Assembly: GCA_019187195.1 (NCBI GenBank)
Contig: JABAQT010000017.1
Coordinates: 26,864-90,863 of the forward strand
DNA from: Bryobacteraceae bacterium
GTDB lineage: Bacteria > Acidobacteriota > Terriglobia > Bryobacterales > Bryobacteraceae
Length of the DNA: 64,000 bases
Reading direction: 5' to 3'
In this document: positions 1-64,000 of the stretch, piece after piece
Position numbering within the stretch: the stretch's first letter is position 1
Layout: each line of letters starts with the position of its first letter
Position numbers and translations under genes: made by a program
Notes under the pieces: model-generated
Seen by the model: only the letters and a program-made list of their open reading frames with translations
Database searches by the model: none
Told to the model about the DNA's origin: nothing

Positions 1-7
1 ACAGCGC

Positions 8-70
8 GGGGAACACCGGCTTCGCCACCAGCCCGTCACGCAGCGATCGGTGGGGGGAAGCGCAACCCGG
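8..70 (-). pseudogene. decayed duplicate of the adaptor gene 3' end
   Basis: Bases 8-70 repeat bases 141-204, the last codons of the neighbouring HlyD-type adaptor gene, with only a few differences. Relative to the intact copy there is a 3-base insertion (GGG) near base 53 and a 4-base deletion near base 46. The net frameshift means the copy cannot encode the same C-terminus. The two copies lie about 70 bases apart in the same orientation. The fragment may be the tail of a degraded tandem paralogue that continues past the left edge of the window, or an assembly duplication. Confidence 0.6.
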
Positions 71-131
71 CCACGTTGGGTGCGCGTGACCTGAAGGCGT
101 TGATCGATCTGATCGAGAGCGCGGTCCAGCG

Positions 132-1352
132 TCACAATGCCGGGAACACCGGTTTCACCACCAGCCCGTCACGCAGCGCGAGATCGGTGGGAAGCGCAAC
201 CCGGTCCTGCTCCTTCAGGCCTTCGGTCACCTGAACTTTGGTGATGTTCGAAGCGCCGATGCGCACGGGCCGCCAGATGACACGATTTCCACCCTCGAGC
301 AGATACACTCCGGGCTGGGCGTTCTGTCTCCGCAGGGCCTCCTTGGGGATCGTGATCGCGCCGTTCACCACGTTCGTCCGGATCTGCGCATTTACGTTGG
401 TATTCGGGAGCAAAAGCCGCTCCTCGTTCGCGATAATGCAGGCCACCATTCCGACCTGCCTCGAACCCAGGGCGACGATCTCGGCCGGAAGCTTCTCCAC
501 CGTGCCTGTCCATTTCCTTGCGGGAAGCGCCTCCCAGGTGATCGTGACGGGGAGGCCGAGCCGGATGTGTCCCAGGTCGGGTTCGTCGACATAGACCGCC
601 ACACGAACACGATCGAGCTGTCCGATTTGCGCAACAAGGTCACCCGGCCGCACATAGGCTCCCACGCGGATCTCCAACTGATAAACGGTTCCAGCGATCG
701 GCGCGCGGATGTAGGACAACTCGATGCGCCTCCTGGCGGATTCGACGGCCGTTTGCGCCTCATCCAGCCTTGCGCGGGCGGCGGCTTTATCCTGTTTGGA
801 GACCAGCGCCTCACGACGCTCAATCAGCGACTGGATGCCGGCTTCGAGCAACTGGATTTTTTGTCTGGCCTGATCGAGTTCGTATCTGGTGGCGGCGTTC
901 TTCGCGACAAGGCGCCGCAGCGTTTCGAAGTCCCGCTTTGCATCAGCGAGGTCAATCCTGTCCTTCTCGAGAGAGGAGTTGAGTTCGACGATATCCCGCG
1001 CCCGTCCTCCGTTATCGAGCTGGTCCAACTCAGCCTTCGCCGATGCCACGCGGGCCTGGGCGGCGGTGAGATCCACCTTCGCCTCTTCGGCGTCCAGTTC
1101 GGCCAATACAGCCCCTTTGGCCACCGTGCCGCCCTTCTCGATGCTCACGCGCTCGACGGCGCCTTCGCGCTCCGCGCGGAGGGCGGTCCACTCAACCGGC
1201 TCGACTTTCCCGTTGGTCAGAACGGAGCTGATCAATGTCTCCCGCTGTACGTTGGTGAACGGCACTTCCGGGGGCGCGTTCCGCAGAAGATACGCGTACC
1301 ACGCCAGAGCGCCGATGCCAAGCAGCGGCAGTAACCAGAAAAGACGCTTCAT
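132..1352 (-). CDS. HlyD/MFP-type efflux periplasmic adaptor subunit
   Basis: This is a 406-residue membrane-fusion protein that should link an inner-membrane exporter (MacB-type or RND) to an outer-membrane channel in the periplasm. An N-terminal membrane anchor (MKRLFWLLPLLGIGALAW) is followed by a lipoyl-like half-site, a long alpha-helical hairpin at roughly residues 90-200, the second lipoyl half-site (IRAPIAGTVY) and a beta-barrel/membrane-proximal part. The start was chosen at the ATG at 1352 because it overlaps the stop of the upstream gene as ATGA, which suggests translational coupling. No exporter lies downstream inside the window. It may be beyond the left edge. Confidence 0.85.
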   Translation of the reverse strand: MKRLFWLLPLLGIGALAWYAYLLRNAPPEVPFTNVQRETLISSVLTNGKVEPVEWTALRAEREGAVERVSIEKGGTVAKGAVLAELDAEEAKVDLTAAQARVASAKAELDQLDNGGRARDIVELNSSLEKDRIDLADAKRDFETLRRLVAKNAATRYELDQARQKIQLLEAGIQSLIERREALVSKQDKAAARARLDEAQTAVESARRRIELSYIRAPIAGTVYQLEIRVGAYVRPGDLVAQIGQLDRVRVAVYVDEPDLGHIRLGLPVTITWEALPARKWTGTVEKLPAEIVALGSRQVGMVACIIANEERLLLPNTNVNAQIRTNVVNGAITIPKEALRRQNAQPGVYLLEGGNRVIWRPVRIGASNITKVQVTEGLKEQDRVALPTDLALRDGLVVKPVFPAL

Positions 1353-1927
1353 GCGGGGCTCGCACAGTAATCGAACAGGATCTGCCACTCAGCGCGCTGA
1401 ATGCGCAAGGCGAGTGTTTCCTCCACCGAACCCGGATGCCGCCGCGCCTGCTCGCAGAAGTCAATGAACGCGAATGGATCCCACGTCGAGGAAACCCGCG
1501 GGCGCGAGAGCGGCTCACCGACAGCGCCGGCGTTCGAAGTTTCGAGCGTCAACCGCGCCGCTTCTTCCGCCAGCTTCGGGAAGACCGGATGGCCGCCCAC
1601 GCGCCGGAACCAGTAGCCGGAGTTCGTTGGGTCAGGCTCCTGCCGGTGCATGATGCCGTGCCAGAAACTGCCGTCGGGCGTATGGATCGCCTGTGACATC
1701 GAGTGCGATTCGTCGAGACAACTGAAGTACAACCACAGACCGCTCAACGCCGCCTCGGGCGCCCGGCTGCGTCCGAATAACTCACGGGCGGTTGTCCGCG
1801 TCAGATGCGCGCTCGCGGCGCGAGAACTGCAGCGCCCGCCCGATAGAGGCATCAGGCGCTCCCCGCTCCCATCGAGCGCGAGGATGGCCGCGACTTCCTC
1901 GCCGTATTTCGCGGAGTCAAAAGACAT
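1349..1927 (-). CDS. conserved hypothetical protein
   Basis: A 192-residue soluble protein without a signal peptide or membrane segment. I do not recognise a named family. It is rich in Trp, His and aromatic residues in the middle (around SFWHGIMHRQEPDPTNSGYW), the pattern of a globular enzyme-like or binding domain. It lies 26 bases after the amidohydrolase gene and overlaps the adaptor gene by 4 bases (ATGA). It is therefore probably the third gene of a minus-strand operon thiC - amidohydrolase - this gene - adaptor. Nothing in the sequence indicates function. Confidence 0.7.
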   Translation of the reverse strand: MSFDSAKYGEEVAAILALDGSGERLMPLSGGRCSSRAASAHLTRTTARELFGRSRAPEAALSGLWLYFSCLDESHSMSQAIHTPDGSFWHGIMHRQEPDPTNSGYWFRRVGGHPVFPKLAEEAARLTLETSNAGAVGEPLSRPRVSSTWDPFAFIDFCEQARRHPGSVEETLALRIQRAEWQILFDYCASPA

Positions 1928-1953
1928 GGCAAGCTACTATTTTGCCAGATGAG

Positions 1954-2793
1954 TCAGACCGCGAAGCGCTTTCCCGCAAACCAGAGTTTGTGAGCCGTTT
2001 CGCCGAGAATCGCCGCCCTCGCCGCGGGTTTGAGCGGCAGGTCGTGCCGCATGATGCGCAGGTGCTCGGCGTAGCTGACCCGCGGAGTCCACAGTTCGTT
2101 CGGGAAGTCACTTCCCCAAATGCATCGCTCGCCTCCATAGGCGTCCACAATCTGGAGGCACGGCGCGTGCATGTCCGCGCACGGATATCCGGTCGCGCTT
2201 CCAGTGGGAATGAACGTCAGCTTTGCGTGCAGGTTTCTGTGCTTCGACAACCGCAGAACCGCCTTCAGGACCGGCTCCATCTCCGGGCCCGCTTTCAGAT
2301 TCAGGCAGTGGTCCAGCACCACGCGGAGGGTGGGGAAGTCCGCCAGCATCTTATCGGCCTCCGGGGCCTTGTCGCGGTTGATGAGCACGTTGATGACGAT
2401 CCCGAGGTCGGCCGCGGTTTTCCACAGCGCCCGCACCCCGGCGTGGTCCAATTTTCCGTTTTTCGCGGGGATGCTTCGCATCCCCTTGATTCCGTACTTC
2501 GTCGCGAGTTGCCGGAGGAGGGCCGGACTGTCCGCATCGTCGGGATCGAGGGTGCAAACCCCCGCCACCCAATCCGGGTTGGCAACCGCCGAATCGCGGA
2601 TGTAGCGGTTATCGAAGCGGTAGAACGTGCTCACCTGAATCGCGCACACGGCCCGCACCTGGTTTGCGGCGGTGATCTCCTTCAGATGTTCAAGCGACCC
2701 CTTCCCGGCCGGCGGGCGCAGGGGGTTGGCAACCGGCGGGTACTTCTTCTCGTCGGGCGAGTAGATGTGGGCGTGCGTGTCGATCACCAGCAT
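1954..2793 (-). CDS. amidohydrolase family 2 (TIM-barrel metal-dependent hydrolase)
   Basis: A 279-residue cytoplasmic enzyme of the amidohydrolase-2 (COG3618-like) group, which hydrolyses lactones or decarboxylates ring acids using one bound metal. The N-terminal metal motif is DTHAHIY (residues 5-11). VLDHC in the middle supplies the next histidine, and WGSDFPNELW near the C-terminus carries the usual catalytic Asp. The length is normal for the family. It starts 9 bases after thiC, so the two are likely co-transcribed, but no thiamine role is known for this family. The substrate cannot be read from the sequence. Confidence 0.85.
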   Translation of the reverse strand: MLVIDTHAHIYSPDEKKYPPVANPLRPPAGKGSLEHLKEITAANQVRAVCAIQVSTFYRFDNRYIRDSAVANPDWVAGVCTLDPDDADSPALLRQLATKYGIKGMRSIPAKNGKLDHAGVRALWKTAADLGIVINVLINRDKAPEADKMLADFPTLRVVLDHCLNLKAGPEMEPVLKAVLRLSKHRNLHAKLTFIPTGSATGYPCADMHAPCLQIVDAYGGERCIWGSDFPNELWTPRVSYAEHLRIMRHDLPLKPAARAAILGETAHKLWFAGKRFAV

Positions 2794-2802
2794 GGGTTGT
2801 GT

Positions 2803-4215
<1,413 letters not shown>

Positions 4216-4414
4216 TTATGGCACAAGCGCACAGACCGGGCTCCCAAGCGCCGCACCGATCTCGAACCCGCGCGAGGCCGGCCCGACCCGAAATCCAGCC
4301 GACCTCCGCAAGATTCAGCCGGTACGGAACCTCCACCGCAAGGGGGACAAGTTTGTCCTCGCAGCAGTGGCCGTCTCCTTCCGTCACCGGCCCAACCCAA
4401 GGAACAAGTGCAAA

Positions 4415-4762
4415 GTGGGTACACCATCACCAACAGCCGACCGCCCTAGATTTCTCGCCGCAAGCGTTGTAACACGTGTTCCGCGCGAGGGCGCCGCGCT
4501 GTCCCCGGAAGCCCGCTCAGCCATCGGACAGCTAGCCGCCACCGCCAAACGGCACGAGGAAGCCGGTCGCGACATCGACCGCCGTCTCGCCGAAATGGCC
4601 GCCCGCCAGCAGCACCACGACGAAGCCCTCGAACGCAGGGACGCCGTTGTCAAAGCCAACACCGAAGCCGGCGCCACGCTCACCCTCACCATGAACCGCC
4701 TTGGCAACATCGTCATCCGCCACGAAGAACGCCTCGACGACCTCGAAGGCAACGCCCGCTGA
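4415..4762 (+). CDS. possible small coiled-coil protein
   Basis: An open frame whose last ~90 residues read as charged amphipathic helix (HEEAGRDIDRRLAEMAARQQ and later IVIRHEERLDDLEG), a pattern that looks selected rather than random. The frame stays open upstream into the thiC leader, but the upstream part is low-quality, so the start is uncertain. The GTG at 4415 is the nearest plausible start that I can find and it has no clear ribosome binding site. It could also be the 3' remnant of a larger gene. It is divergent from thiC. Confidence 0.35.
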   Translation: MGTPSPTADRPRFLAASVVTRVPREGAALSPEARSAIGQLAATAKRHEEAGRDIDRRLAEMAARQQHHDEALERRDAVVKANTEAGATLTLTMNRLGNIVIRHEERLDDLEGNAR

Positions 4763-5000
4763 ACACTCCGCTACCTCACAGGTCCGCCGCTGGCGGTGAG
4801 CCCTTCCGCGGGCCTCAGGGCGGGTTTGTTTCGCCCGGTTTCAAGGGGCCTCTGTCCGGCGTCATGCGCGCAACCCGCCGCGTGCGCGCCCTTAACGATG
4901 CATGAGTTAACGCCTCGCGGCAGCGGCAGATGGAGGAGGGCCTGAAGCCGATGTTCTCGAGAGCGGATAGCCGGACACCGCATGATATACTTGGCTCGAA

Positions 5001-6080
5001 ATGACACGGCGATTTGCAACTGGGCTCGTCTGCGCGATCCTTCTCGGAGGCATCCTCTCCGGCCAGCAGAAGGCGAAGAATGTGATCCTCTTCATCGGCG
5101 ACGCGGGAGGCGAATCCTCGCTGAGCGCGGCGAGTATCCAGGGCTACGGCGCTCCGCAGAAATTGTTCCTGCAAAGGGAGATGAACATCGGGCTGTCCGA
5201 CACATCGTCGGCCAATTCGTGGGTGACTGATTCGGCCGCCGGCATGACCGCCATTGTCACGGGGCACAAAGTGAACAATGGGGTTCTGTCGCTCGCTCCC
5301 GATGGGACACCGTACAAGACGATCCTCGAATACGCCGAAGAGCACGGTCTGTCGACCGGCGTGGTGTCGAACATGGCCATGGCCGATGCCACTCCGGCGG
5401 CCTGCTACGCCCACGTGGACAGCCGCAAGAAGTTCGGCGAAATCTTTCCGCAGATCTGGAAGCCGCGTTTTGGCGACGGCGTCGATCTGGTGCTTGGAGG
5501 CGGGAAAAAGAGAATACTCGAGGCGCTCCAGGAGGCGAACGTCGATCTCATGCAGGCGGCTCCGGCGGCCGGGTGGCCGGTCTACGAAACGCTGGCGGAG
5601 GTTCCGGACAAGGGGAAGAAGGCGATTCTGCTTGTCGACGGCGACTTCAAGGTGGATGAGGCCGCGGCCAAAGCCATCCGCATCCTTTCTCGCAATCCCA
5701 AGGGCTATTTTCTGATGGTGGAGTGGGACCTGCATCCCGGCAACGTCGAGAAGATGTTGGAAACGGCGGTCGCTCTCGACCGGTTGATCGAGCAGAGTTC
5801 CACAACGCTGGCATCCAGGGACACGCTTGTGGTGTTTGCCGCGGACCATTCATTCGACCTGCGCCTGCGCAGCGGCAAGCGCGGCGCCCCGCTCATGCTG
5901 CCCGCCAACGCAAAGGAGTTCGCCGCCGGCGGCAAGTACGATCTCGCCGTCGGAACGAGCCATACGGGCGAGGAAGTGATTGTGGCCGCCCACGGTCCGG
6001 GATCGCAGTTGGTGAAGGGATTCATGCCCAACACCCACATCTTCGATATCATGCTTGCAGCCTGGGGGTGGAAGAAATAA
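5001..6080 (+). CDS. alkaline phosphatase family protein (secreted)
   Basis: A 359-residue PhoA-superfamily phosphomonoesterase with an N-terminal signal peptide (residues 1-21, ending near LSGQQ), so it should act in the periplasm or outside. Metal and catalytic residues are visible: Asp34 in NVILFIGDAGGE, the nucleophile Ser78 in VTDSAAGMTAIVTGH, Glu241 in MVEWDLHPGN, Asp282-His283 in FAADHSFD and His321 in TSHTGEE. The usual IDHAGH-type block is replaced by DLHPGN, marking a divergent subfamily. A TATACT hexamer lies just upstream of the ATG (4984-4989). The gene is monocistronic and divergent from thiC. Confidence 0.9.
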   Translation: MTRRFATGLVCAILLGGILSGQQKAKNVILFIGDAGGESSLSAASIQGYGAPQKLFLQREMNIGLSDTSSANSWVTDSAAGMTAIVTGHKVNNGVLSLAPDGTPYKTILEYAEEHGLSTGVVSNMAMADATPAACYAHVDSRKKFGEIFPQIWKPRFGDGVDLVLGGGKKRILEALQEANVDLMQAAPAAGWPVYETLAEVPDKGKKAILLVDGDFKVDEAAAKAIRILSRNPKGYFLMVEWDLHPGNVEKMLETAVALDRLIEQSSTTLASRDTLVVFAADHSFDLRLRSGKRGAPLMLPANAKEFAAGGKYDLAVGTSHTGEEVIVAAHGPGSQLVKGFMPNTHIFDIMLAAWGWKK

Positions 6081-6107
6081 TCCAGCCGCGCCGGCGCGTG
6101 GAGACGG

Positions 6108-6581
6108 TCACTGCTTGTCGAAATTCAGTGACATCTTGAAGGCTCCGTTCGGGGTCTGGATCACTGAGTTCACGTTCAGCGCTTTGCCGTCCTCGCTGAT
6201 CGTCCACCTGTCCACCTGTTTGATCTCGGCCCCCTGTACCGAGCGCTTCGTTTCCACCACCAAGGTGTCGCCGCCCCACTTGGCGGTCCCCTTGATCTCT
6301 CCAAACGCGGACTTGGCGGTGAACTCCCTGCCGTCCGTGGTGTAGCGGAACTCGGTCTTCACTTCGCCCTGGTGTCCTACCTGCACAGTCTTCACCGATA
6401 TTTCCGGGTCTTTGTGCTCGATGGTGCGGACCAGTTTCTCCGGGGCCGGAAGAGTGCCGAAATCGCTCTTGGAAGCGTTCATCTTCCATTCTCCCGTGAA
6501 ATTGGGCTTGGCCAGAAGCGCCGTCCCAAAGAGCAGCGAAACGAATATGGCAGCAGCAAAACGTATTGGAGTGTGAAGCAC
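6108..6581 (-). CDS. secreted lipocalin-like hypothetical protein
   Basis: A 157-residue protein with a clean signal peptide (about residues 1-24, ending at LLAK). The mature part begins NFTGEWKMNASKSDFG, a start seen in many small exported acidobacterial proteins. It then forms a regular series of short beta strands (TEFRYTTDGREFT, IKGTAKWGGDTLVVETK, VDRWTISEDGKALNV), as in a small beta barrel that scores a compound or surface. It converges on the alkaline phosphatase gene with a 27-base gap. The binding partner is unknown. Confidence 0.75.
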   Translation of the reverse strand: MLHTPIRFAAAIFVSLLFGTALLAKPNFTGEWKMNASKSDFGTLPAPEKLVRTIEHKDPEISVKTVQVGHQGEVKTEFRYTTDGREFTAKSAFGEIKGTAKWGGDTLVVETKRSVQGAEIKQVDRWTISEDGKALNVNSVIQTPNGAFKMSLNFDKQ

Positions 6582-6676
6582 GGCGAATTATCCTCGACGG
6601 TAACGCCAAAAGTATAACGCAAAGCCGCCGTGCATACCCGATCGGGTTCGGGGCATAATTGGACTCTTCGGGGAAT

Positions 6677-8293
6677 ATGGCGTTTCCGAACAGGCCCGGC
6701 CGGGGCGAGGCGGCCGTGTTAGCACTTCTTGTTGCCGCTCATGCGACCCTCCTGGTCCACCTCGCCCAGCGCACCGGCGTCACCGTGGACGAACCGAGTC
6801 ACATTGTTTCCTCGATTCTCTATTGGGAGGGCAATGACCGCCTGCTGCCGCGTGACTTGCCTCCGCTCATCAAGATCGCCGGTGGGTGGGCGGCCGCCTC
6901 GGCCGGATTCGCCATCGTCGAGGAGTCCCACCCGGTGTGGAAGGCCAATCACGAATGGGAGATCGGGCTCGATATGATCCGCCGCATGAGCGAGCGCGGC
7001 ATTCGCACCGCGATGTTCCGCGCGCGCCTTCCCCTGCTGGTTTTTCCACTCGCCACCCTCGTGCTCCTGTGGTGGTGGGGACGCCAGATCCACTCACCCC
7101 CGGCCGGCCTTGCCATCGCCTTCCTTTTTCTTGCCGAGCCCACCGCGCTGGGGCACGGGGCGCTGTTCAAGAACGATCATGCCGCTACGTTCACCTTCCT
7201 CCTGTTCTGGTTTACCGCGTGGCGCTTCTGGAAGACCCCAACTTATTCGAGCGCGGCGGCCATGGCTTGCGGGGTTGCGCTGGCCATCCTCGCAAAACTC
7301 TCCCTGCTCATCGTTGTTCCCCTCGCAATTCTCATCGTGCTCGTGCGCTCGTGGAATCTCCGCTACCTGGCTCTGGTGGTCTTCATTCCCTATCTCGCCT
7401 CGGTAGCGGCCTGCCAGTTTCAGGTCAGGATGGCGGGTTTGCTTCCGCTGCCGGCGCTCATGTGGGACGGCGTCCAGTCGCTGCTGTCGAACAGCCGCGA
7501 GGAAAACGCCGTGTACCTTCTCGGCCAGCGGCTTCCCTCGGGCAGTCCTTTCTACTTCGCTGTCGCCGCCGCCGTCAAGTCACCGGAACTGATACTGTTG
7601 CTCTTCGCCGGCGGTGCGGGGTTGCTCGCCCTCCGTTTGAAGCGACGACTTCTCAATGCCGGGGACCTGTTCTGGATCCTCCCGGGTTTGCTCTATTTTG
7701 CGCTCGCCTCGCTCAGTCCCTTGCAACTCGGATTCCGGCTCATACTACCCGCGCTTCCCTTCACCCTGCTTATCTGCGGCGCCGCTCTGCAACCAGCCGC
7801 TTCCCGCAAGTGGATCCTTCTTTCGCTGCTGCTTCCCGCCGCGGCCCCGCTTGCCGTCTATTACCCGAGCTATCTTTCCTACTTCAACCTGATCTCGGGG
7901 GGGCCCGCCAAGGGTCTCCGCTACCTCTCCGACAGCAATGTGGACTGGGGCCAGGACCTGAGGGAACTGCGCACCTGGCTTTACCAGCACGGTTCTCCGC
8001 GGGCTTCCATCTCTTACATGGGCGCCGACAACGTCTTCGCCTATTTCCTCGAGGACGAGATCGACTGGATCGAGCCTCCATTCACCCCGGCCGGCCAACG
8101 CACCCGGATCTTTCGGCCCGCCCCCGGCATCTATGCAATTAGTGCGAATCTAATATCAGGGCAGTTCTTCGAGGCTCCATACCGGGACTACTACCGGGTG
8201 TTTCGCGAAGCCGAACCCATTGCGTATGCGGGTTATTCCATCTACATCTATCGGTTCCCCCGAGCGGACGCACGCGCGCATCCGGGGCATTGA
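6677..8293 (+). CDS. GT39-like polytopic membrane glycosyltransferase
   Basis: A multi-pass inner-membrane protein of about 538 residues in the ArnT/PMT (GT-C) superfamily, which transfers sugars from polyprenyl-phosphate donors on the periplasmic side. The first loop carries the acidic pair in VTVDEPSHI, the position of the catalytic acidic residues in this fold. About ten hydrophobic segments follow, and a soluble C-terminal domain carries LSDSNVDWGQDLREL. The ATG at 6677 (MAFPNRPG) was preferred to a TTG at 6659. The 3' end overlaps the start of the ABC exporter gene, so the two are probably one transcript. The acceptor is unknown. Confidence 0.8.
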   Translation: MAFPNRPGRGEAAVLALLVAAHATLLVHLAQRTGVTVDEPSHIVSSILYWEGNDRLLPRDLPPLIKIAGGWAAASAGFAIVEESHPVWKANHEWEIGLDMIRRMSERGIRTAMFRARLPLLVFPLATLVLLWWWGRQIHSPPAGLAIAFLFLAEPTALGHGALFKNDHAATFTFLLFWFTAWRFWKTPTYSSAAAMACGVALAILAKLSLLIVVPLAILIVLVRSWNLRYLALVVFIPYLASVAACQFQVRMAGLLPLPALMWDGVQSLLSNSREENAVYLLGQRLPSGSPFYFAVAAAVKSPELILLLFAGGAGLLALRLKRRLLNAGDLFWILPGLLYFALASLSPLQLGFRLILPALPFTLLICGAALQPAASRKWILLSLLLPAAAPLAVYYPSYLSYFNLISGGPAKGLRYLSDSNVDWGQDLRELRTWLYQHGSPRASISYMGADNVFAYFLEDEIDWIEPPFTPAGQRTRIFRPAPGIYAISANLISGQFFEAPYRDYYRVFREAEPIAYAGYSIYIYRFPRADARAHPGH

Positions 8294-10151
8294 CAGGCCG
8301 GGCAAGCCCAGGAATACGAATCTGCGCGCGGTCCTGCCCCTTGTCGGTGAACTAATCCATCCGCGCCGCGGCCTCCTGCTGGGGGGACTGATCCTGATTG
8401 CGATCAGCCGCGTGGCCGGACTGGTGCTTCCCGCATCCACCAAGTATCTCGTCGACGACATCATCGGAAAACGCCAGGTCGAGATGCTGGGGCCGCTCTT
8501 TGCGGCCGTATTGGCCGCCACGGCCGTGCAGGCCGTGGCCAGTTTCTCCCTTACTCAACTGCTCTCGAAGTCCGCTCAAAAACTGATCGCGGAGATGCGG
8601 CGCAAGGTGCACGCCCACGTGGGCCGCCTTCCCATCGCCTATTACGACGCCAACAAGACCGGCGTTCTTGTCTCGCGCATCATGAACGACGTCGAGGGCG
8701 TCCGCAATCTTGTCGGCACGGGACTGGTCGAGTTCGCCGGGGGGCTGCTCACCGCTTTTCTTGCCCTCTTCATGCTCCTCCGCATCAGCCCCATGCTGAC
8801 CGGCATCGCCCTCGGCGTGATCCTTACCTTCTCGCTGCTGCTCCAGAGGGCCTTCGGAACGCTTCGCCCCATTTTCCGGGAGCGGGGCAAGATCACCGCG
8901 GAAGTCACGGGCCGGCTCACGGAATCACTGTCCGGCGTGCGCGTCGTGAAGGGTTATCATGCCGAAGCGCGGGAGGAAGGCGTCTTCGCCCAGGGCGTGC
9001 AGCGGCTTCTCGACAACGTCATCAAGTCACTCACCGGCGTCTCTCTGATGAGCCTTTCCGCCACTCTTCTGCTCGGCATTGTCGGCGCCATCGTAATGTA
9101 TGTCGGCGCGAGGCAGATCCTGGCCGGAGTGCTTACGCTGGGCGGATTCATGACCTTCACCGCCTTTCTCGCTTTTCTTGTCGCTCCCGTATTTCAGATC
9201 GTCGGTATCGGCACCCAACTTACGGAAGCCCTCGCCGGACTCGAGCGTACTCATGAAGTTCTCACTGAGAAGACGGAGGACCAGGATCCCCGCCGCACCG
9301 TTCCGCTCGGTCCGATTCAAGGCGAGGTCCGCTTCGATCAGGTTGGGTTCGAATACGATCCCGGCAAGCCTGTCCTGTTCGAGGTATCGTTCACCGCCCG
9401 GCCCGGCACGGTCACCGCCCTCGTCGGGTCTTCCGGTTCGGGAAAGTCCACGACCATCGGGCTGGTCTCCGCTTTCCACAACCCGACCTCGGGCCGAATC
9501 TTCGTCGATGACATCGACCTGTCGACGGTCAGCCTCGACTCCTATCGCACGCAACTCGGCGTCGTCCTCCAGGAGACCTTTCTTTTCGATGGGACCATTC
9601 GCGAGAATATCGTCTTTTCAAGGCCTGGCGCCAGCGAGGAGGAGTTCCTGGAGGCCTGCCGCACCGCCCGCGTCGACGAGTTTGCCGAAAAGCTTGAAAA
9701 CGGGTACGATACGGTCATCGGTGAGCGTGGTGTGAAACTATCCGGCGGCCAGCGGCAGCGTCTCTCGATCGCGCGAGCCATCCTCGCTGATCCGCGCATT
9801 CTGATTCTCGACGAGGCCACGTCGAGCCTCGACTCCGAATCCGAACAGATGATACAATCCGGGCTCGCCAGTCTCATGAAGGGGCGGACCACCTTTGTCA
9901 TCGCACACCGTCTTTCCACCATCCGCCGCGCCCACCAGATTCTTGTAATGGAAGGAGGCCGCATTGTGGAACGCGGCACTCACGATTCCCTTTACGCAGC
10001 CCAAGGCCGCTACCGCGATCTCTACGACAGGCAGCATGGCCTCGTTTCCAACCTTTTCCTCGCCCCGGGCGAAGGCGATTCGGTCACCGAATCCGATGAC
10101 GGCCAACCCCCTCGCGCCCGCGCACTCGGTGAGCCGGTACGATTTCTCTAA
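8226..10151 (+). CDS. MsbA-like ABC exporter, fused permease and ATPase
   Basis: A roughly 640-residue half-transporter of the lipid/drug export type. The N-terminal part has six membrane segments. The C-terminal nucleotide-binding domain has Walker A GSSGSGKST, the signature LSGGQRQR, Walker B ILILDEATSSLD and the H-loop IAHRLSTI. It should work as a homodimer flipping a lipid or drug in the inner membrane. The start is unclear: the ATG at 8226 overlaps the upstream gene by 68 bases, and no other ATG, GTG or TTG lies between there and the conserved region. Neighbouring a GT39-like enzyme, export of a lipid-linked sugar is a reasonable guess. Confidence 0.92.
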   Translation: MRVIPSTSIGSPERTHARIRGIDRPGKPRNTNLRAVLPLVGELIHPRRGLLLGGLILIAISRVAGLVLPASTKYLVDDIIGKRQVEMLGPLFAAVLAATAVQAVASFSLTQLLSKSAQKLIAEMRRKVHAHVGRLPIAYYDANKTGVLVSRIMNDVEGVRNLVGTGLVEFAGGLLTAFLALFMLLRISPMLTGIALGVILTFSLLLQRAFGTLRPIFRERGKITAEVTGRLTESLSGVRVVKGYHAEAREEGVFAQGVQRLLDNVIKSLTGVSLMSLSATLLLGIVGAIVMYVGARQILAGVLTLGGFMTFTAFLAFLVAPVFQIVGIGTQLTEALAGLERTHEVLTEKTEDQDPRRTVPLGPIQGEVRFDQVGFEYDPGKPVLFEVSFTARPGTVTALVGSSGSGKSTTIGLVSAFHNPTSGRIFVDDIDLSTVSLDSYRTQLGVVLQETFLFDGTIRENIVFSRPGASEEEFLEACRTARVDEFAEKLENGYDTVIGERGVKLSGGQRQRLSIARAILADPRILILDEATSSLDSESEQMIQSGLASLMKGRTTFVIAHRLSTIRRAHQILVMEGGRIVERGTHDSLYAAQGRYRDLYDRQHGLVSNLFLAPGEGDSVTESDDGQPPRARALGEPVRFL

Positions 10152-10161
10152 GACAGCACGT

Positions 10162-10773
10162 ATGGAAAACGGGTTTACTTCGCGGGAGATGAGAACCCTG
10201 CGCACACTGAAAACGCCTGCCAGGATTCAGCAGTTCCTCGATTGCGAAATCGGCTACAACAAGGAGGAAGACGGCCCCACCTGCCGGTCTCCCCGCCTGG
10301 TCCTCAAAGACCGCCGCGCCCATTGCGTGGAAGGCGCCCTGCTTGCCGCCGCCGCTCTGCGCGTCCACGGGCACCCGCCCATGCTCCTCGACCTCGAGGC
10401 GGTGCGCGATGACGATCATGTCCTCGCCGTTTATAAGGACCGCGGCCACTGGGGCGCTATCGGCAAGTCAAACTACGCCAGCCTCCGATTCCGCGAACCC
10501 GTCTACCGCACAGTGCGCGAACTTGTGATGTCCTACTTCGAGCACTACCACAATGTCGCGGGGGAGAAGACGCTGCGGCGGTATTCCCGCCCGGTCAGTC
10601 TGACCCGCTTCGACCATCTTCATTGGATGACCTCGACAGATGATGTATGGGCCATCCCCGAGTACCTCTGCACCGTCTCCCATTTCCCGGTCATCACCCG
10701 TCAGATGGAACGCCATCTCAACCCCCTCGATTCCCGACTCCGCGCGGCCGAGAAGGTAGGAATGCGCAAGTAA
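10162..10773 (+). CDS. transglutaminase-like hypothetical protein
   Basis: A 203-residue soluble protein beginning MENGFTSREMRTLRTLKTP, 10 bases after the ABC exporter gene. The pattern of a cysteine (HCVEGAL) at the start of a helix, followed about 40 residues on by a histidine (DDDHVLAVYK) and then GHWGAIGKSNY, resembles the Cys-His arrangement of transglutaminase-like folds. I infer this relation from the motif order only. No signal peptide is present. The frame is also open upstream inside the exporter gene, but that part is a shadow of it. Confidence 0.7.
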   Translation: MENGFTSREMRTLRTLKTPARIQQFLDCEIGYNKEEDGPTCRSPRLVLKDRRAHCVEGALLAAAALRVHGHPPMLLDLEAVRDDDHVLAVYKDRGHWGAIGKSNYASLRFREPVYRTVRELVMSYFEHYHNVAGEKTLRRYSRPVSLTRFDHLHWMTSTDDVWAIPEYLCTVSHFPVITRQMERHLNPLDSRLRAAEKVGMRK

Positions 10774-10799
10774 GCCCGAGGTCCGGGGCGCCGCAACGG

Positions 10800-13193
10800 T
10801 CAATATCCGGCGAGCGCATTAAAAAACATCTTGAAGCTCTGATAGCTCTGCGCACGGTATTGGGGACGCATGCCGAACAGGATCACCTTTCCTTTTCCAA
10901 ACGGGGCCTCGACCAGGGCCGCGCGCCCCGCGAGATACCTTGGCCCCAGCAACCAACCGGACGCCAGCACTCCCGACGCCGGATACCGCGCCACCACTTT
11001 TACGTCCTCGGAAACCTCCCACGCGGGACTTCCTTCCGACCAGATGGCGATCTCCCCCGGCATCCCTTTCGCGAGCGGGTGACTTTCATCGAGGGTTACG
11101 TTCAACAGCGATCCCGGCGAGTAAAAATCCCTGCTGGAAACACCTTTCACTGTGTTCCGCACGCGAATACCCAAATGTTCGACGGCCCATTCGCACGCCT
11201 CGTTGAGGAATACCAGCGTCCCGCCCTCGCGCGCAAATTCCTTCAGCGCCGAGGCGCCCTCGTCCCCCAAGCCGCCCGTGAACTCCTCCGGCATCGATCC
11301 GGGCGCAAATCCGTTCTCGATGCCCGGCGAGCGCTGGCTCGGAAATACGATCACGTCGAAGAGTTTCCGCAATCCTCCGGCGCGCGCCGCCTTGTTCTCC
11401 ACGCTCGCGTAAGGAAATCCGAAGGCATCCAGCACCCATCGTGTCCATCCCTCGTCCATCACCGGGATGTAGCTCCGGTAGAGGCCGATCCGCGGTTTCC
11501 TCAGCGGCTTCCATCCCGGGCCCGCCGCGCGATTGATATAGAAGTTTCCGGCTCCATCCCGTGCTACGGACCGCCCGGTCTTCCACGCGGCGGTCACCTG
11601 CTTCCAACTGTCCACATTCGAAGCCGCCAGCGCGCCGCCGGGAACGTTGCCTTCCTGGGTGAAAGCAAACCCGGCCGCCGGCGTGGTCCGCGCTTCAAAC
11701 CGGTCCTTCACCGTGTCCACCGCAACGCCCATCAACAGCGGGAGGGTCTGGGCGGTCACGTCGTAGGGCGTTTTCGGCGGCCCGCCAGGATACAGCCGCA
11801 AGTCCGGATAATGCTGCCGCTCGAGGAGAGTCTTCGCGAACGCGCTGTAAGGTTGCTGCATCCTGATTACATACGACCCCGCCGGGTACCGCTTTGCGTC
11901 CGCCTCGAAACTGTCCGCCGTCCGCTCCACTTCCACCATTCCGAACGCCAGCGTCTCGAGCATCTTCCTGGCCGCCCCCGGGTCCAACTGGTTTTTCGGG
12001 ATCACGAAGGAATACGGAACCTGCCGCTGCGACGCACGCCGCAGGATGCGGTAGAAATTGCGCAACAGATCCTCCCGCCGCACCGCCGCCTGCCACAGGC
12101 AGGATTCAAAGGCGATCAACTGATCGTGGATGATGTCCCGCAGTCTCCACTCTCCGCCCAGCCACGGCTCGAGGTAGTTCCACGACCGCTCCCGCGGATC
12201 GTACCCGAGCGCCGAACGGGAAATCCGGTCCGGACGAACGAAGATGGGGCTTGCCAGGCGCGCGCTCGCGGATTCGCTCAGGATCCGCATTCCCCCGTGG
12301 TAGGCCTGGTAGTGCCGCGCCGGCGTCCAGAAGTCGTACATCGCGTTCACCGCCACGCCCTTCCTGCCCGCCGCGGTGAGGTCCGCCGCGATGCCCATTC
12401 CGATCATGTTGCCTTCCTGCATCAGGGCGGCGTCGACGTTCGGGTCGATCGGGTCCATCCATGGGGGCACGAACATCCGTGAGGCGAACGGTCCCTGCTG
12501 GTGCACGTCATAGACGATCTGCGGATGCCACATATTGTGCAACCGCGACACGACCGCCCGCGTTTCCGGTTGCGAAAAGATGTACCAGTCCCGGTTGTTG
12601 TCGTGCCCCACGTAGTGCTGGTACAACTCGGGCGGACCGGTTCCCTCAAAAGGTGTTCCGAGCGTCTTGCGGTACCACCGCGTGACGATATCCACGCCGT
12701 CGGGATTGAGGGAGGGAACGAGGATGAAGATTACGTTGTCCAGGATCCGCCGGAACTTCGATTTGTCCTCAGTCAGGATGCGGTAGGCAAACTCGACCGC
12801 GCTGTGCGTCGAGGCCACTTCGGTGGCGTGGATCGAGCAGGTGATCATCACCACCGCTTTCCCCTGCGTGATCAGCCTTTCGGCCTCCGCCTCGGTGGTT
12901 TTCCGCGCGTCCGACAGCGCGGATTGAATCAGGCGGTAGCGTTCCAATTCCCGCACCGTCTGCTCGTTCGAGATGAAGGCGGCGATCATCGGCCTGCCTT
13001 CCACGGTCTTGCCGATTTCCTCCACCCTGATCCGCCCGCTTGTCTTTTCGAGCGCGCGGAAGTAGCCCACCACCTTATCCCAATCGAGCAGTGTCCGGTC
13101 CACGCCGATCGGGTGTCCGAAGTGGCTCTCCGGGGCCGGCGGCGCGGCAACGGCCACTTGGGCCGCCAGCAACGCCGCGCAGATCAGGCGCAT
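10800..13193 (-). CDS. M14 zinc carboxypeptidase with C-terminal amidotransferase-like domain
   Basis: A 797-residue exported peptidase. It has a signal peptide (MRLICAALLAAQVAVAA) and a catalytic domain with the zinc motif HATE (HxxE), a substrate-binding block LVPSLNPDG, HDNNRDWY, and the third ligand in VYDVHQQG. The C-terminal 300 residues look like a class I glutamine-amidotransferase fold (IGLYRSYIPVMDEGWTRW, ALKEFAREGGTLVFLNE) without an obvious catalytic cysteine, an arrangement known in large secreted M14 proteins. The start at 13193 was chosen for the signal peptide. It overlaps the upstream isomerase gene by 10 bases. Confidence 0.88.
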   Translation of the reverse strand: MRLICAALLAAQVAVAAPPAPESHFGHPIGVDRTLLDWDKVVGYFRALEKTSGRIRVEEIGKTVEGRPMIAAFISNEQTVRELERYRLIQSALSDARKTTEAEAERLITQGKAVVMITCSIHATEVASTHSAVEFAYRILTEDKSKFRRILDNVIFILVPSLNPDGVDIVTRWYRKTLGTPFEGTGPPELYQHYVGHDNNRDWYIFSQPETRAVVSRLHNMWHPQIVYDVHQQGPFASRMFVPPWMDPIDPNVDAALMQEGNMIGMGIAADLTAAGRKGVAVNAMYDFWTPARHYQAYHGGMRILSESASARLASPIFVRPDRISRSALGYDPRERSWNYLEPWLGGEWRLRDIIHDQLIAFESCLWQAAVRREDLLRNFYRILRRASQRQVPYSFVIPKNQLDPGAARKMLETLAFGMVEVERTADSFEADAKRYPAGSYVIRMQQPYSAFAKTLLERQHYPDLRLYPGGPPKTPYDVTAQTLPLLMGVAVDTVKDRFEARTTPAAGFAFTQEGNVPGGALAASNVDSWKQVTAAWKTGRSVARDGAGNFYINRAAGPGWKPLRKPRIGLYRSYIPVMDEGWTRWVLDAFGFPYASVENKAARAGGLRKLFDVIVFPSQRSPGIENGFAPGSMPEEFTGGLGDEGASALKEFAREGGTLVFLNEACEWAVEHLGIRVRNTVKGVSSRDFYSPGSLLNVTLDESHPLAKGMPGEIAIWSEGSPAWEVSEDVKVVARYPASGVLASGWLLGPRYLAGRAALVEAPFGKGKVILFGMRPQYRAQSYQSFKMFFNALAGY

Positions 13194-13948
13194 GTGCGGT
13201 TCAATTCTACCCATAACGCCCGGTACCATCTCAGGAACCGCTCCGGTTCCCTGCTCTCCTGCGCTTCGCACAGCGTGTAGCGTTCATACTTTGAAGCCCG
13301 CATCAGGGCGAACAATTCCCGGTAGGGATACGGGCCCGCGAGTTCATTAATATGGGCGTTCTTTATCCACGGCCGCAGCAGGTTGAAATTCTGCTTCACG
13401 CTGCCATTGATGATGTCCGGCGGATTCGAGTTCCAGCACAAGCCGACCTGATCGTGCCGCGTGGCTTTCATGATTGCCGCCGCTATTTCAGGCTCCTGCG
13501 TCTCATGTCCGTGGACCTCGAGCCAGATCTCGACGCCCTTGCGCTCGCCATAGGCTCCCACTTCCCGCAGAGACTCTCCGATCACGGCGATCGTTTTTTT
13601 CGGCCCCAGTTCCTTCGAAATCCCGTTCGGGCGCACTTTTACTCCCCACGCTCCGGTGTCATGGGCGAGGTCCACGAACCTCTTCGCTTCCTCGATGTTC
13701 CTGCGTCTGACGGCTTCGTCCGGGGAATGAAATTCGCAGGTGCTGCCAAGACTCAGCAGCCGCACCTTGCTCCGCGCGAAGCGTTCGTGAACCTTCCCGC
13801 GCTCATCGGAGGAGAGGGAGGGTTCGACGCCGTGTTTGTGGCCGGTGCGCAGTTCGACGGCCTCAAACCGCGCCGCCTCGAGCACCGTGATCAGTGTATC
13901 GAGGTCGTAGTCCTTCAGAACGTTGTAAGTAACAGCGCCGAGCCGCAT
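13184..13948 (-). CDS. sugar phosphate isomerase/epimerase-like TIM-barrel protein
   Basis: A 254-residue cytoplasmic protein of the xylose isomerase-like/AP endonuclease 2 superfamily. Visible family features are the opening strand LGAVTYN, VELRTGH after the first helix, WLEVHGHET in the middle and NAHINEL near the end, which place acidic and histidine metal ligands at strand ends. These enzymes isomerise or epimerise sugars or related polyols with a divalent metal. The gene overlaps the M14 peptidase gene by 10 bases, so the pair is co-transcribed. The substrate is not predictable. Confidence 0.82.
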   Translation of the reverse strand: MRLGAVTYNVLKDYDLDTLITVLEAARFEAVELRTGHKHGVEPSLSSDERGKVHERFARSKVRLLSLGSTCEFHSPDEAVRRRNIEEAKRFVDLAHDTGAWGVKVRPNGISKELGPKKTIAVIGESLREVGAYGERKGVEIWLEVHGHETQEPEIAAAIMKATRHDQVGLCWNSNPPDIINGSVKQNFNLLRPWIKNAHINELAGPYPYRELFALMRASKYERYTLCEAQESREPERFLRWYRALWVELNRTCA

Positions 13949-13999
13949 GCCGTGCCCCTTTCACAACCGGGATTGAAACTCAATTGTACCCATCGCGGT

Positions 14000-16192
14000 T
14001 CACTGTTTGGCGCCCCGGTTCATCGCCTCGATATACGACCGCTCGAAATAGTAGAAGAACCCGTCTTCGCCGCCGACAATCAGATCCAGCCGCCCGTCGT
14101 GGTTCCAATCCGCCACATTCGGAGCCGGGCTGTGTCCCCTTATCGGAGCTTCGATCACCTTTCCCCGCGGCGTCATGACGGGCTTCGCCTGCGTCCCGGT
14201 GTTCTCATACCACAACGGCCCATTGTCCCCGTCGGTAATCAGATCCAGATCCCCATCCCCGTCCCAATCCGCCAGTTCGATCTTGCGCCGCCCGCTGCTT
14301 CCGGCGCGCCCCGCGGCCAGATACAGGAACCGCCCGTTCGGCGTCAGGAAGATGCGCTCGGGCGGCAGGAGGACCAATCGGCCGCCACGCCTCGCCCGCC
14401 GGAACAGAGACAGATACCCCTGGTGATTCAGCATCACCAGGTCCGGCAATCCGTCGCGGTCCCAATCCACCACCTTCGGCGTCGTCCGCCACTGCGTCAC
14501 CAGTTGATTCCCCCTCGGTTCCCACCACACCCAATCCGGCTTGGGAACCCTTCCCTTCCACTCGACCTCGATGTTCTCCGCCGGCGCCAGTTCCGGGTTC
14601 TTCGCCGTCCCCACGTTCCGGTACCACACCACCGAACCCCAAATGCCGTTCTCGAGAATGTCGAGTTTCCCGTCCAGGTCCCAGTCCGCCACGGAGGGAT
14701 TGGAATATCCCCATTTGCGTTCCGCCGGACCCTGGATGGATCCATTTTCACCAGCCATCCGCCGGATCACTTTTCCGCCGGCATGCAGATAACCGCGGTC
14801 CAGGAACGCGGGCCGGTCTTCGCCGCCTACATTTTCGAAGTATTGCAGGTAGCCGGCGGAGTTGCCGGCAAGCAAATCGAGTTTTCCGTCGGCGTTCCAA
14901 TCCACAGCGACGGGCCGCGAGAGCGCTCCGCTCTTGACGTATGGATCGACCTGCTCGAAATACCGCGGCGGGGCAAACCGCGGCTCTTCGCCGCGCGGAG
15001 CCAGATTCTCGACCAGCGAAACGCGCCCGTCTTCCTCCCCGATTACGAGCGACGGACGACCGTCCTTGTGCCAATAGGCCACGCGCGGCTGGATCATGCA
15101 AAGATCCATGCGCAATTCAGCTCCGCCCGCCTTGAGCAACTCTCCCGCGCCCAGTTGCGGAACACCGGACCGGCGCAGGTTTCGGAACAGCCACACCGTG
15201 TCAATGAAGTCCGACGCCACCAGCGACAGCCGCCCATCCCCCAGCCAGTCGACGGGGTTGGGAACAGGGCTTCCGTACTGGTCGAGCGTCCTGCCAGCGG
15301 CCAGGAGCTTGACCGGGGGTTCGTAGCGCGGCCCGGCGTTCGTTCCCACGTTGCGATGGAAGTATACATACCCGTGCAGGGGGCCACGCCGCCAGACGCC
15401 GTTGTCATCGAAGGCGTCATCCCAGCCGTAATCCCTCCAGTCGCTCACGCCCGTCAGCAGGTCGATCTTCCCATCCCCGTCCCAATCCACCGGATACCAC
15501 AGGTTGTCCCGGCCTACGTGGTACTCCACGCGCAAGGCCACCTTCACGGGTTTCGCCAGCCGGTTTTTCACGACATCGCTGAAATATCCGCCGCTATACA
15601 CCAGGTCGAGCGCGCCATCACCGTTGAAGTCGGCTGCCACCAGGTCCTTCTTCCCCTCGCCCATCCACTCCGCTCTATCGAACAGTGGTTTTTCGTTCGT
15701 TCCCAGGTTCCGGAACAGGTAGATTCCGTTGTAGGGGCGGTCAGGGCATCCGACAATCAGGTCTGAAACACCGTTCCCGTCCATGTCGGCCACAACGGGA
15801 TGAGCCCATAGCCCCACTGAAAGCTTCCCCTTCACGCCGGGGCGACCGTAGGCGATCCGCTCCCCGGCGCCCACCATTGCGGGTTCGGCCAGACGTTGCG
15901 TCTCGCCTTCCCGGTCCACATCCCACGACACCGTGTAGGAAGCGGACCCGTCCGATATCCAACTGATCCGCGCCATGGGCGCTCGCCAATCCACCTTCGC
16001 GCCGATTCCGGCCTCGGATCCGAGGCTCTTTACGCGGACAGAATCGGGATTGAACCGTGAAGGCATTTCCTTCCATATCCACACTGGCGAGCCTGGCCTG
16101 GCATCCGCGTTCCTATCGATCCGGAAATGATTCCCCGGAGCGCCCCATGCCGTCTCGAGAAAGATCAGCACCGCTACTGCAATTCGGCTCAT
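14000..16192 (-). CDS. secreted FG-GAP/VCBS repeat protein
   Basis: A roughly 730-residue exported protein (signal peptide MSRIAVAVLIFLETAWG) built of FG-GAP-type repeats. At least nine calcium-binding-like loops of the form DxDGDGxxDL are visible, for example ADMDGNGVSDL, ADFNGDGALDL, DWDGDGKIDL, DWNADGKLDL, DWDRDGLPDL and DWNHDGRLDL. Such repeats fold as a seven-bladed propeller and usually bind ligands or surfaces. No enzymatic domain is seen. The ATG at 16192 was preferred because the signal peptide follows directly. Confidence 0.88.
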   Translation of the reverse strand: MSRIAVAVLIFLETAWGAPGNHFRIDRNADARPGSPVWIWKEMPSRFNPDSVRVKSLGSEAGIGAKVDWRAPMARISWISDGSASYTVSWDVDREGETQRLAEPAMVGAGERIAYGRPGVKGKLSVGLWAHPVVADMDGNGVSDLIVGCPDRPYNGIYLFRNLGTNEKPLFDRAEWMGEGKKDLVAADFNGDGALDLVYSGGYFSDVVKNRLAKPVKVALRVEYHVGRDNLWYPVDWDGDGKIDLLTGVSDWRDYGWDDAFDDNGVWRRGPLHGYVYFHRNVGTNAGPRYEPPVKLLAAGRTLDQYGSPVPNPVDWLGDGRLSLVASDFIDTVWLFRNLRRSGVPQLGAGELLKAGGAELRMDLCMIQPRVAYWHKDGRPSLVIGEEDGRVSLVENLAPRGEEPRFAPPRYFEQVDPYVKSGALSRPVAVDWNADGKLDLLAGNSAGYLQYFENVGGEDRPAFLDRGYLHAGGKVIRRMAGENGSIQGPAERKWGYSNPSVADWDLDGKLDILENGIWGSVVWYRNVGTAKNPELAPAENIEVEWKGRVPKPDWVWWEPRGNQLVTQWRTTPKVVDWDRDGLPDLVMLNHQGYLSLFRRARRGGRLVLLPPERIFLTPNGRFLYLAAGRAGSSGRRKIELADWDGDGDLDLITDGDNGPLWYENTGTQAKPVMTPRGKVIEAPIRGHSPAPNVADWNHDGRLDLIVGGEDGFFYYFERSYIEAMNRGAKQ

Positions 16193-16455
16193 GACATGCC
16201 TCCTGAAGAATTCCAAATCTTTGCCAAGACGCCTGGAACAAACGGGGACAGGTTCTCATATTCTGTCCGAGCGTTCTCGCCTCCCGCAATGCTATATTCT
16301 CAGAAGCAGGACCGGCGGCGATGTGCCCGCGGGCCGCTATCAGGTCCCCCTCGAAGCGGTTGTGTCCTATATTGAGGATCGCTTTCTCCCTCCGTCCGTG
16401 GGCGTTCCCCTTCTTCGGAGCCGGGGTGGGCCCGCGCAGTGTGAAGTGAGGTCTT

Positions 16456-18189
16456 ATGTCTCTTACCCAAACAATCCCTGGATCCGCCGGAGGTGGACGG
16501 AGCCGAATGATGTACCTCCCCGTCCTGCTGTTAGGACTGGCGGGCGGTCTCTCCGCCGCGCCCAAACTGCGGCTTTCGACGGCCGCCGTGGGCCCCGTTT
16601 CGATTACTCAAGGAGCCAACGCCCCGGTCCAAACCGTGGAAGCCTATAACGCGGGCGACGGCAGCCTGAGCCTCCAGATGGCGGCCTCGGCTCCCTGGCT
16701 CTCGGCCGCCGCCGGCAGTTCGCGTCCATGCACCCGCCGCCCCGGTGATTGCCTTCCTCTCAACATCTCTTTCAATACATCGTCCCTGGCCAAAGGGATG
16801 TACACCGCCCTGGTGAGGGTTTCCGCGCCGAATGCCCTGGACGCGCCGCAAGACATTTCGGTCACGGTCCAGATCGGCGGCGGCGTGCCGGACTCGATCA
16901 ATTTTTACGTCGCGCCGAACGGAGCGCCGGACACGCTCACCATCACGGCCAACAGTCCGTTGACAACGGATACGAGCACCCAATCCGGGGGGCCCTGGCT
17001 TTCCGTGGCGCTCACGGGCACGGGCTCGTTCCGCTTCGCGCTCCCCTACAGGGTTACAGCCGCCTACCAGGATGGGATGGCCGAGGGAACCTACAGCGGC
17101 TCTCTCCGGATAGCCGGGTCGAACGTCGCCGCGGAGAACAGGACCGTGCCGGTGCAACTCCAGGTGACCTCACAGCCCATCACCCGGATCTCTCCATCCC
17201 AGTTGGCCTTCCGCATCGCCAGCGGCGCCCCTGTCCAGCAGGCTTACATCACGGTGACGAACGGTGGGATGGGGACGCTTTCCATCTCGACGGTCACCGC
17301 CGAAACGGCTTCCGGCGGTAACTGGCTGGCGGCGGAGGCGAATGGCGGGCTTGTTACGGTCAAGGCCGCCGTCGCCGGCATGAGCAACGGCTCCTATGCC
17401 GGAACCGTGAAGATCGCAACCAATGGCGTCAACGGCAGCATGAGCGTTCCAGTCACTCTGGATGTGGTGGCGCAAGGACCGCCGTTAGCGGTTTTCGGAG
17501 GAGTTCTCAACAGCGGCAACTTCGACAACAGGTTCGCTCCCGGAAGCGTTGCGGCCCTGTTCGGAGAGCAGCTCACCATGAAAGAAGCCGCCTCCGCTTC
17601 CGCCATCCCGTTGGCGACCAGCCTCAACGGGGCGCGAGTGCTTGTAAATGACCAGCCCGCTCCGCTCTACTACGCTTCCTACGGCCAGGTGAACTTTCAG
17701 ATTCCGTATGAAATCGACCCCGGCGAGGCCGTTGTCCGCGTCGAGAGAGACGGCCAGAGCGGGAACGGCGTCGGCATCGTGATCCTCGAGCGGGCCCCGC
17801 GCATCATCCAGGTGGGCAACAACGGCGTTGTTGTCAATCCCGATGGCAGTCTCGCCATCGCGGGTGGGCGCGCCGCGCGGCCCGGTGAAGCGATCACCAT
17901 CTATTGTGTCGGCCTTGGCCGCACCGATCCCGCCGCATCGACGGGAGCCGCGGCCCCCGGTGCGGAGCCCCTGGCCCGTATCACCCCCGCGCCCCGGGCC
18001 GTTTTCGGCACCGTATTCAGCGGATTGGTGACCGTCGATGCGCTCTACGCCGGGCTCACTCCGTCGCTCGTCGGACTCTATCAGGTCAACGTCATCGTTC
18101 CACCGAACCTGCCCGATGGGGATGTCAACCTGTCACTGGCCGGTGAAGACTACCAAAGCAACATCGTCCATCTTCCGGTCAAGCGCTGA
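16456..18189 (+). CDS. secreted protein with Solibacter-type C-terminal domain
   Basis: A 577-residue exported protein; the signal peptide is clearest from the Met codons at 16507-16512 (MMYLPVLLLGLAGGLSAA), so the true start may be there rather than 16456. The middle holds three Ig-like beta domains of the BACON type (repeating aromatic PWLS and GGNWL motifs after a Ser/Thr-rich strand). The last ~225 residues match the domain that is hugely expanded in Solibacter: GGVLNSGNFDN, RFAPGSVAALFGEQL, YASYGQVNFQIPYE, IYCVGLGRTDP and GLYQVNVIVP. Its role is unknown, and surface adhesion or presentation is the usual guess. It is the best taxonomic marker in the window. Confidence 0.9.
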   Translation: MSLTQTIPGSAGGGRSRMMYLPVLLLGLAGGLSAAPKLRLSTAAVGPVSITQGANAPVQTVEAYNAGDGSLSLQMAASAPWLSAAAGSSRPCTRRPGDCLPLNISFNTSSLAKGMYTALVRVSAPNALDAPQDISVTVQIGGGVPDSINFYVAPNGAPDTLTITANSPLTTDTSTQSGGPWLSVALTGTGSFRFALPYRVTAAYQDGMAEGTYSGSLRIAGSNVAAENRTVPVQLQVTSQPITRISPSQLAFRIASGAPVQQAYITVTNGGMGTLSISTVTAETASGGNWLAAEANGGLVTVKAAVAGMSNGSYAGTVKIATNGVNGSMSVPVTLDVVAQGPPLAVFGGVLNSGNFDNRFAPGSVAALFGEQLTMKEAASASAIPLATSLNGARVLVNDQPAPLYYASYGQVNFQIPYEIDPGEAVVRVERDGQSGNGVGIVILERAPRIIQVGNNGVVVNPDGSLAIAGGRAARPGEAITIYCVGLGRTDPAASTGAAAPGAEPLARITPAPRAVFGTVFSGLVTVDALYAGLTPSLVGLYQVNVIVPPNLPDGDVNLSLAGEDYQSNIVHLPVKR

Positions 18190-18216
18190 TCGTCCGTAGC
18201 GGCATTGCAAATAAGA

Positions 18217-18251
18217 AGCGCCGCCCAGGGTCATCCCCCGGGCGGCGCTTT
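18217..18251. terminator. bidirectional intrinsic terminator
   Basis: A perfect 10-base-pair GC-rich stem (AGCGCCGCCC at 18217-18226 with GGGCGGCGCT at 18240-18249) lies between two convergent genes. It is followed by T residues on the plus side and preceded by an A-rich stretch (AAATAAGAA) that becomes the U-rich tail on the minus side. It can end transcripts of both the Solibacter-domain gene and the htrA-like gene. Confidence 0.85.
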
Positions 18252-18272
18252 CCGTATTCGCGAGTTCCCAGG

Positions 18273-19874
18273 CTACTCGTTGGGCAGAGTGCCGGCCAGC
18301 ACCAGGCTCTGATACTGGGCTTTGCTGTTCCGTAGTGCCACTCCCAGCGGGCGGTAGACCCGGAAGGCCACGGCGTCCCCGGGCTTCAACGCCGTCTGGA
18401 TGCGCTTGATATCCTCGACGGATGAAACCGGATGGCGGTTGATGGAGACAATGACGTCCCGCTCCATCATCCCGATCTCGTCGGCGAACGTATCCGGGTC
18501 CACGCGCGTGATCATCACGCCTGCCTTGTTGTCAGTGGGCAATCCCTCTTTTTCCGCCTCCGACAGGCTGCGGATCGAGATGCCGAACTTTGCCTGCTGC
18601 GTCCCTTCCGCCTGGTGTTCCGGAGCGTCGGGGCCTCGCTTCCTGCTGAAGCGGGGGTCGTTGGCGAACACCTCTTCGCGGTCGGCGATGGTCAGCTTCA
18701 GATCCAGCTTCTTGCCCGCGCGGTCCACGGTCAGCGTGGCATCCGTCCCGACGGGAGTCTCCGCGACACGGCCCACGAGATCGTCACCGTCCTTGACCGG
18801 CTTTCCGTTGTAGGCCACGATGATGTCATCCGGCTTCACGCCGGCTTTTTCGGCGGGCCCGCCCGGAGCAATCGTATCCACCAGAACGCCGTTGCTTGCG
18901 CCCATCGCTTTCAGCACCTCGTTCTGTTTCTCATACTTCTGCCAGCTCACTCCGATCGAACCGCGCGTAACCTTGCCGTTCCTGATGATGCTGTTGTACA
19001 CCTTGACCGCCTGGTTGACGGGCAGCGCGAATCCGATTCCCTGGTAGCCGCCGTTCTGGGTGGCAATGGCGGTGTTGATTCCGATGACCTCACCGTTGAT
19101 GTTCAGCAGCGGTCCGCCCGAATTGCCGGGATTGATGGCCGCGTCGGTCTGGATGAAGCGCTGGAACTGCTGGGCTCCGGCGACGTCGCGGCCGAGAGCG
19201 CTGACGATGCCGGCCGTTACGGTGGCCTCGAATCCGAACGGAGATCCGATGGCGACGGCCCAATCCCCCACCTGGACGCCATCCGAATTTCCAATGCGAG
19301 TGGCGTCCAGAGGCCGCCCGGTATCAATCTTGATGACGGCAATATCGGTTTCCGTATCCGACCCGATCAGTTTCGCCTTGTATTCGCGGCTGTCTCCGTG
19401 CAGTTTCACACGGATATGATCCGCCCCGTCAACCACGTGCTGGTTTGTGATGATGTATCCGTTCCGGTCGACGATGAAGCCGGAGCCGGTCGCTTCACGT
19501 TTGAACCTCTGTTGGGGGAATCCGGGCATTGCCCGGGGTGAACCGAAAAACCGCCGCAGCAGATCGCTCTCATCATCCTCGTCCTCACCGGAACGGGGAC
19601 GGCGCCTGCTGGATGTCTCCGCTTTGGGAGTGTAATCCGTGGTGATGAAGACCACCGACGGTTCGAGCCGCTTGGCGAGTTTGGTGAACTCGTTTGATAG
19701 TTGTGTTGCCGCGGGGATCACGAGCGGAGTCGCGTCGGGCGCAACCGCCTGCCCCTTCTGAGCGTGGACGCCGGTGTTGATGAGCGTTCCAATCAGGATT
19801 CCGATGGAAAGCGTGAACATCAGCAGGCTGACGCTCAGAAACTTCTGTTGACGTGCTTTGTCCAGGAAATTCAT
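18273..19874 (-). CDS. HtrA/DegP-family serine protease with two PDZ domains
   Basis: A 533-residue envelope protease/chaperone. The N-terminus (MNFLDKARQQKFLSVSLLMF) gives a cytoplasmic stub and one membrane segment or uncleaved signal. The trypsin-like domain has the catalytic His in TNQHVVDGAD, Asp in ETDIAVIKI and Ser in INPGNSGGPLL. Two PDZ domains follow (around GVLVDTIAPGGPAEKAGV and GVMITRVDPDTFADEIGM). The ATG at 19874 was chosen because GGGGAGGCGG precedes it and upstream in-frame sequence is not protein-like. It should degrade or refold damaged periplasmic proteins. Confidence 0.94.
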   Translation of the reverse strand: MNFLDKARQQKFLSVSLLMFTLSIGILIGTLINTGVHAQKGQAVAPDATPLVIPAATQLSNEFTKLAKRLEPSVVFITTDYTPKAETSSRRRPRSGEDEDDESDLLRRFFGSPRAMPGFPQQRFKREATGSGFIVDRNGYIITNQHVVDGADHIRVKLHGDSREYKAKLIGSDTETDIAVIKIDTGRPLDATRIGNSDGVQVGDWAVAIGSPFGFEATVTAGIVSALGRDVAGAQQFQRFIQTDAAINPGNSGGPLLNINGEVIGINTAIATQNGGYQGIGFALPVNQAVKVYNSIIRNGKVTRGSIGVSWQKYEKQNEVLKAMGASNGVLVDTIAPGGPAEKAGVKPDDIIVAYNGKPVKDGDDLVGRVAETPVGTDATLTVDRAGKKLDLKLTIADREEVFANDPRFSRKRGPDAPEHQAEGTQQAKFGISIRSLSEAEKEGLPTDNKAGVMITRVDPDTFADEIGMMERDVIVSINRHPVSSVEDIKRIQTALKPGDAVAFRVYRPLGVALRNSKAQYQSLVLAGTLPNE

Positions 19875-19977
19875 AGTGTGTAATCCGCCTCCCCGAGGGG
19901 CTGTTGTTTTTTCATTATAGTCCGCGCCATTCAGGTTCTTGCACACAGCAAATGCAGTCCCGCCCTTGCCCGGAAGG

Positions 19978-20874
19978 CTATTCCAGCAGATGCCGCGAAG
20001 GGCCAACGGGTTTCAATTCGACAATCAAGACGCCGGCCAGGATGAGAGCCGCCCCCAGCAATGCCTTTCCGGCCAGGACTTCTCCGACGGCAAGGAACGC
20101 GGTCAGAGCCGCCGAAACCGGTTCCAGGGCGAAGATGAGGGCGGCGCGCGCCGGGGTGGTGTGGCGTTGCGCCCAGGTCTGGACGGTGAACGCCAGCGCC
20201 GTGGCCAGCAATCCCGTAATCACGACGCCGCTCACCAGGCTCCAGCTCCAGACCAGTTTCAGGGGTTCGGCCCAGCCGCACAGAGCCAGCGCCAGCAACG
20301 CCGTCACGCCGATCTGGGTGACGCTCAGAATCTCGAGCGATGAGATGGGGGACCATCTTCCGAGGACCAGAATGTGGCATGCAAAAGCGACCGTACAGCA
20401 CAGTGTCAAGGCATCCCCATAACCAAGGGTGAGGCTGAGGCGGCCGGGCAGCGTAAGCAACGCCAGGCCGGTAGTGGCCACCACGACGCCGATGCCTTCT
20501 GAAAGGTGCGGCGCCCTCCTATAGACGAGGGCTGAAAAAAAAGGTACCAGCACCGCCGTCAGACCGGTAAGAAAAGCAGACCTCGAGGGAGTGGTATAGC
20601 GCAGGCCGAGTGTCTGAAAGAAGTAGCCCAACATCAGGAAGAAGCCCGCGAGCAGCCCGCCTTGCAGCGAGACCCGTAAGCTTCCGCGGGGGCGCAACCG
20701 GGAGCGGAACATCAGCAGCAGCGCGGCCGAGGCGAGAGAGAAGCGCATCGCCAGAAACACGAGCGTGGAGGCCTGTTCGATGGCGTTTTTCACCACGACG
20801 AACGTGGCTCCCCAAAGTATGGTGACCGCCACCAGCGCCAGTTCCGAGCGGCTCCGCACGGACCAGGCGCTCAT
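19978..20874 (-). CDS. EamA-type DMT superfamily transporter
   Basis: A ~298-residue protein with ten predicted membrane helices in two EamA repeats. Typical blocks are TILWGATFVVVKNAI in helix 1, LRYTTPSRSAFLTGL at the end of the first repeat, and ALIFALEPVSAALTAF with LAGVLIVEL in the second. Members export or import small metabolites. The substrate cannot be inferred. The start was set at 20874 because that ATG overlaps the stop codon of the M20 peptidase gene as ATGA, which suggests coupling and possibly transport of a peptidase product. Confidence 0.87.
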   Translation of the reverse strand: MSAWSVRSRSELALVAVTILWGATFVVVKNAIEQASTLVFLAMRFSLASAALLLMFRSRLRPRGSLRVSLQGGLLAGFFLMLGYFFQTLGLRYTTPSRSAFLTGLTAVLVPFFSALVYRRAPHLSEGIGVVVATTGLALLTLPGRLSLTLGYGDALTLCCTVAFACHILVLGRWSPISSLEILSVTQIGVTALLALALCGWAEPLKLVWSWSLVSGVVITGLLATALAFTVQTWAQRHTTPARAALIFALEPVSAALTAFLAVGEVLAGKALLGAALILAGVLIVELKPVGPSRHLLE

Positions 20875-22127
20875 GCGGAGAGGAGCAGACACAGCGTCAG
20901 GAGAACCCTCTGCAGACCCAGTTCGCGGCCTTCGGGATCAAACCATTCCTCGGGCGTGTGGGCTCCTCCGCCGCTGCCTCCGGCTCCAATGGACACCGCC
21001 TCCAACCCCAGGGAGAGCGGGATGTTCGCGTCCGTCGAGGCGCAATCGACGTGAGCGCGGATGCCGAGATGGGCATCGACGGCGTGGAGGTAGGGCAGGA
21101 TCCGCGCGCCGTCCGGGAGTCTGCCGCCCGGGCGGGCTCCGATCTCGCGTATTCTGCCCTGCACTCTTCCACCGGCGGACCGCTCATTTTCGACGTCGAT
21201 GGCCCGCTCGACCGCTGTTGACAGGGCGCACGCCAGACTCTCGATGCACGCGGCGTCCTCCGAGCGAAGGTCGAGTTTGGCCCGGGCCGAGGAGGGAATC
21301 GAATTCACACTAACCCCGCCTTCGATGATTCCGAAGTTGTAGGATAAGCGCGTCTGGCTGGGCCCGTTTTCAAACTGCGCCTCCGTGAAGAATTGGATGG
21401 CGCGGCTGATCGCGTGGACGGGATTTGCGTTCCCGTGGTCGCTCCAGGAATGTCCGCCCGGCCCCTGGATCACAACTTCGAACCTGCGGCTGGCGAGAGC
21501 CCTGCAGGTGATGTGCTCGGTCCCCGGGCCATCGAGGATGAGATAGGAGCGAATCCGGCTCGCCAGCGGCGACCGGCACAGGAACCGCATCCCGCTCAGG
21601 TTTCCTTCGCCCTCTTCGCCGACATTTGCCACCAAGAGGAGAGAATGGCCATTTTCGGCGGCCGCCGGCCGCTCCTTCCAGCAGGAGGCAATGGCCAGCA
21701 ATGCCGCCAGCCCCGCGCCGTTATCCGACACGCCGGGTCCGTGAAAACGCCCGCCCGGTCCGATGCGCACGTCTTCGAGGTGGCGAGGCGAGAGCACCGT
21801 ATCGAGGTGCGCCGTGAGCGCCACGAAGGGTCCTTCCCGGTTGGCATCCGGATAGGCGACCACGTTTCCGGCGCGGTCAATCCTCGGGTCCCAGCCGAGC
21901 CCCTTGAACTGCGCGGCCATCCATTCGGCGCGCTTTTCCTCAAAGAAAGTGGGGGCGGGCACGCGGCACAATTGCAGGTGCTGCTCGTTAGTCCACTGCC
22001 GGTTGCGGTGGATGTGCCGCACGCATTGGCGCACGCCCTGATCCGACGCCAGTTTGTCCACGGCCCGCCGCAGGCGGGCGTCCGGCTTTTCGTTGAACTT
22101 CTTGCTCGCCTCGATCGGCAGGGGCAT
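20871..22127 (-). CDS. M20-family metallopeptidase
   Basis: A 418-residue cytoplasmic di-zinc hydrolase of the M20 clan. Metal ligands are visible in order: HLDTV (first His and Asp), VSDNGAG (bridging Asp), GEEGEGN (catalytic Glu pair), DGPG, STDAN and the final His in GGGAHTPEEW. The dimerisation lid is inserted around GPGGHSWSDHG. It resembles peptidase T/acetylornithine deacetylase relatives, but I cannot name a substrate. It sits 4 bases after citrate synthase and overlaps the DMT transporter gene, so it belongs to a minus-strand operon gltA - peptidase - transporter. Confidence 0.88.
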   Translation of the reverse strand: MPLPIEASKKFNEKPDARLRRAVDKLASDQGVRQCVRHIHRNRQWTNEQHLQLCRVPAPTFFEEKRAEWMAAQFKGLGWDPRIDRAGNVVAYPDANREGPFVALTAHLDTVLSPRHLEDVRIGPGGRFHGPGVSDNGAGLAALLAIASCWKERPAAAENGHSLLLVANVGEEGEGNLSGMRFLCRSPLASRIRSYLILDGPGTEHITCRALASRRFEVVIQGPGGHSWSDHGNANPVHAISRAIQFFTEAQFENGPSQTRLSYNFGIIEGGVSVNSIPSSARAKLDLRSEDAACIESLACALSTAVERAIDVENERSAGGRVQGRIREIGARPGGRLPDGARILPYLHAVDAHLGIRAHVDCASTDANIPLSLGLEAVSIGAGGSGGGAHTPEEWFDPEGRELGLQRVLLTLCLLLSA

Positions 22128-22130
22128 GCG

Positions 22131-23432
22131 TTAGGTCTGCGCGGTTTTCCGCTGATCCATCGGCACGAAGTCGCGGCGTGCCGCTCCCAGGTAAAGCTGC
22201 TTTGGCCGGGCGATCTTCTGTTCGCTATCCAAGAGCATCTCTTCGTAATGCGTGAGCCACCCGACGGTGCGCGGAATGGCGAACATCACGGTGAACATCT
22301 CGGAGGGAATTCCCATGGCTTCATAGATAATTCCGGAGTAGAAGTCGACGTTCGGATACAGGCGCCGTTTGATGAAATACTCGTCCTCGAGGGCGATGCG
22401 TTCGAGTTCGACGGCGATGTCGATCAGCGGATTGCGTCCGGTGACCTCGAAGACCTCGCCGGCGGCGCGCTTGATGATGCGGGCGCGCGGATCGTAGTTT
22501 TTGTAGACGCGGTGCCCGAAGCCCATGAGCCGTCCTTCGCCGGCCTTGACGCGTTGGATGAACTCGGGGATCCTGTCCTTGCTTCCGATGGTCCGCAGCA
22601 TTTTCAGCACGGCCTCGTTGGCCCCGCCATGAAGCGGTCCGTAGAGGGCGGCCGCGGCGGCGGCGAGGGAGCTGTAGGGGTCGGTGTTGGCGCTGCCGAC
22701 GCTGCGCATGGCGGTGGTGGAACAGTTCTGCTCGTGATCGGCGTGGAGGATGAAGAGGATATCGAGCGCGCGCTCCATGACGGGATTGGGCTTATACTTC
22801 ACCTCCGTCGTCTTATAGAGCATGTTAAGGAAGTTGCCCGTGTAGCTGAGATCGTTGTCCGGATAAGCGTACGGCATGCCGACGTTGTGGCGGTAGATGA
22901 AGGCTCCGATGGTGGGCGCCTTGGCGACCAGACGGAAAAACTGCTTGCGGCGCTTCGCGGTGTCGAAGATATCTTTCGCCTCGGGGTAAAACGTGGCAAG
23001 CGCGGCGACGGTGGAGACGAACATGCCCATCGGATGGGCGTCATAGCGGAAGCCGTGCATGAACTGCTTCACGTTCTCATGGAGAATCGTGTGGTGGGTG
23101 ATGTTGTGGACGAACTCATCGAGTTCCTTCTTTACCGGCAGTTCGCCGTGGGCCAGCAGGTACGCCACCTCGAGGAAGGTGCAATGCTCGGCAAGCTGCT
23201 CGATCGGATAACCGCGGTATTCGAGGACGCCCTTGTCTCCATCGATATAGCAGATGCGGCTCTTGCAGGCCGCGGTGTTCATGAACCCGGGGTCATAGGT
23301 GCATAGCCCCGCGTCATCGTCCGCCGTCTTAATCTGGCGCAAATCCGTGGCTTTGATCGCCCCGTTCTCTATCGCCACCGTGTAAGTCCTGCCGGTGCGG
23401 TTGTCCGTAATGGTGAGGTTCTGGTTCGACAT
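22131..23432 (-). CDS. gltA: citrate synthase
   Basis: Citrate synthase condenses oxaloacetate and acetyl-CoA at the entry to the TCA cycle. The 433-residue length fits the hexameric, NADH-regulated type II enzymes of Gram-negative bacteria. Catalytic blocks are present: LHADHEQNCSTTAMR with the first active-site His, GPLHGGANEAVL with the second, and MGFGHRVYKNYDPRA with the third; the catalytic Asp lies in the IALEDEYFIKR region. The N-terminal beta domain (TITDNRTGRTY, VAIENGAI) is also typical. It follows a thioredoxin-fold gene by 18 bases and precedes the M20 peptidase gene by 3. Confidence 0.97.
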   Translation of the reverse strand: MSNQNLTITDNRTGRTYTVAIENGAIKATDLRQIKTADDDAGLCTYDPGFMNTAACKSRICYIDGDKGVLEYRGYPIEQLAEHCTFLEVAYLLAHGELPVKKELDEFVHNITHHTILHENVKQFMHGFRYDAHPMGMFVSTVAALATFYPEAKDIFDTAKRRKQFFRLVAKAPTIGAFIYRHNVGMPYAYPDNDLSYTGNFLNMLYKTTEVKYKPNPVMERALDILFILHADHEQNCSTTAMRSVGSANTDPYSSLAAAAAALYGPLHGGANEAVLKMLRTIGSKDRIPEFIQRVKAGEGRLMGFGHRVYKNYDPRARIIKRAAGEVFEVTGRNPLIDIAVELERIALEDEYFIKRRLYPNVDFYSGIIYEAMGIPSEMFTVMFAIPRTVGWLTHYEEMLLDSEQKIARPKQLYLGAARRDFVPMDQRKTAQT

Positions 23433-23450
23433 GCTTGCCGGTTTCCAATT

Positions 23451-23990
23451 CTATCGTTTTTTCTGGATTGTCCCCTGAAGGAGTTTGTCGATTTCGGCGG
23501 ACAATGTTTTCACGCTCACGGTTCCGTTGTCCGCCTCATCGTGGTCGAAATCGTTCCGGATAAATCCGTCCTTATCGAGGAGAAACAGGTGCGGGAACCG
23601 CATTGTGGGGTTTTGCGGAGTGATCTTCATGTAGGAAGCGGTGACCTGGCCGCAATCAAACAAGACGGGGCTGCTGATGCCGTTCTCACTGATATACTTG
23701 CGCACGTTGCCGATGGTGTCGGGCAGCGTCACCACGCTCAGCACCGCGACCCTGCCCGCGTATTTCGCCTTGATCTGTTCCAGTATCCCGCCCACTTTCC
23801 TGCAGTTCGGGCAATCCGTCTTCATGAAGTCGACGATTACTATTTTTCCTCGAAGATCCTGCGGGTCATGCTGCGTCATGCTGCTGTCGGAGAGGGAGAA
23901 CCCCGGCGCGCGGCGGTTCGAGAGGGCTCCCGAGCCAAACGCCGGCGCCATCAGACACAAGCCGAGCAGAACACTGTACACAGACCGCAT
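23451..23990 (-). CDS. TlpA/peroxiredoxin-like thioredoxin-fold protein, exported
   Basis: A ~179-residue protein with a signal peptide (MRSVYSVLLGLCLMAPAFG) and a thioredoxin fold. The redox motif CPNC follows the strand IVIVDFMKTD, and the cis-Pro region is RFPHLFLLDKDG. It probably reduces or oxidises disulfides in the periplasm, as TlpA/ResA do, but no partner gene is adjacent. The ATG at 23990 was preferred to a TTG at 23999 because the signal peptide begins there and GGAG lies just upstream. It lies directly upstream of citrate synthase on the same strand. Confidence 0.85.
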   Translation of the reverse strand: MRSVYSVLLGLCLMAPAFGSGALSNRRAPGFSLSDSSMTQHDPQDLRGKIVIVDFMKTDCPNCRKVGGILEQIKAKYAGRVAVLSVVTLPDTIGNVRKYISENGISSPVLFDCGQVTASYMKITPQNPTMRFPHLFLLDKDGFIRNDFDHDEADNGTVSVKTLSAEIDKLLQGTIQKKR

Positions 23991-24041
23991 AAACTCCAAG
24001 GTAGCACGCCCCGCCCCGCGGTCCCTATAGTAGTAAGCAGC

Positions 24042-24560
24042 ATGGAAAACGAACTCGCTGCCCTTTTCACGGGATCAGCCGCGCGGCGGATGGTTCAGTA
24101 CATGGAACGGATCCGCGCCTGCGCCGGCAGGCTTTCGGAAGAACAGATCTGGACGCGTGGATCGGCCAACGAAAACGCGGTGGGCAACCTTCTGCTTCAC
24201 CTTGCGGGGAACGTCCGTCAATGGATTATCAGCGGAGTGGGTGGGGCGGCGGATGTCCGCCGGCGGGATGAGGAGTTCGCCGCGAAGGGCAACATCCCGG
24301 CATCCGGGATGCTGGCATCGCTTCAATCCGTTGTGGACGAAGCCGTCGCGATCATCGGCGCCCAGACGGCGCCGCAACTGGCCGTGAAGGTCACCATCCA
24401 GGGTCACGAGATCTCGAAGCTGGAGGCCATCTTTCACGTGGTCGAGCACTTTGCTCTCCATGCGGGGCAGATCATGTACGCCGCCAAGCTGCTAACCCAC
24501 GAGGATCTCGGGTTTTACAGATACCTGGGCAGCATTACCCACGGCCAAAAGACTCCCTGA
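24042..24560 (+). CDS. DinB-superfamily protein (DUF1572-like)
   Basis: A 172-residue four-helix-bundle protein starting MENELAALFTGSAARRMVQ. DinB-type metal-site histidines are visible in LLLHLAGNVRQWI and in VVEHFALHAGQIMYAAKLL. Members are thought to be metal-dependent transferases using bacillithiol or mycothiol-like thiols, but the role here is not known. It lies 8 bases upstream of the mechanosensitive channel gene and is divergent from the thioredoxin-fold gene with a 51-base gap. A second DinB-type protein occurs at 32454-32972. Confidence 0.83.
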   Translation: MENELAALFTGSAARRMVQYMERIRACAGRLSEEQIWTRGSANENAVGNLLLHLAGNVRQWIISGVGGAADVRRRDEEFAAKGNIPASGMLASLQSVVDEAVAIIGAQTAPQLAVKVTIQGHEISKLEAIFHVVEHFALHAGQIMYAAKLLTHEDLGFYRYLGSITHGQKTP

Positions 24561-24568
24561 CTCGAGCC

Positions 24569-25726
24569 ATGAACGAGGAAATCACCTTTCGAAGCCTCTT
24601 TCCCGCGCTTCTCACGATGGCTTCAGCCATCTGCCTGTTATGGCTTGCGGCCTGGCTGTTCACGCGCGCCATCCGTCGATCGGCGGAACAGGGGACAGGC
24701 GAGTACTCGCCGAACGTGGAGCACTGGGCGCATGAACTCACGCGGTTCGCCCGGCGGACCGCGTTTCTGCTCTCGCTGGTTGTCGCGGTTCTCACCATGC
24801 TTTATGGCGTGGGGATCAAGGGCTTCCCGGTGCTGACGTGGAAAGACATCGCGGCCTGGCTCCGCACGACGGGGATTCCGGTTCTTTTCATCGCCGGGAG
24901 CGCGCTGATCCTGCTGCGCGCTCTGCAACTGCTGGTAGCGCGGCTGCCGGGGTTCTTTGTGCCGGCAAACCTCCCCCTGCCCGAACGCGCCGAGCGAACC
25001 AAGCGTGTCGAGACGCGCGGGCGGTTGTTCCGCTGGACTTCGAGCGCGGCGGTGCTCTCGATTGCCGTCCTCATGATCCTGCGCAAGCTCGAGGTGGATG
25101 TGACGCCGATTCTGGCCGGCGGAGCGATTGTTACGGTAGCTCTCGGACTGGGCGCGCAGAACTATGTCCGCGACATTATCGGAGGCCTGTTTCTCATACT
25201 CGAGGACCAGGTCAGAGTGGGCGACGTCGTCAACATCAACGGGAAAGGGGGGCAGGTGGAGTCGATCCAACTCCGGACGATCACGCTCCGTGACGCCGAC
25301 GGGACGGTGCATATCTTCCCCAACGGCAGCATCAGCGCCATCTCGAACATGACGAAGAATTTTTCCTATTACGTGATCGACCTCGGCATTGCCTACGAGG
25401 AGAACGCCGACCGTGTGATGGCGCTCATCAAGGAGATCGGCGCGGAACTCGAGAAAGATCCGAAGTATTCCGAGAAGATTCTCGCTCCCCTCGAGATGAT
25501 GGGTGTCGACGCTTTTGCCGAATCCGCGGTCATCATCAAGTTTCGAATCAAGACAGTTCCGCTCGAGCAGTGGAGCGTCGGGAGGGAGTTGCGCCGGCGC
25601 ATTAAGAACACTTTCGACGCGCAGGGCATCGAACTGCCCTACCCGCACATTTCGGTGTACACCGGCGAAGCGACCAAGCCTTTTCCGGTCACGCGGAACG
25701 GCGGCATCCGGGACGGCGGGGAGTAG
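24569..25726 (+). CDS. MscS-family mechanosensitive ion channel
   Basis: A 385-residue inner-membrane protein with several N-terminal membrane helices and the conserved MscS core. The pore-lining TM3 is VALGLGAQNYVRDIIGGLFL, followed by the beta domain with DQVRVGDVVNI, RTITLRDADGTVHIFPNG and ISNMTKNFSYY, and an alpha-beta cytoplasmic cage. Such channels release solutes on hypo-osmotic shock. The extra N-terminal helices make it a medium-sized MscS type rather than the minimal 286-residue form. It is co-directional with the DinB gene. Confidence 0.92.
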   Translation: MNEEITFRSLFPALLTMASAICLLWLAAWLFTRAIRRSAEQGTGEYSPNVEHWAHELTRFARRTAFLLSLVVAVLTMLYGVGIKGFPVLTWKDIAAWLRTTGIPVLFIAGSALILLRALQLLVARLPGFFVPANLPLPERAERTKRVETRGRLFRWTSSAAVLSIAVLMILRKLEVDVTPILAGGAIVTVALGLGAQNYVRDIIGGLFLILEDQVRVGDVVNINGKGGQVESIQLRTITLRDADGTVHIFPNGSISAISNMTKNFSYYVIDLGIAYEENADRVMALIKEIGAELEKDPKYSEKILAPLEMMGVDAFAESAVIIKFRIKTVPLEQWSVGRELRRRIKNTFDAQGIELPYPHISVYTGEATKPFPVTRNGGIRDGGE

Positions 25727-25731
25727 GCGCT

Positions 25732-26970
25732 CTACCGGAAAAGCCCGAAACGGCGTTTGCGCTTCCGGTTGCCGGACCTGTCTTCCTCGAGTTGATCGAA
25801 GTTCGCCTCGATTCCCCTTTCCTCAGTTCCGGGTTCGATGACCTGCAACCGCAGCGGGCGGCACTGCGCGCCTTCTCCTTCGTAGCCGGCATACAGAAAC
25901 CGCAGCGCGGCGTTCAAGCCCACCGGTTCCTGTTGGATCTCCTTCGGCCGGTAGGCGGAATCCAGCCTGAGTCCGAGCGGGCCCGCTTCGCTCGAGACGC
26001 GCAGGGCAACTTCTTCGTCATCGGCGTACCGAAGCTTGGAAGCGAGCGCCTTCGCGCCACTGAGGACGGCCCGGCCGAGGCTTCTGTTGAGCTGGCCCGC
26101 ATCGAGCAAGCGGAGCGCTTCCTCGATTGCGGACACGTCCTGCCCCCTGGGTTTCTTTTTCCACTTGTAACCCGCCGCGTTGCGGATTACTTCGTACTTC
26201 TTTCCGGAGCGCTCGAGCTTATACTTTGTCTGCTCGCCGGATCTCCACAACTCCATCTTCCAGAGCGTGGGAAACGCGCCGCCATTGTGGATGCGAAGGG
26301 CTCCGCGGCCATGAAGGGAGACGGCGGCGCGAAAACGGTCCTCGCCGCCGAGCGCCGCCAGCATGCGCTCGAAGAGCGCGGCTCCGGTTCTTTCAAGCGC
26401 TGCCCGTGAAGGTTCGAACCGGAACGCGATCCTGGTGTCAGCGTCCGCTTTGATGACCGCGGCTTGTTCCGGGCGGACGGCGGTGTAGTCTTCTCTCATC
26501 GCGGCCACGGAGACCGTGCCCGGTGGAAGGGTGATGGGGGCCAATCCGCCGCCGTGAGTCGAGCCGGAAGGCTTCCCGTTGACGCGCACCTCGCAATCGA
26601 CCGGTTCACAGGCCACCAGCAAGCGCCCTTCCCGCCTGGCGACCGCCGCCGGTTCGGGAAACCGTGCGTGGCGGACGGCATCGAGAAGACGCGGCGAGGC
26701 TCCGGCGGTCGAGAGTTTCGCGAGGTCGGCGGAGGTTGGACGCAACGCAAGCCCGTGCATCTCGACCTCCTTGATGACCATCTCCTGGGGTATTGCCTCC
26801 TTGCCGAATTGATGGAGCACGCGCAGGATGCCTTCGATGGTGATTTGCACCGGGACGGCCGTGGAAGCGCTCTGGCCGGCGGCGCCCGGCAGGCAGCACA
26901 TCAGGATAAACAGGCAACCGGGCAGGCGAAACAGAAGCCCTCCCACATTCCAGCGCTCTACCAGCGCCAA
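25732..26970 (-). CDS. secreted PEGA-like/LolA-like protein, paralogue 2
   Basis: An exported protein of up to 412 residues, with a signal peptide in residues ~12-32 (CLFILMCCLPGAAG). The parts in order are a helical N-terminal domain (ILRVLHQFGKEAIPQEMVI), a PEGA-like beta domain around residues 115-165 (LLVACEPVDCEVRVNGKPSG) and a C-terminal half built like an outer-membrane lipoprotein-sorting (LolA-like) beta sheet (ALFERMLAALGGEDRF, TKYKLERSGKKYEVI). It shares this architecture and many motifs with the upstream gene. The start is a TTG at 26970 with AAGGGA just upstream; a GTG at 26946 is an alternative. It ends in a basic tail (RKRKRRFGLFR). Confidence 0.75.
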   Translation of the reverse strand: MALVERWNVGGLLFRLPGCLFILMCCLPGAAGQSASTAVPVQITIEGILRVLHQFGKEAIPQEMVIKEVEMHGLALRPTSADLAKLSTAGASPRLLDAVRHARFPEPAAVARREGRLLVACEPVDCEVRVNGKPSGSTHGGGLAPITLPPGTVSVAAMREDYTAVRPEQAAVIKADADTRIAFRFEPSRAALERTGAALFERMLAALGGEDRFRAAVSLHGRGALRIHNGGAFPTLWKMELWRSGEQTKYKLERSGKKYEVIRNAAGYKWKKKPRGQDVSAIEEALRLLDAGQLNRSLGRAVLSGAKALASKLRYADDEEVALRVSSEAGPLGLRLDSAYRPKEIQQEPVGLNAALRFLYAGYEGEGAQCRPLRLQVIEPGTEERGIEANFDQLEEDRSGNRKRKRRFGLFR

Positions 26971-28232
26971 AGTCCCTTGCGTTTCTTCGACACTTCGAAG
27001 TCCGTGTCCCGGACATCGGACGGATTCAGTTCGAGGGTGTCGAATTGCAGTTGAACCCCGCGCGGACCGCTCCCGGGAAGAATCACCTGGGTGTCTTTCG
27101 GGTAGTGGCTGTTCCCTTTGTCGAAATAGTCGTTGAAGAGAACCCGGCGGCCGTTGTTCAGGCCGGACGACTCGATCCGGATCTCCTTGGGGCGGTTCGC
27201 GGAGTCGAGCGTGATGACATACGTGGCGGGATTTCCCTCGGCTCTCAGCACTTCACTCTCCCCGGCGTTGGGCTTGAGTTGCGCGGCCACCATTCTGAGT
27301 TCCGGCGCGCGCAGTTTCTCGATTATTCTTGTGAATTCGTAGTCCTGAAGCCAGACGAGCGCGTCGCCCAAATCCTGGGTTTCCTGCCCCTTCGGTTCCG
27401 GTTTCCAGCGCGGAGTATCCGTGAAAGCGATTTCGTAGTTCTGACTGGCGCGTTTCACGCTGAAGCGGGCTTTGTCGCCCTTGATGAGGACTTGAGCGCT
27501 CCACGGGGTGGCGCGGGTGGAGAACACGTTGATCGTTCCAATTCCCTTGAGGGTGGATGCGCCTTTCAGACCCTCCGGCCCGCCCAGCGCGGCGAGCATC
27601 CGTTGAAACAACTCCGAGCCCGCGCGCTCGAGGGAGGCGCGGCTGGGTTTGAGATGAAACACGACCCGGGCAGGCTTATCGGCGGCGATGACCGCCTCCA
27701 CTCCGGCGCGGTCCGGCTCGAAATCGTCCTTGCGGACAGCGATGCGGATGCCGCCTTCCTGCCAGGTGCGTGAGAGTTCCCCATGGTTTGTCACGCCGAT
27801 GTGGATGCCGTTGAGAGAGACGCTGCAATCCACGGGTTCACAGATGACGGTCAACTGACCTTCTTTTTTCTTGGGCGGAGGCGGAGGGGAGACTTCCTTC
27901 GGTTCGGAGGAGGCGGGCTTGGCGGCCTTGTCGATGGCCGCAAGCAGGAAATCCGGACCGCCGGCCTCCTTAATGGCCGTCAGGTCTCCGGGGGAGGGGT
28001 TGAAGTCGAGGCCTTGCTTTTCAATGCGCCGGGCGAGGCCGATGATGGGGAAGCGGACGGGATCGCGCTTGGCTTTCGCCAGCCAGTCGAGGATGCTGCT
28101 CAAGGCAATGGGCTGGGAGAGGGCCTGCGGCGCCTGGGCCCGCGAGATGTATAGAGCGGGCAGAATGGTCATCGCGAGGACGACAGTCTTCGCGGCCGCT
28201 GAAAACCATGAGAACTGTTTGCGATCCCTCAC
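26958..28232 (-). CDS. secreted PEGA-like/LolA-like protein, paralogue 1
   Basis: A 424-residue exported protein. A helical domain (ILDWLAKAKRDPVRFPIIGL) leads into a Pro/Lys linker (PPPPPKKKEG), a PEGA-like domain with the same CEPVDC motif as its neighbour (TVICEPVDCSVSLNGIHIG) and a LolA-like C-terminal half (ELFQRMLAALGGPEGLKG). The GTG at 28232 was chosen because it overlaps the stop of the upstream gene as GTGA and AAGGAG lies 10 bases before it. Together with its paralogue and the TPR-like protein upstream it forms a three-gene operon, probably acting in the cell envelope. No function is known to me. Confidence 0.78.
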   Translation of the reverse strand: MRDRKQFSWFSAAAKTVVLAMTILPALYISRAQAPQALSQPIALSSILDWLAKAKRDPVRFPIIGLARRIEKQGLDFNPSPGDLTAIKEAGGPDFLLAAIDKAAKPASSEPKEVSPPPPPKKKEGQLTVICEPVDCSVSLNGIHIGVTNHGELSRTWQEGGIRIAVRKDDFEPDRAGVEAVIAADKPARVVFHLKPSRASLERAGSELFQRMLAALGGPEGLKGASTLKGIGTINVFSTRATPWSAQVLIKGDKARFSVKRASQNYEIAFTDTPRWKPEPKGQETQDLGDALVWLQDYEFTRIIEKLRAPELRMVAAQLKPNAGESEVLRAEGNPATYVITLDSANRPKEIRIESSGLNNGRRVLFNDYFDKGNSHYPKDTQVILPGSGPRGVQLQFDTLELNPSDVRDTDFEVSKKRKGLWRW

Positions 28233-29101
28233 TTGGACAACTCCTTCAAAGCGTTTTGAACGGTCGCTCTCCATGCTCTGGCCCGGTTGGGGTCGATACT
28301 GGACATTCTGTTGGCGATATCGAGCACCTTCTCCCACTCGCCATCGCGATACAACTGGCGGGCGGCGAGTTCGAGTTGCTGGATCTGGAGAGCGCGCTGC
28401 ACCGATGCCGGATCAGCCGCCAGATGGGAGGCTTTCGATTCGGAAGATTCCAGGGTTTCGATCTCTTTTCGCAACGTGGCCGCTTCGACGGACTCCGCCG
28501 CGCCCGGGGCTGGATTCGGAATGGCGGCCTTCGCGCTTGCCAGATCCGCCTTCCAATCCGCTGCGGGCTTTCCCGCGGCCTTCGCCTCGTTGGCCAACCC
28601 GTAGTAGAGCCGGGCACGTTCGAGGTTTGCCTGGTGGGCCTCCGGTGTTCCAGTGAAACGTTCCGAAAATTGGGTGAGCTGCTGGATGAAGCGGCGCCGG
28701 TCGCCTTCGCTCGAGGTAATGGCCGGACGGCTCAAAGCGAGCAACTCCCAGGCGGTGGGAGCATCCGGACTGGTCCACTGGCCCAACTCGGCGGTGCGCA
28801 TGTAGCCGGGCTTCGATACATCCCTGGCATTCACAAACTGGACGCGGACGAAGGGTTGCTCCCGGGAGCGCAGGCGTTCGAGAAGGTTGACCACGGCTCC
28901 CTGCGGCAGGGCACGCATCGTCTTGCCGCTTTCGCCCTGCTGGTCGAGCAGGGCGGCGCTCGAAGTCTGAACCACGGCCGTGCCGATGGCCTTCTCGACG
29001 GGGACCGGCCTGGTAAGCAGGTAGACTAAGGCGGCGCCGATGGAGAATACCACCAATCCCAACACAATGCCAATCGTCATCTGCTTCTGCATGCGATTCA
29101 T
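28229..29101 (-). CDS. membrane-anchored SH3-like/TPR-like protein
   Basis: A 290-residue protein with one N-terminal membrane segment (MTIGIVLGLVVFSIGAALVY) and a periplasmic body. Residues ~40-105 resemble a bacterial SH3 domain (ALPQGAVVNLLERL, PFVRVQFVNA, PGYMRTAELGQW). The rest is helical, and the last ~50 residues look like a TPR pair (QLELAARQLYRDGEWEKVLD). It is the first gene of the operon with the two PEGA-like/LolA-like proteins and is coupled to the next by a GTGA overlap. A scaffold role in the envelope is likely but unproven. Confidence 0.7.
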   Translation of the reverse strand: MNRMQKQMTIGIVLGLVVFSIGAALVYLLTRPVPVEKAIGTAVVQTSSAALLDQQGESGKTMRALPQGAVVNLLERLRSREQPFVRVQFVNARDVSKPGYMRTAELGQWTSPDAPTAWELLALSRPAITSSEGDRRRFIQQLTQFSERFTGTPEAHQANLERARLYYGLANEAKAAGKPAADWKADLASAKAAIPNPAPGAAESVEAATLRKEIETLESSESKASHLAADPASVQRALQIQQLELAARQLYRDGEWEKVLDIANRMSSIDPNRARAWRATVQNALKELSK

Positions 29102-29258
29102 TTGAATGTGCGCCTTCGACTGATGTTATCCGGAAGCCGCCGCCGGGGCGGAGTTATCGGCCCAAAATCGAGCATATCTCAGTCTCGCTTGTCATGCTAA
29201 CAGTGAAGATCCGCGTTTCACTATTCCACTTACCTGTCAATCGGAGGAGGATAGAGAT

Positions 29259-31970
29259 ATGAATAGTCCCCGTCGAGGCGCACCACGCCGAATCTTTCTT
29301 CAGCAGGCCGCCCTGGCCGGCGGCGCCGCCGCGCTGCCGGCGCAGACTTCCTCCGCAACGCCCGCCGCCGGCGTGGCTGCTCCGGCGGCGGCAGCGCCGC
29401 GCATCCAGTTCCCGAGGGTGTTCACGGGCCGAAAGCTGGCGATGATTGCGTTTCCACTGGGCGGAATCGGCGCCGGCAGCATCAGCCTCGGCGGGCGCGG
29501 GCAACTTCGGGATTGGGAGATATTCAACCGCCCGGACAAAGGCAACTCTCCGGCGTATGCGTTTCCGGCCATTTGGGCGCGGGCGGGGAATGGGAAGCCG
29601 GTGGCGCGGGTGCTCGAGAGCCGGATACTGCCGCCATATGAGGGGAGTTCGGGGCTGGGGTTCCGCAATGTTCCCGGACTGCCGCGTCTGGCGGCGGCGG
29701 CGTTTACCGGAGAGTACCCGCTGGCGGGCATCGAGTTTCGTGACGCACGGCTGCCCGTGAAGGTGACGCTCGAAGCGTTCAGCCCGTTCATTCCACTCGA
29801 TGCCGAAGAGTCGGGCCTTCCGGCGGTGGTGCTGCGGTACCGGTTGCGCAACACGGCTAACCAGCAGGTGAAGGTTTCCATCGCCTGGTCCATCGAGAAT
29901 CCCGTTGGAAGCCGCGAGCAGGCTCCCGCGCGCGGACCGGCGCCGGACTCACGAACGAACGAGATCCGGGTGAACGGCAATCTTGCGGGGCTGGTGATGA
30001 GCAATCCCGGGCTGGGGAACGAAGATCCGCTATCCGGCGATTTTACGCTGGCCGCCCTGGTTCCGGAGGGAACAAGACCGACCATGCTGCGCGGGTGGCC
30101 CCAAGGAAGATGGTGGAACTCGCCGATGCTTTTCTGGGATGACTTCCGCGCCGATGGGGAGTTAGGGCCCGAACCGGAGGCGCGCAACCAGATCGGCGCG
30201 CTGTGCCTCAGTTGCACGCTCGAGCCGGGGAAGGAGACAGCTTTCCCGTTCCTGCTGGCCTGGCGCTTTCCGAACCGTACACCGAAACGTTGCGGATGGA
30301 CCGCCCCCAAAGGGGAGGCCGATACCATTATCGGAAACCATTACTGCCGGCGGTTTGCTTCCTCCTGGGACGCGGCGGCGTATTTGGGGGCAAACCTGGA
30401 GAGGCTGGAGGAGACCACCCGCAAGTTCGTTTCCGCCCTGCGAGGCAGCACGCTACCGCCCGCCGTGAAGGATGCGGCCTCGGCGAATTTATCGACACTC
30501 GCGACAACCACCTGCTTCCGCACGGCGGACGGGGAGTTTCACGGATTTGAGGGGGTAAATGATCATTCCGGGTGCTGTTTCGGGAATTGCACGCATGTGT
30601 GGAACTATGAGACCGTCACCAACAGCCTGTTCCCCACGCTTGCGCGCTCGCTGCGCAAAGCCTCGTTCGGCTACTCGCTCGACGATGCCGGAGCCATTCA
30701 CTTCCGGCAGTTGCTGCCGGATGGCAAGGAGCGCTCGGGCTTTGCGGCGGCCGACGGCCAGATGGGGCAGATCATCAAAGTGTATGACGACTGGCGGCTA
30801 TCCGGGGATACGGACTGGCTGCGGTCCATTTGGCCGCGCGTGAAAAAGGCGCTGGAATTCGCCTGGACTCCGGGCGGGTGGGACGCGGATCGCGACGGGG
30901 TGCTCGAAGGGGCGCAGCACAACACCTATGATGTGGAGTTCTACGGACCCAATCCGCAGTGCGGCATCTACTACCTTGGGGCTTTGCGCGCGGGGGAAGA
31001 GATGGCGCGGGAGTTGGGGGATGCGGCGGCGGATGAATACCGCCGTCTTTTCGAGCACGGCAGCAAATGGATCGACGAGAAGCTGTTCACCGGCGAATAC
31101 TATGTGCAGCAGATTCGAGGCGTTTCGCGGGGGCTGATCGCTCCAGCGCTGCTCAGTTCGATGGGGTCGGAGAACACTGAGAAGCCCGCCTACCAGGTGG
31201 GACAGGGCTGTCTGGTGGATCAACTGGTGGGGCAATACCTTGCGGAAACAGCGGGTTTGGGGCAGTTGGTGGATCCGCGCCACGTGCGCAAGACGCTCGA
31301 ATCGATCTATCGCTACAACTACAAGCGGAACCTCTACGATCACGACACGGTGCAGCGCACCTTCGCGCTCAACGACGAGCCGGCGCTGGTGATTTGTGAC
31401 TATGGAAAGGCTGAACGGCCGAGGATTCCATTTCCTTACTACGGCGAGGTGATGACGGGATTCGAGTATACGGCGGCGGTTCACATGTTGTATGCGGGAA
31501 TGTACGCGCACGGGGTGGAGTGCATCTCGAACATCCGGGCGCGGTATGACGGAGAACGGCGGAATCCCTGGGATGAGGCCGAATGCGGACATCATTATGC
31601 GCGGGCCATGGCGGCGTGGTCGGGAATCCTGGCGCTCAGCGGATTCCTCTACCACGGGGCGCGGCGAACGCTTTCCATCCACCCGAACTCTCCGGCGGCA
31701 TTGTTTACATGCTTCTGGTCGACAGCATCGGCATGGGGAACGTTCACGATGGACCGCCGGACGCCGGAGACCCGTCTGACCCTGGCGCTTCTTTACGGGC
31801 GGCTGCGCTTACTGCAGGCGAACCTGCCTGGGAAGGCAGGGCGTTCGAGCGCCGCGCTCAACGGGAGCGCGCTGGCGCATGAATCCACGCCGGGCGGGAA
31901 AGGGATGACGATCCGGATGAGAGAGGACATCGAACTAAAAGCGGGAGACAAGCTATATCTGGCGGTGTGA
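29259..31970 (+). CDS. GH116-family beta-glucosidase/glucosylceramidase-like enzyme
   Basis: A 903-residue exported glycoside hydrolase. The N-terminus has a Tat-like motif (RRIFLQQAALAGGAAAL). The N-terminal beta domain begins with the GH116 block FPLGGIGAGSISLGG and QLRDWEIFNRP, and the (alpha/alpha)6 catalytic domain carries HNTYDVEFYGPN with the nucleophile Glu near residue 560. ICDYGKAERPRIPFPYYGE with the acid/base Asp near 713 and VMTGFEYTAA follow. Assignment of the two catalytic residues is by recalled alignment to characterised GH116 enzymes. A strong ribosome binding site (GGAGGAGG) precedes the ATG by 8 bases. It should cleave beta-glucosides in the periplasm. Confidence 0.93.
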   Translation: MNSPRRGAPRRIFLQQAALAGGAAALPAQTSSATPAAGVAAPAAAAPRIQFPRVFTGRKLAMIAFPLGGIGAGSISLGGRGQLRDWEIFNRPDKGNSPAYAFPAIWARAGNGKPVARVLESRILPPYEGSSGLGFRNVPGLPRLAAAAFTGEYPLAGIEFRDARLPVKVTLEAFSPFIPLDAEESGLPAVVLRYRLRNTANQQVKVSIAWSIENPVGSREQAPARGPAPDSRTNEIRVNGNLAGLVMSNPGLGNEDPLSGDFTLAALVPEGTRPTMLRGWPQGRWWNSPMLFWDDFRADGELGPEPEARNQIGALCLSCTLEPGKETAFPFLLAWRFPNRTPKRCGWTAPKGEADTIIGNHYCRRFASSWDAAAYLGANLERLEETTRKFVSALRGSTLPPAVKDAASANLSTLATTTCFRTADGEFHGFEGVNDHSGCCFGNCTHVWNYETVTNSLFPTLARSLRKASFGYSLDDAGAIHFRQLLPDGKERSGFAAADGQMGQIIKVYDDWRLSGDTDWLRSIWPRVKKALEFAWTPGGWDADRDGVLEGAQHNTYDVEFYGPNPQCGIYYLGALRAGEEMARELGDAAADEYRRLFEHGSKWIDEKLFTGEYYVQQIRGVSRGLIAPALLSSMGSENTEKPAYQVGQGCLVDQLVGQYLAETAGLGQLVDPRHVRKTLESIYRYNYKRNLYDHDTVQRTFALNDEPALVICDYGKAERPRIPFPYYGEVMTGFEYTAAVHMLYAGMYAHGVECISNIRARYDGERRNPWDEAECGHHYARAMAAWSGILALSGFLYHGARRTLSIHPNSPAALFTCFWSTASAWGTFTMDRRTPETRLTLALLYGRLRLLQANLPGKAGRSSAALNGSALAHESTPGGKGMTIRMREDIELKAGDKLYLAV

Positions 31971-31985
31971 GGGAGAAACGGCTCT

Positions 31986-32195
31986 TCAGCGGTATGCCTG
32001 GGTCTGCGCGCCGCTCGAGAGAGGGTTCGACAGGACAATCGCCTGAGGCCCATAGACGGCCTTATCGGCTCTCTCGAGCACGAGCATGCGCTCCTCGTGG
32101 CTGAGCCGCGTGAAGCAACGCTGGAATTCATCCGCGGATAGTTGATTCCGCGTCAGCGCCTGAACGAGATAGTCCACCTGCCGTAGGTCGGCCAT
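31986..32195 (-). CDS. small conserved-looking hypothetical protein
   Basis: A 69-residue protein beginning MADLRQVDYLVQALTRNQLS. A good ribosome binding site (GAGGAGAG) lies just ahead of the ATG, which supports it as a real gene. The first 50 residues look like two amphipathic helices (ELSADEFQRCFTRLSHEER in pattern), the rest is polar. It has no signal peptide and no recognised motif. It is convergent with the GH116 gene, with a 15-base gap. Confidence 0.6.
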   Translation of the reverse strand: MADLRQVDYLVQALTRNQLSADEFQRCFTRLSHEERMLVLERADKAVYGPQAIVLSNPLSSGAQTQAYR

Positions 32196-32453
32196 TGGTA
32201 CTCTCCTCTGCCAAATACTAACACCCGAAATAGAACTGGCAATTCCGCAGTTCTATCGAATGGGAAATGGAAAAAGCCCTACTCCTTATTGAGAGTGTGC
32301 CTCAGGTCTCCGCCTGTCCACCATCACCATATCGGTTCATTTCTCAGTGGTACTTGAGGTGGCAGGATGTTGACGGGCGTACGTGGTACAACCTAACGAT
32401 TCCGGCATCCGGCAGGGCAGAGGGGGCGAAAAGCACCCCCTCCATCCGAATCG
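32196..32453. other. intergenic region with nested inverted repeat
   Basis: No gene is seen here. Bases 32392-32402 (CCTAACGATTC) and 32448-32458 (GAATCGTTAGG) form an 11-base inverted repeat. Inside it GAGGGGG (32420-32426) pairs with CCCCCTC (32436-32442) around a 9-base loop. The outer arm reaches into the last codon and stop of the DinB gene at 32454. The structure could be a transcription terminator for that gene or the end of a small RNA, although there is no run of T on either side. Confidence 0.6.
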
Positions 32454-32972
32454 TTAGGCAGTGGCCGCGGCCGCTTCAAACGGTTCGTCCGCGCTGCCGC
32501 CGTAGATCGAGGGCACCTTGGCCCCCATGGGGCGAAGATAAGCCGAGAGCTGGCCCCTGTGGTGGACGCTGTGCTTGATCATGAAACCGAGGTAGAGGGC
32601 ATTCGGCAGTTTCACAACGCCGAAGAAATCGATCTCGCGGGCGGCCAGTTCGGGGGAGATGTTCCTTGCGGCTTCGAGGGCGGGTCCGAAATGGCTGTCG
32701 TACCAGGCAAGGACATCGGCCGGTGTCCGGACGCTATCGGGGCGCTTATTTTCCTCCATCGGGAAATTGCCGGCGGCGACGCCATTGAGGAACCAGACCT
32801 CACTCGAGGCGATATGCCAGGCCAGATCGAGGGCGGATGTGGAGGTGGGATGTGGCGCATAGGCGCCTTTGGCGGCCGGGACGGCGGCGATGACCTTGCG
32901 CGTGGTGGGGGCTTCGGTGGCCGCGTCCTGGCAGTAGAGTTGAACTACCACTTGTGCCTGTTCAGGTGTCAT
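32454..32972 (-). CDS. DinB-family protein
   Basis: A 172-residue four-helix-bundle protein. DinB metal-site histidines are visible in LDLAWHIASSEVWFLNGV and in IKHSVHHRGQLSAYLRPMG, the latter a highly typical block. The ATG at 32972 (MTPEQAQVVVQLY) was chosen over one six bases upstream because AAGGAG sits 7 bases before it. Known members act as metal-dependent thiol S-transferases or are of unknown function. The gene ends inside an inverted repeat. It is not adjacent to the other DinB-like gene at 24042. Confidence 0.88.
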   Translation of the reverse strand: MTPEQAQVVVQLYCQDAATEAPTTRKVIAAVPAAKGAYAPHPTSTSALDLAWHIASSEVWFLNGVAAGNFPMEENKRPDSVRTPADVLAWYDSHFGPALEAARNISPELAAREIDFFGVVKLPNALYLGFMIKHSVHHRGQLSAYLRPMGAKVPSIYGGSADEPFEAAAATA

Positions 32973-33077
32973 GGGCATGCTCCTTGGGTGTATGGAATCG
33001 AGGCGGACAATACTTGAGGCTAACCCGATTCGGGGGACAGCGCCAGTGGCATAAATGTTACACTGGCGGCGTTCATC

Positions 33078-33368
33078 ATGAAGCTTTCCGAACTCCGAAG
33101 ACTCACCATTCGCAAGCAGATGCGCATCCGGTTCACCCTTTCGGGGGGATCGGAATGCCTGATCAATGAGCATGGGATCGCACAGGTTCCGGGATTGCAA
33201 TCGCCGCCGGATTTCAACCTGGAGCAGGAAGTCGCGCAGGCGGCGGCGTTTCGAATCGAGTACATGGGGGAAGAGAAGACACCGGCGCGGGCCGCAACGG
33301 TGGCCGAGTTGCAAAAGATGGTTGCCGCCGTCACGCCGGGGGCGGCCGCTCAGGAGCATGAGGAATGA
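33078..33368 (+). CDS. small hypothetical protein
   Basis: A 96-residue protein starting MKLSELRRLTIRKQMRIRF. It reads as a small mixed alpha/beta domain: a basic N-terminal helix, beta strands (RIRFTLSGGSECLINEHGI), then an Ala-rich helix at the C-terminus. There is no signal peptide or membrane segment. The basic N-terminus would suit nucleic-acid contact, but that is a guess. It is divergent from the DinB gene and about 170 bases upstream of hfq on the same strand. Confidence 0.6.
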   Translation: MKLSELRRLTIRKQMRIRFTLSGGSECLINEHGIAQVPGLQSPPDFNLEQEVAQAAAFRIEYMGEEKTPARAATVAELQKMVAAVTPGAAAQEHEE

Positions 33369-33539
33369 GGGCGGCCGTCCGTTTCTGCTTAGACTCAGTT
33401 TCTTCAACATGATGGCTGGTTGAGAAACCATTCGAATTCCGCGCCGCGATCGGCTATCATGGGAGCACCAGGAGAACTTTCAGCTGGCAAGCAAACAAGA
33501 ACTGACGCTGTGTCCGGCGATGCGGCGAAAGGAAAGACA

Positions 33540-33824
33540 ATGGATAAGCTGGCGCAAAACATCCAGGAGGCATTTCTCAATAATGCCCGCAGGGACAAGA
33601 CATTTCTCACCATCTACCTGATGAGTGGGGTGAAGCTGAGTGGCCGGATAAAAAGCTTCGATAAGTATTCCGTCGTGCTCGAGACCAACAACCAGGAGCA
33701 ACTGATTTTCAAGCACGCCATCTCGACGGTGGTGGTGCCGAAGTCTGCTCATGGCGGCGGGTATATGGGAGCGCAAACCGCTCCGGCGGCGCCGGCGCCG
33801 CTGCCACCCCCGGAGGCGGAATAG
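33540..33824 (+). CDS. hfq: RNA chaperone Hfq
   Basis: Hfq forms a hexameric ring that binds small RNAs and mRNAs and promotes their pairing. The 94-residue protein has the Sm1 motif in [20 protein letters not shown] and [14 protein letters not shown] and the Sm2 signature FKHAISTVV. The start ATG at 33540 ([13 protein letters not shown]) follows AAAGGA; upstream in-frame residues are not protein-like. The C-terminal tail is short, Ala/Pro-rich and not acidic as in E. coli. It is followed by hflX, the classic order, and its stop codon overlaps the apparent start of hflX. Confidence 0.96.
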
Positions 33825-35152
33825 TCAGAGTTCTGAAAGACACCGCGGGCTCCTCACCGGAACGGGCTGTTCTGGTCGGCGTCGACTGGAAGGCGCGGAA
33901 GAAGCCGGGTCCCTGCCGGAGCGAACCGGACGCCGAGGAATCGCTCGAGGAGCTGGCCTCGCTTGCGGCTACGGCCGGCGCGACCGTGGTGCAGAGCGTC
34001 ATCCAAACCCGCCAGGCCGCCGATCCGGCCACGTTGATCGGCTCCGGGAAGCTGCAGGAGATACGCGGGATGGTTGAGGGTCTGGAGATTGACACCGTGA
34101 TCTTCGATCACGATCTGACACCCACGCAACAACGAAATCTTGAGAGAGCGCTGGATATCAAAGTGTTGGACCGCACGCAGCTCATTCTCGACATCTTTGC
34201 GTCGCGGGCGCGCACCAGGGAGGGCCACCTGCAGGTGGAGTTGGCGCAGATGAACTACCTGCTTCCGCGCCTGGCGGGACGGGGGACGCAGATGTCGCGC
34301 CTGGGCGGCGGCATTGGAACAAGGGGGCCAGGGGAAACTCAACTGGAAACGGACCGCCGGAAGATCTATCGCAAGATCCGGCGGATCGAGGAGGAACTGG
34401 AGGCGGTGAAAGCCGGCCGTGCGATCCAGCGGCGGCAGCGTGTCGAGGTTCCGCTTTCCACGCTGGCGCTGGTGGGGTATACGAACGCCGGAAAATCGAC
34501 GCTGTTCAACCGCCTGACGGGGGCGGGAGTGGAAGCCGACGCGCGTCTGTTCGCGACGCTCGATCCAACGGTGAGAAAACTGCAACTGCCTTCGAGGCGG
34601 CAGGTTCTGGTGAGCGATACGGTGGGATTCATCCGCAACCTCCCCACGATGCTGGTGAAGGCGTTTCGCGCGACGCTCGAGGAAGTGCGGCAGGCGGCCG
34701 TGCTGCTGCATGTGATTGACATTTCCTCGCCTCTCGCGGGCGAACATACGGAACAGGTCCTGGAGGTGCTGAGAGCGCTCGAAAGCGACGCCAGCCCGCG
34801 GATTCTCGTGCTGAATAAGGTGGACCTTCTTCCCGAGGGCGTGGAGGCGGAGACGGCAGCGGCGCGGTTGCTTGGGGAAGGGGCCGAGGCGGTGAAGACG
34901 CGCGCCGCCGCCATCTCGGCGCAAAGCGGCGAGGGAATTCCGAGATTGCTCGAGTTGATTGACGAGATTCTGGCGGGGGAGAAGACCTCGATGGTCCGGT
35001 TCCGGATTCCGGCGGCCGACGGCGCGGCGATCAATCTGGTGCATGAGCGTGCACAGGTTCACGAGGTAGTGTATAAGGAGGAGTACTGTCTGATGACGGC
35101 GTATGCGCCGGAGTCCTTGCGCCGGCGTTTAAGGGAGTTTGTAGTCGAATGA
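33821..35152 (+). CDS. hflX: ribosome-associated GTPase HflX
   Basis: HflX is a GTPase that splits stalled or stressed ribosomes. The N-terminal domain ([50 protein letters not shown]) and a glycine-rich linker ([19 protein letters not shown]) precede the G domain with [19 protein letters not shown] and NKVDLLP. From 33821 the protein would have 443 residues, close to E. coli HflX. No ATG, GTG or TTG exists in frame before 33986, which is inside conserved sequence. The best upstream candidates are ATA at 33821, overlapping the hfq stop with GGAGG five bases before it, or CTG at 33833. Confidence 0.9.
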
Positions 35153-35164
35153 AATCAGGGCGGC

Positions 35165-35845
35165 ATGAACGTTCCGAATAGCCTGACCCTTTTGCGGATA
35201 TTTTTTGTGCCCCTGCTGGTGGCGGCTCTGGTGGCCGAAAGCCGCACGATCGCGGTGGGTGGCTATGTGCTCCGCAACGAGTACATCGCGCTTTCCATAT
35301 TCTGGTGCGCGGCGGCGACGGACCTGCTGGACGGCTATTTGGCGCGGAGGTGGAAGCAGATCACGACGGTGGGGACGCTGCTCGATCCCATAGCCGACAA
35401 ACTGCTGATCAGCAGCGCGTTGATTTCACTGGTGCAGGTGAAGGTGATCGCGGGCTGGATGGCAATTCTCGTCATCGGCCGCGAGTTCGCGGTGACGGGG
35501 TTGCGGAGCATCGCGGCGGCGAGCGGCATCACGATCAAAGCGAGCGATCTCGGAAAGACCAAGATGCTTGCGCAGGTGATTGCCATCTCGCTGCTGATGG
35601 TGAGCATCTCTTACCGGGAAATCTACTCCTTCGCGATGCTCTGGATGTGGGGGGTGGTGTTCTTCGGGGTGGCGTCGGCCGTTCAGTATTTCCTGAAGTT
35701 CTGGAGATTGCTGGATCTTGACGTCAAGACGCGGCGCCGCCAGGAACTTTTGCGGCTCGACCGGGTGCGGCGGCGGGCGGCGAGGGCGGAGCAGAGGGAT
35801 GCGGCGCGGCAGGCACGGGAAGCGTCTCTAAGTGGAAACCAATAG
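35165..35845 (+). CDS. pgsA: CDP-diacylglycerol-glycerol-3-phosphate 3-phosphatidyltransferase
   Basis: PgsA makes phosphatidylglycerol phosphate, the precursor of phosphatidylglycerol and cardiolipin, in the inner membrane. The 226-residue protein has about five membrane helices and the CDP-alcohol phosphotransferase signature DG-(X)2-AR-(X)8-G-(X)3-D-(X)3-D, seen as DGYLARR, then GTLLDPIADK. The N-terminus MNVPNSLTLLRIFFVP is typical. The C-terminus carries an unusual basic tail (RRRQELLRLDRVRRRAARAE). It lies 12 bases after hflX and overlaps the next gene by 14 bases. Confidence 0.93.
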   Translation: MNVPNSLTLLRIFFVPLLVAALVAESRTIAVGGYVLRNEYIALSIFWCAAATDLLDGYLARRWKQITTVGTLLDPIADKLLISSALISLVQVKVIAGWMAILVIGREFAVTGLRSIAAASGITIKASDLGKTKMLAQVIAISLLMVSISYREIYSFAMLWMWGVVFFGVASAVQYFLKFWRLLDLDVKTRRRQELLRLDRVRRRAARAEQRDAARQAREASLSGNQ

Positions 35846-36185
35846 GAAGCCGGGCGTTTACGATCTCTTTCAGCAGGCTCTGCGGCGCCGGCGCGGCATG
35901 CGGGGGAGGATGGGTCCGCTACTCACGGAAGATGGGGTATACGTCCGCTACTCGCTCGAATACCAGGCCGGGACCGTGGCGTCCGCCGAGTATCAGTGCA
36001 GTTCGTGCGTCACGCTGGTGGCTTTTTGCGAGCATCTGCGGCAGTGGATTCCAGGCCACACGGCGGAGGAGGCCGCGGCGCTTCAATACGAGGAGGTGCT
36101 GGCGCTATTTCCCGAAGTTCCGCCGGAACGGAAGGGCCGCGCGAGGTTGGCGCTTCGTGCATTACAGGCGGCGTCGCCTTTATGA
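35832..36185 (+). CDS. IscU/NifU-like scaffold-type small protein
   Basis: A 117-residue soluble protein resembling the NifU/IscU scaffold fold: a strand pair (YVRYSLEYQAGTVASAEYQ) leads to a cysteine cluster CSSCVTLVAFCEHL and a helix with HTAEEAAALQYEEVL. Iron-sulfur scaffolds use three cysteines and an Asp, and here three cysteines are clustered in one helix start, so cluster binding is plausible but not certain. The start is a GTG at 35832 overlapping pgsA by 14 bases. The next gene encodes a DsrE-like sulfur-handling protein, which supports a role in sulfur or selenium transfer. Confidence 0.68.
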   Translation: METNRKPGVYDLFQQALRRRRGMRGRMGPLLTEDGVYVRYSLEYQAGTVASAEYQCSSCVTLVAFCEHLRQWIPGHTAEEAAALQYEEVLALFPEVPPERKGRARLALRALQAASPL

Positions 36186-36193
36186 TATAAGAG

Positions 36194-36532
36194 ATGAAAG
36201 TCGCTTATATCTTTTCAACGCAAGGCCATACGGTTTCCTATAAGCTTGGCAGAATGATTCTTCCACAACTCGAGGAGGGAAGACACGGCGTGGATGTGGC
36301 GGGCATGTTCTTCTTCGAGGACAACTGCTATGTGCTGATGAAGGGGAACCCGATTGGCGAGCGGCTTGCCGCGGTTGCGCGCAAGACGGGGATGCTGCTG
36401 ATGTGTTGCGACCAGTGCTGCTATGAGCGCGAGATTGCCGATAAGCTGATCGATGGTGTGCCAATCGGTTGTTTCCCTGATCTGTACAAAGCTCTTTCGG
36501 GAAACATGCCGGACCAGGTCATCACTTTATAG
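36194..36532 (+). CDS. DsrE-related small protein (SaoD-like)
   Basis: A 112-residue protein with the DsrE/DsrF-like fold: opening strand KVAYIFSTQG, a helix, then MFFFEDNCYVLMKGNPIGER, and a cysteine-rich segment LLMCCDQCCYERE. DsrE-type proteins carry sulfur as persulfide on a cysteine. The CCDQCC cluster offers several candidates. It begins 8 bases after the IscU-like gene, so the two are probably co-expressed and may act as a persulfide carrier with its scaffold. I recall this family being called SaoD, but I cannot verify that here. Confidence 0.72.
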   Translation: MKVAYIFSTQGHTVSYKLGRMILPQLEEGRHGVDVAGMFFFEDNCYVLMKGNPIGERLAAVARKTGMLLMCCDQCCYEREIADKLIDGVPIGCFPDLYKALSGNMPDQVITL

Positions 36533-36580
36533 ACACCTGCCGCTGTCGAGCGTCCCACTACATGGTACTGTGAAGTTTTC

Positions 36581-37996
36581 ATGGAGCAACCCAGGTCTAC
36601 TTCCCGAGTCCTCATCGTGGATGACGAAGAATCGCAACGGAGCGCGCTGGCGGCGATGGTCGCCTCGTGGGGCTTTTCGACGGTGACAGCAGCGGACGGC
36701 GTGGAAGCGCTCGAGAAGCTAAGCGAGTTCACGCCAAACGTCCTGGTGACGGACCTGATGATGCCGCGGATGGACGGGAAGTCCCTGCTGCGGCGGATGG
36801 CGGCGCAGGGAATGAGCGTTCCGGCGCTGGTGCTGACCGCGTTTGGAAACCTCGAGACGGCGCTCGAGACAATTCATGATCTGGGAGCTTACTGGTTTCT
36901 CGAGAAGCCGATTCAGCCCCGGGAACTCCGTATGTTGCTCGAACGGGCGACGGCGCAAAGCAGGCTGGCCGAAAGGGCCGCGAGGCTCGAGCAACAACTG
37001 AGCTATCAAGGCGTGCTCGGTGAACTCGTGGGCGGATCGAGAGCCATGCAGCAGGTGTTTGCCTTGATTCGCCAGGTGGCTCCCAGCCGGGCGGCGGTGC
37101 TGGTGACGGGCGAGAGCGGGACCGGCAAGGAACTGGCCGCGCGCGCCATTCATGCGCTCAGCCCGCGGGCCGATGGCGCGTTTGTCGCGGTCAACTGCGC
37201 CGCCCTTCCGGAGACCCTGATCGAGAGCGAACTGTTCGGACACGAGAAAGGCGCCTTCACGGGAGCGCTCGAACGGCGCGCGGGGTGTTTCGAGCTGGCG
37301 CACGGCGGCACGCTGCTGCTCGATGAAATCGGCGATATGCCGTTCCCCACGCAAGCCAAGCTGCTGCGCGTGCTCGAGGATTCCAAGGTGCGGCGCCTGG
37401 GGGGCAAGGGCGAGATGACCGTGGATGTGCGGATAGTCGCGGCTACGAACAAGCCTCTGGAGGAAACCATCAGGAAGGGCAATTTCCGGGAGGATCTCTT
37501 TTACCGGCTGAATGTCTTTCCGGTTGCTTTGCCGCCTTTGCGCGATCGCAAGGATGATATTCCGCTGCTTTGCTCCACGCTGATTCACGACCTGAACCGC
37601 AAGCATGGATGCCACGTGGCGGAACTATCCGGACAGGCAGTGGAACGGCTGATGCAGCATTCCTGGCCGGGCAATGTGCGGGAACTGCGCAACGTCCTGG
37701 AGCGCGCGGTGATTCTTGCCGGCGAAGGAACCATCGGGGTGACGCACCTGCCCGCGCAGTTCCAGGGCGCCGGGAGCGCGCATCCCACGGCCGAGGCCGG
37801 GGGCGGCTCGCAGGTATCCCTTCCCGTGGGGATCACGATCGACCAGGCCGAGAGGGCTCTGATCGAAATCACGCTGCAGCACACGAAGAACAACAAGACG
37901 CGGGCGGCCGAAATTCTGGGGATCAGCCTTAAGACCCTGTTCAACAAGCTCAAAGGCTATGGAGGGCCGGACACCGAGGAGACAAATGCGAATTAA
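36581..37996 (+). CDS. NtrC-family sigma-54-dependent response regulator
   Basis: A 471-residue transcription activator. The receiver domain (phosphoacceptor Asp58 in LVTDLMMP) is followed by an AAA+ domain with Walker A GESGTGKE, the sigma-54 contact loop GAFTGA, Walker B LLLDEIGD and the arginine finger region FREDLFYRLNVFP. A Fis-type helix-turn-helix (TRAAEILGISLKTLFNKLK) ends the protein. Phosphorylation by the kinase encoded 53 bases downstream should let it activate sigma-54 promoters. Targets cannot be read from the window. Confidence 0.96.
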   Translation: MEQPRSTSRVLIVDDEESQRSALAAMVASWGFSTVTAADGVEALEKLSEFTPNVLVTDLMMPRMDGKSLLRRMAAQGMSVPALVLTAFGNLETALETIHDLGAYWFLEKPIQPRELRMLLERATAQSRLAERAARLEQQLSYQGVLGELVGGSRAMQQVFALIRQVAPSRAAVLVTGESGTGKELAARAIHALSPRADGAFVAVNCAALPETLIESELFGHEKGAFTGALERRAGCFELAHGGTLLLDEIGDMPFPTQAKLLRVLEDSKVRRLGGKGEMTVDVRIVAATNKPLEETIRKGNFREDLFYRLNVFPVALPPLRDRKDDIPLLCSTLIHDLNRKHGCHVAELSGQAVERLMQHSWPGNVRELRNVLERAVILAGEGTIGVTHLPAQFQGAGSAHPTAEAGGGSQVSLPVGITIDQAERALIEITLQHTKNNKTRAAEILGISLKTLFNKLKGYGGPDTEETNAN

Positions 37997-38049
37997 GGGG
38001 CGCGGAAGAAGGGGATGGTCCGCTGCTTGCTTGGCGGCCTCATAACGAA

Positions 38050-39900
38050 ATGTCGCTGAGAACGCGGCTTCTTGTCCTTATTGTCCTGCTGGTCACGGTG
38101 ATCGTGACGCTGCTGTCGGCGATGAATCTGGACAGTCTGGTGAAGAATTGGTCCACCGGTGTGATGGAGCGGTCGGAGCTGGTGGCGCGGCAGGTGAAAA
38201 GCGTGGTGCTGGCGCGCATTGGGGAGCGCTCGGCGCAAGTCATTCCTCCGCCACGTTCGCTCGAGGAGAACAAGCTGCTTTGGACGCGAATCGTCTCCAA
38301 TGACCAGGAGCTCGAGGAACTCATCCGCGCGACGATGACGAACGCGAGCATGATCGTGGAGATCAACGTATCGGGTGAACTCGGCGAGATCCTGGTGACA
38401 TCGAACCCGACGCGGAAAGGCAAAATCGTCCGGAACCTTCCCTCGTTCGAGGAGTGGAGATCGCGGGAGGTGACGGACAGGCTGCTCGAGTTGTCACGCG
38501 AGCAGCAGGACTATGAGGTGACCCTGCCGCTCGGAGTGCCGCAGCAGAAACTGCCGATTTTCACCATTCAGGTTGTGGTGTCGAGCGTCTTCCTGCGGGA
38601 CGCCATCCTGCCGCAAGTGTACAAACTGGGTCTCGTATCGGTAGTGTCGCTGCTGCTCTCGATTCTATTCGGAGCCTTCTCCGCCAATCTGGCGATCGGG
38701 CCGCTAACCAGCATCAGCAAGGAACTGGACCGCATTGCGAGCGGGGGCCAGAACCGGGATGAGAAAGACGTGCTCGGGAAGACGCGCGAGCTGGCAATTG
38801 TCCAATCGAAGCTCAATCTGCTGGGGCAACAGATACGCGGCGCGCAGGAGGACGTCACGCACATGCGGAGCAATATCGAATCGTTGATGGCGCGCATGGA
38901 TGACGCGGTACTGCTGTTTGACAAATCGGACCAACTGATCATGGCGGGGCCGGCCGCGGAGAGGATGCTGGGCGTCAATATCGCGGGGATAACGGGGAAG
39001 AAGCTGGAGGAGATATTTCCGGCCGCATCGCCTCTGGGGAGCGCCATCCAACAATCGGTCCGTCTGGGGAAGCCGGCGCACGATTACCTGGTGAATCTCG
39101 AGAGGGAAGGGAAGCCGGGGGCGCGGTTGCTGATGAGCGTGGATCCGCTGGCGGACCGCAGCGGGACACTGATCACGCTGCGCGATGCGGAATCACGGCG
39201 GCAGTTGGCGAGCCAGATCGACATTTCGCGGCGGCTGGCGGCTATCAGCCGGCTTACGGGAGGGGTGGCGCATGAGATCAAGAATCCGCTGAATTCGATC
39301 GCCTTGCGGCTGGAGTTGCTGCGGAGCCGGGTGGCGGAGCAGAATCCGGACGCGCACGGGGAGATCGACGTGATCTCGCAGGAGATCCGGCGGCTGGACC
39401 GGGTGGTAAAAACGTTTCTCGATTTCACGCGGCCGGTGGATTTGGCCGTGGAAGAAGTGGATCTAGCCGCTCTCGCCCGGGAGGTGACAGCGCTCGTCAG
39501 GCCGCAGGCGACGATGCATAAGGTGAACCTGCAGTTTTCGGCCGAGCCGGAAAGAATCGTGATTCGGGGCGACCGCGACCTGCTGAAGCAGGCCATTCTG
39601 AATGTGGTGATGAACGGAATTGAAGCAATGCGGTCGGGAGGCAACCTGGTGGTGAAGGCGCGGCTGAGCGCGGAACACGGAATCCTGACGATTCAGGACG
39701 ACGGGCCGGGCATTCCGGAGGGAAACATGAACAAAGTATTCCAACTCTACTTTACAACCAAGGAGAAGGGTTCCGGCATTGGACTTGCAATGACGTTCCG
39801 GGCAGTCCAACTGCACAATGGTACAATCGACTTCACCAGTGAAGCGGGCAAGGGAACCGTGTTCCGGCTGCAGTTTCCAGTGTCAGCCGAGTTTGCCTGA
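38050..39900 (+). CDS. membrane sensor histidine kinase, partner of the NtrC-type regulator
   Basis: A 616-residue kinase. An N-terminal membrane helix (LLVLIVLLVTVIVTLLSAM) and a second near residue 195 (VSVVSLLLSILFGAF) enclose a periplasmic sensor domain. HAMP-like sequence, a PAS-like domain (DDAVLLFDKSDQLIMAGPAA), the dimerisation helix with His ~408 in GGVAHEIKNPLNSI and an ATPase domain (NVVMNGIEAM, DDGPGIPEGN, KGSGIGLAM) follow. It belongs to the NtrB/AtoS-type group and is the natural partner of the upstream regulator. The signal is unknown. Confidence 0.95.
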   Translation: MSLRTRLLVLIVLLVTVIVTLLSAMNLDSLVKNWSTGVMERSELVARQVKSVVLARIGERSAQVIPPPRSLEENKLLWTRIVSNDQELEELIRATMTNASMIVEINVSGELGEILVTSNPTRKGKIVRNLPSFEEWRSREVTDRLLELSREQQDYEVTLPLGVPQQKLPIFTIQVVVSSVFLRDAILPQVYKLGLVSVVSLLLSILFGAFSANLAIGPLTSISKELDRIASGGQNRDEKDVLGKTRELAIVQSKLNLLGQQIRGAQEDVTHMRSNIESLMARMDDAVLLFDKSDQLIMAGPAAERMLGVNIAGITGKKLEEIFPAASPLGSAIQQSVRLGKPAHDYLVNLEREGKPGARLLMSVDPLADRSGTLITLRDAESRRQLASQIDISRRLAAISRLTGGVAHEIKNPLNSIALRLELLRSRVAEQNPDAHGEIDVISQEIRRLDRVVKTFLDFTRPVDLAVEEVDLAALAREVTALVRPQATMHKVNLQFSAEPERIVIRGDRDLLKQAILNVVMNGIEAMRSGGNLVVKARLSAEHGILTIQDDGPGIPEGNMNKVFQLYFTTKEKGSGIGLAMTFRAVQLHNGTIDFTSEAGKGTVFRLQFPVSAEFA

Positions 39901-39919
39901 TCGCGAGTATTCAGAATCC

Positions 39920-40510
39920 ATGACAAGTCGTAGCAGTTGCTGGATGTTCGTGGCGGCCTTGGCGGTGCTGGCGCCTGCTTGTCACAGGAAGCATCCGCGT
40001 AACCCTCCTCCGGCTCCGGTGGTGCTTGTGCCCGCTGAACCACCCAAGGAAGTTCCACCGCTGCCGTCCGCTCCCGGAATCCACACTCCGCCGCCCAAGC
40101 AGCCTCCGGTGAATGTCAAGGTAGAGGCGCCGCCGCCGCCGGTTCCGCAGAAGAAGCGGCGTACACGAGGCGCCAGGAAGGCGGAGGCGAAGGTTAGCGA
40201 ACCTCCGGTTGTCGAGAGCACTCCGGCGGCTCCGGCCCCCGCTCCCGTGCCAAGGCTGGGGCAGATTCTCACGCCCGAGGAGTCGAAGGATTATACGCGG
40301 CGGCTGGAAGCAGCGCTCGATCATGTGAAGAACGCGCTGGTAATCATCGAGGGGAAAGCGCTGGACCGGCAGAACAAGGAGACGGCGGACCGGATCAGGA
40401 GTTTTGTCGCGCAGGCGGAGCAGGCGCGGGATCAGGATCTCGTCAGCGCAGTCAGCCTTGCTGAACGAGCGGACCTTCTCTCGCGAGACCTGCTCGACCG
40501 CCTGCGTTAA
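39920..40510 (+). CDS. proline-rich putative lipoprotein
   Basis: A 196-residue exported protein starting MTSRSSCWMFVAALAVLAPAC. The cysteine at residue 21 fits a lipoprotein signal. A long Pro/Ala/Lys-rich spacer (repeated PPPAPV, PPPPVPQKKRRTRG) follows, then a helical C-terminal domain (YTRRLEAALDHVKNALVIIEG and a continuation). The spacer would let the C-terminal helices reach into the periplasm, perhaps across peptidoglycan. It lies 20 bases after the histidine kinase gene and converges on an OmpA-family lipoprotein gene, so it may belong to the envelope-stress group. Confidence 0.68.
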   Translation: MTSRSSCWMFVAALAVLAPACHRKHPRNPPPAPVVLVPAEPPKEVPPLPSAPGIHTPPPKQPPVNVKVEAPPPPVPQKKRRTRGARKAEAKVSEPPVVESTPAAPAPAPVPRLGQILTPEESKDYTRRLEAALDHVKNALVIIEGKALDRQNKETADRIRSFVAQAEQARDQDLVSAVSLAERADLLSRDLLDRLR

Positions 40511-40543
40511 TGGGCAGAGGCGTGAGGGAGGAGACGCTACGCT

Positions 40544-41317
40544 CTACCGCAAGTGCGCCGAAGTGAGTGCGGAGGAAGGCTCGACCTCCGGCGCGAAGAG
40601 ACGAATTTCAACCCGGCGGTTTTGCCGCCGTCCTTCAGCCGTGCGATTGCTGCCAACCGGCGCCGAGCTTCCGGCTCCGATCAGATGAATGGTGCGCAGC
40701 GGGACCTTCTGTTCCGCCGTCAGATAGCGGACGACTGACTCGGCACGGCGCTGGCTCAGCAGAAGGTTTGCGCCCCGCGAGCCTTTGTTATCGGTGAATC
40801 CTTCAATTTCGAAAACGAATTTCTTTCTGGAGAGGGCGTCCTGGGCGATTTCATCGAGCAATGATTTTGCATCGTCGTCGAGGTCGCTTTTCCCGGTGTG
40901 GAACAAGACGCTGGAGGTTTTTGCGAGTTTCAGATTATCGATGGCATCGACGTACTGTTTCAACTGGGTGGCGCGGGTTTCGGTAAGGGCGCGGTTCTCA
41001 GCAGCCTGCTGCTGCGCTTTCCGGGCTTCTTCACCCGCCTGTTGAGTCTGGGAACTCACCTGGTCGAGGCGTTGGGAAGTCTTCGAGAGGCTGGAATCGA
41101 GATCGAGGACGCGCTCCCTGGTCTTGTTCAGGTCGCCTTCGAGTGTATCGATAGTCTTTGCCTGTTCATTTGATTTGCGCTCCACCACAATGACCCGCTG
41201 TTCGACCGGGTTGATCCGGTTCGTAACGAATTTCTTGGTGGCGCACCCGGTTCCGAGGATGCTGAGTAAGGAGGCCGACGAAATGGCAATGGCGACGGCG
41301 TATTGGACAGACCGCAT
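40544..41317 (-). CDS. OmpA-family lipoprotein with coiled coil
   Basis: A 257-residue protein with a lipoprotein signal (SASLLSILGTGC), a long coiled coil at residues ~40-135 (VIVVERKSNEQAKTIDTLEG and following heptads) and a C-terminal OmpA peptidoglycan-binding domain (VLFHTGKSDLDDDAKSLLDE, IEGFTDNKGSRGANLLLSQR, RRQNRRVEIRLF). It should anchor the outer membrane to peptidoglycan as Pal does. The ATG at 41317 was chosen because the signal begins there; upstream in-frame residues are not needed. Confidence 0.88.
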   Translation of the reverse strand: MRSVQYAVAIAISSASLLSILGTGCATKKFVTNRINPVEQRVIVVERKSNEQAKTIDTLEGDLNKTRERVLDLDSSLSKTSQRLDQVSSQTQQAGEEARKAQQQAAENRALTETRATQLKQYVDAIDNLKLAKTSSVLFHTGKSDLDDDAKSLLDEIAQDALSRKKFVFEIEGFTDNKGSRGANLLLSQRRAESVVRYLTAEQKVPLRTIHLIGAGSSAPVGSNRTAEGRRQNRRVEIRLFAPEVEPSSALTSAHLR

Positions 41318-41490
41318 GCTCTTATCCCTCAGACAAATCAATTCCATCAACGAGTTCACCGGCGGCGGCAACGCTCGGAGGGAGACGTTTCAGGGAGCCG
41401 CCACCGGCAAACGTGCCCGCGGGAGAAACCACGGGAGGCTGCGACGGAAGAAGCCGGGAAGAGTAAAAATTGCCGGGAGAGGAAAATTTT

Positions 41491-41512
41491 TCTGCTCATG
41501 CTCTAGCAGAAG
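41491..41512. other. hairpin upstream of the NfrB-like gene
   Basis: TTCTGCT (41491-41497) and AGCAGAA (41506-41512) form a 7-base-pair stem with an 8-base loop, directly after an A/T-rich stretch. It lies about 85 bases before the GTG start of the NfrB-like gene. No known riboswitch consensus was found in the rest of the 280-base gap. A regulatory leader or operator is possible. Confidence 0.4.
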
Positions 41513-41597
41513 TACCCGAATTTAAAACCCTTACGCCGATTCAACCGCATCTGGCTCAAGGAGAGGCAATCGGCGGGCCAATTCGCGGCGGCATCAG

Positions 41598-43457
41598 GTG
41601 AAGAGAGTTTCGCGCGGGTGGAAGCACTTTCCTTTCTTGGACACAGTCATTCTCCTGTTCCCGAATCAGGTTGATCCGTGGGTGGAGTCGATCGTCGTTC
41701 CGCTGGCCGTTTGGATCCTGATCAGTGGGCTGGATGACCTTTTCGTGGACGCAGTCTGTCTGTTTACCTGGATTTCGCAAAGGACGCTGATTCGCCCCGC
41801 GGATCAGGCAGTGGAACGGGAAGCGGCGCTGGCCGCGCCGCAGAAGAGGACCGCCATTCTGGTTCCGCTGTGGAAGGAAGACGGGGTGATCCGGCAGATG
41901 GTGCGGAACAACGCGTCGAGAATCGAGTATCTGAGATACGACTTTTTCATTGGCGTGTACCCAAACGATCCGGCGACGCTCGAGGCCGTGCATGAGCTCG
42001 AGATGTGCTTCCCCAATGTCCACATGGCGGTTTGCGGCAGCAAGGGACCGACGTCCAAAGCCGACTGCCTGAACTGGATCTACGAGCGCATGCTCGACTT
42101 CGAACGGAATCACCAGGACCGGTTCGAAATCGTCATTACCCATGACGCCGAGGATGTCATTCATCCCGAGGCGCTGCATTGGATCAACTACTACTGCGAC
42201 GTGTACGACATGGTGCAGGCTCCGGTCCTTCCCCTCCCAACCCCGATGAGCCAATGGACTCACGGGCTCTATTGCGATGAATTCGCGGAGTTTCAGACGA
42301 AGGATATGCCCGGGCGGCAGATTCTGGGCGGGTTCATCCCGTCAAATGGAGTGGGTACGGGATTCACGCGCTGGGCGCTCGATCAACTGGCGGCGAGAGA
42401 CGGCCGGATCTTCGAGCCGGACTGCCTGACCGAGGACTATGAGAACGGATTGCGGCTACACTTTCTCGGCTGCCCGCAACTGTTCATGCCCGTGCGGTTC
42501 CATCGTCAGGAACCGATGGCAACCAGGGAGTACTTTCCGCAGACGGCGGCGGCGGCTATCCGGCAGCGGACCAGATGGGTGACGGGGATTGCGCTGCAGA
42601 GCTGGCAGCGGCACGGGTGGCGAGGCGGCATCGGCACGCGTTACTGGCTGTTTCGGGACCGTAAGGGATTGATCGGAAACCCTGTCAGCATGTTGACGAC
42701 ATTGCTGACCTGTTACGGGCTGGTCACGCTAGGATTCAGCCGCATAACGGGCGCGCCGTGGGGACTGGCGGCGATTGGAGAATCCGCGCGGATGCTGTGG
42801 TTGCTGGGCTCGACGACGACGCTTCAATTCGTTCACCTGGGGGTTCGCGCGTGGTGTACTTCGCGGGTGTATGGCTGGCGGTTCGCGGCGGGGGTGCCCG
42901 TCCGCGCCATCTACGGCAACTACATCAATTTTCGCGCCACGGCGGGGGCTCTCTACAGGTACATCGTGTCGCGGGTTCGCGGGCAGCCGCTCGCCTGGCT
43001 CAAGACCGACCACAGCTATCCGTCCCTTCCGGCGGCGGCCGCGCGGCGCCCGATCGGGCAGATACTGATCACGGCCGGCCGTCTGACCCCGGAGCAACTG
43101 GAGTGGGCCTTGCGGACGAAACCCCGGAATCAGCGGCTGGGTGAATACCTTGTGGCCATGAGGATGTTGACGGAGGAGCAGGTGTACCAGGCGCTGAGCC
43201 TTCAATCGAGCCTGCCTTTCAGCCATCTCGATCCTCGCCGTATCCGGCCGGGGGTGGCGCGAGCCTTTCCGGCTCATGTCCTCGACACATGGCGTGTGCT
43301 GCCGTTTCAGGTGGCGGGGGGATTTCTTTTCCTGGCATCGGCGGAACCGCCGGCCCCGGAACTTACCCGCGAACTGGCGCGGTTTACCAAATTGACACTT
43401 CGATTCCAGTTGGTGACGGCAAGCAACCTGGAACGGTTGCGGGGCGAGTTGCTGTAA
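41598..43457 (+). CDS. NfrB-like family 2 glycosyltransferase with MshEN domain
   Basis: A 619-residue inner-membrane glycosyltransferase similar in layout to E. coli NfrB, which serves exopolysaccharide export and phage N4 adsorption. Membrane segments at the N-terminus and around residues 360-400 flank a GT2 domain with THDAED (metal-binding acidic motif), the acceptor Asp in DCLTEDYENGLRL and the QRTRW motif. The last ~130 residues (RPIGQILITAGRLTPEQLEW, QALSLQSSLPFSHLDP) form a GspE N-terminal/MshEN-type domain, a fold that often binds c-di-GMP. The start is a GTG at 41598. An NfrA-like outer-membrane partner is not seen nearby. Confidence 0.88.
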   Translation: MKRVSRGWKHFPFLDTVILLFPNQVDPWVESIVVPLAVWILISGLDDLFVDAVCLFTWISQRTLIRPADQAVEREAALAAPQKRTAILVPLWKEDGVIRQMVRNNASRIEYLRYDFFIGVYPNDPATLEAVHELEMCFPNVHMAVCGSKGPTSKADCLNWIYERMLDFERNHQDRFEIVITHDAEDVIHPEALHWINYYCDVYDMVQAPVLPLPTPMSQWTHGLYCDEFAEFQTKDMPGRQILGGFIPSNGVGTGFTRWALDQLAARDGRIFEPDCLTEDYENGLRLHFLGCPQLFMPVRFHRQEPMATREYFPQTAAAAIRQRTRWVTGIALQSWQRHGWRGGIGTRYWLFRDRKGLIGNPVSMLTTLLTCYGLVTLGFSRITGAPWGLAAIGESARMLWLLGSTTTLQFVHLGVRAWCTSRVYGWRFAAGVPVRAIYGNYINFRATAGALYRYIVSRVRGQPLAWLKTDHSYPSLPAAAARRPIGQILITAGRLTPEQLEWALRTKPRNQRLGEYLVAMRMLTEEQVYQALSLQSSLPFSHLDPRRIRPGVARAFPAHVLDTWRVLPFQVAGGFLFLASAEPPAPELTRELARFTKLTLRFQLVTASNLERLRGELL

Positions 43458-43488
43458 ACGCGCGGACAGCCGGGCGCAAGAACAGAAA

Positions 43489-44115
43489 TGGTTCCAAGTG
43501 ACCTGCTTCCCGGTGCTGCTCAACCCGCCGTGCATGCCCGGCGTGAGCGTGGCGGAATGCCTTGCGGGGCAGCGTCTCCCTTGCTCGACGCGCCCGTTTT
43601 CGACGGACGCGCTTCGATGCTCCGAAGTCTGCCAGCCAACCAGACAACCCGAAGCGCGGCTGCTCATACCGGCCTTTCGCTCCTCCACATGGACTTACCG
43701 TCTCCGGCTTGCCCAGGCGGGCTCTTCACTCCCGGCCTGATATTTCGCCTGCCGCGGCGCGTCAGGGAGCGGGTCCGTTCGGTCATCCTCTCCCGGCCTC
43801 GACCGTTTCCGGTCTCGGGGCCGATCCACGAAGACTCCCCGTTACCCGCGCTGAACGAACCGCTTCCCGCCTCTCCCTCCACCGCCGCTCCCCTCCGGGA
43901 CTTTCATCCCTCGGGATCCTGGCCTTAAAGGCCCTGCAGCCCTCCCGGGTCGCACACGCGCACGGTGATGGCACTGGCGGGAACGCTTACCGGTGGACGC
44001 CGCCCGATTTTCCTTCACTCCCCTTCAGCGGGCATTGGTATGCGCTGTCGGATCATCGTTCCGGAATCGCTACGGCCTTAACCGGCTTCGCCGTTCCGTG
44101 TGCCTCTTGGAACCA
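43489..44115 (-). ncRNA. candidate large structured RNA or decayed ribozyme element
   Basis: This gene-free stretch is bracketed by a 10-base inverted repeat (TGGTTCCAAG at 43489-43498, CTTGGAACCA at 44106-44115). Several hairpins are visible inside: GACCG/CGGTC at 43801-43814 with a GAAA loop on the minus strand, CCGT/ACGG at 43594-43606 with an outer GCG/CGC, GCCC/GGGC at 43711-43722, GGGA/TCCC at 43897-43910 and ACGGC/GCCGT at 44072-44094. Bases 43861-43920 are 46/60 pyrimidine on the plus strand, so the purine-rich RNA would be transcribed from the minus strand. No protein-like frame, reverse transcriptase or HNH gene is present. RNase P and tmRNA motifs were not found. Confidence 0.5.
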
Positions 44116-44307
44116 CCCCCATCTTGCACCGCGCGAGGCGTTCGCGGCAAGAGAAAAGAGCATCCCGCGCTATGTTTCCACAGTTTTTTATCTTACCTAT
44201 TTACATTCGGATACGATGAAGCCGCGGTGAAAATCCTGTGAATAAAACGCTCTTGAATTGAAATGTTTGCCAGGGGTCTCCGCCCGAGCGCGGGCGCGCC
44301 ATCCGAC

Positions 44308-45156
44308 TCAGGAATGAGAGTTTGCAATCGGCCAGTTGGGAAAAGGATTGGCGCGGCCCGCGCGGGAGTCCTCTATCAGAGCGTCGATGCGGGTCCGTCT
44401 GCGGTACAGCCGTTCGAGCAGTTGTTCGAGCAACTCTCTGTCTCCGTTCAGCCACCATTCGGGGACCTGGCGGTAAGCGCGGTCGAGAATTTCCGGCGGA
44501 AAGTTCCGCACCCAGTCAAGCCAGGGCTGAAACGAGTCAAGGCTCCGGATGCCTTCGTACACGAGTTGACGGCAGTAAAGACCGGCGAGCGGGGACTCCT
44601 CGAGTAACCAATGGGGGCCGCCAAAGACGTATCCGTGGTCCATCATCAGGGCGACAAAGCCCTCTTTTCCGGCTCCGGGCGCCGGGTCGCGGAAATCCTT
44701 CAACCGTGCGCGAAAGAAAACGCACTGACGGGAGTCGACATTGTGCACCCACTTGTCGAAGACGAGGATCCCAGCAAAATCGCGAATGTTGCCCACGGTG
44801 CGCAGCAAGGCATCCGGGAGGTAGTCATAGATAACGAACCTGCCGGGATCGACGGGCATGCGGGAGCCGAAGTGGACGCCGGGGACGACAGGTTCGGCGC
44901 GGTTGCCGGTGGAGATAGTGGTTTCGGGGTGGGCGGCAAGAAACCGCTCACTGAGGTGGATCATCGCGACTTTCGGCGACGGGATCCGGAGGTGGTCGAG
45001 CAGGACGCTTGAGACCCATTCGTTGACCAGGACGCGGCGGTGCTGCGGGTTCTGCTTCACTTTCACTACGTAGTGGTGGCCGTCGTCCGCGGTGATGAGG
45101 TGGGCCTGGGCGCCGCCGCGCATTTTCCGGATCCAGGATATGGCTTCGAGAGGCAT
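44308..45156 (-). CDS. HipA-like kinase-fold protein
   Basis: A 282-residue soluble protein with the HipA/PI-kinase-like fold. Visible elements are the nucleotide-binding Lys in HHYVVKVKQN, the catalytic loop FDKWVHNVDSRQ (Asp and Asn) and the metal-binding Asp in LMMDHG. Length and motif order fit the HipA_2-type group, which lacks the N-terminal subdomain of toxin HipA. No HipB-like antitoxin gene is adjacent. A small gene starts 30 bases away on the opposite strand. Substrate is unknown and it may not be a toxin. Confidence 0.8.
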   Translation of the reverse strand: MPLEAISWIRKMRGGAQAHLITADDGHHYVVKVKQNPQHRRVLVNEWVSSVLLDHLRIPSPKVAMIHLSERFLAAHPETTISTGNRAEPVVPGVHFGSRMPVDPGRFVIYDYLPDALLRTVGNIRDFAGILVFDKWVHNVDSRQCVFFRARLKDFRDPAPGAGKEGFVALMMDHGYVFGGPHWLLEESPLAGLYCRQLVYEGIRSLDSFQPWLDWVRNFPPEILDRAYRQVPEWWLNGDRELLEQLLERLYRRRTRIDALIEDSRAGRANPFPNWPIANSHS

Positions 45157-45186
45157 CAGGGGAAGCGAAAGGATACACTAATCTCT

Positions 45187-45423
45187 ATGGCTGAAGAAAC
45201 CACCCAAAGTAATCAGGAATCGAAGGAGGCGCGAGAGGGGCGGAACACCGACGAAGTCGCTCTCGAGATGATGAAATTCATTGCTCTCACAACAGGCTAC
45301 GGCAAGCCATCGGGGGCATCGGCCGGGTTCACGGGCAAGGCCGCGAAGGCGGGAACCGAGGAGTACGCTGAAGCCCTGCTCCAGTTGTTTGACCGCTGCC
45401 GCCGGGCGGTGCGCAACCGTTGA
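45187..45423 (+). CDS. small hypothetical protein divergent from HipA-like gene
   Basis: A 78-residue soluble protein beginning MAEETTQSNQESKEAREGRN. The N-terminal third is polar and likely disordered, the rest helical (TDEVALEMMKFIALTTGYG, AGTEEYAEALLQLFDRCRRA). No DNA-binding motif of the HipB/Xre type is visible. Its start is only 30 bases from that of the HipA-like gene, so both promoters must overlap or lie within the genes. It ends before a strong hairpin at 45468. Confidence 0.65.
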   Translation: MAEETTQSNQESKEAREGRNTDEVALEMMKFIALTTGYGKPSGASAGFTGKAAKAGTEEYAEALLQLFDRCRRAVRNR

Positions 45424-45467
45424 CGCCGATCAAAGGGGGCGATTGCCTCCACTGGAGTCCACTGAAG

Positions 45468-45501
45468 ACGAAGCGCGCCCTCGACGAGCGGCGCGCTTCG
45501 T
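45468..45501. terminator. strong hairpin between convergent genes
   Basis: A perfect 12-base-pair stem (ACGAAGCGCGCC at 45468-45479 with GGCGCGCTTCGT at 45490-45501) around a 10-base loop lies between the small protein gene and the histone H1-like gene. Neither side has a convincing run of T, so it may stop transcription only weakly or protect mRNA 3' ends. Confidence 0.65.
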
Positions 45502-45534
45502 TGATAATCGTACTGCTTGGGAGAATCAGGCCCG

Positions 45535-46128
45535 TTATTTCTTCTTCGCCGGCTTTTTCACAGCCTTTCTGACTACCTTCTGAACCGCCTTCTTCGCGGC
45601 TTTCGCGGCGGGCGCTTTGGCGGCCTTCCTGACGGCTTTCGCGGGCGCCTTGGCGGCTTTCTTCACCGCCTTCTTCACCGCGGCTTTCGCGGCAGCCTTC
45701 CTCGCGGGAGCCTTCTTTGCCGGCGCTTTCTTCGCTGCTGCCTTCTTAGCGGCTGCCTTCTTTGCTGGTGCTTTCTTCGCTGCTTGTTTCACTACTGGTT
45801 TCACTGCCTTCTTTGTTGGTTTGGCGGATTTCTTGACGGCCTTCCTCGCCACTTTCTTTACGGGGGGAGCGGCGGCAGGGGCCGGAGTTTCCGCGGGAAC
45901 TTCCTCGCTGGACGGGGCAGGCTCCGCGGGTTCCGCGGAGGCAGCAGTTTCCGTAACCGTTACGCTTGTAATTTCCTCTTCCATCAGTTCCTCGTCATCT
46001 TCTCCGTAACTGTATTCCTTGATCACCGAAATGAGCTCAACATGCTCTTCGTCGTAATCGAAGTCGTCCATCCCGTCATCGGGAGACGCAACTTCGACAA
46101 ACATTTCCGGAGCATTCTGTTCGGGCAT
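45535..46128 (-). CDS. histone H1-like Lys/Ala-rich protein with acidic head
   Basis: A 197-residue protein of two contrasting halves. Residues 1-~90 are strongly acidic (DDFDYDEEHVELISVIKEY, GEDDEELMEEE), residues ~95-197 are a low-complexity repeat of Lys, Ala and Pro with many AKKA and KKAPAKK units, as in bacterial H1-like and C-terminal HU tails. The basic half should bind and condense DNA or RNA; the acidic head could self-inhibit or bind partners. The ATG at 46128 was chosen over an upstream GTG. Monocistronic, with its own hairpin downstream. Confidence 0.82.
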   Translation of the reverse strand: MPEQNAPEMFVEVASPDDGMDDFDYDEEHVELISVIKEYSYGEDDEELMEEEITSVTVTETAASAEPAEPAPSSEEVPAETPAPAAAPPVKKVARKAVKKSAKPTKKAVKPVVKQAAKKAPAKKAAAKKAAAKKAPAKKAPARKAAAKAAVKKAVKKAAKAPAKAVRKAAKAPAAKAAKKAVQKVVRKAVKKPAKKK

Positions 46129-46215
46129 GGTCACACCTAGAATACAACGTTTTTGCTAATAGGCAAGAGGAAAAGCGCCGACTGGCCAGCGAAATTTCCA
46201 GCGCGCGTCAGACGC

Positions 46216-47943
46216 TCAGCGCGCATTTGATGTCTTCGAGCGATCGATCTTTTCCGCTACCTGCGGACCGGACACGGATGCGCGGCGCTGAGGCGTCCGG
46301 CGATGGGGCGCGGGCGTGGCCTTCACCCGGTGCACGGAGGCCTTCGATTTCGCATAGCGCCCGCGCGATGGATGCGAGGTTTTCGCCTTGACCCGGGCGG
46401 GCTGCGCATAGGCGGCCGGGATAACCACGATATCGCCCGCGCGCAAGTCATCCATGGAGGCGCGGTTGACGGAAGCGATGTTCGTGGAGGCGGTATGGTA
46501 CCGGCCGGCGATGGCGTTCAACGTCTCTCCCTCGACGACGCGGTGCAACCGCCAGGAGGTCCGCTTATCCGGGGGAACAGCGTTCAGACCCGACATCAAC
46601 AGCTGGGTGGAACCCTTGGGGATACGCAGCATGTATTTCGCGGGAGCGACCGGTTTCAGGAGAGATGGGTTCAGATCGCGCAGTTCCGAAACCGGCACGT
46701 CGAGCAGATCGGCCACCAGGGAGAGGTTGGTATTGGCAGCCATTTCCACGGCGTCGTAGCGGAGTGGGGGATCGGGATCGATGTTTTCCAGGCCGTAATC
46801 CCTGGCGTTGGTCGCCATGATGGTCATCGCCAGGATGAGAGGTACGTAGTTACAGGTTTCCTTAGGCAGCACGTTCCGGCTGCGCAACTGCCAGAAGTCG
46901 GCATATCCGGTGCGCTGCACCGCTTTGCCCACGCAACCCGGCCCGCAGTTATAGGCGGCGAGCGCCAGATACCAGTCGCCGAACTGCTGGTAGAGGTCGC
47001 GGAGGTGGCGGGCTCCGGCTCTGGTGGCCTTCTCGGGATCCAGGCGGTCATCGACGAAGGGGGTCTGCATCAAACCATACTCTCGACCCCGGAACTGCAC
47101 AAACTGCCACATTCCCGTGGCGGACTTGACCGACAGGGCGCGGGGGAGAAAGCCAGATTCAGCCTGCGCGAGGAAGATGAGTTCGCGCGGCACACCTTCT
47201 TCATCGAGGATGCGGCGAATCATGTCGCGATAGCGTCCGGCGCGGCGCAGTCCCGCGACCAGGGTTTTCCTTCCGCGATCCGAGGAGAAGTAATTGATGT
47301 AGCGCAACACCTCGTCGTTCTCCTCGAGGGGGAGTTGGGACGTGGTGGCCATCACCTGATCCTTGACTTTTGTTTTCAGGTTGGGATCGATGGGGAAGGT
47401 GAGCTCGAGGATATCCTGAAGGGGAGACTTATCGTATCCGGCTGATTCCTGGTCATCGCCGGCGCCGAGACCTTCCACGTCGAAGCGGTGAATCCGGTCC
47501 ACCAATTCCTCGAGTTTTTTCTCCATCACGTGCCGGTCGGGAGCGGCATCCGGAGATGTGAGCAGGGTATCGATGGCTTTGTCGAATTCAATTCGCGCCT
47601 GAACGATATTGCCCTCGAGATACAGCTTCCTGCCTTCCTGGAACCGTTCGTCAGCCCGGCGAATGCGGTTGTCCAGTTGGGGGCGGGGGGGAACTCTCGG
47701 TTCGGACTTGAGATAGTTGGGAACCTCGCGGGCCGCGTAGAGGCTGGCCTGAATGGCAGGCGGTTCGGAATGCTCATGGGCCGTCCCGGTGGGTTCTTCC
47801 ACTGCTTCCGCCACGGGTCTTGGGGCGGGAGGCAGGAAGGAACTACGGAAGGACTCAGGCCGGATGCCGGAAGCACAGCCGGCCAAACCGAGGCTCAGAA
47901 GCGAAATCACGAGAACCGAACGCGGGTATTGGCTATCATTCAT
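46216..47943 (-). CDS. MltD-like lytic transglycosylase with LysM domain, lipoprotein
   Basis: A 575-residue outer-membrane lipoprotein (lipobox in LISLLSLGLAGC) that should cut peptidoglycan glycan strands non-hydrolytically. The SLT domain carries the catalytic Glu in FLAQAESGFLPRALSVKSA and the blocks TGMWQF and LAAYNCGPGCV. A LysM domain (HRVVEGETLNAIAGRYHTA) follows near residue 470, and the tail is basic and Ser/Arg-rich. N-terminal helices include a TPR-like segment (FQEGRKLYLEGNIVQARIEF). A tandem 15-base repeat lies upstream of the start. Confidence 0.93.
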   Translation of the reverse strand: MNDSQYPRSVLVISLLSLGLAGCASGIRPESFRSSFLPPAPRPVAEAVEEPTGTAHEHSEPPAIQASLYAAREVPNYLKSEPRVPPRPQLDNRIRRADERFQEGRKLYLEGNIVQARIEFDKAIDTLLTSPDAAPDRHVMEKKLEELVDRIHRFDVEGLGAGDDQESAGYDKSPLQDILELTFPIDPNLKTKVKDQVMATTSQLPLEENDEVLRYINYFSSDRGRKTLVAGLRRAGRYRDMIRRILDEEGVPRELIFLAQAESGFLPRALSVKSATGMWQFVQFRGREYGLMQTPFVDDRLDPEKATRAGARHLRDLYQQFGDWYLALAAYNCGPGCVGKAVQRTGYADFWQLRSRNVLPKETCNYVPLILAMTIMATNARDYGLENIDPDPPLRYDAVEMAANTNLSLVADLLDVPVSELRDLNPSLLKPVAPAKYMLRIPKGSTQLLMSGLNAVPPDKRTSWRLHRVVEGETLNAIAGRYHTASTNIASVNRASMDDLRAGDIVVIPAAYAQPARVKAKTSHPSRGRYAKSKASVHRVKATPAPHRRTPQRRASVSGPQVAEKIDRSKTSNAR

Positions 47944-47978
47944 CCGTGTATCTCTATGTGTGGAATAAGGAACACTAT

Positions 47979-48008
47979 CTTTGGTTACATCGGCTTTGGT
48001 TACATCGG
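47979..48008. repeat. perfect 15-base tandem duplication
   Basis: CTTTGGTTACATCGG occurs twice in direct succession (47979-47993 and 47994-48008), about 35 bases upstream of the MltD-like gene start. It may be a regulator binding site duplicated in the promoter, or a replication slippage product. Confidence 0.8.
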
Positions 48009-48078
48009 AACCTATGACTCTACACCCTCGGTTGCCGTCAGGTCAAATCCGGGCGGTACGAAAACCGGGAGAGTACCC

Positions 48079-50175
48079 TCACTCCTCCTCTTCCTCCTCG
48101 CCTTCCCTGGCGGCTTTCGCGGCCGCGATAATCTTGTCGGCCTGCAGGGCAGGAACGTAGTCATAGTGATCGAACTCCATTGTGAAGGAGGCTCTGCCCT
48201 GTGTCATCGAGGTTAGATCGTTCTGATAGGTCAACATCTCCGCCATGGGGACCATGGCCCGCAGGATCTGGGTGCCGCCCCGGGTCTCCATTCCGGAGAT
48301 GCGGCCCCGCCGGCCGTTCATGTCGCCCATCAGGTCGCCCGCAAACTCGACAGGGGCCTGCACTTCCACCTTCATGATGGGTTCAAGCAGCGCAGGCTTG
48401 GCGGCCGCCATGGCGGCCTTGAATGCCTTTCGCCCGGCGAGCTTGAAAGACATTTCCGAAGAGTCCACATCATGGTAGGAGCCATCGTAGAGGGTGACCT
48501 TGAAATCCACCACCGGATAACCGGCAAGGTAGCCTTTCTCGGCGGCCTCGAGGATGCCCTTCTCGATTGCGGGAATGAAGGTCTTCGGAATTGCTCCACC
48601 GAAGATGGCGTTGACGAACTCGAACTTCTCGCCACGGGGGAGGGGTTCCACCTTGACCTTGCAATCGCCGAACTGCCCGTGTCCGCCGGTCTGCTTCTTG
48701 TGGCGGCCCTGGACGTCGGCAAACCCGCGGATGGTTTCGCGGTAGGGAATCTTCGGACTATGCAGCGTCACATCCACGCCATAGCGTTTCTTCAACTTAT
48801 TGACAACTACCTCGACGTGTTGCTGTCCGGTTCCGGCTACCAGAAACTCCTTTGTTTGCGGATCGCGGTAGAAGCGCAACGCCGCGTCCTCCTCGAGGAT
48901 GCGCTGAATGGCGTTGCCCATACGGTCTTCATCCTGCCGGGTCTTCGCGGTTACGGCGTAGGCTATCGAAGGTTCGGGAATCGGCACGGCGGGATAGGCG
49001 ATATTCACGCCCTTTTCGCAGAGCGTGTCCGCGGTCAGGGTATCCTTCAGCTTGGCGACGGCTCCGATATCGCCAGCGTGCAATTCGGTTACCGCTTCCA
49101 AGGTCTTCCCGCGGAGAACGCTGAGGTGGGCGAGTCTTTCCGCGCTCCCGGTCCGTGTGTTGACGACGTTGTGGTCATTCCTGACCACGCCTGACATTAC
49201 CTTGAAATAGGAAACACGGCCGGCAAAAATATCGGCGACCGTCTTGAATACGAACAGAGCGAGGGGCTGGGAATCGATCATGGCCCGCTCGACCTCTTTC
49301 CCGTTCTCCGTGGCGGCAATCCTGCCGCGGTCGAGTGGAGAGGGAAAAAACTCGCCGATGAAATTCAGAATCAAATCGGCGCCGGTGTTGTGAAGCCCGG
49401 AGGCGCACAGCACGGGGACAATTCGCCGATCGAGGACGCCTGCCCGAAGTCCGCTCAGAAGGTGATCCTCGGCGATGGTGCCGGCCTCGAAGAACTCCTC
49501 GAGCAGTTCGTCGTTGCCCTCCGCCACCATCTCGACCAGGACTTCATGCGCCTTCCGGGCGGCATCGGCCAGGTTCGCGGGTATCTCCGATTCGACGCCC
49601 TTGCCGTCGCCATCCGGAGTATAGGTGTATGCCTTCATGCGGATCAGGTCGACAACTCCGCGAAAGTCCTTCTCCGCTCCGATGGGGATATGGATTGGGA
49701 CGGCGGTCCGCCCCATGCTTGCGTGGATGCTCTCGAGGGAGCGCTCAAAACTGGAGCGCTCCCGTCCGAGTTTGTTGATGATCACGGCGCGGGGGAGCGC
49801 GAAATCATCGGCGAATCCCCAAACCTTCTCGGTCTGGACTTCCACGCCCGCGACTCCGTCCACCAGGACCAGAGCGGCATCCGCCGCCACCATCGCCCCC
49901 TTGGTGTCGTTAATGAAGATATTGAAGCCGGGCGTGTCCAGCAGGTTGTACTTCGCCTTCTTCCATTCAATCGCCGCCACGGCGGTGGAGATGGTGACTT
50001 TGCGGCTGATCTCCTCGTCGTCAAAATCGGTGACGGTATTTCCTTCGTCAACCCGGGTTAGCCGGTTGGTGGCGCCGGCGGCATACAGCATTCCGGCGGC
50101 GAGCGTCGTCTTTCCGCAGTTCCCGTGACCGATTAGAGCGACGTTCCGGATATCATTGCTTTCGTAGACTTTCAC
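48079..50175 (-). CDS. elongation factor G-like GTPase (EF-G paralogue)
   Basis: A 698-residue translational-type GTPase of the EF-G2/EF-G-like group. G1 is GHGNCGKTT, G3 is DTPGF and the later domains carry FFAGTGQQHVEV-type and KKQTGGHGQFGDC blocks. The G4 motif is NKLG (residues ~134-137) instead of the usual NKxD. The protein ends in an acidic tail (EGEEEEEE). The GTG at 50175 was preferred to one at 50181 because GGAG sits 7 bases upstream of it. It is probably not the main translocase, since EF-G paralogues of this type are often stress-related and the true fusA is not in the window. Confidence 0.9.
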   Translation of the reverse strand: MKVYESNDIRNVALIGHGNCGKTTLAAGMLYAAGATNRLTRVDEGNTVTDFDDEEISRKVTISTAVAAIEWKKAKYNLLDTPGFNIFINDTKGAMVAADAALVLVDGVAGVEVQTEKVWGFADDFALPRAVIINKLGRERSSFERSLESIHASMGRTAVPIHIPIGAEKDFRGVVDLIRMKAYTYTPDGDGKGVESEIPANLADAARKAHEVLVEMVAEGNDELLEEFFEAGTIAEDHLLSGLRAGVLDRRIVPVLCASGLHNTGADLILNFIGEFFPSPLDRGRIAATENGKEVERAMIDSQPLALFVFKTVADIFAGRVSYFKVMSGVVRNDHNVVNTRTGSAERLAHLSVLRGKTLEAVTELHAGDIGAVAKLKDTLTADTLCEKGVNIAYPAVPIPEPSIAYAVTAKTRQDEDRMGNAIQRILEEDAALRFYRDPQTKEFLVAGTGQQHVEVVVNKLKKRYGVDVTLHSPKIPYRETIRGFADVQGRHKKQTGGHGQFGDCKVKVEPLPRGEKFEFVNAIFGGAIPKTFIPAIEKGILEAAEKGYLAGYPVVDFKVTLYDGSYHDVDSSEMSFKLAGRKAFKAAMAAAKPALLEPIMKVEVQAPVEFAGDLMGDMNGRRGRISGMETRGGTQILRAMVPMAEMLTYQNDLTSMTQGRASFTMEFDHYDYVPALQADKIIAAAKAAREGEEEEEE

Positions 50176-50181
50176 TGGCAC

Positions 50182-50420
50182 ACTCCGCTATGTGTTGGCG
50201 TTCAGAATGAAGAAACCCTCAGAACCAAACCGGGATAGTAACACAGTTGAGACGGCAGATGGAATGCGGTAGTGCCGCAAGCGCTGTCAAGCCGCCCCGG
50301 AATCCTCGACCGGCAGTGAGTGGCGCATGGAGAGGGTGGGAAGCGAACCCCTCCATACCCGCGAATGAGGGGAGGGGGAATCCCTTTTACTTCAGTGTTA
50401 TACATGAGTACAACAATAAG
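50182..50420. other. intergenic region with imperfect hairpin
   Basis: No protein-coding frame with support is seen. Bases 50327-50356 can form a stem in which ATGGAG and GGGT pair with ACCC and CTCCAT, with one bulged base and a 9-base loop. This may be a terminator or part of the divergent promoter region between the EF-G-like gene and the PEP-CTERM gene. Confidence 0.5.
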
Positions 50421-50449
50421 TTGACATGTGTTTTATATACCGGTATACT
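50421..50449 (+). promoter_or_regulatory. consensus sigma-70 promoter
   Basis: The hexamer TTGACA (50421-50426) is exactly the -35 consensus and TATACT (50444-50449) is a near-perfect -10, separated by 17 bases, the optimal spacing. This stretch is AT-rich compared with its surroundings. Transcription would begin around 50456, just before the PEP-CTERM gene and its ribosome binding site GGAGG near 50472. Confidence 0.85.
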
Positions 50450-50480
50450 CCCAGCAGTATCTCTCGTTCTCGGAGGCTCG

Positions 50481-51181
50481 GTGAGACTGTCTCTGCTGGG
50501 TATTGCCGTCTTCGGAGCGCTCGCTGACCGCGCCAACCGCGTCTGCGTCCACCATCACCCAGATATGTACTATCGCCACTCAACAGATCCCGTACGACAC
50601 TAACTCGCCGCCGCCGAATCCCTGCACGTTCAACCAGTTCGACACGCTGTCCGGAGGGACGCTCATTAGCGTTACCTTCCAGATTACGAATGTGAATGGC
50701 TCGGTTCAGCCGCAGCAGACTAACATCGGGACATCGCCTTTCACGTTCACCGACTCGGTTGCCACTGTCAAATTGACATTCACCGGTCCGGATTCGACGA
50801 TCGTCTCCGCCAGCCAGGTATCCTCGGCGTGCTCTGGTTCCGTAATCGGAGGGACGACCAATACTACGTGTCCAACCACATTCTTCAGCGGCCTCAGCGG
50901 TCCGGTTACTCCGGTTTCCAGCCTGCTGCCCTACCAGGGCGCCGGTGTTGGAACCTTCGATGTGAACGCCTCGGGCCAGTTGCAGAGCGCTTCGGGGTCG
51001 GGTGGTCCTGGCTCGGCCGGGAAGTTGTTCTTCGGCGGCGACGGGACGATCGGTGGAGAGATCATCGTAACGTTCGACATTGATGACGGGGTTCCGGAGC
51101 CCGCCACGTTCGGTCTTCTCGGAAGCGGTTTGCTCGGTATGGGTCTCCTGGCGCCGCCGCCGCCGGGCGGGCCGCGGTTAA
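50481..51181 (+). pseudogene. PEP-CTERM/choice-of-anchor E-like surface protein with two frameshifts
   Basis: The parts of a PEP-CTERM protein are all present but in different frames. A GTG at 50481 with GGAGG just upstream opens a signal peptide (VRLSLLGIAVFGALA) in one frame that stops at 50603. The body (FNQFDTLSGGTLISVTFQIT, a choice-of-anchor E-like start) and the PEP-CTERM motif VPEPATFGLLGSGLLGMGLLA continue in the next frame. One extra C in the GCC tract near 51153-51165 then shifts the Arg cluster out of frame; without it the tail would read LARRRRAGRG and stop at 51181. As written, the body frame runs on to 51240 and overlaps the next gene. Confidence 0.75.
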
Positions 51182-51214
51182 TTGAGAGAACCGCGCGTCG
51201 GAATCGGGCGTCCT

Positions 51215-52420
51215 CTATTCATATCGCAAAGCCTCGGTAGGATTCAGTTTCGAGGCGCGGTTGGCGGGAAGGATGCCGAAGATGAGTCCGACGGCGAAGG
51301 AGACGCCGAACGCTACCCCGATCGAGGCTTTTGATAGCTGGATATCGAAGGAATCCACGAAGAGAGGGATGCTCAAGGGAACGGCCAGGCCGGCGAGCAC
51401 GCCCAGAAGGCCGCCTCCCACGCTGATGAGGACCGCTTCGAGGAGGAACTGGGTCAGGATATCGCGGCGTCTGGCGCCGACAGACATGCGCACGCCTATC
51501 TCCCGCGTCCGCTCCGTGACGGTGACGAGCATGATGTTCATGATGCCGATGCCCGAGATGAGGAGGGCGATGGCCGCGATGAGGACGAGGACGATGCTGA
51601 GCACCAGCGAGATGTTTCTGGCGGCATCGAGAATGCCGGTGAGGTTGCCGACATAGTAGTTTGCGCCGGGCCGGTGGCGGCTCTCGATGATGGCGCGCAC
51701 CTGGCGGGTGACGGCATCGACGTCCTGGAGGCTGCGCGCCTGGACGTAGAGCGGGTCGACGCGTTCATAGGGAACGAAGTAGCGCAGCACGGTGATGGGG
51801 ATAAGAACCGACTCGCGCGTGAGTTCACTCAAGCCGAAAGTGTCGGTTTTTTCCTTGAAAGTGCCGACGATGGTGAACTGAAGTCCCTCGAAGCGGATTT
51901 GGCGCCCCACGCTTGCCGACTGGGACCCATAGAGCAGGCGCGCCATGTGTTCGGTGAGCAGCGCCACATGCTGGCGGGAGGAGACGTCGGTGTCATCGAG
52001 GGGCCTGCCGGCGAGCATGATGAGGTTGCGCACACGGGCATACTCGGCGTCGCATCCGATGACTTTGACATCGCGCGGCCTGCCGTCGATGACAATGCTC
52101 GAGAACCGGGACATGATGCCGGTGGCGGCGCGGATTCGGGCTCCGAGGGCCTCCTTGACGGCGGCGACATCGGAGAGGTTGACGAAGTCCGCGGCGACAG
52201 TGGTGGCCTCGCGGTTGCCGGCGTCAAAGTACGCGGTGATGAGGTTGCTGCCGACGCCGCTGATCTGCTCGAGGATATAGTCGCGGCTGGTGAGGGAGAT
52301 GGTCACCACAAGGATGACCGAGGCGTTGCCGATGAGCAACCCGAGAGCGGTGAGCGCGGAACGTACCTTATTAGACAGGAGGGCGCTGAAGCTGAACCGG
52401 AGTGCCTCGCCGAACCGCAT
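51215..52420 (-). CDS. MacB-type ABC transporter permease
   Basis: A 401-residue permease with one N-terminal membrane helix (LTALGLLIGNASVILVVTI), a large periplasmic MacB core domain and three C-terminal helices of the FtsX type, with ERTREIGVRMSVGARRRDI and NPTEALRYE at the end. Such permeases work with a MacB ATPase and a MacA-type adaptor in mechanotransmission or lipoprotein/toxin export. No ATPase gene is adjacent; an adaptor of the right family is at 132-1352, far away. It follows larE by 9 bases. Confidence 0.9.
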   Translation of the reverse strand: MRFGEALRFSFSALLSNKVRSALTALGLLIGNASVILVVTISLTSRDYILEQISGVGSNLITAYFDAGNREATTVAADFVNLSDVAAVKEALGARIRAATGIMSRFSSIVIDGRPRDVKVIGCDAEYARVRNLIMLAGRPLDDTDVSSRQHVALLTEHMARLLYGSQSASVGRQIRFEGLQFTIVGTFKEKTDTFGLSELTRESVLIPITVLRYFVPYERVDPLYVQARSLQDVDAVTRQVRAIIESRHRPGANYYVGNLTGILDAARNISLVLSIVLVLIAAIALLISGIGIMNIMLVTVTERTREIGVRMSVGARRRDILTQFLLEAVLISVGGGLLGVLAGLAVPLSIPLFVDSFDIQLSKASIGVAFGVSFAVGLIFGILPANRASKLNPTEALRYE

Positions 52421-52429
52421 ACAGGAGGG

Positions 52430-53299
52430 TCAGGAGGTCTTTTTCAGGCCCAATGCTTCGTTTAAAGCGCCCTGGCGGTATCCTTCGAGGTCGAGCGTCA
52501 CATAATGGAAGCCGAGGGGCTTGAAGATGGCGACCATCTTCGCCGCCATATCGAGTGAGAGGGCTTTTTCCAACTCCTCGGGGGCGATTTCGACGCGCAC
52601 CAGTTTGTCGTGGAAGCGTACGCGGAACTGGCGGAAACCGAGTTGCTTCAGTTCTTCCTCGCCTTTCTCGACGGTCTTGACGTTGGAGACGGTGACCGGA
52701 GTTCCATAGGGGATACGGGAACTGAGACAGGCCGAAGCAGGCCGGTTCCAGGTGGGGAGCCCGGCGAGGCGCGAGAGTTCGCGTATCTCCGGCTTGGTGA
52801 GGCCGGCATCCGCCAGTGGGGCCTGCACCTGGTGGAGCGCGGCGGCGTTCTGCCCCGGGCGGTAGTCGCCAAGGTCATCTTTGTTTACGCCATAGACAAT
52901 GTGCTCGAAACCCCGCTGCCGTCCGAACTCCTCCATGCAACTGAACAACTCGTCCTTGCAGTGAAAGCAGCGATCGGCATTGTTGGCCACGTAGGCCGGA
53001 TTGTCGAACTCGTGAGTGAAAATGTATTCGTGGTTGATCCCGAATTGGGAGGCGAGCGCCTCGGCGTCGCGTTTGTGAGACTCGGGAACGGAGGCCGAAT
53101 CGGCGGTGATGGCCAGGCAACCGTCGCCGAGAACCTGCTTTGCCGCCCAGGCGAGATACGCCGAGTCGGCGCCGCCCGAATAAGCGACCAGAACACGGCC
53201 AAGCGATCGCAAGTGAGCAAAGAGCTTTTCCTGTTTCTCGAGCAACCGGTCCGGATCGGGCAAAGCCGGGGTGGACCCCAGAGCTACCAGTGTCGCCAT
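52430..53299 (-). CDS. larE: LarE-type sacrificial sulfur transferase/PP-loop ATPase
   Basis: LarE adenylates and thiolates pyridinium dicarboxylate in nickel-pincer nucleotide synthesis. The 289-residue protein has the PP-loop SGGADSAYLAWAAK (residues ~41) and the nearby conserved block RPASACLSSRIPYGTPV with a cysteine at the position where the sulfur-donating Cys sits in characterised LarE. The C-terminal domain (QFRVRFHDKLVRVEI) is typical. larB, larC and larA are not in the window, so the pathway is either elsewhere or the protein serves another sulfur transfer. It is the middle gene of a three-gene operon. Confidence 0.85.
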   Translation of the reverse strand: MATLVALGSTPALPDPDRLLEKQEKLFAHLRSLGRVLVAYSGGADSAYLAWAAKQVLGDGCLAITADSASVPESHKRDAEALASQFGINHEYIFTHEFDNPAYVANNADRCFHCKDELFSCMEEFGRQRGFEHIVYGVNKDDLGDYRPGQNAAALHQVQAPLADAGLTKPEIRELSRLAGLPTWNRPASACLSSRIPYGTPVTVSNVKTVEKGEEELKQLGFRQFRVRFHDKLVRVEIAPEELEKALSLDMAAKMVAIFKPLGFHYVTLDLEGYRQGALNEALGLKKTS

Positions 53300-53317
53300 G
53301 CCTAAAATTATACCGTC

Positions 53318-54724
53318 TTATCCCTTTGCTGACTCGAAAAGGGTCCAGGGGTGGGAGGTGAGATCGCCGAGGTACTCCCGCTGCCAGGCGAATTCGGGGT
53401 GCTTCTTCAAGTGCTCAGCGGCTCTGAAGTTTATGCCGCAGGGGTGGCCCATGGAGGCCCAGAAGGCCAAAGGCGCCAGTTCCGCGCCCGCGACCTTCGC
53501 CTGTACGGCTCCGGCGGCTCCGAATGGGGGCTGCCAGGGTTGCATGCCGCGGGGGGAGAGATCGTTGTGGCCGCACAGCGTCCGTTCGTTCGGTTCCTGC
53601 CTGCCGCTGAAGCTGTCCACGTGATCGGCAAGGAAGCGCTTACCCGCCGCCACATCGATGCGCCCTTTGTATTCGGCCATCAACTGCTCCCAGCGCAGGC
53701 GGCGGGCATTCGGGCTGAGGCTTCTGTCCTCCATGTTGAACTTCGTTTCCTCGCGCGCCAGTTTCTCACTGACGGGGAAGTTGGCGCCGCAGAAATAGCC
53801 ATCCCTGGTACGGCGCAGGACTACATTCTTCACGCCCAGTTCGAGGCTCGCGGCTTCACCGGTTTTGCGGTCGGCCAGCAGCCAGTTGTTGGCATAGCCG
53901 CCATTGTTGGCGGTGGTCATGATGCGGGCGAAGTCGTCGATCGAGGAGGAGTACTGCATGGCTTTGCGGGCACGAATGAACTCCGGCGTTCCTTCGGGAT
54001 TGTAGCCTTCAAACTGCGTGATGGTGGTCTCAGTGATCATCACACCGGAGGCATTCATGCCGAAGTCGTCCCCGCTGTGAATGAGGCCCGGGTAGCCGTC
54101 CATGAGGAAGCGGTGGCCGCGCGTGGGGTGGACGTCGAAAATAATGTTCCAATAGACGCCATCCATATATCCGGTCCAGGCGTTATGGCCGATGACCGGC
54201 TTTCCGTCGCGGGTATGGGAGCCGGTGGCCACAAAGGCGCTGCAGCGGCTGGCCGCGGTGACGGAAGGGGGAACCGCCGTCCCGTGCGCGCGGTCATACC
54301 ACTGCACGAAGTAGGGGGACCATTCAAGCCATGCATTCAGGGCGACCGTATCCCACAGGTCGAGCTTAGCGCCGCGGGCGGCCATGCCATCGGCGATCCC
54401 CTGCAACTCCTCGCGATATTCCTGGTCGACCTTGGGCCACAGGAACTCCTTGGCGGCGTTGCGGAAGAAGGCCCATTGTTTTTCCGTATCCCGGGTCAAT
54501 TCGAAGGCAATGGTGTGGTGAGCGGCGGTGATCTCACGGGTGAGGTAGTAGCCGTGCTGGAACCCGATCTCGTGGGGATCTCCCTCGAGGTGGATGTAGA
54601 TCCAGCCGTTCTTTCCCGGGCGGCGGAAGGAATCGCGAAGCCGGTGATCCCTGCCGCCGCGCCCGGCGAAAACGGGAGCAGCTCCGAGCAGGGAAAGAAA
54701 TCCTCGTCTTGTGCCCTGAATCAT
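53318..54724 (-). CDS. phospholipase B-like Ntn-hydrolase, Tat-exported
   Basis: A 468-residue protein with a Tat-type leader (TRRGFLSLLGAAPVFAG). The mature part resembles the phospholipase B-like/C45 Ntn-hydrolase family: a helical prosegment-like part, then CSAFVATGSHTRDGKPVIGH, where the cysteine would become the N-terminal nucleophile after autocleavage, followed by HNAWTGYMDG, LIHSGDDFGMNASGVMITET and NNWLLADRKTGE. Such enzymes cleave amide or ester bonds. It precedes larE by 18 bases on the same strand. Confidence 0.8.
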   Translation of the reverse strand: MIQGTRRGFLSLLGAAPVFAGRGGRDHRLRDSFRRPGKNGWIYIHLEGDPHEIGFQHGYYLTREITAAHHTIAFELTRDTEKQWAFFRNAAKEFLWPKVDQEYREELQGIADGMAARGAKLDLWDTVALNAWLEWSPYFVQWYDRAHGTAVPPSVTAASRCSAFVATGSHTRDGKPVIGHNAWTGYMDGVYWNIIFDVHPTRGHRFLMDGYPGLIHSGDDFGMNASGVMITETTITQFEGYNPEGTPEFIRARKAMQYSSSIDDFARIMTTANNGGYANNWLLADRKTGEAASLELGVKNVVLRRTRDGYFCGANFPVSEKLAREETKFNMEDRSLSPNARRLRWEQLMAEYKGRIDVAAGKRFLADHVDSFSGRQEPNERTLCGHNDLSPRGMQPWQPPFGAAGAVQAKVAGAELAPLAFWASMGHPCGINFRAAEHLKKHPEFAWQREYLGDLTSHPWTLFESAKG

Positions 54725-54759
54725 GACTATGATTATGCACCACCAGAAGATACCGCCGC

Positions 54760-56094
54760 CTAGGGCGTCAGCATGCGATAGAGAGTAGCGCGGCTGACCT
54801 GGAGGATTTCGGCTGCCTTGATCTTGTCGTCCCCCACCAGTTCGAGGACTTTCCTGGCGTGGAGTTTCTGCATCTCATCCGAGGAGATGAGGGGGTGATG
54901 GGATGGAGCATCCGCGCAACCCGCCGGAGAACGGATGAACTCCGGAAGATCCTGAATATCCACGGATGAGGACTGGGCCATCATGCAGGCGGAGCCGATG
55001 GCATTTTCGAGTTCACGAATGTTGCCCGGCCAGGGATAGCGGTAGAGCGCCGTGCCCGCGCGGCGGGTGAGACCGGTAATATTCTTTCCGTATTCGCGGG
55101 AGAACTGCTCGATGAAGTGGCGGATCAGCAAGGGCAGGTCCTCCCGGCGCTCGGCGAGAGTGGGAACCTTCAGTTCCACCATCGAGAGGCGGAAGAACAG
55201 ATCGCTCCGGAACTCCTTTTCGGCGACAGCGGCTCGAAGGTCGCGATTGGTGGCCGCCACGATGCGCACATTGACTTTCCGGACGGATGGAGAGCCCACC
55301 CGCTGCACCTCCTGGTTCTGGACGGCGCGGAGCAGTTTCGCCTGCGCGGCAAGAGGCATTTCCCCGATCTCATCGAGGAACAGGGTGCCGCCGTGCGCAA
55401 ATTCGAAGAGGCCTGTCCGGTCCTGGTTTGCCCCGGTGAAGGCCCCGCGGACATAGCCGAACAACTCGCTTTCGACGAGGGCTTCGGCCAGCGCGGCGCA
55501 GTTGCAGGCTACGAAAGGACCTTTGGCGGCAGGGCTGAGGGAGTGCAACGCGCGCGCCACCAACTCCTTGCCGGTGCCCGTCGCCCCGGAGACGAGCACA
55601 TTGCGGAAATGGGGGCCGACGCGGCGGATTTTCGCAAAAACATCGAGCATGAGCGGACTGCGCCCGATGATGCCCTGGAAGTTACAGGCGTGCGTGAGTT
55701 CCGCCTCGAGGGCTTGCGCCTTGCGCTGTGCCTCGGCTTCCTCGACGAGGCGGGCGATACGTTCCTGAAGCCTGTCCAACGCGATCGGCTTGTTGAGATA
55801 GTCGCAGGCTCCTTTCTGGATGGCCTCGACGGCGGACTCCGTCGAGTAGTGGGCGGTCATGAGGATGACGTCGGTGGAGGGATCGGCCTCCATGGCGTGT
55901 TCGAGGAACTCCAGGCCGGTCATTTCCGGCATCATAAGATCCACCAGCACGATCTGCGGGCGGAGACTGCGCAGGAGTTGAAGCCCTTTTTCGGGGTCCT
56001 CCGCGGTAAGGATCTCCAAGCCATCCTGCTCCAGAGCGGAAGAGATCAAATCGAGGGACTGACGGTCATCGTCGATGGCGAGAAGCCTGACCAT
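54760..56094 (-). CDS. NtrC-family sigma-54-dependent response regulator
   Basis: A 444-residue activator with a receiver domain (Asp52 in IVLVDLMMPEMTG), an AAA+ domain with GATGTGKE, GAFTGA (sigma-54 contact), LFLDEIGEM and RSDLFFRLS, and a Fis-type helix-turn-helix (IKAAEILQVSRATLYRML). The histidine kinase partner is not adjacent, since the nearest kinase is at 57230-58372 in a different operon. The second such regulator in the window shows that sigma-54 control is used widely here. Confidence 0.95.
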   Translation of the reverse strand: MVRLLAIDDDRQSLDLISSALEQDGLEILTAEDPEKGLQLLRSLRPQIVLVDLMMPEMTGLEFLEHAMEADPSTDVILMTAHYSTESAVEAIQKGACDYLNKPIALDRLQERIARLVEEAEAQRKAQALEAELTHACNFQGIIGRSPLMLDVFAKIRRVGPHFRNVLVSGATGTGKELVARALHSLSPAAKGPFVACNCAALAEALVESELFGYVRGAFTGANQDRTGLFEFAHGGTLFLDEIGEMPLAAQAKLLRAVQNQEVQRVGSPSVRKVNVRIVAATNRDLRAAVAEKEFRSDLFFRLSMVELKVPTLAERREDLPLLIRHFIEQFSREYGKNITGLTRRAGTALYRYPWPGNIRELENAIGSACMMAQSSSVDIQDLPEFIRSPAGCADAPSHHPLISSDEMQKLHARKVLELVGDDKIKAAEILQVSRATLYRMLTP

Positions 56095-56255
56095 TCAGCC
56101 CACAATAAACTCTTTGGGGAGGCGATGTCCAACAGCGGCCGGGGGGCGCGACCTGCAAGTGTACGTTCATGGAAATGCCGGCCAATCGAGCAAACTCCGG
56201 CTTACCGGCACACCTCGCTGGTTAAATCGCCCTGGGACGCCGGTTGCCGCGAGAC

Positions 56256-56378
56256 TTATCTGCCAAAAGCGGCCAGCAGGAGGATCATGAAGAGCCCCAT
56301 GAGGGTTCCGAGGCAAAAAGCGGCGAAGACGAACTGGAAGAGGAAGCGGCCAAAGCCGGCGGAAGAGAAGTGGATCAT
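56256..56378 (-). CDS. 40-residue putative membrane protein
   Basis: A short frame of 40 residues, MIHFSSAGFGRFLFQFVFAA then a hydrophobic stretch ending in GR, forms one membrane helix with a small cytoplasmic N-terminus. AAGGAA precedes the ATG by about a dozen bases. No other frame explains this region and the composition is not random (24 of 40 residues are hydrophobic or aromatic). It lies between the sigma-54 regulator and the gene-free region. Function unknown. Confidence 0.5.
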   Translation of the reverse strand: MIHFSSAGFGRFLFQFVFAAFCLGTLMGLFMILLLAAFGR

Positions 56379-56911
56379 TTTCGTGGTGTTCCTTTTGTCC
56401 AAGACGGGCATGGAGAGGGAAGGCATATGCAATTGGGCAACCGCGATCCGTGGTGAGGAACAACCAAGGCGCGGATACCTCTTATAAGGTTGTGTGGGCT
56501 TGCTTTCCTGTTCACGGATTTACCTGAGGCTCAGATCACAAGTGTCCTAAGGCTGATACGGTTCAGGCGGATGTCTCGGGGATGAGACCGAGGGGAATAC
56601 GGAAAAGACCTGACGCCGTGGCTAGGGCAGGGCGGTAAGCTCCATGAAGCCAGAAGCTTACGTTTTGCCGCCTGCCGCAGTTCCCGTTTGGCCCGTGAAA
56701 CGCAAGGATAATTCCGCGCGGGTGATCGGGGAAACTTGACATCCGTGGGGAAGCTCGCGCCCGTGCAGGAGGGCGCGGGAAGGGTTTCGGGATTCGCACA
56801 GGTAACGCCCAGAACTGCGCGGCCTGGAACTCACGCACATCATGGACGCCGGCGGCAACCCCGCCGGCCGTCCCGGATGTGCATCCATCCATTCTGGCCT
56901 GGGGAGTCATG
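56379..56911. other. gene-free region with strong hairpins, HU-like gene leader
   Basis: No protein gene is supported in these ~530 bases. GTCTC/GAGAC pair at 56573-56588. A larger two-step stem lies at 56626-56676: GGCAGG-G-CGG (56626-56635) with CCGCCTGCC (56668-56676), enclosing GTAAGCT (56635-56641) with AGCTTAC (56655-56661). This looks like a structured RNA or a leader controlling the HU-like gene at 56912. I do not recognise a known RNA family. Confidence 0.5.
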
Positions 56912-57295
56912 ATGAAGCTCTGCAAAGACGAATTGGTTCGCGAAGTTGCCCGTGTGTGCGAAGTTTCGCTGAAGGATGCCAAAACCATTCTCGAGGCGAT
57001 GCTGGACTCGATGGTATCGGCGTTGCAAAGAGGGGAACGTATTGAATTGCGCACATTCGGTACGTTCTATCCTCGAAAGCGGTCTGCTCGTCCGGGACGG
57101 AATCCGCGTACAGGGGCGCCGGTGGACGTCGGTCCCAAGACGGTTCCCCGGTTCAAACCGGCGCAGGATCTGCTGAATGTGGTGAACCGCGAGACAACGG
57201 CGGGCGGCGTCACGGGGCCGTATACGATTTCAGAGTTCCCCGCGATTGAAGATTCCGGACGGCAGAGTGAAGGTGAAGCTGCTGCCGGCGCCTAG
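56912..57295 (+). CDS. HU/IHF-family DNA-binding protein
   Basis: A 127-residue protein whose first ~90 residues match HU/IHF: KDELVREVARVCEVSLKDAK, LQRGERIELRTFGTFYPRKR and GRNPRTG in the DNA-bending arm. It should bind and bend DNA as a dimer. The ATG at 56912 was chosen because GGGGAG is 5 bases upstream of it. The last ~35 residues are an extra tail whose coding sequence overlaps the 3' end of the convergent histidine kinase gene by 66 bases. HU usually has about 90-95 residues. Confidence 0.9.
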   Translation: MKLCKDELVREVARVCEVSLKDAKTILEAMLDSMVSALQRGERIELRTFGTFYPRKRSARPGRNPRTGAPVDVGPKTVPRFKPAQDLLNVVNRETTAGGVTGPYTISEFPAIEDSGRQSEGEAAAGA

Positions 57296-58372
57296 ACGGC
57301 TACGGAGGCTCATCTTACCTCCGTGTTGTTCGACGAGTCCCTTGGCGATCGGCAATCCGAGGCCAGTGCCTTCGAGGGGATCGCCTTTCGATCGCGGCAC
57401 CTGGTAGAACTTTTCAAAGATCAGGGACTGCTCCGCCTCGGGGATTCCGATACCGGTATCGGAAATAACGATCTCGATCCACGGACCCTCCAGATGGGCG
57501 GAGACGCTGACGGTTCCTCCTTCCGGAGTGAATTTGAGGGAGTTGCTCAAGAGGTTATGAAGGATCTGCCTGAAGCGGATGCGATCCGCGTATATGGGGA
57601 GCGGAAGGCAGCCGGCATCGGAGCGGAGAGCGACTTTACGCTGGAGGGCCAGCGGGGCCAGCGTGGAGAACGTCTCTTGCAGTTCATCCCCCAGAGTGAA
57701 GGCTTCAGGATGCAACCGCATCCGGCCCGCCTCCATGCCCGAAAGATCGAGCAGGTCATTGATGAGCGCAAGCAGATGACTGGCGGCCTGATGTACCTGG
57801 CCGGCAAAGTGTTGCTGGCGTTCCGGCAGCGCGCCGCCCTTTCCTTGGGTTAGAAGCGCCGAGAAGCCGAGAATCGCGTTGAGCGGCGTGCGCAATTCAT
57901 GGCTCATGGTGGCGAGGAAGTCCGAAGTCATTCCGGTGATCCGCTCCATTTCGCGGTTGCGCCGTTCCAGGGCTTCCTTTTCAAGGCCGCGGGAACGGGC
58001 GCTTTGCAGAGCCGATCTTCGTTGTTGGAATTCCTCGCCCAGCATCGCTATGAGAAGGTAATTCTCACTCAAGGCGCGGAGCGCCGTGGCCTCAAACGCC
58101 GACTCGCTGTCCGGCGAATCACGCTGCACCCATGTGCCCGAACGGAGAGACCCCGCTTCCACCCTTGCCCAGAAATCCCGGGCGTTTGGGAGAAAGCTGT
58201 CGAGGAAGGGAAAAGCGCTCACCAGGGAATCGTCGCCAATGGGGTCCGCAACGAGGGGGAGGAACCAGTGCGGAGGGGGAGCGGCGACCGTGAAGACTCC
58301 ATGAGCGGTGGGCTTCAGGACAGCGATGTCCAGGGTGGAAAAAATCCCGATCACGCCCGGATCGCAGGTCAT
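57230..58372 (-). CDS. soluble histidine kinase of the GTPase operon
   Basis: A 380-residue kinase without membrane segments. The N-terminal ~120 residues form a sensory domain I do not recognise, then a helical linker leads to the dimerisation helix with the phosphoacceptor His158 in ATMSHELRTPLNAI and an ATPase domain (HNLLSNSLKFT, SDTGIGIPEAEQ, GTGLGLPIAK). The ATG at 58372 overlaps the stop of the small GTPase gene as ATGA, so the two are translationally coupled. It has no adjacent receiver-domain gene. It is the last gene of the four-gene operon. Confidence 0.92.
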   Translation of the reverse strand: MTCDPGVIGIFSTLDIAVLKPTAHGVFTVAAPPPHWFLPLVADPIGDDSLVSAFPFLDSFLPNARDFWARVEAGSLRSGTWVQRDSPDSESAFEATALRALSENYLLIAMLGEEFQQRRSALQSARSRGLEKEALERRNREMERITGMTSDFLATMSHELRTPLNAILGFSALLTQGKGGALPERQQHFAGQVHQAASHLLALINDLLDLSGMEAGRMRLHPEAFTLGDELQETFSTLAPLALQRKVALRSDAGCLPLPIYADRIRFRQILHNLLSNSLKFTPEGGTVSVSAHLEGPWIEIVISDTGIGIPEAEQSLIFEKFYQVPRSKGDPLEGTGLGLPIAKGLVEQHGGKMSLRSRLGAGSSFTFTLPSGIFNRGEL

Positions 58373-58872
58373 TTGAGGTCCTGAAGGAGAAGCGACGCAA
58401 GCGTGGAGAAGGTTTGATCGACGCCCGCGCCGGTCTTTGCGCTGGTACGAATGAGCGGCCAACCGAGCGCGGTGACTCGGGCCAACCGGTCTTCACTGAT
58501 CCTCCATTCCGCTTCCAGATCCATCTTGTTCACGGCGAGCACGAAGGGCAATGCTCCATGAACTCCGGCAATCCGGCTGTGCAGGTCCCCGGCTATGTCG
58601 AGGGTGGATTCGCGGCAGCCGTCGGCTACCAGTATGTATCCGGAAGCGCCTCGAAGGTAGGACAGACGGAGCGGCTCCAACTCATCGTCGCCGGCGAGAT
58701 CCCAGAGAACCAGGGTCAGTTCCCCGTCCTCCATCTGGAGACGTTTCTTGTCAATCTTCACCCCCACGGTGGTGTGGTAGCGTTCATCGAAGATGCTTTC
58801 CACAAAGCGTTTGACCAGGCTGGTCTTCCCCACCCCATACGCGCCGACCATGCAGATCTTTTTTTGAATCAT
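58369..58872 (-). CDS. Ras/Rab-like small GTPase
   Basis: A 167-residue small GTPase with all G motifs: P-loop GAYGVGKTS (residues 10-18), switch I Thr35, WDLAGDD (57-63), NKMD (115-118) and TSAK (143-146). It resembles eukaryotic Rab/Ras proteins more than bacterial translation GTPases. The position equal to Ras Gln61 is Asp, which suggests slow intrinsic hydrolysis and need for a GAP-like partner. No lipid-anchor motif is seen at the C-terminus. It lies 15 bases after the OmpA/roadblock-like gene and overlaps the kinase gene by 4 bases. Confidence 0.93.
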   Translation of the reverse strand: MIQKKICMVGAYGVGKTSLVKRFVESIFDERYHTTVGVKIDKKRLQMEDGELTLVLWDLAGDDELEPLRLSYLRGASGYILVADGCRESTLDIAGDLHSRIAGVHGALPFVLAVNKMDLEAEWRISEDRLARVTALGWPLIRTSAKTGAGVDQTFSTLASLLLQDLK

Positions 58873-58887
58873 GACGGTAGGCGGCGT

Positions 58888-60456
58888 TCAGGGTTCCAGC
58901 AGGTGGAAGGACACGCGGCGCTCCCAACTGTTGGCCGTTTCGGCGCCGCTTTCGGCGGGGGATCGCGGGATGGCGCTGGCCACCAGGCGCGCCGGAGGGA
59001 CTCCCTGCCGCACCAGTTCAGAGAGTACCGCGCCGGCACGCTCTTGCGCGAGGCTCCTGTTTCGTGAAACCGTGCCGGGCGGGTCTGTGCGGCCCTCGAT
59101 CCGCACCCGATAGCGCTTTCCGGCGATCTCCGCGGCCTGATCGAGTTCGAGCAGTTTCCTTGCCACGGGGCGTAAGAGGCCGTCACCGACGTAGGAACTG
59201 GACAGTTCGAAGAAGACCGATTGGGATTCGATCCAATCCTTTATCGCCTGATAGCGGCGGATGGAGAGGAACCTGGGCTGAAGGGACTGGTAAGGCTCCC
59301 AATGGAACGCGACTTTTTCCGGCGGGATACCGGCATCCGCCAGCAATTGGGACGGGTCGGTGGCGAGCGGGTCGCGCAGGCCGGTCACGAGATAGGAGCC
59401 CCAATGAGACTCCGAGGAGGTGACTACGATTCCAGGCTCGGAAGCGACACGGCGCAGGTAGGCGTTCCAGCGGCGCTGGCGGCTCGCGGCGGTAAATGCC
59501 AGGAATAGGGCGAGGAGGCAGGCCGCGCCCGCGAGGATCCAGCGGCCGGTATGCCTTTGCCGGGGACGCTCGCCCAGTTTGCCGAGCAGACAGGCCTCGA
59601 GGATCGGTTGCACCGGGGCAAACGTGGATACGTTTCCGTCAAACTCATCCAGTTGCCGCCAGAACTGGTCTTCAATCCTCGTCAGCGACAGTTGAAAGAT
59701 TCGCCTGAGTTCTCGTGGTGGAACTCCGCGGACCAAGCAGGCGAGCAACGCGCGGCTTCCATGTTGGATCCAGAGGTTGAACTCGCCCACCTGCATGACT
59801 TCAAGGTCTTCCCCGGTGGCCGGACTGAAGGAGTCGCGAACGAAGTCCTGGATGGCGGTCAGCATGCCGGAGACGAGATCGGCATCTTTGACGACGGCAT
59901 CACGGCTCGATAGGTGATGGAGCAGCAGGCCGGTTTGCTTGTGGATGAGGAAGACCTGCTCGACCTGGTAGAGCTGGCTTCGGAGAAGGAGAATCTCTCC
60001 AAACGAGCGGCCCGTGCGCAGAGCCTCGAATCGCCACTGGAACCCACGAAGAGAAAAGCTCTGTTCGAGGGTTTGGTTGAGCGACTCGATCATGCCTTTG
60101 AGGGCGCCCGAGACGGCTTTGCGAATCGCACCGCCGATGATGGGGAACAATGCGCCGCTGAGAACCGAGGGGTCGCGTTGAACGGAGAGGCGGATGGCAT
60201 CCTCGACAACGGGAAGAAGCGCGCGGCGCAGGCGGGTGTCGCGGCCGCGCCTGAGCTCGACGGCCTCCGCTATGATACGGCTGACATCCTCGGCATGCAG
60301 GACCGGATCGTCCAGGCGCTGCTGCAACTGCCGCAATTGCGCCTCTTCCGGTCCCACCAGCAACCGGCGCAATTCGGCGTATCTGGTGTCCGGAGATCCG
60401 GCGCCATTGCCCTTCGAGGGCGCCGCACCAGGGCCGGAGCCGGACGGATCAGTCAT
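58888..60456 (-). CDS. membrane protein with roadblock-like, TM and OmpA domains
   Basis: A 522-residue protein. Residues ~1-300 are cytoplasmic, with helices at 40-150 and, from about 160 to 260, a segment that resembles a roadblock/LC7 domain (VEQVFLIHKQTGLLLHHL and ALLACLVRGVPPRELRR). A membrane helix at ~304-324 (WILAGAACLLALFLAFTA) leads to a periplasmic part whose last ~110 residues form an OmpA-like domain (RVRIEGRTDPPGTVSRNRSL). The layout would connect a cytoplasmic GTPase to the cell wall. It overlaps the upstream coiled-coil gene by 8 bases. Confidence 0.82.
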   Translation of the reverse strand: MTDPSGSGPGAAPSKGNGAGSPDTRYAELRRLLVGPEEAQLRQLQQRLDDPVLHAEDVSRIIAEAVELRRGRDTRLRRALLPVVEDAIRLSVQRDPSVLSGALFPIIGGAIRKAVSGALKGMIESLNQTLEQSFSLRGFQWRFEALRTGRSFGEILLLRSQLYQVEQVFLIHKQTGLLLHHLSSRDAVVKDADLVSGMLTAIQDFVRDSFSPATGEDLEVMQVGEFNLWIQHGSRALLACLVRGVPPRELRRIFQLSLTRIEDQFWRQLDEFDGNVSTFAPVQPILEACLLGKLGERPRQRHTGRWILAGAACLLALFLAFTAASRQRRWNAYLRRVASEPGIVVTSSESHWGSYLVTGLRDPLATDPSQLLADAGIPPEKVAFHWEPYQSLQPRFLSIRRYQAIKDWIESQSVFFELSSSYVGDGLLRPVARKLLELDQAAEIAGKRYRVRIEGRTDPPGTVSRNRSLAQERAGAVLSELVRQGVPPARLVASAIPRSPAESGAETANSWERRVSFHLLEP

Positions 60457-61075
60457 CTGTGGAGGGCATTCGGAATTCGTTGTTGAGCCGCAGCGCCACT
60501 TCGGTCAGCAGCGACGCAAGTGTGGATCGGTCGGTCTTATCGTTGCGCAACTCCTGGAACCGGCGTTCCAGGAGAGAGGTGATCTCGAGTTCCTTGGAAT
60601 GGATTTCATCGGCCAGATTCTTCGACTGTTCGAGGATCTCTCCGCGCAGTTCCGCCTGGGCTTCCGAACTCTGGTCCTGTAATCCGCCGATCCTTTGCGA
60701 AAGATCCTCCCCGAGGTCCTTGAGATCCTTGGACATCTGTTTGACCGAGGTGGAGCGTTCTTCCCGTTCGGCTTTCAGGCGCGCGGATAGAGACTCGAGT
60801 TCTTTCCTGATGTAAGCTTCGAGCGCGTCGAGGCGTTTTCTGGTGGTTTCGCGAAGATCGCTCGACTCCTTCAACAGAGTCTCCTCGAGCCTTGCGAACC
60901 TTGTGTCGTAGTCGCGCATCTGGCTGCCGAAAAGGATGTCGCGAATCTTGTCGACGTTGTTGGCCGCCGGCGGCTGATCCGCCAGACCGGCGCGGGATGC
61001 GGCCGGTTCACTGCTGCTCCGGGTGCGCGCCGGCTCATTATTCAAGCGGATGTCGTTTCCCGCGCTGGAACTCAT
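60449..61075 (-). CDS. coiled-coil protein, first gene of the GTPase operon
   Basis: A 208-residue protein. Residues 1-50 are polar and probably disordered; the rest is an almost continuous coiled coil (FARLEETLLKESSDLRETTR, KELESLSARLKAEREERS) with a short conserved-looking entry motif VDKIRDILFGSQM. The ATG at 61075 was chosen because AGGAAAGGAAAGCC precedes it. No signal peptide or membrane segment is present, so it acts in the cytoplasm, perhaps as a scaffold for the GTPase or the roadblock-like domain. Overlap with the next gene is 8 bases. Confidence 0.85.
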   Translation of the reverse strand: MSSSAGNDIRLNNEPARTRSSSEPAASRAGLADQPPAANNVDKIRDILFGSQMRDYDTRFARLEETLLKESSDLRETTRKRLDALEAYIRKELESLSARLKAEREERSTSVKQMSKDLKDLGEDLSQRIGGLQDQSSEAQAELRGEILEQSKNLADEIHSKELEITSLLERRFQELRNDKTDRSTLASLLTEVALRLNNEFRMPSTDD

Positions 61076-61577
61076 GGCTTTCCTTTCCTGCCCACTGCTG
61101 ATGGCCTTTGTCTTCATACTCTAGCTTGGTGAAGCTCAACTCTCCCGGATGAGTATCCGGCAATAACAGACACCCATGATATTCATAAGACCATTTCAAC
61201 GAGATTCTATCACTGGGGCTGGGTGGATGGCGGTTCGCGGGAGCAGATGCAGGCAGAGTGCAGGGGATGACAATGGCAAATGGAACAGTCAAAGACGCGA
61301 TCGCGCAACATATGGTACCCTAGAAATTTCTTGGTAGAGGCGCGGCAACCATTAGTAGCGCGCGTGATGTACGGGCCCGGTCCGGACGTGCGCGAAAGGG
61401 GTTGGCAGTATCCGCCGAAATCGTCGTGGAAACCGGCTCCGCGGCGGTTGGGGGTTCAGGCTAAATCCTGGCCACTGTCATCCGAGTGGAATCGGATGGA
61501 GCGCTATCGGGAAGCGAATACTCGCCGTACACGCAGTTTCCTTCTCCCCGCCTCCTTTCGATTCTCATCAACAACTT
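61076..61577. other. intergenic region between divergent operons
   Basis: No gene is supported in these ~500 bases; open frames here look like shadows. A 7-base-pair hairpin (CATCCGA at 61479-61485 with TCGGATG at 61492-61498) lies about 80 bases upstream of the M20 peptidase gene. The region should contain the promoters of both the GTPase operon and the lysine/threonine-pathway operon, but no consensus sites stand out. Confidence 0.5.
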
Positions 61578-62582
61578 ATGAACGTTTTTGAACTGACACG
61601 CTCTCTTGTCGACATTGAGTCGATTACCGGCAACGAACTGGCGGTGAGCCAGTATTTCACTCGTGTGTTGCACGATCTGTGCTCTCGCTTTCAAGGTCAT
61701 TTCGAGACCATGGAAGTGGAGCCGAACCGCTTGAATCTCTTCGCTACGTGGGGGGAGCCGGTGGTCACATTCTCGACCCACATGGACACGGTTCCTCCCT
61801 TTTTCCCCTCGCGAGAGGATGAGGAGCATATCTGGGGGCGAGGAGCTTGCGACACCAAAGGCATCTCGGCCAGCATGATCACGGCAATCGAGGCATTGCT
61901 CGCCTCCGGGGTGCGCAATATCGCGATGCTGCTGGTGGTAGGTGAAGAGCGGAACAGCGCGGGCGCCTATTATGCGTCGAAGCATCCGCGTGGGTCGAAG
62001 TTCCTTATTAATGGAGAGCCCACGGAAAACCGGCTTGCCTTGGGATCGAAAGGCGCACTGCGTATCGAGTTGGAAGCCACGGGTAAGATGTCGCACTCGG
62101 CGTATCCGGAGTTGGGCGAATCGGCGATCAACAAGCTTCTGGACGTATTGCAGGACTTGCGCGCCATGGACCTTCCCACAAATCCCATCCTTGGGCCGAG
62201 CACAATGAACATCGGCGTAATCTCGGGAGGCAGGGCTCCCAACGTGGTGCCGGATTGGGCTAAAGCGGAACTTCTCATCCGGCTTGTCGAGGATGGAGAT
62301 CCATTGAGGAAGGCGGTGGACAATGCCGTGGCGGGGAGAGTACAGGTGAACGAACTGCTTCGCATTCCGGCGCTGCACCTGGGCAGACTCGAGGGGATCG
62401 CCACCACGGTGGTGGCTTACACCACGGATATTCCAGCCTTCGGCGGCGCCTGGGGACAGCCTTTCCTGCTGGGACCTGGAACGATTCATGTTGCGCACAC
62501 GAGCGAGGAGCGAGTTCCCAAGGGCCAGTTATTGGAAGCGGTGGAGATTTACCAGCGGATGGCGAAGAGTCTGCTGGTGTGA
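61578..62582 (+). CDS. M20-family metallopeptidase (DapE/ArgE-like)
   Basis: A 334-residue di-zinc hydrolase with FSTHMDTVPPF, GRGACDTKG, VGEERNSAG and the final ligand region VAHTSEERVPKGQ. The lid domain carries ATGKMSHSAYPELGESAI. Its place directly before asd and lysC suggests removal of an acyl group from a diaminopimelate or lysine intermediate, as DapE or a LysK-type enzyme does. The exact substrate is not certain. Start at 61578 (MNVFELTRSLVDIESITGNE) fits the family N-terminus. Confidence 0.85.
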   Translation: MNVFELTRSLVDIESITGNELAVSQYFTRVLHDLCSRFQGHFETMEVEPNRLNLFATWGEPVVTFSTHMDTVPPFFPSREDEEHIWGRGACDTKGISASMITAIEALLASGVRNIAMLLVVGEERNSAGAYYASKHPRGSKFLINGEPTENRLALGSKGALRIELEATGKMSHSAYPELGESAINKLLDVLQDLRAMDLPTNPILGPSTMNIGVISGGRAPNVVPDWAKAELLIRLVEDGDPLRKAVDNAVAGRVQVNELLRIPALHLGRLEGIATTVVAYTTDIPAFGGAWGQPFLLGPGTIHVAHTSEERVPKGQLLEAVEIYQRMAKSLLV

Positions 62583-62597
62583 TTTCAAGGAATTCAT

Positions 62598-63647
62598 ATG
62601 CAACCAAAAATAGAAGTTGGAGTACTAGGCGCCACCGGCATGGTGGGCCAACATTTTGTGAAGTTTCTTCAGGGCCACCCCTGGTTCAAACTGACCTGGG
62701 TGGGAGCAAGCGACCGGTCCTCGGGTAAGAAGTACCGGGACGCCACGGGTTGGAGGCTTGGCGGAGAGATGCCGTCATCGGTGGCTGACCTGACGGTGGA
62801 AGACTGCAAGCCGGGCAATGCCCCGAAGATCGTTTTCTCCGCTACGGACGCTTCGGTTGCCACGGAGATCGAGCAGTCGTTTGCGAAGGCCGGCCACGTG
62901 GTCGTGTCCAACTCGAGGAACCATCGCATGGAGACGGACGTTCCGCTGTTGGTGCCCGAGGTGAATGCGGATCACCTGCAATTGGTGCCGCTACAGCAGC
63001 GGAAGCGCGGGTGGAAGGGACAGATCGTCACCAACCCGAACTGCTCCACCATCGTATTGACCATGGGTTTGGGGCCGCTGAAGTCCTTCGGCATCCGGCG
63101 GGTTGTCGTCACCACATTGCAAGCCATCTCCGGCGCTGGATATCCGGGTGTCCCCTCGATGGATATCAACGCCAATGTCATCCCTTTCATCGGTGGCGAA
63201 GAAGAGAAGATGCAGGTGGAAACGCAGAAAATTCTCGGCGAATTCGCCGGAGATCACATACAGCCCCTCGACGCGGGCGTGAGCGCCCACTGTAATCGCG
63301 TGCCCGTTGTGGACGGCCACCTGGTGACGATCTCCGTGGAGTTTGCCAACAAACCGGCGATAGCGGACTTGTTGGATGCATTCACCAGGTTTCGGGCCGT
63401 TCCGCAGGAACGCAAGCTCCCGAGCGCTCCTCCCCAGCCCGTTATTCACATGCCCGGCAATGACCGTCCGCAACCGAGGCGGGACGCGGAGCGGGAGAAC
63501 GGGATGGCATGCTTCGTCGGCCGCGTGCGCGAATGCCCGGTTTTCGACTACAAGTTCATCGCCCTGGGCCACAATACAGTGCGGGGAGCGGCGGGCGCCG
63601 CGGTGTTGAACGCCGAGTTGATGGTCACGGAAGGGTTGCTCGACTGA
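62598..63647 (+). CDS. asd: aspartate-semialdehyde dehydrogenase
   Basis: Asd reduces aspartyl phosphate to aspartate semialdehyde for lysine, threonine, methionine and diaminopimelate. The 349-residue protein has the NADP-binding start VGVLGATGMVGQHF, the active-site Cys in TNPNCSTIVLTMGL, and the catalytic His region DAGVSAHCNRVPVVDGH. The sequence is closer to the archaeal/fungal-type Asd than to the E. coli type. It begins 15 bases after the M20 peptidase gene and overlaps the next gene by one base (TGATG). Confidence 0.95.
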   Translation: MQPKIEVGVLGATGMVGQHFVKFLQGHPWFKLTWVGASDRSSGKKYRDATGWRLGGEMPSSVADLTVEDCKPGNAPKIVFSATDASVATEIEQSFAKAGHVVVSNSRNHRMETDVPLLVPEVNADHLQLVPLQQRKRGWKGQIVTNPNCSTIVLTMGLGPLKSFGIRRVVVTTLQAISGAGYPGVPSMDINANVIPFIGGEEEKMQVETQKILGEFAGDHIQPLDAGVSAHCNRVPVVDGHLVTISVEFANKPAIADLLDAFTRFRAVPQERKLPSAPPQPVIHMPGNDRPQPRRDAERENGMACFVGRVRECPVFDYKFIALGHNTVRGAAGAAVLNAELMVTEGLLD

Positions 63648-64000
63648 TGATTGTGATGAAATTCGGCGGTTCTTCCGTGGAATCCGCCGCGGCAATTTCG
63701 AGAGTGGCGTCAATTGTTAAGGCGCGCCTGGATCGGCATCCGGTGGTGGTGGTTTCCGCCATGGGAAAAACCACCAACCGGTTGCTGGCCATCGCCGGAT
63801 TGGCGGCGGAGGGGAAACAATCCGCCGCCCTTTCGCTGATGGAGGAGCTAAAGGCGTACCACGCTACTGAAGCCTCGGCCATTGTACTTCCGGAGGATCA
63901 GCCTCGGCTTCTGGCGTTGCTCGATGAGCACTTCGCCGAATTGGGTCATATGGTGGCCGAGATAGCGGAAGTGGAGGCGTTCTCCCCGCGTTTGGTGGAT
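63647..64000 (+). CDS. lysC: aspartate kinase, 5' part (cut by window end)
   Basis: The frame starts at an ATG at 63647 that overlaps the asd stop and reads MIVMKFGGSSVESAAAISRV, the KFGGSS signature of aspartate kinases. VVVVSAMGKTTNRLL, which shapes the nucleotide site, follows. About 118 codons are visible before the window ends. It would phosphorylate aspartate, the step before Asd. Whether a homoserine dehydrogenase domain is fused cannot be seen. Confidence 0.9.
   Translation, partial: MIVMKFGGSSVESAAAISRVASIVKARLDRHPVVVVSAMGKTTNRLLAIAGLAAEGKQSAALSLMEELKAYHATEASAIVLPEDQPRLLALLDEHFAELGHMVAEIAEVEAFSPRLVD

Follow-up and report, generated by a model that had tools for sequence, protein, structure and literature searches.

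A large structured non-coding RNA of Bryobacteraceae with five kink-turn motifs and a candidate palindromic kissing loop

What do 627 gene-free bases between inverted repeats encode in the genome of an acidobacterium? The element lies in a 64,000-nucleotide (nt) stretch of DNA (the window) from a Bryobacteraceae bacterium (GenBank assembly GCA_019187195.1, contig JABAQT010000017.1, positions 26,864 to 90,863). An earlier note, made from the letters of the DNA, listed three candidates: a large unknown non-coding RNA (ncRNA), a remnant of an IscB-type guide RNA and a decayed group II intron. Here we report, from sequence comparison, that positions 43489–44115 (minus strand) form a free-standing gene whose product is a large structured ncRNA of 627 nt, an RNA common to many soil and sediment acidobacteria. 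Covariation, homologues, a promoter, a T-rich tract and a non-coding substitution pattern all agree on the first of the three candidates.

We collected full-length copies by profile in rounds (30, then 86, then 134). The 134 relatives (132 unique; 549–737 nt, median 600 nt), all from Bryobacteraceae, extend the element well beyond its locus, and they align with it from base 1 to base 627, so that the ends of the homologous unit coincide with the proposed boundaries, 43489 and 44115. The inverted-repeat arms are exact (TGGTTCCAAG at 43489–43498 and CTTGGAACCA at 44106–44115) and form the closing helix of the RNA, P1, which is followed by the T-rich tract (Table 1). The suspicion that the arms might have arisen by chance is contradicted by their conservation, as GGTTCCAAG in 129 and as CTTGGAACC in 126 of the 134 copies. 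The plus strand has the pyrimidine bias ascribed to it (59.6%, exceeded by only 1.5% of 627-base stretches). Richness in stems was likewise borne out: the folding energy of the minus strand is −302.6 kcal/mol, compared with −269.7 ± 5.7 kcal/mol for dinucleotide shuffles (z = −5.8, from only 20 shuffles). GNRA-type hairpin loops, also pointed out before, do occur (for example, CCGGAAACGG), but the recurrent feature is a kink-turn internal loop and not a tetraloop.

We found no tRNA and no Rfam 15 family inside the element. No Rfam model matches the window element at E ≤ 10 or the loci of 20 relatives at E ≤ 1, in agreement with the 'unknown' status given to it. The same search bears on the two other candidates, a decayed group II intron and an IscB/HEARO guide RNA, to which we assign next to no probability: neither a HEARO nor a group II model matches the window element at E = 10, and the element is conserved and has a promoter of its own. 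Two minus-strand segments, GTGCGACC and GATGAAAGTCCC, do resemble group II domain I, but GTGCGACC sits in an arm limited to the window lineage and its close relatives and is absent from most copies. The RNase P RNA of the genome was ruled out, as a separate type A RNase P RNA is present in 16 of 16 genomes, including that of the window, and 6S RNA was ruled out by a separate 6S match in the genome of the window. We found no paper describing the RNA in the open-licence literature; Solibacter-1 (Weinberg 2010), an uncertain motif of Solibacter usitatus that is not in Rfam, appears in PMC2864571 by name alone.

Table 1 Features of the RNA gene in the window. For the kink-turns, the fractions are copies that keep both G·A pairs.
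Feature	Position	Strand	Remarks
Large structured ncRNA, whole unit	43489–44115	-	End-to-end homologues; 30/30 significant covarying pairs inside the structure
−35 box, TTGCCG in the window copy	44145–44150	-	Position read from the sequence
−10 box, CAAGAT in the window copy, spacer 18	44121–44126	-	Position read from the sequence
Closing helix P1, 5′ strand	44106–44115	-	Exact arms, kept across copies
Kink-turn-like motif A (44049–44059/44015–44024)	44015–44059	-	131/132; C-stem geometry non-canonical
Kink-turn B (43909–43936/43886–43894)	43886–43936	-	126/132; extra arm in the loop in the window lineage
Kink-turn E (43822–43832/43788–43795)	43788–43832	-	124/132; C-stem pairs covary
Kink-turn C (43720–43730/43678–43685)	43678–43730	-	119/132; adjacent stem covaries
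Kink-turn D (43611–43621/43582–43589)	43582–43621	-	119/132
Hairpin loop GCAUGC, palindromic; candidate for homodimer kissing	43532–43537	-	Conserved self-complementarity
Closing helix P1, 3′ strand	43489–43498	-	Exact arms, kept across copies
T-rich tract after P1, terminator-like	43478–43488	-	At least 6 T in the first 10 nt

Comparison of the copies establishes their homology and a common secondary structure. RNAalifold gives the 132 sequences a consensus energy of −351 kcal/mol, 167 of it from the covariation term. Significant covarying pairs, for which the earlier note had proposed a search, fall entirely within the consensus structure, 19 of 19 with 86 sequences and 30 of 30 with 132. 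These pairs were called on sequence-based alignments with our own R-scape-like script, not R-scape itself. The script applies an APC-corrected G-test, and its null comes from placing the substitutions of every tree branch anew at randomly chosen columns. P1 hardly varies within the main group of copies, and in relatives from genus g42 both of its sides have changed to a different yet self-complementary helix, with the pairing retained. In 24 close pairs of copies the changes favour no codon phase, and 40 of the 42 indels have lengths that three does not divide; the RNA is therefore not a protein gene.

A promoter of the σ70 type, conserved among the copies, stops roughly 6 nt short of the first base of the RNA. 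TTG[AC] lies upstream of every copy, and TTGAC is found in 127 of 132, 34–36 nt before the first base. A −10-like hexamer, usually of the form CATNNT, is present in 128 of 132 copies, with a spacer of 17 nt in 110 and 18 nt in 18. Transcription would thus start from this promoter at the first base of P1. The promoter of the window copy is weaker than the consensus, and its RNA forms 155 of the 190 consensus pairs; because of these two features, the window paralogue may be less active. At the other end, the T-rich tract is found in 126 of 133 copies, and therefore P1 and this tract may together act as a terminator. The position of the RNA between genes is what a cis-acting leader of a downstream gene would also show, but we rate such a role as very improbable, considering that the downstream gene lies on the opposite strand (a glycosyltransferase gene in the window, an aminotransferase gene in many other loci) and that the T-rich tract follows the RNA.

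The RNA was detected in 143 of 237 Bryobacteraceae genomes and 58 of 76 genera, at one to three copies each, with a covariance model of the 5′ domain that misses diverged members, for example in several 'negative' genomes of genus g42. The window's own genome has a second copy on another contig, with 71% identity in a DNA search. Both genomes of a sister family carry the RNA at full length, whereas it was not found in 18 genomes of a third family of the order; a phylum-wide sample outside the two families gave only marginal truncated matches, which we judged to be chance. Three named records found by a pattern search, which does not reflect the true distribution, are from Bryobacteraceae and include Candidatus Sulfopaludibacter. 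In several model-negative g42 genomes, relatives occupy the syntenic aminotransferase site and share the promoter and the kink-turn core. We estimate their lengths at about 330–410 nt at this site and 519–600 nt for long forms, the ends of the short forms having been assigned by a simple script; four short forms contain one or two kink-turn cores and no dimer hairpin. At locus L148, a second, partial copy (5852–6271) lies shortly downstream of a full copy. A phage or plasmid origin was ruled out, as phages and plasmids gave no match, and pattern scans of viral contigs yielded no full-length copy and six pattern matches attributable to chance.

A common order at the locus is a GAF gene, a Ycf48-like gene and the RNA, followed on the opposite strand by genes for a class IV aminotransferase, a HipA-like kinase and a lytic transglycosylase. 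The window itself has, in this order, genes for a transglycosylase, a Lys-rich protein and a HipA-like protein, then the RNA and a convergent glycosyltransferase gene with an MshEN domain. The HipA-like kinase gene (PF20613; 44311–45156, minus strand) is a neighbour of the RNA, on either side, at 31 of the 86 loci. GAF, aminotransferase, HipA-like and transglycosylase genes recur as neighbours, and flanking genes are syntenic within a genus and often across the family. This synteny speaks against a small MITE-like mobile element with the arms as terminal inverted repeats, as do the internal stems, which covary, and the termini, which are RNA helix ends with a promoter just outside. The perfect 10-bp repeats, the one to three copies found per genome, in differing contexts, and the copies that end contigs, as repeats do, would suit such an element, which we nevertheless regard as highly unlikely. 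Six copies stop at contig ends, which suggests near-identical repeats that break assemblies. No co-directional neighbour is constant and no gene is conserved with the RNA across loci, and because it has no constant partner gene, the RNA is likely to be a stand-alone trans-acting or structural molecule. Elsewhere in the window, a lysine riboswitch aptamer lies at 61327–61514 on the plus strand (86 bits).

Several internal loops of the RNA are highly conserved, and comparison reveals kink-turn signatures in five, which read GC-NNN-GA-NCC/GGN-GA-GC or close to that, with both G·A pairs (G·A and A·G) kept in most copies (Table 1). Five kink-turns within one non-ribosomal RNA are unusual. A canonical 3-nt bulge is present at B (in most copies), C, D and E, whereas motif A departs from the canonical form in its C-stem. 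The Kt-7-type kink-turn has the same elements, namely a C-stem, a 3-nt bulge, G·A and A·G pairs and a 3n = G or 3b = C (PMC4382518); the present case differs in that five motifs share one non-ribosomal RNA and in that the bulge of motif B has received an arm in the window lineage. This extra hairpin arm (within 43909–43961, minus strand; about 20–45 nt) is found in the window lineage and in some relatives of the same genus, unlike k-junctions, in which the opposite strand bears the extra arm (PMC10573300). The 3b·3n pair decides whether metal ions are enough for a kink-turn to fold: exactly one of 3n = G and 3b = C must hold (PMC4382518). The rule holds in 132, 130, 121, 123 and 124 of 132 copies for motifs A, B, E, C and D, respectively, and motif C displays both solutions (C·C, C·A and C·U versus U·G and G·G), with C-G not listed. 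The sequences thus predict that these kink-turns fold in metal ions without protein. We found the L7Ae family (PF01248), to which OapC belongs, in 0 of 237 Bryobacteraceae genomes, with positive controls; an L7Ae-type partner protein was thus rejected, and the absence fits protein-free folding.

The 3′ hairpin, with loop hexamers read by eye, has GCAUGC as its loop in 98 of 132 copies, and comparison shows that self-complementarity is kept where the sequence is not. The replacements GCUAGC, UCUAGA, GUAUAC, UCAUGA, GCGCGC, GUUAAC and ACAUGU are perfect palindromes; the eight perfect palindromes cover 116 of 132 copies, six more are palindromic with wobble, seven keep a 4-nt palindromic core and three long copies have no palindrome. 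A copy from the sister family carries the loop GCUAGC, and three long, diverged forms from g42 carry GCAUGC. Parsimony counts 22 changes, nearly always to another self-complementary hexamer, and 123 of 129 RNAs contain the hexamer a single time. These two observations make selection for pairing between two molecules the simplest explanation, and the single occurrence renders an intramolecular loop partner unlikely. The palindromic loop thus points to homodimeric kissing. A hairpin with a 6-nt palindromic loop is likewise used for kissing in the HIV-1 type dimer-initiation hairpin (PMC4066764), an unrelated RNA that provides an analogy of mechanism only. Dimerization cannot be essential everywhere, because the short g42 forms and three of the 132 long copies lack the palindrome. 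These palindrome-free RNAs, together with the highly conserved internal loops, would agree with a free-standing structured RNA that acts as a monomeric ribozyme or trans-acting regulator, the palindrome being a protein site or an intra-RNA loop–loop contact, but the repeated change from one self-complementary hexamer to another and the single hexamer per molecule argue against it, and we regard it as unlikely, albeit the most serious alternative.

We consider it quite probable that the locus encodes an independently transcribed class of ncRNAs of about 600 nt, closed by P1, with five kink-turns and a palindrome for homodimerization, that form an architectural particle. In this model, transcription would begin from the promoter with the first base of P1, a helix that would pair the 5′ end with the 3′ end and close the molecule, possibly serving as a terminator stem with the T-rich tract after it. 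Multi-branched arms inside would carry the five kink-turn motifs, and the loop of the 3′-terminal hairpin would let two RNAs kiss to form a homodimer. The particle would be either a dimer made of RNA alone or a scaffold offering surfaces to which proteins or small ligands bind, much as has been proposed for OLE.

OLE is a free-standing, elaborate RNA of about 600 nt with one kink-turn, which forms an RNA-only dimer by cryo-EM (PMC12286853), and OapC is the presumed binding partner of its kink-turn (PMC9723947). The acidobacterial RNA resembles it in length, ends, stand-alone gene, elaborate structure and use of kink-turns, and would resemble it in dimer formation, here deduced from the loop. 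It differs in having no match to an Rfam covariance model (at the thresholds given above), five kink-turn motifs to the one of OLE (PMC12286853), no OapC-like protein in the 237 genomes, a candidate palindromic kissing loop and a host in Acidobacteriota rather than Bacillota. GOLLD and ROOL, which are also large ornate bacterial RNAs, both assemble into homo-oligomers, and ROOL shows quaternary kissing loops (PMC12286853); again no covariance model matches at those thresholds, and the acidobacterial loci are vertically inherited and chromosomal. The best reading is a new class of large 'ornate' RNA, with an OLE-like architecture and a sequence unrelated to that of OLE, which would form an RNA dimer. 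With somewhat less assurance than for the particle itself, we favour a new large bacterial RNA class that would form an RNA-only homodimer or higher oligomer through five kink-turns that fold by themselves and a kissing loop of palindromic sequence, in a lineage that has no L7Ae-type kink-turn proteins.

Known bacterial RNAs that are as large and complex as this one are few (OLE, GOLLD and ROOL), and their functions are open. The RNA described here would add a further, apparently independent large-RNA class from a dominant, under-studied soil lineage. It would offer a precise, testable assembly mechanism, in which kissing palindromes have repeatedly changed in evolution with self-complementarity kept, and a rare natural set of kink-turns on which published folding rules can be tested.
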